Position numbers and translations under genes: made by a program. From assembly GCA_963678705.1 (NCBI GenBank), contig OY783211.1, forward strand, positions 14,832,603 through 14,896,602: a stretch of DNA of 64,000 nt. The letters run 5' to 3'. This stretch comes from Panorpa germanica (taxonomy: Eukaryota; Arthropoda; Insecta; Mecoptera; Panorpidae). Under the pieces are notes generated by a model. The model had not been told where the DNA came from. It did not search any database and saw only the letters and a list, made by a program, of their open reading frames with translations. Position 1 is the stretch's first letter, and each line of letters opens with the position of its first letter. Shown here piece after piece: positions 1 to 64,000 of the stretch.

Positions 1-2440
1 CTTCATTTTCATTGGAGTCTATTTGTAATAATAATTTGACGGTATATTGCACACATTTTGGAAGCAAATCAATTTGATTTTTAACTACAGATATGCAGTT
101 ATTAACTCTCTCCTGAAAGTCTGTGTTAAAATTTAAACCCAAAGGTCGTAGTTTCTGAGCTAAAAATATTTCAACAATAATACAAGCTAATATTTGTAAC
201 TCTCGTAATCGGTAAGTAGCTGCAATATGTTTATAGTTAAAACTACGATCGTATTTATAAATATTTTGTTCTAAAACTTCTTCGTACTGCTGTGTAAATA
301 TTTTATTTGTAAATGCATTTTGGAAATTTTCTGAGTCATCCTCTAAATTAGTTATATTATATAAACAGGAATTGGAATTACTTTTTTGGAATGTTTTTGA
401 GATAAAAGTGTGTAAATTTTCTATTGAATTGAGTTGAGATACTGGATTATATTCTTTTGGTAGATGAATCGCAGTATATTGTAATTTAGGTACAGTATGA
501 TAAGTAACATTATCTAGTTTCGTCAATGGTGATGACGGGGACCTTATATTACTTGGATAGCTCGGGAAATCCGGGCTTTCCTCGGGTTGTTTAAATGTCA
601 AATCCTCAGAACTTCTTGTTAGTCTTGGAGATACTGAATGTTTTTTGTCACTGCTAAAATACATTCTGGGAGGTAATTTACCTTCAAACGGGCCTGCAGA
701 ATGTCTGGCTGGATGAGGGATATCAAATAGTTGTACAACTCCACCTTTACATAAAACGGAGTGCTTATCAACAAGAGAAAGGCAAACATTTTTAGCTTTG
801 ACAGCGGCATTCCCAGATAGCTTATACCCAAACGTTAAATCTATCCAATGATGTAGTCTTTCTGAGACATGCTGACTTTCTAAAGCCTCGCGATGTTTAG
901 CAATAAAATCTTCAGCACATGATGCCCACGCTGGTAATTCCAGGTCTGATAAATCTTCGTGAATACTCCTAAATACTGACGGGTCCGAGTAAAATTCAGG
1001 TATGCATTCATCTGGAGTCCATTCTTGTAATCTTTGTATTGAACTAGGATATTCGGCAGGGACCCATTTGCTTCTAACATGCTTTGTAAGAATTGCTTTC
1101 GGTGTTCGCCTTGCCATATAAACATAGTATGTTATATCAGATAAAATATCAGATACATGATGAGGAATCTGACTAACTGGTGAATCTAATACAGAAGTCG
1201 TTGTCGTAAAAGTAAGGTCCAGTTGACAATCACCTTTATTAAGTCTATATTTAGATTTTATCAAATCCCGCCAATTATTTCCGCATCTTGATGTAAAGTC
1301 TGTAACCCATGGCATAACATAATGATTACATGGTTCACCTTTCTTTCTACCCGCTAATTCGTTTAAAATCAATAAATAATCGTAATTACTAATTTGCCAA
1401 TTAACCCACTTTGTACTCAATGCTTTTAGACAATTACTGCACCGACATTTTTCTGTCGCAGACTTATTTTTAGTGCCAAAATTATAGAATTTTGTCTTTA
1501 TATTACTTATGTCATGTATATTACAAGATATATTTGGCATAACTTGTACCCAGAGATTTTCCGTTACGTAAATATCTTTTAATGTTATATTTCCCAATAC
1601 TAGGCCTCTGTCATGGAAACTTTTTAATATATTTAATAATTGATAAATAATAAACAATGGTTTATTATAAGTTAATTCCAATATTGCTGGACTATATGTA
1701 ATACAATCAAATAAATTATGCTCCACAAATTTGTCAAAAATAAGAAATATACAACTTTTAGTTTCAATTGGACATAAAATAGGGTATACATTACAATGTG
1801 GATCGAATTTTAAATTAGAATTTTCAATATTATTTTCTGTTTTATTAACAAAACGGCCACCATATATTCTACTAATAGTTTCCCTGAGTATTATATCATG
1901 TGTACTTGGATGTATTGAATGACTTTCTTTAGATTCAGAGGATTTATATAGCTTGTGAGCATTCTTCCATATGTTCTTATGATTAGATTGTGAAACATAA
2001 TGTAGTAATTGGCAAAATGATAAAGGAGGCTCCGTATTATCGGCCGCAGCATGACAACGGGGTAGTGGAATGACTTCGGTATTTTGTTTTTTGAATACCT
2101 GTAAGAAAGTGAAAAAGGTAATATGTTTAAATTAAAAAATAGAGTTAAAACTATCCGAAACTTATTTAAATTTTAAAATATATACAATTAAATTTATATG
2201 CTGTTATATTTATTTTACAGAGGGAATTCTTACACGGATGTACACTTTTGACCAAGAATCTGATATCTTTTCAATTGAAGACCAAATATCTGAACCATCA
2301 TACAATACAAAATCTGTCCACTCAAAATTTGATAATTTTTTTAACCATACATTATGCACAATAGCAATAAAACGATCACTTCTATCAGTTGGTTTTAATT
2401 GCTTTCTAGGAATTCCTAGTTCATGGGATATTAAATCCAT
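1..2440 (-). CDS. WDR81: WDR81 homologue, N-terminal part (pseudokinase + BEACH), cut by window edge
   Basis: Two exons are visible on the minus strand: 2440-2234 (69 codons, ending at donor GTAAGA) and 2098-1 (acceptor TTCTTACAG), open to the window edge, giving about 768 residues. The start ATG (2440-2438) follows an in-frame TAA. Residues about 200-330 carry a kinase-like segment with HDRGLVLGNITLKDIYV where a real kinase has its HRD loop, so it is probably inactive. Residues about 335-560 match the WDR81-type BEACH domain: FTSRCGNNWRDLI, then WTPDECIPEFYSDP near 428 and HHWIDLTFGYKLSGNAAV near 485. In other animals WDR81 works with WDR91 to restrain endosomal PI3-kinase activity and helps clear ubiquitinated aggregates; that role is inferred here by homology. 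The C-terminal WD40 propeller lies outside the window. No frameshift or stop was found in the visible part. Other BEACH proteins are less likely because the kinase-like N terminus and BEACH motifs fit WDR81 specifically. Confidence 0.93.
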
Positions 2441-3316
2441 TTTAGGTTAATGGGCGGATTTTATAACACAATATTATTAATTTATTATATCCACATAATT
2501 TAGAAAATTTAAATGTATTATATACATCAAAATGAATATAAAGAAAACCTATTTAATTGAATTTATATTATAATACAATTTTACACAACATTAGCACTTA
2601 ACACAAATGTCAAACTACTTGTCATTCTTATCAAAACTCATTTGACTTTTCAATTTCTTTATGCGTGAAATCTTGGATGGGATAGGAAACTTAAGCGAAG
2701 CACAATTGCAAAGCAAAGTTGGCCAGAGAATTTTATGTAGACCTCTGGTGTGACCAGTACATATTAAAATGTTAAAATCAAAGGTTTTAGTTGGTTGCGC
2801 TTGGTTAGGAACATAAATTTATAATATTAATTTATAAAGTAATTGTGTGTCTTTCTTAAATATCTAGTTGTGATAGTGATAATAAAATAAATATAAATTT
2901 AAAAATAAATGAGTTATATTTAATAAAATATATAAAAGAATTAAATCTTGGTGTTTAAATGTATGCATTTAAGACAGAAGTAAAACATAAGCAGCCATTT
3001 TTATTTTAGCAGCGTTTGGTTTGCTAAATGACTGCAAATAATATGGTAAAATATGTTATTAAATGTCTTTCTATAATTTTTTTTTTAATTTTCGTTACTA
3101 TTTCGTAGTGGTTTTATATAAACACTAGTATAGTCTGTGATAAACACGTTAATTCCTAGCATTCCGTATTAGTTCAAAGTAGATAGTTTTTTTTATATTG
3201 ATATATTTTCAATAATCTTATTATCATTTTTTTAAATTTTGTTTCAGAAATATAAAAAGGTTTGCTTGAAGTGATATAGAGAAGTTAATTGTTATACAGA
3301 TATTACAAATAACAAA
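2441..3316. promoter_or_regulatory. Shared 5' region between WDR81 (-) and RBBP6 (+)
   Basis: The 876 bp between the two divergent start codons should hold both promoters and 5' UTRs. The less AT-rich part at about 2630-2760 is the best place for a shared core promoter. A TTTCAG acceptor-like site ends at 3246, 70 nt before the RBBP6 ATG, and may close an intron in the 5' UTR. No TATA box or CpG island could be assigned with confidence. Confidence 0.5.
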
Positions 3317-6300
3317 ATGTCGGTCCATTATAAGTTTAAAAGTGCTCTTGAATACGATACTGTAGCATTTGATGGGTTGCATATATCGGTAAAAGATTTG
3401 AAAAAAGCAATCATACAGCAGAAAAGAATAGGAAAAACGACTGATTTTGATCTCCAGGTTACAAATGCTCAAACAAAAGAAGGTAAAAATAACGAAGTTT
3501 TGGTTTCGGGATATTATTTTCTTTACAAATATATATGTGTAAACATTTTAAAATGACAAACTAGCTAATTTGCAATATTTTTTCTAATAGTTTATACAGA
3601 TGACTCTGCACTAATAGCTAAGAATACATCACTCATTATTGCTCGTGTACCGCTTTCTCAGTCACAGAAAAAGTCATGGGAAGCGGGAAATACAGCCGGA
3701 ACAGGAGGAGCATCAGGAGGTTCTGTATTAGGTCAAAATCGTGGAGTTGATGGAGATACTGCAGCAGATCTTTCAAGAATGGTTGGTTCAGAAGAAGATA
3801 AAATAAAAGCTATGATGTCTCAAAGTACTCTCGACTATGACCCCAGCAAGTAAGTTCTTTTATTAGTTTGTATGTTTCTACAATAATTGCAATTAAAACT
3901 ACTAACGGTATTAGTGTTTTTAAAACTAAAAATATGTTTTTTTTTGCTCACGATGACAGATTTAAAAAGTAAGTAAATGCATGATCATAATGTAGCATAA
4001 TGTTAATTAAGGTTTATTTAATTAATAGTTGGTCTTTTATATGCAGTTATAGAACTTTCACCTGCGTTTGAATTTCTGTTATAAGTTAGTTAAGTTGATA
4101 GTCAATAGTTATCAAGTTAGATTTTAGATCTGATGTTTTAAAATAACGTTTACCATTTTTGTATTATTAGATTTACAAACTTATATGTACCCATGAATTG
4201 TTTTTGAATAGAATTTTTTAAAGTAAAACTAGATTAGTAGCACCTTTTTCTGGGAAAGGACTACTTCTATACGTATTCCACGTTTTACATGCATCTTATT
4301 TAATCGGTTATAGCAATGACATTAGAAGCAAGTTTTTGTTATAAGGTTTGCTATATATGGAGTGTATTACTAAATATTTTTTGTTACTACTATACGTACC
4401 GACACTTGCATCGCAGTCTGTCAAGTAACTGTATTATGAAATAGAATTCATATTTTCCCTGAAAGATATAATATAGTTGATTGTTAAGTGTGAAAATACA
4501 GGAATTTAATAAAGAAAACAACGTAAAATATCATTGACATAATAATAAAATTAAACAGAAATGTAATTTTAATTTTTGTTTCGTTTCATTATGTTTTATC
4601 TATAGACTAATCAATAAAATATTACTTTAGATAATATACTAATTTAAATAAAATATACTTTATAATATTATTTTCATAATGGTTTAATAATATTTAAATT
4701 GGCTTGAAGCTACATGTACACCTATATTATAAAGTCTATATCAGTTGAGTTCTTGAGGCGAAGTTTTGAGTTCTTGGACACTATTAGAAAAGTAATTAAA
4801 CATAATTTTATAAAAGGGAAAGTTTTTAATAATAATGTTTTGATATGCAATGTATTTGCATACAATTGTTCTGGAATTTAGTATATCTTATTTGGAATTG
4901 TTTAATTTGTGAATGTTTGTAATTTTTTAAATGTAATAATTACAACAGTATAAATACTGAATATTAATAAAATTTTGTAAAAATATACAGTTTATTTTTG
5001 TATAGTATTTATTCTGTATTTTTTTTTAATTTCGAACTTACAATTACATTGCTTTCTGTGTTTAAGTAAATATAAAATTACAATATTTTATCTTTGTTAT
5101 AGTTATCAAAAGGTTCGAGGTTCTAGTCAACAGGGTGAAGTCCCTCCGAATTATCGCTGTTATAAATGTCACCAGGCTGGTCATTGGATTAAAAATTGTC
5201 CTCAAGGAAGTGGAGTGGTACGCACAAAAATATTAGGTGATTTATTAATATTACTTACGTGTATGTTGTAATATTTATTTTTGTTTGCATAAAATAGGAA
5301 CCTATAGATAGTATCAAGCGAAGTACTGGAATACCAAGAAGTTTTATGGTTTCAGTTCAAGACGGAAGTGTACCTGGGGCAATGGTAACTCCTGGTGGAT
5401 TTGCTGTTTCAAGTGGAGAACAACAGTAAGAATTTTTTTACCGTCATATTTTTTATCTCATAACATTTATTTCTTTTACTAATTATATAAATATTATACA
5501 TAATTTTTTTTTATAGTTCCAATCTCACTGCCGATCCACTTAAAGATTTTGCACATGAAGCGAAAATTGTCAAACCTGACATTCCGGAAGATCTTCTTTG
5601 CAAAATTTGTACTGATTTATTAACGGACGCAGTAATGATACCATGCTGTGGAAATTCTTTTTGTGATGAATGTATGTTTTAATAAATTATTGTTGTAGTT
5701 TAAAAGTTGAATTACTACTAATTTGAATGTTATTTATGCAACTAGGTATAAGGATGGCTTTGCTGGAATCTCCAGACCATGAGTGTCCAGATTGTAAAGA
5801 TAAAGAAATTTCACCTGGTACGCTTATTCCCAATAGATTTTTAAGAAATTCAGTTACGGCTTTCAGGGCACAAACTGGATACCAAAAAACTAGGAAGTAT
5901 GAACCCAAAACAAACAAATCATCAGGTGAGCGTGGTTTTAATTTTATTATGCTTAGTAGCCAATCAGTTTACTTTGTAGAAAGAAATAATATGAATTGTA
6001 TACCTATATTATTTTTATGAGTTTTTAAAGCAATAAATAAATATATGAATGTAGTTATATTGTTATTTTATTTAGATGACTTAAATTATGAAGTCTTTTG
6101 TATAATGTTTGGCTTTTTAAAAAAAAAAAAATAGTAATTAAAATTTATTATATAATATGACATGTGCAAATTAATATAAACTAATTTGATATTTCTTAAA
6201 AGAATAAAATGAAGTGACAGTATATATATTTATAAATATTAATTCTATATGTATATATATAAGATGCAGGTTTTGGAATTGTGTTTTGAATTCGTATTTT

Positions 6301-9300
6301 AATTGTTTGAAAAATATTAGTTGATTTTAGTTTTGAATTCAGTAAAGAAGAAGAATTAACCGCGCAAATATAATTATTTATTTCGTTTTATGATGGATGT
6401 AAAAAGAAATGAAACATATTTTTTTACTTTGATAATTTATATTATTTTTAATTTTTAGTCAGTGCCCTATTTATATAATATTAACTTACATGTATGTAAA
6501 ACTCAAGAAAGGAAGAAATTTGTGCAGATATATGTAATAAACTATCTCTAATATTGTTTAATAATAAGTGATTGATTATATTTTTGTATAAAATTTATCG
6601 CCATTTGCTGTTGTAGTGATTATTAAATTAAATTGAATTTGTGTATATGACTCTTTACAGTAAGAAAGAGTTAAGAGTTTGTCAGTTGATATTTTTTTGT
6701 GCGTGAATAAAATTTAAAAAGCTCAAATGAGCTGTCATTTACTCGGCATAACAGAAAAATATATTCTAACTTAAACTAAAAAAATTCAAAAGCTCAACAT
6801 AACTCTTAACTCAAAATTATTAATTATTTTCAGTGGAATTAAAATCTGAAGTAATATTTGATGCAGAAAATCCAACTTCAACATTGCCTGTGAAATCAGA
6901 AGAAATTAAACCAATCGTAAAGGTTGATAATGATTTAAACATGGTGGTCTTTAAACAAGAAAGTTCTGAGACTGAAGACATATCAGTAGAGAACAAATCA
7001 AAAGATAACGCAAGATCAGATGGTGATAACGCAGATTTAAAGCAGTCTGATGAAATTATAAAAAGTACTGTAATATCAGAAGCAGATTCTACACAAAATG
7101 TGAAATTATTAAAAGTCGTTGAAAAGGAAGAAATCAAAGAACAAAAAGATAAGAGTCCCAAATTTTCTGATCCAGAAGAAGGTATTTATTTTTAGTCCTA
7201 TTTTAGTCGCATATTTCGGTTTTAAAATTCAATTTTAACGCTCCCGTTTGCTCCTATAATTTAAGAACCTGCTGATGACGATCTGGACAACGATCGTCCA
7301 CCTGGTGTAGAAGCCGATTCCGATGCAGATGATGAAGATAATATTACGATTACCTTGCCACCTCCTCATTTTCAAAACAGAGGAAACTTAAGAAATGGTA
7401 ATTATTTTTATACGAATATATTGAATGGAAATTGAATATTTGTAAATAATTTTGCTTTTAACAGTTTTAATGGTAATTGATTCATATATTTTGTTTTCAG
7501 GAGGACCTAGGCATATGCGGCCATTTTTAAGACCGCCTGGAGTAGAAACACCTCCGCACAGAAATCATCCTGTAATCGTAAGTCTGTTATAGTTTAAAAA
7601 AATTACAATTAATATTTACGAACGCTCTATAATATATTGCTTACATCTTTTACAACAGTCGAGAATATCGCCTCCAACTAATCCCGCTGTTCTTATGGCA
7701 ACTAATGAAGATCGTCCAGGTACGCCAACGGTTGATGAACAAGAATCTTATTTACCAGGAGCAAATACAAATCCTAATGTACATCCACCTAGTGTTGTAT
7801 CTCATGGACCAAGCGGACTTCATCATGGAGATCAAAATCAAGTACATCACCATCACCATCAAGTAGGTGGAGGGATGATGCCGCCACCAGTAAATCATCC
7901 TCCAGGGCCAACTGGGCAAATGATGATACGAGGACCTCCACCACCACAAAATCAAATGCACGGTTCATCACTTGGGCCTCTAGGTCCTCATGCACATGTG
8001 CCTATGCAAGCACAAGGACCACCGCCTGATTTATATCAACATCCGCATGGTCACCCACCACCCCATCAACATTATGGAGGTCACCCTCCTCCAGGACACT
8101 ACCCACCTCCTGGGGGTCCAAGACCCGACTACAATCCACATATTCCGTAAGTATTTTAATAGTTATGAATTTCAATTATTAAAGTTAATATCAATTATTA
8201 AAATTAATTTATTTGTAGTCAATATATACCCTCTCAACATTATGATACCAGAGCTCCACCGCCTGGGGTTCCATATGGCCGAGGCAGAGGTGTACCATCT
8301 TATCGGGGCGGATATGAACCGAGAGGACCGCGACCTGTGCACCCTGGATACGGGGAACATCATCAAGCTCCTCCAATAATCAGAACTATTGGAACTGCTG
8401 GGTATTTATTTTATTCTTTATTATTTGAATAAATGTCAAAACTAAAATATTAATTCTATTTGAAATATTTTTTAGAGTTATCGATGACCCTCTTGAAGCT
8501 TTTAATCGCATGCTTCGTGAGAAAGATGAACGGGATCGAAGACTTCGTGAAGAAAGAGACAGACGCCGAGATGAACGACGCGGCCGTTCTAGGTCTTCTT
8601 CATATTCAAGGAGTTCATCTAGTTCTAGATCAAGGTCGAGATCTAGATCTTATTCTAGGTATGAAACGAACTATTATATCATCGCAATTTGTATTATCTA
8701 TTGCTTAATTTTTTTTATTCAATTGATCTTGTTTTGTAGGTCTCGCTCTGCACCTAGAAAGCATTCTAGATCTCCCAGAAGAAGATCTAGATCGCCAAGG
8801 AAACACTCACGAACCAGAAGCCGCACGAAGTCTTTCAGTATTAGCAGGTGTGTACCACTGTACGTTAAGTTGTTATTGTAGTAATCGCAATAATATTGAA
8901 AAGAAAAACACTCTACTCAATTTTAGGTACAATTTAGTAATTAATTTAAATTAAATTACAGGTCTCGTTCTTATTCACGGTCAATTTCTCCACGTGGTGA
9001 TCATTCGCCCAGACGTCACCAAAGATACAGATCTCCTTTAAGAACGCCTCCAAGGTTGGTATTAATTATTAATTAATAATTTCATTAGTTATAGTAGTGC
9101 AACTTGAGGCTACATCATAAATCAGTAATATTTTTACTCGTATGTTTTAATTATACAAATAATAATACAAAAACAAAAACTCTTAAGCGTATGTAACGTA
9201 TCATATCATATTTTCTGACAATATATTTTATTTGTTTCTCATTTGGAACATCCGTATCCATTATTACTGAAGCTTATATAAATTTTCTAACAATTTCTTT

Positions 9301-12300
9301 TATTACAGGTATCAATATAAAGATTCAAATCGTGGGCATCACCAGCAACATCACGATCATGGTCGCGGTAACCATACGCCGTCTCTACAACACAAAAGTC
9401 ACAAAGGTCATAACAATCATCGTAATGACTATCACCGTAATAATCGCGACTTTTCACCCCGGTCACCACCTCAGACTGGTATTTCTTCTTATTATGATAA
9501 TCATTCGCATTCTGGTGGTCACCATAACATCGGCCACGGCCATACTTCACATCCTGATAGTGTGAATACCTATCACATGCCACGCGGTGGAGGTAGAGGT
9601 CGTGGTCGAGGAGGTTATAGAGGTGGTATAGGAACAAATAATGGAATGATGCATAATACACATGGTGGAGATTATGGAAACAATTATGGAGACACTGGAG
9701 GAACAAATTCTGGACAAGGACATGGTGGAGGACCTATATCAAATCCGCATGGTCAAGGATATGGAAGGTATTTATCTATTAATTTCTCATATATCATAAA
9801 ATTTATAATATTTTTTATTACTTTATTTCCCTTAGATATATGTTATTATGTTTTATTTTTTATCACTCAAAGAATATTATAATTTACACAATTTATATCT
9901 TTATTTTTGTTAACTAGATGTTTCACTGGTAAATCATGTTTATTTTCTTTTAAATCTATTGTGTCTTGAATCTATTCCAACTATAATATTTTATATATCA
10001 TACCACTAAGTTTTATCTATATAAGAAATACGTATTTTAAATGTCTGATATCTAAGTTAACGTTGTTTGAGCAAAGCAAATTAAATTCGAGGACATAATA
10101 TCTAAATTGAAAAATAATGTTACGTTATTTCCAAAATGTAATGTGCTGATATATAAAATGTTATAACAACATTATGGTTTTGGATGTAAGCATGCGTGAA
10201 ATTCTTATTTAACGAAGTTAATTATGTATTGTGTATTATATTTCATTATGAAATTTAATATAATATTCTAATGTTTATATATGCAATTTTACAGAAGTAT
10301 AATTATACGTTTTTCTAATCTTATAGAGATTCGTCGCTCAAATACGTAGTAAATTTTTAATTAGTACAGCTAACTATTAAGTCCCTAATTGTAATATATT
10401 TTATGTTAAATTATTTTAGAAATAATGTAAATCAGCTGCCAAAAAAACTTCCTAATTCCAGTAATTAAAAACTTATTCAAATAACTAAGAAATAAAAATT
10501 TTAATCTTAAATTTGTCAAATATAATACGACATTTGTCATAAACTAGAACGCGATGTAACTTTTTGGAGAGCATAATTTTTTCGTTACATCGTCAAAAAA
10601 ATTGTTACCTTGATAACATTTGTGTACGAATACAATCTTGAATGTTAACCAATTTTTCATTATAGATAATGAATTTTTAAAAATGTATAAGTTTTTTATT
10701 ACATGGAATTATTATTCCTAAAACTGTCTATAATATTTGGCGGAAATGTTAAAAATGTGATATACTCTGTGATGAAAATTATGTTTTTGTTAATTTTATA
10801 GTCAATCTTTTAAATGTATTGTTATTATTTGTAGTATTAAAATGCAGTATTTGTAAATTTTGAAATACTATAGAATTTATAACAAACAATTAAAATTTCG
10901 TTAAAAATGATGTATATTTTTTATTAATAATTATTTTACGTTATTAATATATTTTGAGGAATAAGGGTTTAACTGTCTTTACGTAATCTAGATAGTTACA
11001 ATTGTTCACTTTAATTATAAATTTGCGACCTTAGGTTTAGGTGACCTATTCTCTTTTAATTTTGAATTCAATATTATGCTTTTCTGAGTCATGTATAAAA
11101 TGACATTTGATACTAGACTAGCTTCTAATTTGAATAATTCCGAGCATTTTTTAGTTGGTATTTCTTTATTCGTTGGAGGTAAAGGGGTTATTTTAACGTA
11201 TCTGTTACATATTTCAAAAACTAATATCTGATGCTGCGTTAATAGAGTTGCCTACTTTTTTAAAGCCAGGCGTTTTTATCTTCAAATAAATAAATAGATT
11301 ATCGAGCTAGATGTTCAGTCAAGTGAATAAATTTAAAATTATTTATTATAAAAAGAATGTGTATAAAACAATCCTAAAGATTTTATTTTAATATATAATG
11401 GAAAATATAAATTTAGGTCAAGTAAAGTCTAGTTTAAAAATATATTTTAGAAACATCATTCGGTAAAAACCATTATACTCTTAAAATTCATATATCCATT
11501 TTATTTATATAAAAATAGAATTTTATAAATTGTGGCTATAATGTAAATCTATCTCTGTTTCAATTTAGTAAAATATATAGGGGTTGTTAGAAAGAGATAC
11601 GTAGCAGTTACAGCTGGGACTTTAATGTGTTTATATATAGAAGTATAATCTCTATGTTGGTTTGCATCAGGTGCTGGAGTATAATACATTAAATCTATGT
11701 ACATTACTTTGAAAAGAATTAATAAGATAGCGAGCAGAATTAGTTTGCAAGAGGAATTTAGAATTGAATGATTTTATTTTCCTTTGTTTATATTCTTACG
11801 AAAAAGAAATGTGTATACACAAGAGTGAATCTCAGGGTTATATTTTATTTAGGCGTTATCTTGTCAAAATTTCAATAAATCTTTTCACAATTCAATTGAA
11901 AATTAACAACTGAATCAATTTTTCGTAACTATTTCAGTTGTTGAACGACATTTGCAAAAATCCCATAGAAAATTCCAGAATTCAGATTTTCCAGAATTTA
12001 CCAATTTTTTGGGCAAATTTTCCAATTACTATTACGAAAATTTGAAAAAAAAAATTAGCCTTTTAGATATTTTTTGTTAGTTACTATTTTCTAAAATATA
12101 TTACGAGTAGCAAATAAATTTGCACTTGCAAGTGCCGTGAAATTTAAAGAGAGAACTATTACGTTAATTTTAAAGTACACACACTGACGTCACGTTTCTT
12201 AAGTCTCTTCTACTTTATAGATATTATGCAAATGACATCTATAAATTAATGGATGATTTAATATTTTGTTTGTTATTAAAAAAGCAATATTGTTTATTTT

Positions 12301-15300
12301 CATAAATATGTACAATACATATCATATAAGCACTACGTTTGTAATTTAATAGTTCATTTCATAACGTTTAATAAGCCACAAATAATTATCAAATAACCTA
12401 CCCCAACATAATGAATCACGTACAGTATAACGTGGAATTCACTTTGACGTCTAAGTTTTATACAGTTATGTGTTTTATATTTATATATAAAATTATTATT
12501 ATTATTTATATTTAATTTTATATATTTTTTAAATTAAAAAAACGGTGTATGTATGTTTTAGATTCAACAAATTCAGCAAAGTAATGATTTTAACTTGAAT
12601 ACTTAAAGCGCCTGATATAAATGCAACGATAGTTACAATAAATACTATTTTAATTGTTTTTATAATGGTTTTTATTCGAATATTATAACTAATACTTGAA
12701 TAGTAAATTAGAAATAATTTTCTATAAGATTTATAATTGGGAAAAATGCATTTCTTTAAAATTTTAATTATTTAAAATAATAATAATGTGTATAAAATAT
12801 ATTTTTAACTACATATTAATCGTGGAACATCTGTAAAAATATCTGTATATATTATATATAAATAGTAATCATATAGTTCATATTTCGAGAGTTCGTCGGC
12901 GATTAATGCTTAAAACAAGTTGTACTGTATAAATCTGCGATACTCTGGGGCGAAAGCACTGTCTTACTTATTTTTTGTAATCACCGTGGCAGCGTAGATT
13001 TATGCAACTCTTATAACTTATTTTAGGCATGGGTCGTCTCTGAACTATCATAATATGAACTATATATTATATCCGCTCTACAAATATGTAGAACGTGTAT
13101 TCGTTTTAATGAATATCAATTCAGCAATTGTATTGAGATTATAACGAAGAGTAAAATATCAAATGTTAGAGGGTAAATTTTTACATTTCATTTAAAAAGA
13201 AAATAACATCTTTCGACTAAAAACAAAATGAATCAGAAAAAATGTTGTACTGGGGTTTAATATTCTCTAACTTAATATTATTCTGTAGTATAAATTACAG
13301 ATAATTACATGATAATCAGTACTAAGTCAGCGAATATTTTTTTAAATTTTTTTCTGGCTACATTGGCTATTATTTTATACTCTTATTTTATTGAAGTGTC
13401 TTCACTTATTTGCAATTTGCAAAATGCTATTTGAAAGAGATGTTTTAAAGTTTATTAAAGAGTAAATTTTTTATAAGAATATTTAGAGCTGTGATGTATT
13501 ATAATTTATTTTTTATAATTACTTTTATTTAGTCTTAACTGTTGATATTTATTTCTTGTGCAATTTTGTGTGGGTTTTTTCATGTACATTTTTTAAAAGA
13601 CTGTTTTATTTACATATATTGTAAATACTCGTAGTTTATATAATATTTATTTATGTGACAATATTTTATAGAAATTGAATGAAATATTTTTAATGTAACT
13701 TACGGAAAATATTTTTTATAAATAAGTCTGAAATATATTTTTATTTAAATATTCTAAAGTTTCTATTAATAGAAAATTTAAATAAGATACGAAAGTGGTA
13801 ATACTAATATTTTTTGATTCGGTGTCATATAAAAATAGTGATAAGAAGACAAAATGTGAAGACATATTTTTGGGAAATATTCTAATTTCAATGATGGTGG
13901 TTTTACATATTTGTTTTTCCTTTCTAACAATAATGCGCGATTATTCTATTAGCCTTAGTTGCTAACTTTTTTTTCATTTTTATATTTTAATAGCACATAA
14001 TGAATACTATTATTGGTTTAAAATTAAACTCTTGTATTTTATGGTTATATAAAATCTTTGTTTAGTTATCTATTTTCTGGCTCATTAGCATTTTGTCCTT
14101 ATATGTAAATATTCTACTTTTTAAGTATATCGTGAATTTTAAGGTTTAGTTTTTTTTGGTTTATCTTAAGATTAATTTGTCAATACTTTTTGTAATTGTT
14201 TTTCTGTTTGCCTATCTAAGAGTTTAATAAATAGACTTTAATATTTCTGAAATTTAAATATTTTTGTACAGTATATAATCTCAAAAAACAATAAAATAAT
14301 AATGAATGTTATGGAAAGAAATTGATGAATACAGTGGTAAAGTTAGTATCTGAAAATCGTTATAATCTAATAAATTCTAAATTTAAATATTGAAATAATA
14401 AGGTAGGGTGAAATATTACTAAATGAACTTAAGCATATTTATATCAGACCTATTTATTTAAATATTACGCCTTGTACATAAGAATCATTCAATAATTGTA
14501 AATATATTTGTAATATATAATATTCCTCTATATGATAATATTTAGAATGTAAATATTATGTAGGAGGATTGTTGTTATTCCTAATTTTGTATAATTTTTC
14601 TAATTTTTGTTTGTATGTTGTTTTTTATATAATAATTATTTTGTAATATTGTAAAATTATTTATACCTTAAGTTAATAATATTAATTTATATTTATTATG
14701 AGACATAGTGATTTTAGATTCGAATTCAAACTCAAGTGATAATATCATGTGATAAAATAATAACTGAAAGACTAAAAAAATAGTATTTAATAGTGTACAA
14801 AAAATACTGCTGTTTATGTATTTTTATAAAAAAAAAACAAAATGAAAAAAATATATACCAGTTAAAAATTTATTTTTAGTATTTTATTACTGGAATTATG
14901 AAAGATAAAATTGAAAAAAAAAGTCAAATGTATTATTTTAGAAAAAATTTTTGAAGAAAGAAGAATTAGTTGCAGCTTCTAGAAGACGTTAATAGAAGAC
15001 GAAGAATTTGAAGATTTTTTTCTTTCCTTCATGATCATTCCTTTCCTTAAAAAGTCTAGTTTTATTATCTGTCAATTTTTATTATTTTCGATAGGAATTC
15101 GTGATATATATTACTGTAAGGATTTTCACAAACTTGTCTTTTAGAAGAATTCTCTCCTTTCGTTAATTTGTACATTTCTGTGCAACTTTCTACAGTTATT
15201 AGTTTTAGAATTATAAGTGCACTACGATTGTCACACATCCGGAATATGATATCTTACTGATATACGAATACGATTCCAGGTATTTTAATTTAAATTACGT

Positions 15301-18300
15301 AAATACTAAAAAAAATTGTTTATTTTTACGAAAAATTTAATTTATAATTCCGAACCATTTTGAAGCGAACATAATTTATTGTAAAATCTATTCAGTACAA
15401 AATATTCCAAGCATTAATTATGCTGTTTTATTTCGGACATCGGTGTAACTTCATTTATTCTGATTTTGATTTCGTTTTTTTCTTCGCGCTTTATGCTAAC
15501 AGAACAGGCTATAATTTGCAGGATTTTTCTTCTCCATTGTTACTATGTGATGACTGAGATAACGGCGTTACCATGTTATGTTGGTGGGTGTACCAGGTCT
15601 CATCTGAGAACTTAGTTATCCAACATCGGGCGCAGTCGTTACCTGTGTTATGAAGAACTGTGCATCACTGATCAAATGGTGATAAAGCAGTGATTCTAAA
15701 GCAGTAAGACAGCGAAGCCTTAATCAGTGAAAATCTTACATTTTATGAGTAAAATTTGATCTGTTTAATTTAATGTAATATTTTAGATCTCTAGAGAAAC
15801 GGATAATTATAAGTAAAAAGTGCGATTTGAAATTTTATATTTATTAATTTATGCAAAACTTCCGTTTTGTGTACAGCGCGAACATGCATATCAAATTATA
15901 TTAAAACCGCGTTTTTCTTGAAGATAATAATTCATCTTATGGCACTAAATCTTTGACAACAAAATGTAGATTCAGTTTTATCTGCTTGCAAGAATTTTGC
16001 CTGTAACAAATCCCGAAAGAACACGAGGAAATACTTCACTATCACAATTTTGAAAATATACGTGTGTAATTATTTCAGACTAAAAGTTAGAGTATTTTCT
16101 GTAACAGCCTATTTTACTCATCTAAGTTAGAATTTTCTTCACATAAATAATAATAAAAAAAACTAGACTTTTCCTGAATTTATCCTTTTCAACTTTCTTT
16201 TATTTTCAGCACTGTCAAGAGTGAAACATAACCCCCATCTTTATTAAGGAGGCTGTGGTCATGTTTTCTTTTAAAAGTGTTTGTTTTAAGAAAGCATTGA
16301 TCTATCTGTTTACACGGTAATACCGAAAGGAACATCTGGAAATAAAAGAGAGGTTCTAAATTTACTTATTAGCTTATGAAATGACAAAAGCTTTTAAATT
16401 CATTCCTTCTTACAAGGTTTCCTTGATCACATCTGTAGAAACCACGTTTTATCTGCAGCCAATTTTCGAATTCTAAGTATTACCAAGTACAGTAGGAGTA
16501 TATAGATCTAAGTATATAGAACTATAGAACCTTTGTTGTGTAACACATCTTGTTTCCTTTAGTGACTAAATTAGCTGGAGGAAAAAGGAGGTATACAAAA
16601 AAGTTTTTCCGTTGCAACATTTTTTTTTTCTTAATATAAGTTTTTTTTTTTCATAATTAGTTATAATTAGATTATGTTTTATTTGAAAATTAATTTATTG
16701 ACATTTATTCCTATTCAGGTATCGTGAGAAAATGCCACCGAGACCAAACAATTTTACTCCATTGATGAACTTAAAGCCTACGATTCCAGGAATGTATAAC
16801 CATCAGGACAATAGATACGATGAAAATATAACTATGCATAATAATCCGAATTATCGTCGGTTTGAGCCTCCCCGTGACGAGATACCTCCAGGAACAGAGC
16901 CACCTGTTCCAGGTTTTGAGCCACAAAGATACAGACCAGAAGAAAGATCATATCGTGAGGATAATGACCGATACCGAGATAATGAATATAATCGTGATGG
17001 CAATCAATACAGAGATGATTTTGTAGCAAATACCAATTATCGTGATGATTATGGAAATTATGGAAATATTAACGAGACCCGTGATTTATCTAGGGATAGA
17101 AATGATAGACAAGCAAATCGAGATGATAGAGAAGATAATCGTCATGAAAGAACTCGAGATCATGATAAGAGAAAACTTACTCCATCTCCAAAGAAAGAGA
17201 GAACTTCTTCAACTGAGAGGCATAGAAGGAAATCATCGAAACGAGATTCTTCTCCACATAAATCTGATAAAGGTGCATCTAAAAAGGATGATAATAAAGA
17301 ACGGGAAAAAGAAAAGGAACCGAAAGAAAAGGATAAGGAGAAGGAAAAAGAGAAGAAGAGTAAGGAAGGTAAGGAAGAAAGGAAAGAGCGTAAAAGAAAG
17401 AAGAAGGAAGCAGAAAAGAAGAAGAAAAAAGACCGTAAACGTGATAAAGAAGAAAAATCTAAGCATAAAGATAAAGATACAATTGTTGATCCTATTGAAA
17501 AAGTGAATGAAATAAGTGTAGAAGCTGTATCGAATGACACAGTTTTTGTTGCACCAGAAATTGAAGAGGCAGCAGCAGCAGCAGTAACAGCAGCACTGAT
17601 TGCAAAACCGGAAACTACAGATTTGTACGGGGACATTATAACGGAAGGAATTGACAATTCAATTGTAGAAAATTACGGTAAGATTGAAGAAGCAATGGTT
17701 GAAACTATGGAAATTAATAAGGAAAGTGATGAAATACCAGATGTAAAGGAAGCAGAAATCGATGACAAAGATATCTCATTTGATGGACTAGTTCTACAAA
17801 CATCTGAATTTGATAAAATCGATCTTTCTACAGAAAGTCCCAAGAAATCTGTTGTTTTACCTTTGCCAGAAATTTCAAAATGGGAACGTGAGGAAGATAA
17901 TATCAATATGGGCGATGCTAAACTGGATTCTCCAACGGAGAAATCCGGTAAAGTAACAAATGAAGTTTTAAAACGCGCTGAGAACGCAATCTTTGCAAAA
18001 GCAATTAATGCTATACGACCTATTGAAATTAAGAAAATTAGTTCCGATCGTATTAAGTTGTACAGCAACGAGAAAGCTGAGGCATTACCGGCACCGTTAC
18101 CTATTAAAGTAACTACCACAGACCGAGAAAGACGCAACATCCAAATAACGATTCCCACTAACACAGATATAAGAACTGTGGAGGTAAACACAGGAGATAT
18201 GATGAGAAAGAAGTTGGACCGGTCTAAAATAACGACTTCACCAACAAGAATCTCAGTGAAAGAAAGATTAGGACATAAAATTGACGAAATTGATCGGAAA

Positions 18301-19662
18301 ACTAAAGATAGACATTCTGGAACAAATACACCACCACCTAGGATGGAAAAAGAACGTAAGGTTATTATAGAGGATAAATATAAAACTGAACGTAGTGGTG
18401 ATGATCGAAGTCGACATAGAGAAGTGAAGCATACAAAGGAAAGAAAATGTGAAAGGAAAGAAGAGAGATTGGATCGTAGAGTGGAAGATAAACCAGATCG
18501 TAGGAGCACGGATAGGTCTCGCAGTCGTAACGAACGTCGGGATCGTGTAGAGAGTCGTGTAGAACGACGGGATGATCGCAGCGAACGTCGTGAAGATCGC
18601 TTAAATCAAAATGAACGCAGGGATGACCGCGTGGATCGAAGAGAAGATCGTAATGTGGATAGAAATGATCGGGATAGGGAGCGAGATCGGGAACATCGTG
18701 ATAGAATTGATCGCCATAGAGACAGAAGTGAAAGAATTGTAGACAGGAACGATCGCATTGACAGAAATGATTATAGAATGAATGACAGGGTGGACAGGAA
18801 TGACAGGAATGATAGGAATGATAGGAATGACAGAAATGATAGAAATGAGAGATCTGACCGCAATGATAGGAGTGATAGACGATTCGACAAGGTAGAGCGC
18901 AATTCAAGAGAACGTAGTCGTAATGATCGTGATCGGTTGGAATCTAGGATTAACAGATCAGTGGATGTGAAACAAGATGACCATCGCAGAATCGAACCAA
19001 AACCGGATAAATCCAGGAAATCTCGTTCCAGATCACTTAGTGAGTCGAGAAAAACAAGAAAAGATAAAAAGCACAAGGATAAAAAGGATAAATTGAAACG
19101 TACTAAATCAACTGAAGATAAAACTAAAGATTCAAGCAATAAAGTTGCGTCAGATAAAAATATTGTTTCAAAGGATGAAAATGATAAAATGGACAAGGAA
19201 GATGATGTAAAAAGGAATCTTAAAGTCACAGATAGAAAAAGATCAACAATAGATGAATCCAATTTTGAACCTGATTATGATGAGACATCTGAAGTGGAAT
19301 TGGATCCGAATGCAGAAAAAAGTGTAAAGAAACGCGATCGTTCAAAGAGTAAGGAATCTGCCGAAATTTGTGAATCACCTAATAAAAAGGTCAAAGTAGA
19401 TGAAGGTGATAAAAGAGAAATTAAGAAACGTACAAGGACGGTGTCTGAAAGCTCGTCTTCAAGTTCATCTAGCGATAGCTCTTCAGAATCTGAAGATAAA
19501 AAGAAGAAAATATCTTCTAAAAAACATAAGAAGCATCGCAAACGAAAATCATCTAAGAAACAAAGTTCTTCTGAATCTGACAGTGATAGTGAAAGTAAAA
19601 AGAAAACTAAGAAGAAGAAGAATAAGTCTTCTAAAAAGAAGAAGAAGTCCAAACATAAGTAA
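3317..19662 (+). CDS. RBBP6: RBBP6 / snama homologue, E3 ubiquitin ligase and 3'-end processing factor, 16 coding exons, complete
   Basis: Exons: 3317-3482, 3591-3849, 5103-5217, 5298-5425, 5517-5671, 5746-5925, 6834-7181, 7266-7397, 7501-7577, 7659-8146, 8219-8401, 8476-8658, 8740-8847, 8962-9054, 9309-9767, 16719-19662. All introns are GT-AG and the total is 6018 nt, 2005 aa plus stop. Domains in order: DWNN ubiquitin-like fold (about 1-80, beginning MSVHYKFKSALEYDTVAFDG); CCHC zinc knuckle C161-C164-H169-C174; RING/U-box-like finger with C251, C254, C266/C267, C272, C275, C288, C291; an acidic stretch; a Pro/His/Gly-rich stretch; VIDDPLEAFNRMLREKDERD followed by an RS domain; an RGG/GYG-rich exon; and a long charged tail with AENAIFAKAINAIRPIEIKK. 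In the family (yeast Mpe1, fly snama/mnm, human RBBP6) the protein activates pre-mRNA cleavage and polyadenylation and can ubiquitinate p53 or YB-1. Start choice: the ATG begins the canonical DWNN sequence. Weakest junction: donor GTTGGT at 9055. Confidence 0.95.
9768..16718 (+). other. RBBP6 intron 15, 6.95 kb, mostly featureless AT-rich DNA
   Basis: Donor AG/GTATTT and acceptor CTATTCAG/G bound this intron. It is far longer than the gene's other introns. It holds one inverted-repeat element (12872-13064) and a less AT-rich block at about 15530-15740. Reading through the donor would add about 38 residues, ending at a stop at 9880-9882, so a shorter isoform without the charged tail is possible. 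No other exon was recognised in it. Confidence 0.7.
12872..13064. mobile_element. MITE-like element with ~75-bp imperfect terminal inverted repeats (family M1)
   Basis: The left end TATAGTTCATATT pairs with the right end AATATGAACTATA. The arms continue inward, with GCTTAAAACAAGTT opposite a block that reads GCCTAAAATAAGTT in reverse complement, and a shared ATAAATCTGCG / ATAAATCTACG. There is no coding capacity. Two diverged relatives lie at 27955-28163 and 63499-63694, which supports a mobile family. Confidence 0.75.
16719..19662 (+). CDS. RBBP6: Terminal RBBP6 exon, low-complexity charged C-terminal tail
   Basis: This 2944-nt exon (acceptor CTATTCAG) encodes the last 981 residues and stops at 19660-19662. 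It is rich in Lys, Glu, Arg and Asp, with a short Ala run (about 17566-17596), an Arg/Asp/Asn repeat block, two Ser-rich runs near 19450 and 19565, and a Lys-rich end (KKKKKSKHK). In vertebrate RBBP6 the C-terminal half binds Rb and p53, but the low complexity here means partner sites cannot be transferred. Long open frames on the other strand and in the +1 frame of this exon are composition artefacts. The conserved AENAIFAKAINAIRPIEIKK block near 17978-18038 is the part best shared with other RBBP6 proteins. Confidence 0.92.
18640..18890 (+). repeat. Coding tandem repeat, (R/D)-N-D-R units
   Basis: Inside the last RBBP6 exon, 9-nt units such as GACAGGAAT and GATAGGAAT repeat with third-position variation and encode serial Asn-Asp-Arg triplets; the cleanest run is at about 18780-18870. 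The unit is a multiple of three, so length changes keep frame. Likely variable between individuals. Confidence 0.8.
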
Positions 19663-19739
19663 TGTGCTTTTTAAATCTAATTAATCGTAACCAATATGTT
19701 GTAAATTTTGTGTTTTTTAGTGGTAAAAAAAACTTTGTT

Positions 19740-19745
19740 AATAAA
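19740..19745 (+). terminator. RBBP6 polyadenylation signal AATAAA
   Basis: Canonical AATAAA 78 nt after the RBBP6 stop codon, followed by A/T-rich sequence. It is the first such hexamer after the stop and fits a short 3' UTR. Confidence 0.7.
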
Positions 19746-21757
19746 ACTTTAAAAAAATGCGATGTACATAATACAGTATTTGCATTGTTTTGAATCCGAG
19801 ATTTAGTAAATGTCACTTTCGTTACATTTGATGAAGTAATAATTATAATATTTAATCATAGTTAATAGAAAATCAAGGCCGGAAATTTGGAAATTAATAT
19901 ATTAAATACTTAAATCAAAATAACTTGTTATAAAGCTGAAGTATTAATATGCAATCAATGACTTCATTTAAAAACTAATTACGATACTTATGTATAATAT
20001 AAACTGTTTATTTTTTATGTTCAAAATGAAGCACTTTCCAATTTTATGTTTGTATAGAAAAATATTTTTAGTTTTATGGTAAAAATGTATAAAAATTTCT
20101 TTAAAAATATATTAAAAAAATTATGAAATCTAACATTTTTGTGTTATTATTTACAGACTGTAACTTATTTTACTTTTATTTTAAAATAAGTTATTTTATT
20201 TTTAACTCACAACTGCCAAACCATTTGCAAAGAACTTCTGAATGACTTGTGGCACGGGTTTTACCGAAAGTTGATGCGCACTACATTTAAAGTACACTAC
20301 ATAAGTGACAAAAGTTTACAAAGCGTGACATTTCACAAAAACGAATTGTTGGGCTTGTTTCCACAAAAAAGAACTAGTTAGTAGGTATAGTCAGAGCACC
20401 GATGCTATGTAATATATACTTTTCATATTTATGACTGTATTTTCTATACAAATAGTTTGAATTTATATCTATATCATTACAAATACCTATATTTAAAAGT
20501 AACATCGATATAAACACATATACTTTGCGGTAATTTCTTTTTCAATTTATTGTCAAAAAAAGTTTAAATGTATATTAATTTGAGTCGGAAATGCCTAACC
20601 CATTATCCAGTATTTTATTTTTTAACTTTTGCGAACTTCTATCTAGTCAACAATGTCTTTTTCTTTTAGACTTCTGTAAGAGTTCCTTATAACTCAGATT
20701 GTAATATTTGATAAAGATACAAACTTCTTGTTTTGCTGATATTTAAGCTAATACAAGCGCATTGTAAACGGTAATTATAATATTATTAAAGGTATTAAAT
20801 ACATAAGTTATATAACAGGGAAACTACCCAATTTTATCTGAAGTGTAACATTTTCTCATGCTGTCTCACTTTCATTCATTCTCCTTGTCGTATACTCCTT
20901 ACAGTTGGATAGCAATAAATTCGTCTCTTTTAACAAATGTCAAACAAGTAACTAGACGTATAGACATATGTATATTCATAAAAACTATTATAAGAAAAAC
21001 AATATATATAATATATAAATCGATGTTAAACAATTAAATAAATAAATGACATACGTCTATTGTATCCCATGCGCATGTATAAAACGTACGTCGTAAATAA
21101 TATCAAATAATTATGTATCACAAAAGTTGAAAGCTTTAAATATACTTAATAAATAATATTCTTTTTACTAATTTACAGTAGTATCAAAATTCAATCATTA
21201 AATATATGAATAATACAATAGTAAATTTATGTTTAAACATAGATTCTTATCTTTTCTATTTTAATATTTTATGAAATTACTTGTCGAAACGTTTCAACTT
21301 CCATGACGCAGGCCGGCTTTCGTTATTTCGTTGTATACAGCTTTTGAATTTTAGTCATTCCATAACCTTCTAGCAGGTTGGTTGTGTTTGCCGAAGCGAA
21401 ATCTAACCTAAAAGTTTTGCAGATCTGTAGTGTTTGTGTATTATTTATTAATTGGAATCTATGTTATATTATAATATAATTTATTATATTCTGTTCAAAC
21501 AATATACGATTATATTATACTAGTTTATAGTATTATTTCCTTCGTAATTTAAAACGATTATATATTTCTCATTAGTATATTATTAACTATAAGTTTTGAG
21601 ATTCTGTTATCTCTAGTCAATTATTGTTTTGATTTCTAGCATTCTGTGTTTTGTTTTCGTGTTGTTTTCATTCAAATACATTATTTCTTGAGTATTATTT
21701 TTAGTGTCATATAAATAAAAGTTATTTTTCGAAAGTGCGTAATCTAATAAAAACAAT
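19746..21757. other. Intergenic region and probable 5' region of the next gene
   Basis: AT-rich DNA without a convincing ORF. The part from about 21290 to 21757, just before the signal-peptide exon, is locally richer in CpG and is the likely promoter and 5' UTR of the downstream gene. No core promoter motif was assigned. Confidence 0.45.
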
Positions 21758-24700
21758 ATGAAACTCGCCGAAGCTGCAGTTCTTTTCTTAAGTATCCACC
21801 TAAGTTTAAGTCAAACCGGTAAGTCACTTTTATTTATTTTGTACCATTAATAATCATTTATGTAACAGTTATGTATATTTTACTAAATGCACATACATTC
21901 ATTTTACAAAATGATAATGTTTATGCTTATACAGCAATAAAGATAATAGCAAAAACTTTGTTTCTTGACAATTATTAATAGTGCTTTTGGAGTTATATTA
22001 ATATTGTTTATAATATTTATGGGAGTCCAATTAATTTCTCATTGTGATCGTTACCCATGTAAACAATAATGTATCATATATGTAGCAGATACATTTAGAG
22101 GTACAGATTGTATTACTGTGTGAATACCAAAATTTTATAATCTTTTAACTCAATTTTTGTTTATAAATAAAATATAATTCAAATTCCATCAGTCAACCGA
22201 CTTTAGAAGTGGGGTTGAACATTTTCAAAGTAGAATATTTTAATATATACTTTCTACTGTTCTGATCTAATGGCAAGATCATCATATCCCCCTATCACAT
22301 CCATTCTCCCCCGCCCCTGCTATATCTGAAATGTCTCTTAAAATCACATTAAAATATCTTTGATATTTCTTCTGGTTCGTCAAAGAGATTGGCTATAGGT
22401 ATTTTGTAAAGGAAGTAATAAATATTATACGTATATAAATAATAATGTATAAGAAAGTAATATAATATTTAAATATATTAACATATTTATTTTGAGTCAA
22501 TATGTTATTAATATATTGAGTGGTTTTTGAGATTTTACTTAAATAAATAAACCCTAAACATGAGCGTTAAAGGAGCGCCCATACTGGAGCAGAATTTTAT
22601 ATCTATCTCGTTACAGCGAGTGTGCATTTACTTACCGTCGGAGAACACAGTAACATATATTTATACTTTATATAACATAATCACGATTACTTTTTACATT
22701 ACATAGCAAAAGTCATCTTTCGACATAATTTATTATTAATTAGAATCAAAATTATTATGAAATAATATAAATATGTTTGAATATTTAGATCGTGCAACAT
22801 CGTAAATTTATTTAAACATTACTTTAATTTTAATTATGTAAATATGGCAACAACGCATTGGTGTTTTGTTTATGTTTAGACACCTGCGAGATCTATAAAT
22901 GACCTCAACTTGTATTCATTATTTTGCAATGTTTCATTTTAGAGAAAAATTATTACAATGTGTTAGAACAGTGCATAGTTTTATTTAAGATTTTTATATG
23001 TAAAAGAAAGAGACAGCAATATTATTATGAAAATATTTATAAAGTAAATAATTGAATTTGATGTTAGGGTTATGTCGGTGCAAGTGTTACAGATAAAAGA
23101 CGAGATTGAGACATTCCGCTCGATTGCATATGATTGTCAGTTGAAGAAAAGAGATAAATATAGTTTCCAGATCAATTTAACAAAATAACTAGTAACTTTT
23201 GAATTTACGAAAATATTTAATACGTTTTCATGTTGAAACTTGTTGGAACTTGTCAGGTGTGGGGGTGTTGGTTGGGTGCTGACTGTGCAGTGGGGACTTT
23301 TTAAGTCTTGTATTAGATTCTTCTATATACATATAAGCGCCAAATAGAAAATCAAAATGAACAATTGTGTGATATACAATTATCTCACTATTTTGAGAGA
23401 GTATCAGTTGATGTTATAGGAATATGGTGTACCAGTGTGGACGCTCCTTAAAAAGCCGATATCACAAAAAAATATAAAAAGTTCTTCAGTTTAAAGTCAT
23501 AATTCCCCCGGGCTTTTTAGCCCTTAAGTTCATTAAGAACATCCTAATTTAAAAAGGTTTTATGAAAAGAAATAAAATACGAAACCGCTTTTATTGTAGA
23601 CATAAAAATGTCAAGCGAATAAAATAGTTTTAAAGTTAAAATTAAGTTTAAGTGGGGTCGGTCGTCTCATGCTTAGGAATCACACTTTTTTTCTATCAAG
23701 TTGCGTTTGGGTTATATTTGACGTCAAAAAATCTGTAAAGGGTTAAATTTTTTTAGATTTTTCGAAAGGAATGTGTGATGCCCAAATTTTCTTTATAAAT
23801 GTTGTGTTCACACTTTTACTATGAAATTATATGTATCAATATTTATCTCTTTCTGATTTCTAAATTAATTTAAACAATTTATAAGAAAATTGTTTTATTT
23901 ATTTTTATGGTTTACTATTTCTAACTGTTTTTTCTTGGAGTATACGTGAAATAGTATATATCCTTCGCAGCATCATTTAAAATAAGAGGCCCATTTAGTC
24001 TAGAGTGTATTAAAACACAGAAAAACACTAAAAGGACAATGTTGTAACAAAAATAGCTGAAAATAGCTATTTCAATGTGAAACAATTTGTGAAAAAGGAC
24101 AAGAAATCACGAAAGTTTGTACAAAAATATATTTTCTATATAACGGGTGTCTAATTTATCATTGACCATGACTTGTACAGGTATTTTACTTGGTAACAGA
24201 GCACTAAGCTATGCTGTATCTAAGCCGAGCCAACTAAGACATTAAGGTGCTTTGATTAGGTTTAACTGGCCTGGTATTAACTTTCTATAAAACGGAATTT
24301 TAAGTGTTTTTATAAAAGATATTTCCAAAACAATAGATCAATTAAAAATATATCTTTTCTTACGATCGTCTTAAAAATTGAAAATTGAATTATTGATGTA
24401 TTAAATACATTTATATATATATATAAATATTTATTTATATACTTGTGACATCATGCGACGACTCTTTATTAAATTTATTAATTAAATCATAATATTTAGT
24501 TGCTATAAAACACATCTTTTCTCTACAACAGAAACTTACAAAAAGTGTAAACTTACAAACCTTTTTTTTATTTATTTATATTATTGTACAACATATTAAG
24601 TTTATTGTGTAAAAATTTTAAGTCGATTGGAGTAAAACTGTCGGTGATATAGAGTTTTAAGTCTTCACCTCTCTGGTCTGCTTTCGTGTTACTTTGAAAT

Positions 24701-27574
24701 TTTTAAATGCGGTTATACACATAGCCTTTTCAGAGTCGGTGCCATCTCTAGCTCAAAATCTACTGAACCGATACTTTTAAAATTTTGCACACTCTTGCTT
24801 TACATAAATGCCGAGGAAACGCTGTCGAGTTTTTTTAAATTTTTTTAATTTAAACATATTTTAAAATAACAAAGTTTTGATTTTCATCTAAAATCGGTAT
24901 TTTGACTTTTAAGTGCTGTAAAAAATTGAAAAATCAATAAAAAAAAGAAAAACTCGAAAGCGTTACCTGCAAAAACTTATTAACTAATGAAATTATTTAG
25001 ATTTTTCAATTTCAGAGAATCCAGTAATAAGTTATGAGTGGCACCGCAATGTTATTTTTTTTTGTGACGTCTGTGGAGATTCGCTGTCAATGGCTCATTT
25101 CTTTATGAAAATTTCACAAAGTATTATTCAAATGTAATTTTATCATTAGTAGTAATTATAGACATAATTATATATTAACTGTGTCGTCAAAAACCATTAT
25201 TTTGACCTTACCCCCAACCCTCCCTAAGTACGTATTCCTTCCCGACGTCTTTGTAAAGCTTTTCGGAAACCTACTTACTGCACAAACATTTTCCATTTCC
25301 ATCTCCGAGTATATTATTTATTTATTTAATTATATTAAGTTATTGTGTTTGATTCATTTTCTAAGTAATTCTCAAGTTTCCGCTACGAAACCTAAAATCT
25401 CGTTTATCAATTATTTTATATAAAAATAAAATTCAGACACTCAAAAGAAAAAAAAATCATTAATCATTTTCTTGTAGCATATTGTAGATAATATTTTAGA
25501 GTTTCACGTGGAATATTATAAATGAAAAATTGTTTGTGTATAGTGTAGAATAAAGCAGCTATTGGCAATAATTTTGTTTTACGGGGCAGCTTCGTAATTT
25601 ATGATATAAATTAGCTCACTTTCGAACTTGAAAGCTCAACCACCCTCTAAGGAATCGAAGGGTCATTATAAAATTACTGTAGTTGTCGATTTATTTTAAT
25701 AAATGTAAATACTGAAAATGAACCTTTTCTATAACAACACAAAGACAGATTCGTGTCTTGGGTCGGACACAAACATTGGAGACACTATGCGAACATATGG
25801 GATCGCGTACATTTGCCTCTAGTCTGTTTATTTAGCCGCCACCAACGTGTGAGTCAAATATTGGAAGATTGACATGGCAAGTTTTCTGCTACACAGTGGA
25901 ACGAATGTTTGATCCGAATGATTTATTTATTTTATTAATTTGTTGATATTATTGACACTGACACTGTTTAACAAAAACTTTCAAGTAAATAAATAAAACT
26001 GCAAGTATAAAACCTTCCCTTATTGGAGGATTCCTGCAGCAGTGCATGACATGTTGATTAAGTGTGTGGTGGGGGTAGAAAAATCTCTTTGACGCGGATC
26101 AAAAGGCCGACAACAAGCCGAACTTCTTCCAACATAAACGTTGGGCACACTTAGTACCAACATCGACAACACGATGCGTCCGACCATAAAGCATCCAACG
26201 TTGGAAAGTGTTCGTAGTATCGTTTGGTAGCGGCATATTACGACATTTCGCTTGCTTGAGGAACGTATGCGACTGCGCAGACTTAAGACAGAACTGTCGT
26301 AAGACAATTAGACTTTTGTCGGAGAACATTGAACAAACAGATAGAATCTACTTTACCAGTATGGTTTTTTTTGTTGTATTTATTTGTTTGTTTGAAAATT
26401 GTAGTAGGTGTTTCAAGCTCAAAAGCTTAAAATTTTGTTGGGGATTTTCTAATACAGATTGTTAAATACACTTTTTATGCCTACTAAATAACAAATGTAT
26501 GTAAAGAAATTATATTTCTGTAGTTGGTACAGGTTCAGTAAAAATATATACTGATGTACACCATAGATTATACTGTAGGAATAACGGCCAACGCACTTGA
26601 TATTTGGAGTCGACAGAACTCACTGTTAGTTAGTTAGTGCATATTGTTAGGTTATAATAAACTTAGATAAAAAGGTATTGACAATTTATGGTGAATAATA
26701 AACTTTAAATGTCTTTTTATCTAATTTTAAATATAAATTTCCTAATAAAACTGGAGATATTGTCTTATATGTATTTATATCTAGTCACAAATGTTTGTAG
26801 TCTTAAGCCTTACACCCTAGACTTTCTAAGTGCTAATCCAGAATGGGCCTTTATTGCGATTTATTGAGTTGATCACAGCAACAAATATATTTGAATAAAC
26901 TGACACAATAATCTCTTCGTTTTTTTTTTTTAAACTATAGCAATTACGACTCTAAACCTATTTTAGACCACCACTGCTATAACGCGTATAATACAGTATA
27001 GGAGATAGAATTTAGATAGCTACCTATAAAAACATCATCATTTATCAGGAAAAATATTTATTAATCATTGTGTAGCATATTTGAAAATCCTGATGGATTT
27101 TGGAAATGAATTTCATCTTTTTAATTGTGAAGCATACTGTGAAAGGAATTGGATATACTTGACAAATTTTAAAACATTTTTATACGTAGTAAAAAAATAA
27201 ATTAATTTTTCAAATGTTATTAATAAGCTTTTTGCATCAGCAGAAGTATAACTTATAGTGTGATTTCTAACTACACCTTTTTATGTAAAAATTACGTTTA
27301 CAGTTACGTATTTGGCTATGGCTTATTAAATCTTCTTCTCACAAATATATAAAATTTCTTAAATAAAGTCTTAATTTTTTATAAATAATGGCTCTTGAAG
27401 CTTCTTCCATTCCTTAATTTTATTGTCACTTTTGTCACAGATAAACCACAACTCGTCGTCGCGTTGGTAAAGTACAATTTCACAGAATTTAAGACTGAGG
27501 ACATAACCCAATTACCCGAACTTCGTCTTCGTCTTAGACGTATCTTTCCTAATGGTTGCAAAAATATTTGTCTA
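21758..27574 (+). CDS. Start of a putative secreted or membrane protein gene (exons 1-2; remainder not seen)
   Basis: Exon 1 (21758-21818) encodes MKLAEAAVLFLSIHLSLSQT and ends at a consensus donor GTAAGT; an in-frame TAA lies 15 nt before the ATG. This is a typical signal peptide with predicted cleavage near SLSQT. Exon 2 (27441-27574) follows a strong pyrimidine tract and TTTGTCACAG. It joins in phase 1 to read on as DKPQLVVALVKYNFTEF, TEDITQLPELRLRLRRIFP and NGCKNICL, with donor GTAATA. Exon 2 is less AT-rich than its surroundings, has an NFT glycosylation sequon and two Cys. I do not recognise the family. The join is inference: the phases match and both splice sites are good, but 5.6 kb separates them and no third exon was found. 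If correct, the remaining 36 kb of the window is largely its next intron. Confidence 0.55.
24590..25198 (+). repeat. Dispersed repeat family R1, copy 1
   Basis: About 600 bp that reappear in reverse orientation at 38845-39420. Shared blocks include GTACAACATATTAAG at one end, TTACATAAATGCCGAGG in the middle, TTTTGACTTTTAAGTGCTGTAA, and AACTGTGTCGTCAAAAA at the other end. Divergence with small indels suggests old copies of a transposon whose coding part is absent. Confidence 0.8.
26020..26340. other. Unexplained less AT-rich block
   Basis: This block is clearly less AT-rich than its flanks and has overlapping open frames of 76-95 codons on both strands. None has a recognisable domain or an ATG with context. 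It may be a fragment of a transposon or simply an open stretch caused by base composition. Confidence 0.3.
26497..26803 (+). repeat. Dispersed repeat family R2, copy 1 (possibly a solo LTR)
   Basis: Matches 43051-43450 in the same orientation: TGTAAAGAAATTATATTTC, then TGTAGGAATAACGGCCAAC (TGTAAGAATATCGGCTAAA in copy 2), GCATATTGT, GACAATTTATGGT and CCTAATAAAACTGGAGA. The TGT start near 26574 and the downstream AATAAA-like sites recall an LTR, but no primer-binding site, polypurine tract or internal genes are present. Confidence 0.6.
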
Positions 27575-28833
27575 GTAATAAAAAAAAATACATGTTATAA
27601 AAAATACTCGTTGTTATTTTTCTTTTGGCGTATTTTTAGGGTCAACCTATTTATTCAAGAACTTAGTTTTTTTCTATTTGTTATCTTAAAAAAGCCAAAA
27701 GTTTTAATACACTTGACACATTACATTTTTAGAATTCCAAGTGTTTTTATAAGTAGTACAATTCACAGCCCTTATAAGTAAGCAGACGTGTATTATAAAT
27801 AATACAAATACTAGACCTTGGTTATACCAGACCAATCTCACCAATTTTGACCAATTATATGTCTATATACATATTTATAATTTGCATACCTATATATACT
27901 GCTTCATCTGTTTCGTTTTTTAAATAAAATTTTGGTTTTTCCATTATATATAATATCTATTATCAAATCAAGAGATTTCGACACTGACTCATACTTAAAA
28001 GCGCTTATAAGAAGCGTATAAATCTGCGAAGCGATGGTGAATTTTATCACATTCGCTCCTGTACACGTTAAAAAAAATATCTTTTTCATAGCATTTAAGA
28101 TTTCTACGGTACATCTTGTTTTAAGCATCAGTTACCGACCATCTCTCATAATTTGAACTATATAATATTCATTAAATATAATATTCCTTATATATTATAT
28201 TTTTAAATTATATACCAAAGTTAATCTTCATAATAAATCTCCTATTAGCTCACTTTTTACCATTCCATTATTAAGAGAATAATTACCAAGTTTTACACAT
28301 AACCTCCAATTTCTTCTACGTCTCTTAGTGTAAAATTTAAACTTTTTTAGATTAAATATTACTCGGTATAAACATCCTACTATCTACCTAATTTCTAGCT
28401 TGGCCACGGATTTTTTTGTAACAGCAAAAAATTATGGAATTTAGTAATAGCAATAATTATAAAACGAGGGCACATTATCTATGCAAAATTCAAAATCCAA
28501 ACCCAGATAGAAACGCAACGTCTGAATTAGCTCGTAGCATGCTATCAAATTCAATCTTGCAGAGTGTATAATAATTTCTATGTGAAAGATAGAAAATGAG
28601 CCTTGAAATTGGCCTTCATTGGTTCTCGGAAGACGGCTAAGTATATTACATATCTCCAAAAATAAGATTACAATTATAAGTAAGTGAAGACGCTCCTGAT
28701 GGTTATATACAAATGATTATTACTTACACCAAACGTTATGTGATTTATGGTTTGCGCATTTTTGTGCTTGTGTTGTTCATTTGTTGTGCAATGTTCTCTT
28801 CAATTCTAGTCACCGTCACTTACACCGATTGGC
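27575..28833. other. Non-coding stretch before the P-element
   Basis: AT-rich, no exon recognised after the donor at 27575. It contains the M1 MITE relative at 27955-28163 and a short repeat (about 28540-28630) shared with about 42375-42430. Confidence 0.5.
27955..28163. mobile_element. MITE family M1, diverged copy
   Basis: In reverse complement the right end reads ATAGTTCAAATTATGAGAGA followed by GCTTAAAACAAG, as in the copy at 12872. The left half shares GTATAAATCTGCGA. The terminal inverted repeats are degraded. Confidence 0.6.
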
Positions 28834-28840
28834 GATGTGC
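28834..28840. repeat. Target-site duplication of the P-like element, left copy (GATGTGC)
   Basis: GATGTGC directly before the left terminal repeat; the same 7 bp follow the right terminal repeat at 32872-32878. Confidence 0.85.
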
Positions 28841-28974
28841 CAACACCTCCTAAATATACAAGGCCTAACTGCGATTTTGTGACGTCATCACTTGTAGTCA
28901 TCTGAACCAACACCTCCTAAATATACAAGGCCTAACTGCGATTTTGTGACGTCATCACTTGTAGTCATCTGAAC
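28841..28974 (+). repeat. Left P-element terminus, two perfect 67-bp tandem copies
   Basis: Positions 28841-28907 and 28908-28974 are identical, each running from CAACACCTCC to AGTCATCTGAAC. Each contains the near-palindrome GTGACGTCATCAC. The right end has only one copy. The duplication must have arisen inside the element, since the target duplication lies outside both copies. Confidence 0.93.
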
Positions 28975-29410
28975 ACCAGATGTTTTACACAATTCTACCT
29001 AAATATACTTGAAATGTACTTTAAGGGTATTGATTTAGTACAATTTAGAATCTCTCTGTGCATTACGTATTGTATTTACTTCCATGTTATTTCGGTTAAA
29101 AAAATCGTATAAAATATATAATTAATTAAAAATATAAATAATCAGTCTTAAGAGGGTGTATTTATAGTAACTGTGTTTGTGTTTTTTTTTTGTTTATATT
29201 TGGTTTAAACATTAAACTGTTTTAATCTAAAAATTAGTGTTGTGTATGAAAACCTTGTATGGTGTATGTGCTGTAAATGTTTTACTGATCATTACGTGTG
29301 TAGAATTTTAGCTAACTGTGTAATATATAAAACTAATTATAATATTCCACAATTAATAACCAGTTTGTCGAGTGAGTGACTTCTTAAAGTGTAAATTATT
29401 AGACAACAAA

Positions 29411-32345
29411 ATGCCAAGTAGATGCTGCGTTCCACTTTGTAAGGGCAACTATCCTACGGGTCCAAAAGTATCTGTATTTGGCTTCCCTAAAGACGAATGC
29501 TTAAAAAAGAAATGGTGTTCTGCTATTCAGCGAAAGGCGTTTGTTCCGTCGAATAAATCCAAAGTAAGTAGATAATGAGAACGTATGCGTGAAAGATTAA
29601 TTAGACAAACATACCGACCATCACAAGACTATTATATTAAACTATTTACAGGTCTGCGAACTCCATTTCAAAAGTGACGATATTGAAACAGAATCGAAAG
29701 CGTATGACAACAAAACTGGTGTTCTAGTTTCAGCAACTCTTAAAGTCAAAAGACTAAAGAAAGGAACTATTCCTTCTGTATTTTCAAATTACCCCAAAAG
29801 TGTTGCATATTGCTCCTCAAGCAACACCTCGCCGGGCCCTTCAACAAATAGAGTATCTCCCGATTCAAAAGCCGAAGAAAGAGAAAATAGATTATTGAAT
29901 TCAGCGATCATAAACAGTATAAATTCAGCAAATGCCTATAATACCGATCGTAGAATTAATAATATAAACAACCTTCTGGATTGTATTAGAAAATACGGTG
30001 TTTCTGAGAGATGGTCACATCAGTATTTGCCAGATAAAGAGCTTATTTGCATTTTTTATTTAACTGTTGAACCTGAACCCTTAATTCAATATTCTATTAC
30101 AATAGATAAACATTTGGCATTATCGGTCTTTATAAAGAGTACATTAATTAAGAAAATAGGCCCAAAATTATTACCACAGAAAATAACTAGCTACAATGAG
30201 ATTACTGATATTTTAGAAACCATTGTTTTAATCAAGGCAGACAGTAAGACATGCAAAAGAAGTGCTACATTTCATTTAATCGATGAATTGTTAAAGGACG
30301 TTGTAACCAACAAGAATGAAAATATTTTACATTTCTTAAGGGGGCAAATAGAATTGTGCATATGTCCTACAAATAATTTTAGATATTCCCCTGAGTTATT
30401 AGTATTTGCTTCTTTATTAAATACAATTTCACCACATGCCTACAAGTTCTTAAGACAAAGTGGATATTTTATATTTCCGCATCCTAACACATTGAAGAAA
30501 GTATGCAATGATTTACATGTAAATCCGCAGTTAGAAACTAATGATAAAAATTTTTTGATGTACGCTAGTAATAGAGTAAGCTATCTTCAAGATTTTGAAA
30601 AAACAGTTATACTAATGATTGATGAGATACACATTAAACCATTTTTTGACTATAAGGGTGGATCTATTGTTGGTGCATCGTTTGATTCAAATACTGCGGC
30701 TACAAGTGCCTTTGTTTTTATGGTTTCCAGTTTATTATCACAATTTAAAGATGTTGTTCATATTGTACCAATTAAAACAATAAATTATGTAACTTTATAC
30801 AATTTGATAAAAAAGCTTATATTAGGGTTAGAAAAGGCGGGATTCAAAGTCATTTGTGTTGTTACAGATAACAATGCAATAAATAGAAAAGCTATGAGTT
30901 GTTTCGCTGTTCCTAATAAAACATCTTTTCTTTATCAGCATCCCCAGGATGCTAATAGGCCACTCTTCTATTTAATTGATTCGGTTCATCTTCTTAAAAA
31001 CATTAGAAATAACTGGTTAAATCAAAAAAATATTGGACAGTGTATGTTTTTTCCAGATTTTGAAAAAGGTGATAATTGTAGAACTGCATCATTTTCTGCT
31101 CTTAAAAAGTTATATGAAATAGAAAATACTGCAATCATTTCTTATGCACACGGGTTAACATTTAAGAGCATTGCACCTTCAAATCTTGAGCGCCAAAATG
31201 TGAAATTAGTGTTGAAAATTTTCAACCAATTTGTAGTTCAAGGTTTGAATGAAAAAGGACGTCTGCATAATATTGAGTATTATAATGATACGTCAATTTT
31301 TATTTCAATCATTTGCAAATGGTGGGATGTTATGAACGTTAAAACTGTATACAAAGGTTTACACAAAAGTAACATTTACATGACACCTTTAACAAAGGAC
31401 AAATCAGATCAGAAATTTATATTTTTAAACAAATTTATTGACTGGCTCGACGCGTGGCAACAAATGAATTTTTCCAGTGGTTGCTTTACTAATCAAACGC
31501 ACGATGCGTTAAGACAAACTACATACGGAATGTTAGAATTGTGTCGTTATTGCATAGACGAACTAAAATTTACTTATATATTACCAGGTAAAATTCAAAC
31601 AGATTTACTTGAAGATAGATTTGGCAAATATAGGCAATTAGCTGGGTCTCAATATCACATCTCCATGAGACAAGTTCTAGAGTGTGAAAAAAAATTACGT
31701 CTTCAATCAAATTTAAAACTAGAACTAATAATTAAAGATAGAGCAATGACAGTGCAAACATTACAATGTCCAGAAAATATTCTAGATAATATTGAAGATA
31801 CTAATGAAGCAATGACACCATTGCAATCGGTAGTAATTAGCGAAATGGATATAGCCAATGTAGAAGAATTATTACCTGTAATTACATATTTAGCGGGGTA
31901 TTGTTGTCATGCTGTTTTAAAAAAAATTAAGTGTAGCAAGTGTAAAGAAATCTTAACAATTGATAAGACAATTTCTTTACACCAGTCATACAATTTAATA
32001 AAAAATCTTGATCGTGGAGGCCTGATTTGTCCGACACCTTCTGTAGTCAATTTAGTTATGTACAATTATTTAATAGTTGAAAAGTTGTCTCGTGATATAG
32101 ATTTTTTCTCTCTCCAAAATCAGAGAAAATATATAATAGATGTTACATGCAAAACTTTAGAAGTTAAAGAAATGCTGTTAGAAGACCTTCTTGATCTCGA
32201 GTGTCATAACAACTATTATATATGCAAGTTATTAATTCATGTTTCAACTAATATTATGGTAAATAATTTATCATCTCGTAAAAATGACGACTTGCAACAT
32301 AATAAACAGTATAAGAAAAGAAAATTGCAAACTCTAACTACATAA
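29411..32345 (+). CDS. P-element-like (THAP9-type) transposase, two exons, intact
   Basis: Exon 1 (29411-29563, donor GTAAGT) joins exon 2 (29652-32345, acceptor TTTACAG) to give 948 aa, close to THAP9 (about 900). Exon 1 plus the start of exon 2 form a THAP zinc finger: MPSRCCVPLC, VSVFGFPKDE, W35, then C53-x2-H56 and the AVPTIF-like KKGTIPSVF. The RNase H-type core shows D375 in VILMIDEIHI, D457 in VICVVTDNNAINRK, the family motif LIDSVHLLKNIRNNW, and E705 in LLEDRFGKYRQLAGSQYH. The spacing resembles P-transposase D230/D303/E531. In P elements the THAP domain binds near the ends and the protein uses GTP for strand transfer; here that is inferred. ATG choice: it sits exactly at the THAP start. 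There is no stop or frameshift. Host-domesticated THAP9 is less likely because intact terminal repeats and a target duplication surround it. Confidence 0.93.
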
Positions 32346-32411
32346 ATATGGTTCTAAATATAAGTATTGTTATTGTATACACTCGTATATTGTTAAAAGA
32401 AATATATGAAA

Positions 32412-32417
32412 AATAAA
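32412..32417 (+). terminator. Transposase polyadenylation signal AATAAA
   Basis: AATAAA 67 nt after the transposase stop, well inside the right end of the element. Confidence 0.6.
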
Positions 32418-32799
32418 GTTAATATTTTTATATAATACATTTTTATTATTATTATTTTTATAAATATATATATATATATTATGGAAGGTATACCATTTTC
32501 CTTTTTTGCATATGTGTGTTACTAGTCTATTTATTTTAATTTTTGTAGAAATGTTACGATTTAGAAATGTTACTTAGTTTAAAATTAAATTTTCGATGTA
32601 TTTTACTTCTTTAATTACTCATTATAAAACCCTTACAAAAACCAATTCATAAACAAACAATTCATTAATTGCAAACTAATTAATAATTTAAAAATGATAG
32701 TCCTTAATAATTTGTAACCAGAAACTTTGTTCAATACCCTATATGATACTAACATTTTCAAACAAACTGTCTTATACCGATAGCAGAACTCAGCAGCAT

Positions 32800-32878
32800 A
32801 TGACTACAAGTGATGACGTCACATACCATTGACTGAATCGCTGTTAGGCTTTGTATATTTAGGAGGTGTTGGATGTGC
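32800..32878 (-). repeat. Right P-element terminal inverted repeat and target duplication
   Basis: Read on the minus strand, 32871-32800 gives CAACACCTCCTAAATATACA, then AGCCTAACAGCGATT, a short unmatched stretch, then GTGACGTCATCACTTGTAGT and CAT. Compared with the left arm it has about 10 extra bases in the middle. GATGTGC (32872-32878) is the right target-site copy. Confidence 0.9.
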
Positions 32879-35800
32879 ACGTAACTCAAGCTGTCTGTCA
32901 GACTGTCTTATGTCGGCATTTTCATCAGTCCTTCCCTATACTGGTACCTTACAGCTTCACTGTTCATTATATCGATTTCATTTTGTTTCCCTTAAGTACC
33001 AGCCATTGTACTATCTCTTCATTCTCTAGTATAATATAATACCAGGAAAACAAATCTTTAGAAGTTAGTAGAATAAAAAACATCTAAGAAGAACTTTATA
33101 AGGCACTACTGTAACAAACCTATATTATATATTATATAGGACAGTGATGTTGAACCTTTTGTGAGCGAAAAGTGTTTATCTATATAAGAAATATGCCACT
33201 AATAATTTTATATCAATTTCAGCTGTAATTCTACACTAGCAATTGAAGTTGGCATAATTAATTTAAGAGTCCAGATTTTCTTTTCGATCTCGTATACATT
33301 TTCATATTATTCATTAAGACCCACTTCTGAAATAAACAGATAATATGTGACTGAATAAAGCGACAATGGATAGTAAGACAACAGATCTAAAAGCTTGTAT
33401 TTTCCAAATTAGATACTTATTTCCGCTTCAAACTATAGAACTTATTTTGTCAAAATCGGGTGATAGCTTCAAGTAAATTTAATTGGCTTTATTTAGATAG
33501 TATAGAGTTTTGAAATAACCTGACGTTAACTGGCTAAAAATTTTCTATTATTGTAACTATTGGCTTAGTCTAAATAAAAAGAAGAATAGACATGATAAGG
33601 TGTTAATATAAAGATAATAATCGCCGACCTATGTCTTAACTGATTTATCACTAATTTCGAGAGGTCCTTTTTGCCACTTTTATATAAACCTTAAATTAGA
33701 ATTAATTCGTTTATACATTGTAATTGAAGTGGGACTGACACTCTAATCCCAACGACCTTTTCATTAATTAAACTACCCTTTGCCCTCTTTGTTTTAAAAG
33801 TATACATAAAAGTGTTTTCCCAAAATGAGTATTTCTAAAAGAAAAATGATACTGTTATGCACGAGTATATATTAACAAATGTGAAGTTTGTGGTAATTAA
33901 ATTTTTATAATAAAACACATTTGGTATCAGATGTGTGTTGTAATTACTAAAAGCGCGGCAAAGATACGTTTTGTTAAAAGAGTCACAGTATTTATATTAT
34001 CATTAACATAATCACCATACCGCTATAGCCCGTGTCTTTGGTATCTTTTAAAACTTGTCTTTATTCCTTCGAATTGTACGCTTTTTCTTCCAATTTACAA
34101 TAAGCATTTTCGCTAGGCTTCCCTTCATTTGATCTTTCCGTCTCATGCTAGAGTTACTTTCCAGAAGATTCTTAGCCAATCGATGAGTTTTCTCAAAATC
34201 TACCATATACATATTTCCATATTTGTTCTTATATAGATTTCTCGCCGAAATTTTCACCAAAGAGATCGCAACTTTTAAGAACATTTAATTTTCTATTTCC
34301 ATAGCAGATCTAAGGAAGTTCTGTAATGTATAACAATTTTTCCGGGTGTAATTCCTGTTTTAATTTAGACTACTTTAATGATGGAAGTTTATAAATCTAT
34401 CGCTCGAATTATTTTGTAAAACCATAACAGATAATACGCTGCAACAAGGTTTATTAGTCTAAAATGCACAGAATTATTCAATTACATTTAATGCGGGATA
34501 GAACCTAGTTGTTAAAGTTGTAGTAATATCATAAAAACAAAGTTATTCACACCTGGAATATAATATGAAATCTACGTTATGCTTTTTATATATAATATTC
34601 AACATTGCGATGTACTCAGATGAACATGAAGTTATCTTCACTTCGTTGTAGCAACACAGTTTCTATAAGTTTGTATATTATATATATATTCTCTGTCTAT
34701 ACTAATATTGTCTTAATAGTAAACATGAATTAATACTTTATCCTTTGAAAACTTATTTAAGACAACTAGCTGTAACGTTTTAAATCCTTGTGATTATTAA
34801 TACATCTAAGAATCTCACCTCCATCCCTCTGTTCTGAATTGTATTTAAAACCGTCTAATATGTTTCGACGATAATACCATATTACTTATGACAGGTATAC
34901 ATAAGAGGTATTTTAATTTTATGTAAGATTGTTACAAAGAAATTGCATAACAGAATATCTTCTCAAAGTTGGCGCGATTAAATTCTACAATTGTGGAACT
35001 GGTCCCTATCCAGGAAAGGGATTACTTAAGTGAAGCAGTTTACACAACATGGTAGATTTTCTTTTTTTTTCTATCGAATAGTTTGTGTCTGTGTGTTTAT
35101 AATCATTGTATATATGGTACTTCTTTGGGATTACAATCTTCTTACATTTTAAATTTTACACCATTTTTAAACTGCCAACTGTCACGGCACTGACATTTGG
35201 CAGATATTGCGTTTTAATACTAACTTCAGTTTGTACTTTGCATTAATATAAAAATAACACCACTTTTCACTAACTTATAGTGCTTTCTGTTGACTTAGGA
35301 AGACACCTCTTGTTGAAAGACCCAATACTTCACATTTCATTTTCTAAATTAACAAAGATTCAGCGTTCCTCGCTCCTCTTCTTCTGTTTTGCTTCCTTCC
35401 TCTGTCTTTCTTCCGCCATTCACTTTCTTCTTTCTCTCTCCGTTAGAAATAGTTCCCTCAAACTCATTCTACTTTCCGTCTTCTCCCTATACCTACACCT
35501 TATGTGTTGCAGCTGTTCCTTCTCCGTGTTCTTCATCCTCTCTCCAATATTTGCATTCCTCTTCCTCCATAGTATCCTCTTAATTCTCTCTCACACTGTT
35601 CGAATACTTTATATATATTTTTTCATATTATATCATTAAGAACAATTTGAAGGAGATGATTGGACAAGTTTGGAAACCACCCAAGTAACCTACTTTCATC
35701 AGTTTTACTTTAAGTATAGTTTCCAAACATGATACAGCATGCTCGTGTTCGTAGGAGTCTCACATATTGTGAACAAACCCTTAAACTTTCATTTTGTTAT

Positions 35801-36700
35801 CACACACTAAGGGTAAAAGTTTGGTATTGTCGGTTTTCTGTTCAAATGTTTTCCTGTAGATAGGGGAGCCAGCCGTCTGTTACTATGTTAGTATATTCTT
35901 ATAGTACAAACAAAATAGAGGCTAGAAAATACTCGTATATAGAGAATAGAAGAGTATTTCTAAAAACCATTACTCAATCGTATTTCGAACATCACTCATG
36001 TGTCACAGATCTCTGCATCACCTATTACGCTATTCATCCAATCAGGATATACGTCACTGTGACGTCACAGTATGCCCGGTTATCCGTTTTCGTATGTAGG
36101 GTCTCACAATAAGCTTTCCCCACCCTTTTACGAACGCCACCATACGTTAAACCGTTCTGAATATGAACATGCGTCCAACAATGGTTCAGGAAATGGCATT
36201 GAGATATATTTAAGCTGATTAAAGGATGAAGTCCTGGGCGAAATAATAAAATTGCTTTTTTTTTTGAAGAGGAAATAGAAAAATAAACAAGATTTAGATT
36301 TATTCAACATGGTGTCTATAAAACTGTTATTTTTTTTTTATAAAAATAATACATTTATTGAGGAGTTTAAGAAGATTTAAAAAAAAGGGAAATCCTTTTT
36401 AGAAATTCATTTCATATACGTATTGTTTTCAACTGGCATCGGGATGTGTGCTTCTATTAGGCTTAAAGCACAGTGGAGATATGACTGTCTTAAGACAGTG
36501 TTTAGTAGTGAGAAACTGAGACATTTAAAACAGTAACTGAGAACCAGTATTGGCCTCACAGAGGGCTGTCAGCTTTACAATTAGGCCTTGCAGGACAAAG
36601 ATGGAAAAACAAATTTTTTTTAGGTTCCAAGTGTTATATTTTTTTTTTACTACGTCACAAATATTAGGTTCCATGCAAAATTAATTAGATAGTAGTTCTA
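32879..36700. other. Non-coding DNA right of the P-element
   Basis: No exon recognised. It holds a repeat at 35180-35350 shared with 41215-41370, a pyrimidine-rich stretch (35340-35590), and many short frames without domains (for example 34048-34284, 35885-36112). Sequence near 33141 (CAGTGATGTTGAACCTTTTG) resembles a lone hAT transposon end, with no partner end found. Confidence 0.45.
35180..35350 (+). repeat. Dispersed repeat family R3, copy 1
   Basis: Shares with 41215-41370 the order GACAGATATTGTGTT-like, ACTAAC, TTGCATTAATATAAAAATAA-like, CACCATTTTTCA-like and CTTGTTGAAAGA. Moderately diverged, same orientation. Confidence 0.55.
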
Positions 36701-36773
36701 GTAGGCCCCTTTAGTTCTAGTCTTAGAGCATGGAGCATATATATATATATATAGAGAGATTGCTGGACCTGAA

Positions 36774-36914
36774 AGTGTGTTCAAAATGTGTGCGAGAGAG
36801 AAAGGTATATGTTGCTATTTGTTCTTGACTTGACAGCTGTCACTTTCGACGCATGCGCATAGAGAACAAATGGGAACATATACCTTTCTCTCTCGCACAC
36901 ATTTTGGCCACACT
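36774..36914. mobile_element. Hairpin MITE with ~51-bp arms inside an (AT)n tract
   Basis: The left arm 36774-36824 and right arm 36863-36914 are near-perfect inverted copies; both contain AAAATGTGTGCGAGAGAGAA and AGGTATATGTT. A loop of about 38 bp contains GCATGCGC. ATATAT runs flank it on both sides, consistent with insertion at TA within a microsatellite. The transcript would fold into a stable hairpin, so a small-RNA source is a possible alternative. Confidence 0.8.
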
Positions 36915-38844
36915 CCATATATATATATATAAGTACTAAGGTTTTAGTAGGTAAAATTGTGCAGAGCCGCTCTCAATTACGGGTCCTATACATTTATATA
37001 CTTATCTATTGATTCTTCCGACCCTTTAAATGTTTACGCGGGGCAAATCTCTGTTGTTGATTGAAACATAGGTTAATAAATAAGTATATTAGTGATTCTA
37101 TTTATTTTTTAAAGCTTCAGAGCTTTTTAAAATTTGAATTTTAGTTTTGCCACTTGTGTTAGCCTTGCGTGTGATGTCAGAGAAGAAATAAGTAATTGAG
37201 ATTATTTTTTTTGTTTAAAAATAATCATAATATAAAACTTGATGGGATACACAACTATTAGTAGTGACTAACGTATCACGCAGAGACACACTTGGATGCA
37301 TCAGAGTCATACTCTGAGATAGCAATTCATCAGATTTGTATTTAATTTAACATTGGGTCCTTTTAATAATATCTCCTATAATATTGCGACTTATTAAAAA
37401 ATAATGGGACATTTGAAGTCATAGTTCACAATCCCATTGAGGATTGTTTTAATCTCTGACTTTAAAAAGTATTCTGTTGATTTTTCTATCCATGGCCATT
37501 TAACCATTTAACTTTTCATGCCATACAATCTTTTTTTCTTTATCACATGTGTTTAGTTACACAATAGGTTTTTCAGGTTTTCAGGTTTTTCTATCGATGT
37601 TACCGTACATTTGAACATTGTGTTTTAACACAATGAGCGGTGCAAGTGATTGTGTTTTTCACAAAGAAGGCATCAGTCCGGAAAATGTTTTTAAATAAGC
37701 TTCGTTTTTCATAGAAAGATAAGACTTGTGTTAAAAACATTGTACAAAAAAATTATGTGAAATTTCTTGTTTAAAATACTGAAAAGCGAATCAATAATGT
37801 TAGATAAATGTCATTTAAATTTAAGTTTGATAGGTTAGGTTTCAGAATCGTTTTGACTTAATCGTTACATACTATTTTAAATAATAAATAGGAAGAACTT
37901 TTGAATATTTATGCAATAAATACAAAACATAATTTATAGAACTATTCACAAGACGTTTGTACTGCAAAAAAACGAACACATATAAAATGTATGCGCTATT
38001 GTTTATTCAATAATATTTATACTGCACAAAAACGTGTAGTATAATGCCGTGTGAACCCAGCCTTAGCCTGCTGCTTACGAATTCTATATCAAACGTAAGA
38101 GCAGTAATTTTTACATTTCAATATTGTGGGCAATATTTCCCAGTTCGCCACTGGCAAGGCCATTGCACTCCACATGATGAACATTCCGCATGCGTGTTAT
38201 TGATGACTTCGATATCTTTATTTGTACGCTGAAATTTATACACCAACATTTATCCATTACAAAGTGCTTTTTCCTTTTTTTGTTGCGTTTTTGTTTTTGT
38301 TTCTGTTTTTTTTTATGGGCATTGTTATAAGTAATGACAGCGTTGACAGGATGATAAAAAATTCACTAAAAAAAAAAAGAGAAATAGAAAATACGAGTTT
38401 GTACACGAACTGTTCTTGTTGTATCACAATTTTATTTTTGTTTAATGGTGTAGAAATGCTATATTTTCAAACAGAGAAACTCATATCTCTCATAAATGTT
38501 GTTTAAATGTGTGAAAATTATGGTTTCAATTGTCTGGAAAAGTCATTAGATTTTTGTTCAGTGTCCTAGATGAAGTTAATAGTTTTTGACTGTAGTTTTA
38601 AAATATTTAGGTGTGCTATCTGACATTTTAGAAAAATTGTACTACTCTCCTCTTACGAAATTACTGGTCATATATATACGAGGTGCGGCACTGTTAAATA
38701 CGCTTTTCTTGAAAGTGTTTGCCAATAGTTTATGCAAGAAGAATATTTAATTGATGCTTATGGCTTGGCAATTGTAGCAACATTCTATATAATAACATTC
38801 GTAATAATTGTTTAAGACAACGATAAAAAAAGCATATTTTCGAT
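36915..38844. other. Non-coding AT-rich stretch
   Basis: No exon recognised. Near 38678 the sequence ACGAGGTGCGGCACTGTTAA resembles the end of some mariner elements, but no partner end or transposase was seen. The short frames at 38044-38506 are not supported. Confidence 0.4.
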
Positions 38845-39420
38845 AATGTTTTTTGACGACACAGTTAATATATAATTATTTCTATAATTACTACAAGATA
38901 AAATGACATTTGAAGAATACTTTGTGAAATTTTCATAAATAAATGTCAAGAAACGAGCCATTGATAACGAATCTCCGCAGAAGTCACAAAAACATTGCGA
39001 TGCAACTCATAACTGGATTTTCTGAAATCGAAAATCCTAAATGATTTTATAAGTCGATAAGTTTCTGCAGGTAACACTGTCTTTTTTATTTTTATTGATT
39101 CTTCAATTTCTTACAGCACTTAAAAGACAAAATACCGATTTTTCATGAAAAAAATCAAAAACTTTGTTATTTTAAAATACATTAAAATAAAAAAATTAAA
39201 AAAAACTGAACAGCGTTACCTCGGCATTTATGTAAAGAAAGAGTGTGCAAAATTAAAAAAAAACGGTCCAGTAGGTTATGAGCTACAGAGGGCACCGACT
39301 CTGAAAAAGCTATGTGTGAGAAAAACGCATTTAAAAGTTTCTAGGCAAGAAGGACCAGACCGACAGTTTTACTCCAATCGATTTCAAATTTTCACACAAT
39401 AAACTTAATATGTTGTACAC
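38845..39420 (-). repeat. Dispersed repeat family R1, copy 2 (inverted)
   Basis: Reverse-complement partner of 24590-25198, alignable over its length by eye. An 85-codon frame at 39145-39402 is Lys-rich and resembles no known protein; the other copy does not keep it open, so it is probably not coding. Confidence 0.8.
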
Positions 39421-40279
39421 TTAATATAGATAAAGAAAAGAAAAAGTAGAAACCTTATAACGCCTCCCTACCCCCCAATTTCGGACGGACTGCAGTTTGA
39501 GGACATCTGTTTTACTTAAAAGTATTTTAATCAAACAAAATTCCTGAATTTCAAATAAAAACCAAAGAAACAAATCTAATGACATTGTTTTAGTGACCGC
39601 ATTTCAGCTCCATCCTTTTTTAATAGGAATTCATTAAAAAGTTTTATACCATAGATCACAATGAAGTAATGCTGATTCTCATCACCATAATACTTTGGCG
39701 CTCACCGCAACAAAACATTCTTAAGTCCACAATGTTTCGTAGTTAAAATACCATAAGCCTTTAATATCTTCAACTCTTAAGTTCTTTTTTTTGTTCACAT
39801 TGCATGTTTTTCTCGTTATTTTCCCGAGTAAATCTACTTTTTCCGTGTAATTTCCTATTTGTTGCGTAATATAAGAAATAAAATAAAATAATTTTTTTAC
39901 AACACAAAAGACTTTTCGTTTTACGAAGTGTTTTTTTTAGAAAAGAAAGTTAGGAAATTGTATTACATTGTGCTTTCAGCAATTCGTTTTAATGTTCAAC
40001 GGTTGACGAGAATATATTACAACGTAAAGCACTTGTAAGAAGCAGTTAGTTACATGCAGAGATGACATTAATAAGATGAAATCTGTGAAGATCTGATGAG
40101 ATGATGCGATTTTGATAAGTCATACAATTTCTAGGGTTTAATGCTTTTGTTAATATTTATTTTCCTAATTAAATTTTATATAATTATCGTCATTTATATG
40201 TTGCAGAAAGTACAAGTTTTTTTCATTTCCGTTTTCTCATTAAAAGTAGCACACTTAAAACTGTGCTAAGATTCGTTAT

Positions 40280-40590
40280 ATTAAGGAGAGAGTCACCTTC
40301 TAAAATTTCACGTCAACAACGTCAATGTTTAAACCACGTTTTTAATACTGACGAAGAAAATAGCAAACAAGACGAGGGGGTCTTCATAGAGTAACAAGAC
40401 GTGAAAAAGGGGGTCAGAAGTCATACACTTCGTGACGTAATATATAATTTAAGCTCGACTTCCAAAAAAACAAAATTTGACTAAAAAACATATTTTTTAA
40501 CTGGGGGAGAGGGGGTTCACAATGTGCGACAAGACGTGGCAAGAGGCTAAAAAAACTTGTGTGTCGCAATTTATTTTTTAGGTTAACATA
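40280..40590 (+). repeat. Dispersed repeat family R4, copy 1
   Basis: G-rich stretches separated by shared phrases: GAAGTCATACACTTCGTGAC, TCGACTTCCAAAA, then CACAATGTGCGACAAGACGT and TTGTGTGTCGCAATTTATTT. The same order recurs at 44600-44880 and, weaker, at 56090-56290. Probably the 3' or terminal part of an old transposon. Confidence 0.6.
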
Positions 40591-40894
40591 ACATAGAGTT
40601 TAAATTTTAAACAAGTTTCATTTTCATCATAGACTGTAATAATTAAAAATGTATTCTCCAAACATATCCAAAAACAATTTCTTTTTACTTTTTTTTATCA
40701 AAATAATTAATTTTTATTTGTCAAAAGAATAATATAATTGAATTTCCTAAAATATTTACAGAAATACGCTTGATATTTTCATTATAAATATTCCCAAAAA
40801 AATCACGTTATTTTCAGCGTCTAAAACAAGGCGCCCTCCTTAAGGCTTTAAGCATAAGTAAGTTTTTGGTTCCTTTTCTACGTAAAGTAAATAG

Positions 40895-40985
40895 ACATCC
40901 TCAGTGGGGCACGTTCGATTATTATGAGTCTAGGTTTGATTCCCGAGAGTCATATTATTCCAGACTTCGTCTTGAAAACGAAATT
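40895..40985 (+). repeat. Candidate tRNA-derived SINE head
   Basis: A B-box-like GGTTTGATTCC (40933-40943) follows an A-box-like TCAGTGGGGCA about 20 bp upstream, and CCCGAGAGTC follows. The spacing is shorter than usual for a tRNA promoter and no cloverleaf is complete. No second copy was seen in the window. Confidence 0.3.
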
Positions 40986-41045
40986 AGTTTTCTTTCACTT
41001 GCATTTATTATATAATTAGATTATCAGTTTTCCTTATTTACCGAC

Positions 41046-41150
41046 GGTCTATTTCTGATGCTGGTTCTATCACCGATGACCGCCTGCTAATATTGCGAAC
41101 TAGTACGATATTAAAACGTGTAGTACATTACTGTCTAATAATTGTTTAAT
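41046..41150 (+). repeat. Dispersed repeat family R5, copy 1
   Basis: Begins CGGTCTATTTCTGATGCTG and continues with a TA-rich half ending TTTAATTATG. Related starts occur at 57926 and 63711. Confidence 0.55.
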
Positions 41151-41214
41151 TATGTTTTGGCAAATGATCAATGAAACAACACCTAAGTACAAATTTTTGT
41201 AATTCTTATTACAA

Positions 41215-41370
41215 TAACGCAATTGAAATTTGACAGATATTGTGTTCCATTACTAACCTTAGGCTTTGGATTAAAATAAAAATATCACCATTTTTCAGAA
41301 AAATGTTGAGTTTCTCTGAATTACGTTTGTTCTTGTTGAAAGAATCTTAAAATGTCACCATTTGCTGACT
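41215..41370 (+). repeat. Dispersed repeat family R3, copy 2
   Basis: Partner of 35180-35350, same orientation; see the block order given there. Confidence 0.55.
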
Positions 41371-41399
41371 GATTTTGAAAAATCAAAATAGTTTCATTT

Positions 41400-43050
41400 T
41401 CTTTTTTCAAGAGGCTCCCGCTAGAACATGCCCTGATAACAAAATAGATTAGTAAATAAAAACAAGAAGAAAATCTAATTTCTAAAAAGTGTCACTAATT
41501 TATGTAGACAAGTAGGTTTTTGAAAAGTTTTGAAAGAGGATACTAGCTTAATCTTATGTCTTAAATTAAAATTAATTGTGTGCCAGCATGGAACAATCTT
41601 TTGACTAATGAGAAAAGTAATTGAGACAATATTCTTGTCTTCTTCCTAATTGTTATCGTTTCCTGTGATAGCTACTAAAATTTGGAGCTAATTTATATCA
41701 AGTTACAGTTCTTCCAGGCAAGAAGTTCCTCTGTGGTTTTTTAACAGTGTCTCATACGCTATTGAACACATTTTAAAGATTTTACGTTGTAGCGTATATG
41801 ATAACGTAACATTGTAACAACAATTCCATATCTTCTTGATCCCTATTGTCTCCACGGGTTTTAGGGTTTCATTTTTCTAGAGCCAGACTGGCAGAGCCTT
41901 AGAAGAGCGTTACATATACTCCTAGTCCCATACCCATTTCATTGTACGTACTATGAAGCAGCTAGCGAGTAGCACCCTGAAACAAACGCGTTCTTGTTTC
42001 ATGAAAAATACCGTTGAAAATAGATTCTCTTTTTTTTTTTTTTTATTAAAAGAATGAAAAATCTGATAAAAAATTATTTTTCTATACAAAACTCTGGTTT
42101 AAAAACGTTGGATAATGTAAAATGTCGCTAAAAACCCGTTGAAATCATAAAATATTAAATTAAAGTGTAATTTAAACGTAAAAACACGTTTAAAGAGTTA
42201 AAAAGTTCAACTGAATTTCAAATGGAATAATTAAACGTTTCATAAAATATGGTACATGGTATTTTAGATACTAGTGATATGAATAAAACATCGATTTTGT
42301 ATCGAAATAATCGATGTTTAATAATATACTCGTAGGTTTTAGTTCAGAATTTAGTAAGCCAGTTATAAAGTTGAATCTTACACACTGCGTTACAATTTCT
42401 ATGTGAGTGGTAGAAAATTAGCCTTGGAATTAGCGTGTAACAAGCTCGATAGCTTGAAACTTGTACTGGAAAAAAATGTTCTATGTTAAGTTAATATTTG
42501 ATGAATATGATATGAACTGAGTTTATATTATGAAGATAAAAAATTGGTTTTTGTCTACATTTTTAATATGCTCAGTACTTTTTTCTGGATTTATGCTTCT
42601 TATGTATATCATAAATAATAAAATAGCATTTGAACAGCACTAGTATATAGCATTTAGAATGTTTGATGCTGTGAGGTAGATTTGAACGAGATTATGTAAA
42701 AGTTAAAACATTTGAATTACTTATTTTCAGCGCGTAACTCTCACGGGGTAAATATCAAATTAAATATTTGAATAAACTGTAAATGAAATGAATGGACAGA
42801 AATAGAGGAAGGGATGAAGAGGGAGGGTGAGAACGATTTAAAAAGGGAGAAGTGGTTATGTCTATTGATGTCACTTTCAATTTCATAATCCATCTATTTT
42901 CATATTAAAATACGGAAATTTATATTTGTATGATAAATATTTTATGTAAATGAAAAATCTTGTTTATTTAAAAATACATATTTATCTGATCTTCTTTATA
43001 AGAAGAATTTTTGTGGGATTGGAAATTAAATGTGATTATTATTATATACA
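41400..43050. other. Non-coding AT-rich stretch
   Basis: No exon recognised. A segment near 42375-42430 (ATTTCTATGTGAGTGGTAGA) is repeated near 28575-28620 (ATTTCTATGTGAAAGATAGA). A purine-rich run lies at 42790-42850. Confidence 0.4.
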
Positions 43051-43450
43051 TGTAAAGAAATTATATTTCTTTAGTTGGTTGTCTGTCGGTAAAACAGTGA
43101 AAACATATACTCATGAACGCAATAGATGATACTGTAAGAATATCGGCTAAAACAGTTGATATTCAGAGTCGACTGAACCTACGTTTTGAGTTAAGTTAGT
43201 CAGTTATGTGCATATTGTGAGGGTATAATAAAATTAGTTAAAAAGGATTTGACAATTTATGGTAAATAATAAACTTTAAAGTCGTTTTTTTAAATTTCAA
43301 GTATGATTTAAGTTAAACAATGTAATTATTAAAATATGTATGTAAATTACCAAAATAAAAGTTTAAATTTCAGAAGCAACACATGATTTTGTTTAAAATT
43401 TACAAATCCTAATAAAACTGGAGACATTGTCTTATATACTCGTACATGAT
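43051..43450 (+). repeat. Dispersed repeat family R2, copy 2
   Basis: Same order of blocks as 26497-26803, with about 90 bp of extra AT-rich sequence before the final CCTAATAAAACTGGAGA block. Solo LTR is one reading; other interspersed repeats remain possible. Confidence 0.6.
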
Positions 43451-44132
43451 ATTATTATATCTTTGATGTTGTATTAAGGCGCGTACCAACATCTTAATTT
43501 CAAAAATTGACACCAGATTGAATGGAAATAGTAACAAACTTAAAGAATAGAATGAGATCTACAATTTTGTAAACAAGAATAGAATAGAATGTGATTTTTT
43601 CTCTGATAATGTGAAATTATTTAATTCTCAATTGAAGGAAGTTCACGTCAATATAATATTTAATAGAAATTGGTCTTAATTGAATTTAATTGTTATAAAC
43701 AAAAAGTTACTTACATAAAAATATATAAAGTTAAATATTTTGTGCTTAAATATATACTCGTACATAAAACCACACATTTTAATATTAAGAGTAATGGGAC
43801 TTTGATTGCCTGTAAAATAATTCTCCTTTTGTATCTCTCATTCATTTGTTTGCATACAGCCTATAAGATCTTTGTCAATAGCATCCCCACGGGGTGGGAT
43901 TAAGATAACTTCAAAATTTAATAGTTAATCCCTTTCCTTTGTTGAAATAGCTGTTGAACTGCTGATTGTTGGACCCTTCTTTTATATCTTCTTATAAAAT
44001 ACATTTAAACAAAATTGTGGTTTTATTGTATAAAATGTTGTTTCAAATTTGTGTGGGGAAATCGAGTATCTAAAATGTTGTAACATGTTGTATCTAGATA
44101 CAACTAGGTACAGACAGATACATTTTGAAACA

Positions 44133-44366
44133 ACCCAGTAAACATTTTGGAGTTACTTCGCCATCATATTGAAGATTTGTATGATTTTTTGTCATGAAAG
44201 AGTTCATTTACAGCTCATTTTTATGTCTATTTTGTCGGCTACAAATAGCGAAACCACTCCGCCTGTCGGAATACAAAAGAAGATACAGTTGTTGCGAACT
44301 ATAATTGAAGTGAAATAGTGATAGAAACGTCACAAAAAGAGACCTTCACCAAATTGTTTCCTGGGG
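44133..44366 (+). mobile_element. TA-flanked MITE family M2, copy 1 (degraded)
   Basis: Left end CCCAGTAAACATTTTGGAG; right end AAATTGTTTCCTGGGGTA. Interior shares TTTTTTGTCATGAA and a GGCTACAAA / GAGCTACAGA block with the copy at 57157. No ORF. Confidence 0.65.
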
Positions 44367-44599
44367 TAGCTTACAGATATAGACATTTTTTGGCAGGGGA
44401 GAACATAATTTCACACTCTAGTTAATCATATGTTGGCCATGACCCGTACCGAGTAGCCTTACTTGTCTTAAGACAATCGTGTTCTCAATGTGTGATCGCA
44501 CTAAGCGAGCTCTTTGCCCAACGTTGTCGTGCTACGAAATATATTGCAATATTATTTAACTTAGTTATATTAAGTTAGTGTTTTTAATGTTGAGAGAAG

Positions 44600-44880
44600 A
44601 AAAACGTTGGGAATCCATTAATTACATCACACGCAAATATGGGAGGAGGAGGTTTCCAAAGTACGATAAAAAGAGGAGGGGACTCTAGTCATAAGCTTCG
44701 TAACCGTTACATTTAATCTAAAATTCGACTTCCAAAATAAACTAAATACTTTTTTTTCCATTATCACTACAGAGCGCAGGGGGACTAGTATGTGTGACAA
44801 GATGGTGCAAAGGGGGGTGGGAAGGCATGAAATTTGTGTGACGATTTGTGTTTATGGATGACCCCTTGATAAAGCTTTGT
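44600..44880 (+). repeat. Dispersed repeat family R4, copy 2
   Basis: Contains CATAAGCTTCGTAACCGTTA, ATTCGACTTCCAAAATAA, TATGTGTGACAAGATGGTGC and TTTATGGATGACCCCTT, in the order of copy 1. Confidence 0.6.
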
Positions 44881-45719
44881 TATTCAATTAAGTTAAGCGA
44901 CATTATCGTTTTTAATACCGTAGAGAAATGTTTTTAAAAATAAATTAATTAAAAAATTAGAAAATAATTGAATTTTGAAAACTATTTTAATAGTTCTGTG
45001 TGTAATGTAGGATGTAGGATGTAGGTTGATGGGTTTCAGGTTAGTTTGTGAATTTAAAAAATAAAATAAAAACACAAAAATATGCAAATAAAAATGAAAC
45101 ATGTAGTAAAGCTATGTGAAGTGGAACACATACATTTTTGCAAGGGCATGTGCATGTGCATGTGCATATGAATAATATGTGTAACAATTATAAATAAAAA
45201 CATTCCACATTAAAATAAAACCAGTATTTTAGTAAACAATGCTTTCATACATTGTAATAATTATAAAATGCAAAATGCTTGCACAATGACTGTTGTTGAG
45301 TGAAATGGAAAATAGGAAAATGGGAAATGAACTGGAATGTAATGCAAACGCTGGACTGCTGGTCTGCTGGTCGGCTGAGCTGCACTGGTCTGCTGTAAAC
45401 AAACTGTCAAATTATTTCTGGTAAACAAAATCAATATTGCTCTGCAGTTTATTTAAAAACTGTTTAAACAAATATGTTTTCAATAATTAGTTATCGGAAG
45501 TTGTTGTTCACATATGTGGTAATATTTGTTTAACAAAATATTGACATTTATTAATAACTTTCTAGAAAATTATCTGGTTTCGTCCGGGTTGTGTTTGAAA
45601 AACTAGTGTTAAATAATAAAGTTTCGTCGGAAGATTTGGATTGGGAAACGAAGAGAAAGGCAACAGATACGGTGAAAATAGAGAGGTAAAGATGTGCAAG
45701 GTGTGCGAGAGAGAGAGAG

Positions 45720-45920
45720 AGATAAAAACGCTGTAGCATGTTAAGTATTCATGTGAGAAAAAAGTATTAAGTGAAAAGAAGATTGTGCAGTTTTGAAAGG
45801 AAGAGGTGGATGAGATAGGAAGAAGGAGCGAGGAAAGAGAAGGAATTGTGGAGTAGAAACAGGAGGAAGAGCAACGGAAAGGGAGAGGTTTTTTTTTTTT
45901 TTGGAAGGAGGGAGAACGAA
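45720..45920 (+). repeat. Polypurine-rich dispersed repeat family R6, copy 1
   Basis: Starts near CATGTGAGAAAAAAGTATTA and runs through GAGTAGAAACAGGAGGAAGA. The same text, slightly changed, occurs on the opposite strand at 58970-59115. Several antisense frames here (45562-45970) are composition artefacts of the polypurine strand. Preceded by a short (GA)n. Confidence 0.75.
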
Positions 45921-48900
45921 TAGATAGAACAAGGAAGAATAAGGAACACAAATGAAATATAATTAATCACAATGTTATGTAATTTAATGATTTAGGGCGA
46001 AATATTGTTTCACCTCTACAAAGGAATTACCGACCATACTATAAATGACAAGATTGTGAAGTGTGAATATAAGTGGATATAAAATAACGAGACTGATGCT
46101 ATTACAAACAAACACGCATAGACGTAAAGTCGCCAAAGTCGTACGATCGACAATTGTGTAGCAAAAACGCTTCTCTTTCGATTGCCATCTTCACGTGTCA
46201 GAAGCCATATAGGTCTAGCAGTGGTGTTCATTTGTAAAAGATCTATTTGTTTGTTTTGCTCTGAAAATAATAAGTATTTTAATAGAGCAAAGAATTGTCA
46301 ATGCCCACTTGTGCGTCAAAAACGAATAAAAGTATTGAAATAATCGCATGAGATGATGTGACCTAACCGTCGGTCGGTTAACGTTTTTTGTAAATGATAA
46401 TTAAGTCATTAAATCTTGGTTGGAATGTTTATGGTCGTACCTAAATTAGTTTGTGGAGTGTGAGGCCATTATAGAAAGAAGAATTCACGCTTTTAAGTAG
46501 ATACATAGGTTGAGGCAACAGTAATCATAACTCGGAGTCCATTTGTGGTCTTTGTGACGATTTTCAAATTCGTACGCTTTGATGTATGCTATTTACCGTT
46601 ATTAGAGCGAACACGATTGTGTTCATGTAGACATACATGAATGTTTGCCCTGTGAGCTCGTACACTGGCTTTGGTCAATCGTAAACGAATATTATGTTGA
46701 ATATAATTTTATGTTTGTTAAATTCAACAAAGAGTACGAACAGTTTTAGTAATTTAATACCTTGTATTCGTATTCAAATATGTCAATTCAATAAATAATT
46801 CCATGTACGAGTATAATTAACACATGAAATTGAATCACAAACCTATATAAGTACATATTTCTGTCAAAATCCTATGATAGATTACAAAACCATCTGGTGT
46901 CGTTACGCCGTACCATACGCTGCCGTCTATATCATCTATCGGTGAATTGGTCAATAATTAATAAATCATTAGTGTTTTGCAGAAGTGCCAAATGAATTTA
47001 AATCATTTATATCTATCTAGTCGTACTCGTATTGATATCGACAGGACAACGATGAAATTAATAAAGCAGAGTGGGAATTTAATTAAATAGACACGAGTTG
47101 ACTTTTTTGTATTCACTGACATTTGTAACGGTGATTGAAATTTAATAAAGCGAACAAAATGTTCTGAATAGAATCTGAGTCGGTCTGAAAGTCACAATGG
47201 AAAACTAAAAAATGTCACTGAAAATAGAAAAGGTTGTTCCAATCCAATGTCATGAGCCTGGAGTCTGCACCCTGGAGCCTGGAGCCTGGAGATGTCGACA
47301 GAGATGAAGATTCCAGAAAGTAGATAGGACCACAGTTTTATAGGGTGTCCAATGAGAAAGATCGGAGTTTAAAATGAATATAGATTCAAATTCATTTCGC
47401 GTTAGAGTTTGTTACGGTCCCATTATTAAATTTATTTTATTTTGGGCTTACAATCTATTTACATTTATTTATCAATCCATTTTCCAAGTAAACAAATTTT
47501 TAAAATCTATTTTGATTCATTTCTTTATATATACATAGCAATTTACAATTAAAAACTATCTCTTTTTTATCTTCCTTCTCTCTACTCTTTCTCCTTACTT
47601 CCGCTGTCCATACTCTTCCTTTCCTCTTCCCTTGCAATCAATATCTTATCCAGGCCTACTCGACTTTTCGCTCTCTATTTTCTAATAACTTCGGATGGCT
47701 AGAAATAGTAATTCGGAATAGAACTGCATAGCTCAAATTTTGTAACTTTCTTAACTACACTTTAAAATATTAAAAATTATTTTTAAAGGACCTATTTTGC
47801 AACTTTTTTAATGTGAGATCGATAACTTTACGGAAGCTAAATACACGATAAAAATGCTTTAGACGGCTTTTTCTTGGACTAATGTTGCACTGCGAAAATA
47901 AATAGTGCGGTAAAAAATTCGAAAATATGTAATACATTGAATCATATAAATACGCCCCCTACTGATTTCAAACTCGCGCGGACACATCTGCAGTTTCCTA
48001 CAAATTTTCCAGACTTTTTTATAGTGACTTTTTTTTGCGAGCAATTTTTTCTTGAAAATCTGAGAAAGGATCTAATGTTGGAGGGTGCTCTTTAAGAGTT
48101 ATAAAATAGAGGGCTAATGGACCTAATCATAACGAGCGCTAAATAACCTTGACATTACCAAAACAGTTCTGTGTTCGCAAAATCGCAAAACTAGATCCAG
48201 TGGCGGAAGTGAATAGGGGTAAGGTAATTAGAGACAGAAGGAAGTACATATTTACTACATTAAGCTGTAAGACTAAGTTACAAAATATATTTTAGTTAAA
48301 TAAAACAAATTATATAGAAGTCGTATATAATTGTATAGAAAGATATACTTTTGTTATATTTTTAAAAATCGGCATTCAAAGAGTATCGTCTCTAACACGT
48401 ATATAAGATAAAAGTATGTCCTCGCTGAAAACATCATGTATATAGGTGTATGTATATTTAATAAAAAAAATATGTGAACCACATTATGTATAATTAAAAT
48501 AGCGGCATTTTCAAAACCTTAGATGTGCATAGAGCACAAATGTCAATGAATAAAATTGTATTCATTTTTGTGCACGCCGTCATTTCTATACGGCTAAAAC
48601 TTAAAAAGCGTTTCCATTAAAACAAATATTATCATAAAATAAACGCAAAGAAAAATATATGTGTATTTTTATTGAATAGCTGTAAACGGTGACAAGGTGT
48701 ATAATATAATGTCAATATTATTGACAATAGGAAAAAGAAAAAGAGAAAATGTTTATCATGCAACTGTATAGGAACGGGAGGGGTGGGGGTGAGGCGTTAT
48801 ACACGTATGAAAAATGGGAAGTCAAAAGCAATTCCCATTCGGGTACGCTAGGAAATAAATTGAATTGAAACTAAAATAATATCCGTTATGATAATGTATG

Positions 48901-49346
48901 GAAAATGTTGAAAAAAGTACACGGAAAAACAAACTAGTTGGAACAATAAACGTGAAATAAAAATATAAACATGTTTGTTTTAAATAATATATGAAAAGTA
49001 ACATGTGTGATAGAGAGAGAGGGATATAGTGGATGGGGTGGAGCTGGGTAGGGTGTTGCTATGACGTTGTGGGAGGAATGAAGCAAATAATAACGAACTA
49101 TTGTATGTAGATATGTTTATAATAAAATCTATTAAAAGTGTTTACGTAGTTAGACACAAAAATCAATTCAATCAATTCAATATTTGTTGCAATACAAGTT
49201 TTGTATCTGTTTTAAAAGTGAATATGCTTATCCTTATACAAAGATTTATGCCGCCATCAATAAAGCATGTAGCACAAACATTTATGTACAAATACTGTTA
49301 TATATGTTCATTGCGTGCACTATTCGACTGTGACCACTTTATCATG
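45921..49346. other. Non-coding stretch with simple repeats
   Basis: No exon recognised. Contains a short minisatellite at 47258-47292 built on CCTGGAG units, and a pyrimidine-rich run at 47570-47640. Short frames such as 46016-46231 and 47859-48044 are unsupported. Confidence 0.4.
47258..47292. repeat. CCTGGAG minisatellite
   Basis: Five CCTGGAG units in about 35 bp, the last two in direct succession (GAGCCTGGAGCCTGGAG). Confidence 0.7.
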
Positions 49347-50015
49347 AGGCCTGTCTCAGTATGGCACCGTATTTAAGCGAATTTCTGCCGGACGTATACG
49401 GGCTACTACGCTTTACCTATCCGAACCCTGTAAATGTAATGAGAACTCTCTGGACCTCTCAGACTGCAAGCTACAAAGCCGTCCGAATACGGGCGGCACT
49501 ACCTCGCACATTAGAACCGTATAAAGGCGAATTTTAACCAAGCGTTACCACTACTATAACGATATCCTATCTGAACCTTTGTAAATGCAAACAGCCGCCT
49601 CAGACTGGAGGGGATACCTAAGATCGCTTGTTGTTACGCTGCAATACGGATCTTTTCGGTTCTATGTTCGAGTATGTTCTGCATGCTTCAGTTTATGTTT
49701 GTATTTCAGTGAATCATGGACACGGATGCCGATACCAATACGATAGAACTAAATTTAAATTCACGCCCACCAGAACTCAGATATATAATAAATGCTAAAG
49801 TCCCTTTAATACCAGTAGTGTATCGATAAAAATTAAAGTTAAAGTTTGCTCTCATAATAAATTATATAAGTGCTAAAGAACTCCAATACACCCCCTAATA
49901 CACGACTACAGACATCTGTGACACACATAGGCGGTTTGCTTTGTAGCTCATCCAATCCGCCGATTTACGTCCGAATACGCCGTCGCTTAAATACGGTCCC
50001 ATACTGAAACAGGCC
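49347..50015. mobile_element. Non-autonomous DNA transposon, Harbinger-like ends
   Basis: Inverted ends GGCCTGTCTCAGTATGGCAC and, in reverse complement, GGCCTGTTTCAGTATGGGAC, followed by CGTATTTAAGCGA on both sides. Flanking TGA and TCA leave the target duplication ambiguous. A small frame beginning MDTDADTNTIELNLNSRPPE (ATG at about 49716) stops after 37 codons and may be the remnant of an accessory ORF. The GGCCTGTTTC-type end is like PIF/Harbinger elements; the superfamily is inference. Confidence 0.75.
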
Positions 50016-51176
50016 TCAGACAAACCTTCAACTTTATTGTTTATTCATACACTTTGTATATCTGTACTGTTTCTCTCACCATTTCGCTCCCAAACTCAAA
50101 GATTGGTACAAAAGAAGGCACAAAATTGTCTTGCAGCGTAATTTCTCATTTGCTACTTTTGCACAAGATAATTCCAAGGTTAATTTTCTACATTTCAAGT
50201 TTCACACTTGCAAGCTTACTACAAGTTAATTAAAGTATTACATAACGTAACATTTTCTATTTGGGAAAATGATTAAATATTTAAAACTCTACTTTGTAAA
50301 CACCTTATATAATATTCATATATATCTTTATAAAATTACTTTTTTAATAAAGTTGGCGTAGACAAGTTATCTCTGAATACTAAAATAAAATTTATAATAA
50401 AAATGCATAAAACTCTTATAAGTTTTGCATGCATTTTGTAAAAACCTCATTCCGGAGAAAAGCGAAGCGTCGGCCAATTAGTTGTTGCAATAAAAATGTT
50501 GTTTAAAAACTTTATCAGAGATTTTAATGATTTTAGAGTCATCGCCCACTGGTGCGGCAAGAATTGTATGATTGTATATGAAATTTCGCCTAGTTAGTGC
50601 AACGCGGCAAGCTTGTCGTGTCCGGCAAATTTGCTGTCGCTGCGTAAACGTGTCGCATGCGGCACCGCGCCTTCCCATTTACCATAGGTTTTAACAGCAT
50701 GCCGCGTTATTTGGTGAAGTACCTAAATCGCGAAGCACACACTACTTGTATACTTCATTCGGTTATCAAACTAAGTAGCGTGACTTTATTTATAGCGTCC
50801 ATAGAATGTGTAACAAGGAAAGCAAACTTGGAGAAAATCAATTACTAAATTTGTTTAAAAATTTTTAAATTTAACAAATGTAGTTGAAGAATCGGTGCAA
50901 ACATTTTAGTTACAAAGTTCAGGAAAATTATTCATCTATTCTAGTAAACTATGATCACTTTATTTTTCTTTTCGCTATTTAAGTTATTTTTAGAGTTTTT
51001 TTTCCACATTTTTACGTCTCACTAGTTCTGCTAGTCCAATGGTCGACAAAGTGCGGTTCATATAGTCTTGTAAAAGGTTATTTCAGATAGCACGGAAGTG
51101 AATTGTGAATAAATACAATGGATTTCCCGTGTGACCTAAAAAAAGATAAGAGCTTGCGACGCCAACTTTTTCAGTA
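50016..51176. other. Non-coding stretch
   Basis: No exon recognised. A block at 50540-50710 is less AT-rich with repeated GCGGCA/TGCCGC words and could be a degraded transposon end. Confidence 0.35.
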
Positions 51177-51544
51177 GGGTGTATTCGAGTTCTATCGATT
51201 TATCATAAGAGGAAGTTTCTACTTTAATGTTTGTCAATACACCACTGTAACGAAAAATTATGAATTTCATATGTCTGTATTTAAAATATGGTTCGTACCG
51301 CCTCACTTTATAGTCGCAATCGCATATCCAAACATACTACGAAACATGCATCTTCGTACATAAGGTAAGCGATCGCAGTTGTGTTTACTATTTCGTGGAC
51401 AGCGGATCGATGAGGGGGAAAAACGTTACAGGTATGTAATATACAGTTTTATTACCTACAATACAGTGGTGTATTAATAAATGTTAAAGTAGAACCTTCA
51501 TCGTAACATCAACTATATTAATATGAAGTAAGTCGAATACACCC
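51177..51544. mobile_element. TA-flanked MITE with ~80-bp inverted ends
   Basis: Left end GGGTGTATTCGAGTT and right end in reverse complement GGGTGTATTCGACTT, each followed further in by TTCTACTTTAA and AATACACCACTGTA. TA flanks at 51175-51176 and 51545-51546. Non-coding, 368 bp. Confidence 0.8.
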
Positions 51545-52715
51545 TATTGAATAAGTCGTTGTAGCAAGCAGATATTTGTAGTGTGAAAGTACAATATATA
51601 GTTATCGCAATTGTTTGTTAACAGATTTACAGTTATTTCGATAATTATGAGTTAGTTACAGCAACGGTCCTTAAGAGAGTCTGTAGCACATTGTCTTTGG
51701 GTTCTATGGAAGAAATGGGGTTCTCCGAAGATATCTAAATAGTTCCACTGCTGATATTCGGCTCTTTTGACTAATGAGTTTGCCTACCACTGCAGCTAGT
51801 CGAATAATTTCAGAATAAACTATTCACTAAACATGAAATTGCTGCACATAACGCCGCGACGTCAAAAGCAGAACTCTTTCTCGCGTGTCGCTTCTCCGTT
51901 TACACTCATTGTAATTCTCTGAGTAGACTACAGTATAGCCAAGAAGCCAGAATGCTGCATAAACGTTTTATCAATACTTTAGAAAATTTTCACAAACCGT
52001 AAAACTATGACTCCATTTCAACGTGCTGTGTTCTGTGGGGTATACTTGCACTCGTACGATGCATATAGGAGTATGGGGCGGGGGTATAATATTTGCATGG
52101 ACTTATAAACTGCATAAAGGGCGTTTACTAAATTCTTGATAAACTTTCGTAACAGTCGTACATCTCATGTAAGATTTTCACAATAGTGGAACCGCCGCAA
52201 TAAGACTTAATAATGTACTCGTACTTATGGTGGAAGTGTGAAATTTCGTACAGTGAAGATCTCTTGAATAAGTAATACGGCGGTGGTTCTGAACAAGAAA
52301 ATGACTTAAATATAAATTGTAAATACCCTAGCCGGAGAACTAGCAGATATGGGAAAGCTCATCTCATGTCAGACGGTAAAAATTAAACTTAAAAACTCCA
52401 CCCAGCGTAAGGAAATTGAAACAGGACTACAAAAAGTGAGCAAACTAGTGGATGTAATTTAAATATTGCCTCACACTCATACTTACGCGTTTACCTTTGT
52501 AATAATAACATATAGTGACAATAAGGAGCTAATTTATGAGTCTGTATAGAGAAGATAGGCCACTTTGGGATGTAACAAGCAAAGAGTACAGCAACAAGCA
52601 TATGAAAATAAAGAACTTGTCAAAAAGCTTTAGGAAATGAACTCTTCAACTGATAAAAAATACGCTAAAGCTAAAATAGAATTACTATTTTCACTGATTT
52701 TATAATACTAATTAA

Positions 52716-53376
52716 GGTGAAACGATACTTGGCCATTTTTGATTCGGGAAATATAGATGGCGATACTATACAGCAGGTTTAATATTATAAAAAAAAACAA
52801 GTTTTTTATGTTTAAATCGTTGTATGTAAGTAACTTTAAACGCGAATCACAATCTAAAGCTGCAATTAGTTAGATAAATAACTTTCTTCCACTGACTTTT
52901 AATGAGTTGGAACCGCAAGAATAAATTTTGAAAATGAATATTGCTGTATTTTCTAGTTAAATTCCAATTTTTATATGACTGGTAACATTTCTAAGGGTTT
53001 GTCATAAATTTTATAACCTTTATTATGGTTCTCAAACTTACGCTTAAGACTTAAAAATATATAGAGTATTCGATAATATCTGGGATATTATATTATCATA
53101 CAAAAATTGGAATTTAACTAGAAAATATAGCATTATTCATTTTCAAAACTTATTTTTTCGGTTCCAACTCATTAAAAGTCAATGGAAGAAAGCTTAAAAT
53201 GTAGATACGTTTTTCATCTAACTAATTGCAGCTTTAGATTTTGATTTGCGTTTTAGTTACTTACATAAAACGATTTAAACATAAAAAACATAGTTCTTTT
53301 TTGATAATATTTAACCTGCGGTATAGTATCGCCATCTATATTTCGCGAATCAAAAATGGCCAAGTATCGTTTCATC
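52716..53376. mobile_element. Foldback (long inverted repeat) element at TTAA
   Basis: Two arms of about 265-285 bp, 52716-52982 and 53095-53376, are near-perfect inverted copies around a spacer of about 115 bp. Ends GGTGAAACGATACTTGGCC and, reversed, GATGAAACGATACTTGGCC. TTAA flanks both sides (52712-52715, 53377-53380), the target used by piggyBac-type transposases, although the ends do not begin with the usual CCC. No coding frame of note; a short frame at 53241-53495 is part of the right arm. Confidence 0.85.
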
Positions 53377-53380
53377 TTAA

Positions 53381-55620
53381 AACAAATTATTATTATACTC
53401 TATTTCATACAAGTATAAAAATTAGTTTTGTTATTACGCTCTTGTGGAATTATTTGTTATTTGAAGTTGACCATGTATGGTTCGGTCGCATATAGGGAAC
53501 CGCGAGCATGCTTGATTCGTTAATTGTGTGGGGGCCTTTTAATCACTTCTACTACAGCCTAATTTTGTCCGTTTTATTATAACGGCTTGAAAAATGTTAT
53601 TATAAGTGTCCATACTGTTACAACATCCCAATGGGCGTCCCCACTGATGTACACTTGCGATGAGTTTGAGTAAAACACGTAAGTTGTACCAGTGGGACGC
53701 TCCACAATTGTTCCAACATAGTCCTGTGTACCTTCGTTGTACACAAACATTGCCAGCTCAAAATTTATTTGATAATCACAACGTATTGAGAATTTATTGT
53801 ATGTAATACATCCATATCATCAAAGCAGAGGTTTTTCTGCACCCCACATAGCTAAAACGAAAAGGACTCCCTGTTACCACCATGAGAGGGGATGACGTTT
53901 GGAGTGGGATAGAAATTGAGAACTTTTTATATATTTTCTCCTGTCGACACAAAAAGACAGTAACTGGCTGTTTTATTCGGTAATAAATGAATAAACTGTC
54001 ATTTTTTTATGACATCGGTATTGTTTTTCCTATCTTTTTCCCATTTTGAATCGAATTTGAAGGATCTAAACATTTTTATATAACAATAAGCAAACAACTT
54101 GATAAAACTGTTTTTTGGATATATTTTTTGAAGAGGGTTCCCGTCTTCAGATAGGAAATTGACCTGTTTTCATTGATCTTATATAAACATATATTTTTTA
54201 ATGAGGAATTCATTTTGCTTTGTTGTAGTAAAATGATTTGATAAAAGAAATTAACGAACAAAAAACTCATTTATAGAAGCCTATGTAATAACTTGAATAA
54301 AATTGTTTAAATTGCTTCATTTTTAATTAATTATCTTTAAGAATAATATCTGTTATTTTTTTATTTAGAATTTTATTTTATAGTCCTCTTTATTACAAAT
54401 TATTTCGTTGGAGATATTTACGGCTACTCTACATTTTTAAATATTTCTTGAAACGATCAAAGTAGTTATAAAATAATAGAATTAGATTAAATATTACTTG
54501 GTTTTATTAAAGAAAAATATTATATGAGAGTAAGGGAAGGGTAGTTAGTGTTAACTTCTCTCCCCGCTCCTGTCACTGTTGTCACATCTTCTCTCACATT
54601 ATGAAACTCCCACACTTGCAGTAAGGCCACACGTTCGAAAAAAACACATTTTTATTAGTCTTATTTTTTTTATGGTTTTGTTTTTTCTTCTTTTTTGTAA
54701 CGTGTGATAACTGACATACAGAGGCCGATTACAAAAGCCCTCAAATCCAAAATATGTGACTAAATATATTAGAATTTGCCGTGGGACCAAAAAAATATAA
54801 TTTAAAGGCCATTTCTATGTATATTGGACATCGCTCTAGGGCAGCTTGATTCGCAACTGCTTATATGTGTCTATATAGTATCTCAGAAGTAATCTTCTTT
54901 AGATACAAAATTAGTGACCCAATTTCTATTAAAGTATCCCATTCCACTTCATCCCATGTCTCCAGAAATTGACTTAATTAAAATGGGATAATAGTTGATA
55001 ACATTGTATTGACCCTTAGGGATGGAAAGTCAGAAAATCAGTTTGTCTATTTAACAGTCTTAAGTTTCGAAGACCCGGCTTAATTTATTCAATTATTTTG
55101 AATAATTGGAAGAACTTGGAAGGTTAGTAATACTATTATGTAAAGTATTATCTTAACGTTCCATATTGATTGAACAATAAGTAGATAGTAGTAACAAATA
55201 CAAGACTATCTGTTATTTAGTGAAAGTGCGATTTACAATTAGGTAGTGTCTTTACTAGTAAATCTTATTTTATATATTGTAATATAAAGAATGTAATAGA
55301 ATTTATAGTCGTATACATCAGCATCATTAAATCATTCATAAAATTGTAAACATCATTAAATTTCTCTTAAAAATGTTATAAACATTTAACACGTTATATT
55401 TATTAACTTGTATATTTTTCTTCTTTATTGTTTTACGGCGATTTTAACTGCTATGTTTTATTCGCCGATCGTTGTTCTTTTATAATTTGTTAATGAGGCA
55501 TGTCTCCATGAAAAACAATCGAAGTATTATTATAATTTTCTTTTTTTATATTTATTTACTTATTTGCCTTGACTTTCTTTCGTCATAGCCACCAGCTAAC
55601 ATTTTTTATACATCTTTTAT
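53381..55620. other. Non-coding stretch
   Basis: AT-rich with no exon recognised. The phrase TGTACCAGTGGGACGCTCC near 53685 has a relative near 23432 (TGTACCAGTGTGGACGCTCC), suggesting one more old repeat family. Confidence 0.4.
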
Positions 55621-55623
55621 AAT

Positions 55624-55890
55624 TTATAATTCAATTTTACAAATTTCTAAATATTTCAATAATTCACTAATTAATTTTGAATCACTTAACAAAAATTTAG
55701 TATTAACAGGAAAAGTTTTAATCACATCAATTATATCACTATTCAATTTTGATCTTTCTAAACTATAATTTATGCATTCAAATATAATATGATCCAATGT
55801 TCCTTCTTCACCACATTGACATCTATCGTCGGATTTAATATTAATTTTGTACAGGTGAGGTGGAGTTTTGCAATGATTACTTTGATTCTT
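55624..55890 (-). pseudogene. LINE (non-LTR retrotransposon) ORF2 C-terminal remnant
   Basis: Minus-strand translation gives NHCKTPPHLYKIN, then KSDDRCQCGEEGTLDHIIFE with a following C, then about 50 residues to a TAA at 55624-55626. The C-x-C...H..F-C pattern is the cysteine/histidine motif found after the reverse transcriptase in Jockey/R1-like LINEs. Upstream, ESRKIISTIIRIK lies in another frame, so the copy is frameshifted and 5'-truncated. No target duplication was identified. Confidence 0.8.
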
Positions 55891-56089
55891 ATTATAGTTG
55901 ATATAATTTTGCGGGACTCATTTCTAAACAATCTCTTCTTACTTAAATTTGGATGCAACATATAATAATCTCTTCCTTTTAACTGACTTTTGTTAAAAAT
56001 TCGGATTACTGAAACGTTCTTTTTATTATTACCGTTATTTTTAAATCAAATTTAAGTAAAAGCCACATTTTGTATTAAGCAGTCATCAA

Positions 56090-56290
56090 TTAGTTACATT
56101 CCCCGCAAGTGCGGCAGGCGTCTCCAAAGTTTGTCAAAGCGGGCTGGGAAAGTCATAACCTTCGATATTTCACATCTAATCCAAAATTTGACATCTAAAA
56201 AAAAAAACAAGACTAAGTATTTTCTATTTCAACTAAGTCAAGTCAAAACAAGTTTTTTCACAATGTGTCAGAAATTTGTATTTACGTAAT
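56090..56290 (+). repeat. Dispersed repeat family R4, copy 3 (diverged)
   Basis: CATAACCTTCGATATTTCAC, AAAATTTGACATCTAAAAAA and TTTTTTCACAATGTGTCAG follow the family order but with more change. Confidence 0.5.
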
Positions 56291-57154
56291 TTATGTTTTT
56301 AAAGTTGAAAAACAGTTTGAACTGTATGCACTGCAAAGCAGATTTTATTTAACGTTACAAATTTTATCATATATTTTTTTTATTTCATTTTAATTACTAA
56401 GCACAAAAGGAAACAAGTGCATTCATTTAAAAGTCTGTAATTATGAAGTGAAATAGTTAAAAAAAAAATAAAAAAAGCATAAATCTAACTAATATTAGCA
56501 TTTCCACTTCTATAAACTTATGAATAATTTAATGAAAATAAAATAGAGAAAATTGTCGAGACAAAAACCAACGTTCTCCGTTCTCTAGTTTTCCGTTCAT
56601 CGTTTCGTACAGGGTGCAGAGCGCAGTGTGCCACCCCATTGCCACGCCGTCATCCTCGACTCACTTAATTTGTATTTTATTGTTCATTACATTTTCTGTC
56701 ATGTCTGACACGTGAATCATGTTTAATTGCGTCACGTGACTTTCATGTTTATGTTTTATAGTTGTTTTAACTTGAAATAAGCGCGCATAGCTAAAACTTG
56801 TCAAAAGTTTTGCAGTCAGTTTTATGACGTACTCGTACAAGCATAAAAGAAAAGTATCATGCAGCTGGGAGTGCGATTATGTTGCAACATATTACAACGA
56901 AATAAACTTTCTTAATAAATATGTATATGCATATATATATGTGAGACCATGGCCGTATAGTTCTAGCTAAGTATATTCGTGTTGCTGTAGAGAATGTGAA
57001 GTCTTAAGAGATCTCAAAGGAATGAAAGTAGTAAGAATAAAAGCTTCCTATAGCATTTATCTACATAATAAAGAATATAAAACAGCTTAGTAATTAATAT
57101 AACAAATTAAAACCGCTAGGTTAATGCAGCTAGCAGTACCAATGTTATTATCAG
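56291..57154. other. Non-coding stretch with a less AT-rich block
   Basis: Positions 56560-56780 are less AT-rich and contain two CACGTG E-boxes (near 56710 and 56735). It could be an enhancer or alternative promoter of the surrounding gene, but no supporting exon was seen. Confidence 0.3.
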
Positions 57155-57156
57155 TA

Positions 57157-57456
57157 CCCAATAAACATTTTGGAGTAAATTCTATTTCATTTTTATTACT
57201 TTTCTATTACGTTTTTTGTCATGAACGAGTTTGTTTTCAATTTTTGTATTCAGTCTTTCATAGGGAATGTCTCTTTTATGAGCTACAGACGGCACTATGA
57301 CTGTTGAATAAAAGCGACTCCTGTGACAGGTAGGGAATTAATTTGAACTAAAATTGATTTTCTGTGTGTTGCTCCAACTTGTAAAACGTTAGAATTAAAA
57401 TGTACGAGTGACTAGAACTTCACCTACCTATTCTATTTCACCAAATGTTTACTGGG
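57157..57456 (+). mobile_element. TA-flanked MITE family M2, copy 2
   Basis: A 300-bp element CCCAATAAACATTTTGG to CCAAATGTTTACTGGG with TA on both sides (57155-57156, 57457-57458), so TA target duplication as in Tc1/mariner-type elements. Non-coding. Confidence 0.75.
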
Positions 57457-57925
57457 TAATTTTCTCTATTATGTATCAGTTTGTGGGCTGGTTTAGACGT
57501 TACATTTTAGATGCTTCTTGCTATGATATTGAAGCATGATTGATTTGAAATAAGATTTGAATAAAAGCGCTCCGAGAAGAATGATTTCTTCGGGATAACT
57601 ATACTTTACAGCGAGATACTACGGTTTTAAAAAAAGTTTTAGTGGCCAGTCAGTCGTATTATTTCCAATAATATTCTAGAAACACATATGGAACCTATTT
57701 ATATACTTGCAAAAGGATATCGGAGGTACAGCCAAGAAGGAAGGAGAAAGAGGAAAGGGAATGAAACAGTGAGGAATAGAAAAGGGATAACAGTATAAGA
57801 ATTAGAAAGTGATTTTTAAATTATTAAAATGCTAGTATACTTTTAACTTTAATTCGATGTAATTGCGTGATTTAATATTGAAAGAATGTAAAGTCTAACG
57901 ATTCGATAGCGTTATTATTAAAATA

Positions 57926-58020
57926 ACTGGCCTATTTCTGATGCTAAATTCTATAACCTACTACACCGTTGTGTTATAAGTTTTATGATTATGAGAACAC
58001 ATAATCAAATTATTTTTGAC
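57926..58020 (+). repeat. Dispersed repeat family R5, copy 2
   Basis: GGCCTATTTCTGATGCTAAA then CTACACCGTTGTGTTATAAG and GAGAACACATAATCAAATTA, matching the order of the 63711 copy. Confidence 0.5.
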
Positions 58021-58969
58021 AACAACAAAACCCAAAAGAAATCACAAAAACAAAAGAAAATATAATACTTAGTTTTATTTAATAAGCGCAAGTATGTTAT
58101 GTAAAATGTAATGAAAAGAATCACGTTTTTTAAGAATTTCGTTTTTTAAGGGAAAAGTATTCCAGTTTTTAGAAACAATATATTTCGATCGTTCGGATTA
58201 TCAAATTATCGCCCGTATAAACAAATATTTCATCACATAAAACAAGAGACTCTTACAGATCGTAATATACAAGTATGCACCATATTAGACAATAAATAAA
58301 ATCATAAAGTTTTACTGGTACGAGTACGAGTGAGATTCAAACTCAGAACAGAGTCAGATATTGTTGTAATATTTCGAAGTGCTCACGGAATTCAAGAACA
58401 TATAAAACATAAATATATCATTTACTGCTATGGATAATTCAGTGCACGCTTGGGAAATCAAAACTTCTATCCAGATCCTGTTACTTTTTCAATTTGGATT
58501 ATACCACAGTGACCACAACGGATTCCATTACGCGGGATTCAAAGTTAGAATATTGTCGATAGAATTAGAATAATATTAGACCATACTATTATGTACGAGT
58601 ATGTAAAATGTATCTTTTTGTATAATTAATATATAAGCAACTAATTTGAATTCTCTTTATTGAATTTGAAGTCAAGCTAAAAATTAAACTTGAAATTTTC
58701 CTCATACGTAGGCTAAATATATACTATATATATGATTTAAAGTATGAATGATACTAATACTATACTATAAACAACAATATTATATTATTATTATTTTACT
58801 TTAATGTTTTTGCCATTTGGCACCACTACATTCTTGCACTCATTTTTGCCTTAACTCATTTATTTACAAATCATTGTGCTTAATTCAATTTTAATCTTTA
58901 TTATATCTAAACATTCTCACTCTTTCCAAAAGAAGAAAAAAATATCCTTATAAAAATAAAAACAAAACT

Positions 58970-59115
58970 GCTACTGCTACTGCTTCGCTCCACCTGCTAC
59001 TCTTCCTCCTGTTTCTACTCTGCCATTTCTTCACTTTCCTCGTTCCTTTTCCTACCTCTTCACTGCCTCCCTTTAATAACTGCCCAATATTCTTTTCGCT
59101 TATTACCTTTTTCTC
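58970..59115 (-). repeat. Polypurine-rich dispersed repeat family R6, copy 2
   Basis: On the minus strand it reads CATGTGAGAAAAAGGTAATA, GCGAAAAGAATATTGGGCAG and GAGTAGAAACAGGAGGAAGA, parallel to 45720-45920. Similar purine-rich tracts that I could not align fully occur at 35340-35590, 47570-47640 and 57715-57790. Confidence 0.7.
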
Positions 59116-61640
59116 ACATGAAAACTTAAACAATAATATTATAAATTATCACGAAACAAAAAAACAAAGTCAATACAAAATAAAAATATAAAGAACTTGG
59201 CATAATTCAGCTCAAAGGAGTTTATGACGCAGATCCTTTTGTCATCTTCATATGCGAGTGCTTATTTTAATATGTATGAATTTATACACAACGCTTTTTT
59301 TGTAAGAAACTAGTCTTGTAACATTGTACCAAGATCAAATATGACAGTACATTTCAAATAGTTTTATTTTTCCATTCACCTTAAGTCAATCTTTCAAGAT
59401 GGATTTCTAAAATACAATATTCGACAAACTTCTTTACTCCTATCCCTAAATCTACTCCACACGAATCTATATGACAGCTACCCTTATATGATTCACAAAC
59501 CCATCCCCCCTTCCTCCACCTTTTACCGCGATCTTACAGAAACTCTACTTATAACAATGTTGACTTTTCTTCACTTTATATCTAAACGTGTAGGATTTTC
59601 CCTTAAGAAAAACAAATGTAATATTAAATAAATATTTTTAAAACTATAGGGGATGTTTCCTGAGTGGTATGAGTGGTTGTTTTTAAGTGGGGGTGGGGCG
59701 TAAATGTGAGTGTGTTATTTTCTCCTCTTATAACGTGTAACAACACCGCGATTACCATTATTGTACTACTTTACTTACCGTGTTAAGGGTTGTGTTACCG
59801 AGTAGGCTTGTAAGTGCTGTTTAAGGGTAGTAATAGGCGTAAATACCAAAACACATGTATAACTCTGATTTTGTTGTAAGTTATTGTTTGTGAAAACTAC
59901 CGCCTGTGTAGCGGTAGCGCTGTCGTGGAAAAAATGTTCACTTAAAGTTAGTAGATAGTAGATTTTGTCTTCTTCTTTGCAACGTTAAACATTTTTAACG
60001 AATAATTTTGTTTCAATTTTCTAATAGACTCATAAGCAAAAATTCCAACCATATCAATAATATAAAGAAAGAGTTCACGTCTTGAAGGATTGCAGCATAA
60101 ACCTAGGCTTATGTTGTCGGAATTCTTATAGCTGTGCCATATTTGCGTGTTCTTGTATATATAGTTATATTTCTTTCAAATTATGTCGTTATTTGTTTTT
60201 ATACTCAAGGTTTCTGCTCCATCTTATTAGTTTGTCTAATGTTTCGTACAACAGATGTACCTTGTAAATTCTGTTCCAATCGAAATTTTACAAGGATTTA
60301 TTTTTAAAAGAGAAGGATGCATTTGATTCCTATTTCTTGTCATTATAGCTTTAGCATCAACTTCAATTTTAGCTACTTTTAATCGCAATGAGTTTGGTAC
60401 ATTTAATTTATTTTGGTGTTTTAGTAATAATCACAGTGAAAAATCTGACTCACATAGGTATGAGGTATTAAAGGGAAGGAGGACTTTCATAGCTTCATGA
60501 AACAGGCAAGCGTAGTTGTCAGCAATCGAGAGCTTGAATTTCGATAACCGTTTGGGATGGAAACTATCGCAATCGTCGATCCGTCGTCCCACCCAATATT
60601 CGCCTGTGAACATTCACCAAAGATATTTGCTTTTTCCATGTTTCTGTTTTAGTACGAAAATTAATCTACGAATAATCGTATGCGTATATCTGACACCAGC
60701 ATTAATATTTAATTGAAGCATAAGCAAATTCTGCCCCCTCTCCCCCCCTAAGCGGCGCTGTTATAAAATATAATATTACATCCAGATAATTAATTAAATT
60801 TTATTGTGAACCATATTCCGCGATGTGTCAAACTTCCTCATGTGTTCATAATTAATAATGAATTACACGTATATCATAACATGAAATAAATGTTCCATTA
60901 TTTGAATATTACAGCCCTCGTGGTATAGGGTTGTCAACTTGTTTTTACGCTAAACAAATTATGCATTTAAAAAACACTTTCTGAAAGAATTATTTTTATT
61001 TAAAAAAAGCCATTAACAAAAACAATTTGCTCATTCAATCCTAGAATCTCCAAAAACAATAATTTCATTAAAGCAAATTATACAATACGCGCTGAGAATA
61101 TAAAATAAATATTTTCTTTAAAAAGGAAAACAAAACAAAAAGTCATCTTTATTAAATTATTTGTGTTGGGCTTGGGTGTAAAAGTTCATATTAAAATTCT
61201 AGCATTTAATTTTAATTTGAGATATTTTGAAAAGAACAATGTCCGGGTGGCTTCGAGTCCACGAGGAAGTAACCTAAGCTTATTCGATTCATTTAGACTA
61301 ATTAATTTTCATAATTGAGTGTTTCAAAAGATCCAAAATTAAAATTAAACTTATAAATATTCATGAAATACGAGAAGGGGAATAAGATAAAAGAAAGAAA
61401 ATTTAAATACTCTTTCGCTTGAATGGCCTGGAGTCTGGCCTGACTTGCTGGATATGAATGGATTCTGCAGAACACAGTTATGTATATTTTAAGCGAAAGA
61501 ATATTAAAGTCTTCTTAAAAGAATATCCTACATGTTTTTCTGTCTTGCTGACGCACGCCGTTTATATGCATATAAACGTATAGAGAATGAATAACGTTAT
61601 AGAGAAATAACTATTGACACTATTGATAAATTCATATCAT
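59116..61640. other. Non-coding AT-rich stretch
   Basis: No exon, RNA gene or repeated block recognised. Short frames at 60082-60267 and 60431-60716 overlap on opposite strands and have no domain. Confidence 0.4.
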
Positions 61641-61738
61641 TTTTAGATATTACCAACCTTCAAGCAACATGTGTCAAAATTTCATGACATTCTGACCATT
61701 AGAGTACAAGTTACAATGGTTTTAGTGACGGTACTTTT

Positions 61739-61894
61739 TTTTTTTTTAAATATAGTTTCTCGGGCTTCCTAGGCACGTAGCCTTTTATCGCCCCTAATAT
61801 ATTCTGCTTCTTTTCATACTTTGTGTCCCGACAACAAGAATGATCTATTCATGGCTACTGCTGTTACAAATTTCGGTTTCTCAATCAAAAAGGC
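61739..61894 (-). mobile_element. Short retroinsertion with poly(T) start, nested in the mariner
   Basis: A T-run (61735-61747) opens the insert, and the 12-bp GACGGTACTTTT is present on both sides (61727-61738 and 61895-61906). This is what target-primed reverse transcription leaves for a polyadenylated RNA inserted antisense. The 140-bp body (minus strand: GGGGCGATAAAAGGCTACGT, then CCTAGGAAGCCCGAG) is not recognised; a SINE or truncated LINE tail is likely. Confidence 0.7.
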
Positions 61895-61921
61895 GACGGT
61901 ACTTTTGTAATTATTAAAACT

Positions 61922-62165
61922 GGCAGAAACTCGGCAGTTGCATCAGAAAACATTAAAAACTACACAAATTATTTTTGGAAGATCGTAAAGTAAAGTTGCG
62001 TGAGATAGTTTACACCTTAAAGATATCAGAAGGCAGTGTATTCACTATTTTGCACGAACATTTCCATGAAAAAGCTCTGTTCGAAGTCGGTACCGCATTT
62101 GCTCAATGTTGACCAAAAACAACAACGTGTTGATGAATCAGTGAGCGCTGTTTGGAGCTGTTTAG
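61922..62165 (+). pseudogene. Mariner transposase N-terminal fragment, frameshifted
   Basis: GRNSAVASENIKN, VKLREIVYTLKISEGSVFTI and, in a shifted frame, MKKLCSKSVPHLLNVDQKQQ correspond in order to the helix-turn-helix half of mariner transposases (REIAxxLxISxGSVxxIL; VPxLLxxxQKQxR). At least one frameshift near 62065; the DDD catalytic half was not found. Confidence 0.8.
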
Positions 62166-62321
62166 GCGATCATGACTCTCTGGGAAATCCAACCGTTATT
62201 TGTTGTATTTATTATAAATAGAAATTAGTGTTAATCTCTAGCAGATGAGAATTACCTGGATGTCGTGTGAATTCTAATAAATATTGTATTTTTATAATGT
62301 AAAGCTTCAATAAATCCTACA

Positions 62322-62327
62322 CATATA

Positions 62328-62406
<79 letters not shown>

Positions 62407-62430
62407 GTATAAATATATATAAATATAGAT
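62322..62430. repeat. (TA)n microsatellite
   Basis: About 80 bp of almost pure TA followed by interrupted TATATG/TATAAATA units. The Ile-Tyr frame on the minus strand is only this repeat. Confidence 0.95.
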
Positions 62431-63498
62431 ATGCAAATACATATATTGTATCTCCTTCCGCATCAGTAGGCATCTTTATTCGTTTTGAATACCCCTATCT
62501 GACAATACTCGAGCCATTGTTCAAAATAGCGCAATGCTTGAGGCTTTATATGTTTTGTCACAGAAAGCAGATTATTATTGAATCTTATAAAGAGAATTCT
62601 GTAACTTCGTGTTGTGTTATACGAGTAATAATACAGATATGTATGTACATGTTCGTATCAATTACGATTAAAATGGTTATGACGTTAAATTCATTGAATC
62701 ATTCATTAAGTACGCGTGTATTCAATGTTAAGGGCCCAATACACACTGAAATATGTTGTTGGATTGGTTATTGACTTACTCTGCCAACATGCTTGATCGT
62801 TCATGTTTGCTGTGAACATCAATTCTGGGTGGCGTGGACGAAGCTAAGGCTGTATTCACAATCACACACCGACATATCACATCATTCAATAAGTTAGGCC
62901 AAAATTTCATAACTTCTTGATTTTAGTGAAGCTGCTTTTGCAATTTTCAAAACAATCTGAAATCCGTCTGTTGATACAGCATTGATATTTAATGGGGAAA
63001 ATACCGAGTCCGAGTAACACTTGCCAAGCAAATTTTGACTCTGATTGTTTGATTGACTGATGATTGTTTGAAGGTTGGTACTATCTAAAAATATAGATAA
63101 GTCATCCTACGAACTTATTGAGTGATCTGAGTCACACACATTCATTGTACCGTATGCTCAATGATAGTTTAATTAAACTATTGATGTGGTGTGAAACGTA
63201 TACTGCGTTTTAATTATTCTGTAGTAACTTCGAATTTAATACTTGTAATAATGCTATTTTGTAACAATAAGAAGTCTTGCAGCGAATTAATATATACGCC
63301 ACTATAGAACGTACGAAACAAGTTAGAGAAAGTTAGAATGTAGAACTTGTTGAAAGTTTAAGAAAATTATTTCTTCCGCTGAAAAATACTCCAAACTAAA
63401 ATTGAATCATTATTTTTAATGATTTAATAATAACAATTAGTTTTACATTAATAGAAAATTATTATTATTATGTTATTCTTTCGCACAAATATATTTGT

Positions 63499-63694
63499 TA
63501 TAGTACAAATTGGCTTAAATCAAGTTGTGTCGTGTAAATCTGCGAAAGAATAAAAAAGCACTGTCTCACTAATTTTTTTATAATGTATATCACAGCTAAT
63601 AAGTAATAATTTACCATCGTATCGTCAATTTATACAGCTTCTATAATATCTTTTAAGCACGAGTCACCGCCGAACTCTCGTAAGTTGAACTATA
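63499..63694. mobile_element. MITE family M1, diverged copy
   Basis: Begins TATAGTACAAATTGGCTTAA, continues CAAGTTGTGTCGTGTAAATC, then AGCACTGTCTCACTAATTTT (near-identical to the 12872 copy), and ends GAACTCTCGTAAGTTGAACTATA. Terminal repeats are still recognisable. Confidence 0.7.
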
Positions 63695-63710
63695 TTTAAT
63701 TTATTTAACG

Positions 63711-63830
63711 TCGGTCTATTTCCGATGCTGAGTCCTATTACGTACGATGTTGAAAGTTTTTGTGGCTCTTATATGTTTAATACACCGATGCCTAATAAGT
63801 TTATTTATTATATGAGCACATAATTAATTT
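63711..63830 (+). repeat. Dispersed repeat family R5, copy 3
   Basis: CGGTCTATTTCCGATGCTGA, TAATACACCGATGCCTAATA, ATGAGCACATAATTAATTTA. It sits directly after the M1 MITE copy at 63499-63694. Confidence 0.55.
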
Positions 63831-64000
63831 AACTTGAGAACAACCAAACCCAGAAAATATAGCTATGCTCCAGCGATCGAACTTGAAGACTCGTCAAGCA
63901 TCAATGTTCTCAGAATCGTTTCACACATTATTTCTCACTGGCTCGAGACATTTGCTTGTTAACTATATTTGGTTACGTATTCAAGTATGCTCAGTTCGAA

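Follow-up and report, generated by a model that had tools for sequence, protein, structure and literature searches.

A complete P-superfamily transposon of 4031 bp occupies positions 28841-32871 of a 64,000-nucleotide stretch of DNA (the window) from Panorpa germanica, a scorpionfly (Mecoptera). Judged by its sequences, the family to which it belongs comprises older layers of decayed copies and a single wave that is very fresh, and the left end of the window copy is doubled. The joint reading, to which we assign a probability of about 0.78, is that of an autonomous cut-and-paste P-superfamily transposon in a fresh wave, with an end that was doubled through joining by the transposase.

The initial annotation proposed a search of the genome for further copies of the ends and for their divergence. 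This search found at least 28 fresh two-ended copies, each at 0-6 substitutions from the column majority. A single copy with ends shared by no other element, the case which that annotation took to speak against an active transposon, is thereby excluded for this genome. The copy set comprised 41 sequences (the window and 40 fetched stretches), and the counts of two-ended copies omit ten of them, because an end is cut off, carries mutations or is displaced by indels (L021, L045-L049, L051, L052, L055, and L056). In several of these ten, target duplications are visible by eye after gapped alignment; they were left out of the counts.

Structure of the element and its transposase

The element begins with CAACACC and closes with GGTGTTG. 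It carries traits of the P superfamily: an N-terminal THAP domain, a P-type helix-turn-helix (HTH) and RNase H core with a DDE triad, and terminal inverted repeats (TIRs) flanked by a 7-bp duplication (Table 1). Known members of the superfamily are described with target duplications of 7 and 8 bp (PMC3276498). The matching terminal repeats and the GATGTGC on both flanks, as initially annotated, were recovered, with an outer repeat that aligns over 37 nt at 95% (28840-28876 with 32836-32872) and an inner repeat of 27 nt at 96%. The "67-bp end" of the same annotation proved to be a tandem unit present twice at the left and is therefore no inverted repeat of 67 bp.

Table 1. Coordinates of the element and of its features in the window.
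Feature	Positions	Strand	Remarks
Target site duplication, left	28834-28840	+	GATGTGC, identical to 32872-32878
Left outer terminal inverted repeat	28841-28876	+	Identical to the right end at 34/36 positions
Outer copy of the 67-bp left-end unit	28841-28907	+	Outer TIR and inner repeat; exact tandem duplication
Left inner (subterminal) inverted repeat	28878-28904	+	Contains TGACGTCA; gap of 1 bp to the outer repeat
Inner copy of the 67-bp left-end unit	28908-28974	+	Counterpart of the single left end in the other fresh copies
Transposase exon 1	29411-29563	+	First part of the THAP domain
Predicted intron	29564-29651	+	88 nt, GT-AG (GTAAGT...TTACAG); same splice-site letters in 28/28 fresh copies
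Transposase exon 2	29652-32345	+	Remainder of THAP, then HTH, RNase H core and C-terminal part; includes the stop codon
Catalytic candidate D375, codon	30621-30623	+	Aligned to P transposase; D in 5/8 P-like rows reaching the column
Catalytic candidate D457, codon	30867-30869	+	Invariant in 9/9 aligned P-like sequences
Catalytic candidate E705, codon	31611-31613	+	E in 5/5 aligned sequences reaching the column
AT-rich microsatellite	32422-32482	+	Site of most length differences among full-length copies
Right inner (subterminal) inverted repeat	32797-32823	-	Gap of 12 bp to the outer repeat
Right outer terminal inverted repeat	32836-32871	-	Inverted-repeat comparison
Target site duplication, right	32872-32878	+	GATGTGC, perfect 7 bp

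The outer and inner repeats are spaced unequally at the two ends. In all 27 fetched fresh copies, TGACGTCA starts at base 40 from the left and at base 51 from the right; in older copies with readable ends, these starts lie at 39-40 and 49-51, respectively. The inner repeat may be a site for the transposase, and the 1- versus 12-bp spacing between outer and inner repeats would then tell the left end from the right end for pairing.

The spliced frame encodes 948 aa without stops, a run of codons expected by chance at about 2e-35 under the given base composition. This bears out the open transposase described initially, and the coordinates given there for the predicted junction, 29563/29652, are correct. 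The THAP finger was confirmed by Pfam (PF05485, 5.8e-15, residues 5-95), which also identified in the spliced protein a TNP-like RNaseH_N domain (PF21787, 1.2e-15) and a Tnp_P_element HTH (PF12017, 4.2e-7). In an alignment to the Drosophila P transposase (PDB 6p5a; E 7e-12), the three residues D375, D457, and E705, proposed earlier as candidates, all fall on the positions of the catalytic triad; in the D375 column, three of the eight compared rows have G or A instead of D. P-superfamily transposases are described with a [C/D](2)H motif together with the DDE triad (PMC8230255), and the corresponding D494-x2-H497 is invariant in 9/9 aligned P-like sequences.

The first 100 residues match structures of human THAP2, THAP1, and THAP11, and no P-element THAP structure is among the five structure matches. 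AlphaFold2 models were poor, both for exon 2 alone (mean pLDDT 32.7) and for a 486-residue core aligned with eight further P-like ORFs from this genome (mean pLDDT 47.2). In the core model, D375 lies in a strand and D457 two residues past a strand, while E705 belongs to a helix, and the best Foldseek matches of this weak model were 6pe2 and 6p5a, both P transposase (E 5e-10, TM 0.26-0.30); this is supportive of the assignment, not strong. The transposase has no match in NCBIfam, and one scan of viral contigs returned no relative.

Duplications at the element ends

Insertions of the family are found in a palindromic target in which the strongest motif positions, a G and a C, lie 2 bp outside the duplicated 7 bp. 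The doubled left end is present in two of the 28 fresh two-ended copies, the window copy and L017 on chromosome 20. Its two 67-bp units are 100% identical, with a boundary that can be placed in two ways, 1 bp apart, as positions 28840 and 28907 are both C. The window copy equals L017 over 4031 bp, doubled end included, and the two copies have different flanks and different duplications (GATGTGC vs GAACGTC). A doubled end common to insertions at different sites implies that the doubled-end element itself moved.

Terminal duplications were sought with exact 16-base ends for units of 22-52, 52-82, 83-113, 116-146, and 147-177 bp. Three further cases were found, all at the right end, with units of 141, 84, and 30 bp; the 141-bp unit occurs seven times in L049, where six units are identical and one has two differences. 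Each of the four duplicated units is bounded on one side exactly by the element terminus and on the other by a target-like site. Scored with the 11-bp target motif, the junction sites rank at 1.07%, 1.12%, 0.07%, and 1.35% (Fisher 2e-6), the fourth value being obtained with the sequence of the older copy and rising to 15% with that of the fresh element. With the seven duplicated bases alone, the ranks are 5%, 32%, 0.07%, and 39% (Fisher 0.0018). The junction scores are 3.38, 3.34, 8.45, and 2.58 against a leave-one-out mean of 7.8 for real insertions, so that three lie below the mean. The register predicted from the 7-bp duplication was the best among shifts of -5 to +5, for three junctions and then for all four.

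These boundaries and junctions suggest that the transposase may join an end of the element into its own end. Replication slippage, template switching during gap repair, or unequal exchange could have generated the duplications instead, an origin that we consider unlikely without denying it some weight. The tandem repeats in Galileo ends have been credited to duplication followed by expansion and contraction (PMC3573991, PMC4168063), the seven units of L049 look as if they had been amplified by unequal exchange after a first duplication, and a search for the nested intermediates that one version of the end-joining model predicts gave 0 matches. However, such processes do not account well for four units bounded exactly at the terminus (at the left end within the 1-bp ambiguity), for a junction in L049 without microhomology, or for junctions that are target-like in the register of a 7-bp duplication, as shown by the Fisher value for the 11-bp motif and the register controls. 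Moreover, the two other arrays with units of at least 60 bp that TRF detected in the 41 sequences (70 bp in L052 and 147 bp in L056) both fall outside matched element sequence.

Under the preferred reading of transposase joining, the THAP and partner domains would bind the end repeats, the RNase H core (D375, D457, and E705) would cut both ends, and the cut ends would be joined 7 bp apart at the palindromic target. The doubled left end would most likely have formed when the left terminus of one copy was joined into the left end of another, whether a sister copy or not, at a target-like site 67 bp inward. This could have happened through an insertion of the hybrid-element type or through a nested insertion after which the rest was lost. 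The element with the doubled end then moved at least once by its outermost end. More tentatively, at slightly less than even odds, P-superfamily transposases may repeatedly join a terminus into target-like sites in their own ends, and the mobile terminal repeats may thus grow into arrays. Such a process would generally drive the emergence of long, repetitive ends in Galileo-type and foldback elements, and of satellite DNA that has its seeds in transposon ends. The four end duplications make the origin of such ends and end-derived satellites testable, since the joining model predicts that junctions coincide with the terminus of the element and with target-like sites.

Recent mobility of the family

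A perfect 7-bp duplication flanks 29 of the 31 two-ended copies, and a perfect 8-bp duplication none of them. Among the 21 full-length fresh copies, the 210 pairs differ by a mean of 2.6 substitutions (maximum 7). The ORF is intact in 20 of the 28 fresh copies, with 948 aa in 15 and 944 aa in five, and a protein search, in which 51 of 430 candidates were scored, found at least 22 loci with a stop-free match over residues 1-897 of exon 2. Comparisons with the older copies L047 and L048 gave dN/dS values of 0.24 and 0.21; those with six decayed copies were less clear (0.32-0.41), and the values for L021 (0.76) and L056 (0.50) rest on 4 and 3 changes, respectively. The low divergence, the perfect duplications and the intact ORFs together indicate that the family was mobile very recently, and these same features support the initial view of the element as a good autonomous candidate.

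Transposons in general are subject to control, for example by piRNA. It is accordingly conceivable, at odds clearly below even, that the family moved recently but is now silenced, the window copy being intact yet inactive, as expression is not readable from sequence. However, 14 of the 210 full-length pairs have no substitutions, and the last jumps must therefore be very young, which speaks against such silencing.

It is very improbable that assembly duplicates or segmental duplications account for the copies and that the family lacks recent mobility. The left flanks of L042 and L043 do agree at 300/300 bases, so that one of the two is not independent, but this is the sole shared flank reported at E 1e-3 among the 31 two-ended copies. 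The explanation was rejected in view of 28 distinct duplication heptamers and different flanks, in an assembly built from HiFi reads and described with a QV of 59.9 (PMC11464959). No empty paralogous site matching the joined flanks of the window copy was found. A reading of the ORF as a domesticated gene of the host or as a relic fixed long ago, with which its intactness alone would agree, is contradicted and was rejected on account of the perfect target duplications, the near-identical copies with different flanks on many chromosomes, and the deletion derivatives with target duplications of their own.

With about twenty intact and nearly identical copies outside Diptera, the Panorpa family is well suited as the basis of a second P-type transposition system, and it is useful for testing the role of unequal end spacing.

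Comparison with known P-type systems

The P superfamily has been reported in all arthropod species surveyed, a record of presence and not of intactness (PMC6327564), and a P-like element of zebrafish, Pdre2, is excised by the P-type transposase THAP9 (PMC10983969). The earlier statement that outside Diptera most P-type elements have decayed finds no support in these two sources. Among the matches listed in the literature on Mecoptera and transposons, Panorpa is not named. Like the Panorpa element, Pdre2 lies outside Diptera; it differs in its 13-bp repeats, 12-bp inner repeats, and 8-bp duplication, and in the assay described THAP9 excised it but gave no transposition (PMC10983969).

The Drosophila P element shares with the Panorpa element a transposase with THAP, HTH, and RNase H domains, inverted repeats with additional inner sites, and internally deleted copies (PMC7776569). 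The ends of P are spaced unequally, at 9 vs 21 bp (PMC7776569), and the 1 vs 12 bp between the outer and inner repeats of Panorpa would be the counterpart if the inner repeat is a site for the transposase. In contrast, P makes an 8-bp duplication, a trait absent from the 31 two-ended Panorpa copies, its length is 2.9 kb against about 4.0 kb, and its target motif is different.

The element 1360 is also named Hoppel. Compared by its description alone, it resembles the Panorpa element in its palindromic target and 7-bp duplication (modal TSD 7, GTTNAAC; PMC3276498), whereas the Panorpa motif is strongest 2 bp outside the 7 bp.

Two other systems are of interest for their ends. Galileo also has a 7-bp target duplication and, in some copies, tandem repeats in the ends (PMC4168063, PMC3573991, PMC3688188, PMC2775673). 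However, its ends are reported to measure from about 300 bp to 1.2 kb (PMC3573991), whereas the outer and inner repeats of Panorpa together cover about 64-75 bp; instead of TIRs of hundreds of bp, the Panorpa element has repeats of 36 and 27 bp and occasional terminal duplications. In Tetris/TIR-220 of Drosophila virilis, the repeats of foldback ends likewise grow into satellite-like arrays (PMC4079207). Unlike the Panorpa element, Tetris is described with complete copies that lack conserved ORFs, with duplications of 8-10 bp, and with repeats that are internal to the ends, separated from the outside by a flanking domain (PMC4079207).

Element anatomy and transposase

The P-element-like transposon reported in the initial annotation is a genuine and complete element that was mobile very recently, and its left end carries an informative variant; the matching ends, the 7-bp duplication and the full transposase that had been noted are all present in the sequence. 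In the spliced protein, Pfam identifies a THAP domain at residues 5–95 (5.8e-15), a P-type HTH (4.2e-7) and the N-terminal part of RNase H (1.2e-15). The sole solved structure matched by exon 2 in a sequence search is the Drosophila P transposase (7e-12), while residues 1–100 matched five THAP-domain structures, among which the P-element THAP structure was not found. The candidate residues D375, D457 and E705 all fall, as had been suspected, on catalytic columns of the Drosophila enzyme, in which the roles of D230, D303 and E531 are described (PMC8230255). When the transposase was aligned with eight other P-like frames from the Panorpa germanica genome, D457 was invariant (9/9 rows, the window row counted), the D375 column held D in five of the eight rows reaching it (G or A in the remaining three), and the E705 column held E in all five rows reaching it.

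Features of the window element, its surroundings and the loci with end duplications (window positions unless a locus is named)
Feature	Contig	Position	Strand	Description
Element	C8	28841–32871		4031 bp, bracketed by two GATGTGC copies
Transposase exons	C8	29411–29563 and 29652–32345	+	948 aa across an 88-nt GT-AG intron, splice predicted from sequence
Left-end units	C8	28841–28907 and 28908–28974		identical
Perfect TGACGTCA	C8	28880, 28947, 32814		one in each inner repeat
Upstream reading frames	C8	3275–19662	+	DWNN domain (1.7e-22) and zinc knuckle, then RS-rich frames
L049	C4	L049:1567–2553 in element orientation (G000, the host assembly, C4:10862939–10863925)		seven 141-bp right-end units, six identical, one with 2 differences
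L075	C4	L075:1470–1600		84-bp second right end on 131-bp miniature, GACAAGC both sides
L076	C12	L076:1469–1546		30-bp second right end on 78-bp miniature, GTTTAAC both sides
Tandem array		L056:124–1093		147-bp array adjoining a 5'-truncated element copy

The frames upstream of the element are presumably RBBP6/Snama-like; the RS-rich ones among them have no Pfam matches. The host belongs to Mecoptera, outside Diptera, and its assembly comprises 464,208,970 bases in 249 contigs; the genome note gives 254 scaffolds, with chromosomes X, 1, 8 and 20 of 47.99, 30.64, 20.88 and 10.12 Mb (PMC11464959). A genome search with PF21787, the P-type RNase H family, returned at least 150 matches (150 scored of 241 candidates), the majority of them not copies of this family, and several other P-like families seem to share the genome.

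Family size, age and selection

Further copies of the element ends, a check suggested with the initial annotation, were sought in the host genome and many were found. Scoring covered the best 40 of 136 candidates for a 200-bp left-end query, and counts are lower bounds; a 200-bp right-end query matched at least 29 places with 100% identity along its full 200 bp (40 scored of 175 candidates). The copy set consisted of the window and 40 genomic stretches; both ends are present in 31 of these 41 sequences, the other 10 being excluded from two-ended counts for a cut, mutated or shifted end. Among the 31, a perfect 7-bp duplication flanks 29 (28 distinct 7-mers) and a perfect 8-bp duplication none. 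The fresh wave comprises 28 of the 31, each 0–6 substitutions from the column majority, the value of six belonging to four deletion copies whose substitutions cluster beside a small rearrangement. Seven of these 28 lie on the X (contig C21), where 2.9 would be expected from its length (p 0.02, one-sided and uncorrected). Since the 21 full-length fresh copies differ pairwise by a mean of 2.6 substitutions (maximum 7; 210 pairs), their divergence would, at an assumed mutation rate of ~3e-9 per site and generation, be of the order of 1e5 generations.

The 948-aa frame is retained in 15 of the 28 fresh copies and a 944-aa frame (4 aa deleted) in five, one lacks the last 5 residues, and seven are internally deleted. 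Genome-wide, exon 2 residues 1–897 are uninterrupted at no fewer than 22 loci (protein search, 51 scored of 430 candidates), amid decayed copies whose identity falls as low as 70%. The dN/dS of the window element was 0.24 against the older copy L047 and 0.21 against L048, and 0.32–0.41 against six more decayed copies (L045, L046, L049, L051, L052, L054), whose values decay after death should push up; for L021 (0.76) and L056 (0.50) there are only 4 and 3 changes. From the intact reading frames, the decayed background and these ratios, we read the family as a lineage with repeated waves, its transposase kept under selection.

Internally deleted copies have also transposed. Two 2603-bp copies lie within 11 kb on C19, each with its own different duplication, and a 770-bp deletion is common to four copies, three of them within ~52 kb on C12. 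On C12, L042 (16.61 Mb) and L043 (16.56 Mb) have identical left flanks (300/300 bases), so that just one of the pair is independent; they lie in opposite orientation with different right flanks, L043 lacks a matching target duplication, and the pair is possibly an inverted duplication with its breakpoint at the element end. Short-range hopping is suggested as what would account for the clusters on C12 and C19.

Duplicated ends

A search with exact 16-base termini found the doubled left end at one more genomic place, L017 on C20. Because L017 and the window copy are identical across all 4031 bp, yet L017 has different flanks and its own duplication (GAACGTC), the doubled-end element has, judging from the two sequences, moved at least once, its outermost terminus serving as the end. 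Three further loci with end duplication, L049, L075 and L076, came from pattern searches for two close right termini together with the right-end search. In all four cases (window/L017, L049, L075, L076), one boundary of the repeated unit coincides exactly with the terminus. The L049 units run head-to-tail next to an older element whose left end is damaged, forming a small satellite-like array derived from a transposon end. Each of the two miniatures has a perfect 7-bp duplication and is built from a pair of termini lying nearly head to head, with the second right end added. The tandem array at L056 has no match to the element.

A terminus that the transposase had joined into an end should leave a junction whose adjacent 7 bases resemble a target. 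The target motif was symmetrised and built from the 29 perfect duplications; its strongest columns, G at -5 (27/29) and C at +5 (25/29), lie two bases beyond the 7-mer. For the 11-bp motif, the 7-mer and 15 bp, combined p was 0.0012, 0.08 and 0.003 over two junctions, and 1.3e-5, 9e-4 and 1e-4 over three, at which the predicted register scores best among shifts -5 to +5; without four training sites, the 11-bp motif gave 6e-6. The fourth junction, L076, was discovered once the motif was fixed. In fresh-element context it ranks at 15.4%, with a four-site p of 1.6e-5 (1.7e-4 with positions confined to 200 bp per end). In the context of the older L046, where the sequence agrees with that of the L076 unit itself, the junction ranks at 1.35%, with four-site p of 2e-6 (11-bp motif), 0.0018 (7-mer) and 1e-5 (15 bp); the motif width was picked after the columns were seen and the L046 context after the 15.4% rank, so the smallest p is to be read with caution.

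In hybrid element insertion, P-element ends on sister chromatids or homologues cooperate, yielding varied flanking rearrangements, including duplications according to a cited title (PMC2775673, PMC3744419). With the target inside the element's own end, this process would produce the duplications observed. The same duplications would also be left by a nested insertion from which the remainder was then lost; the nested junctions that it entails were looked for and not found. The L049 array calls for a second step, e.g., unequal exchange.

End structure and comparison with known systems

On the left, 1 bp separates the 36-bp outer repeat from the 27-bp inner repeat; on the right, the gap is 12 bp. 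Within the inner repeat, the first base of TGACGTCA is position 40 counted from the left end and position 51 counted from the right end in 27/27 fetched fresh copies, and lies at 39–40 and 49–51 in older copies with readable ends (at most one mismatch). At several older left ends there is a further one-mismatch match at 52–53; in L049, with its damaged left end, the position is 37, and no valid position comes from the right end of L021, which is truncated. TGACGTCA is a CRE-like palindrome and may be a site for a host factor or for the transposase. The unequal outer–inner spacing may serve end pairing. The Drosophila P element has spacings of 9 and 21 bp, which reviewers compare with the 12- and 23-bp V(D)J spacers (PMC7776569).

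All P-superfamily features tested are present in the window element. It lacks the 8-bp duplication of the P element proper and the long ends of Galileo, and is thereby ruled out as either. The 7-bp duplication is common to the window element, 1360 and Galileo, as compared by description (PMC3276498, PMC4168063). Tandem repeats are known in Galileo ends, and the growth of these repeats is ascribed to duplication, expansion and exchange (PMC4168063, PMC3573991).
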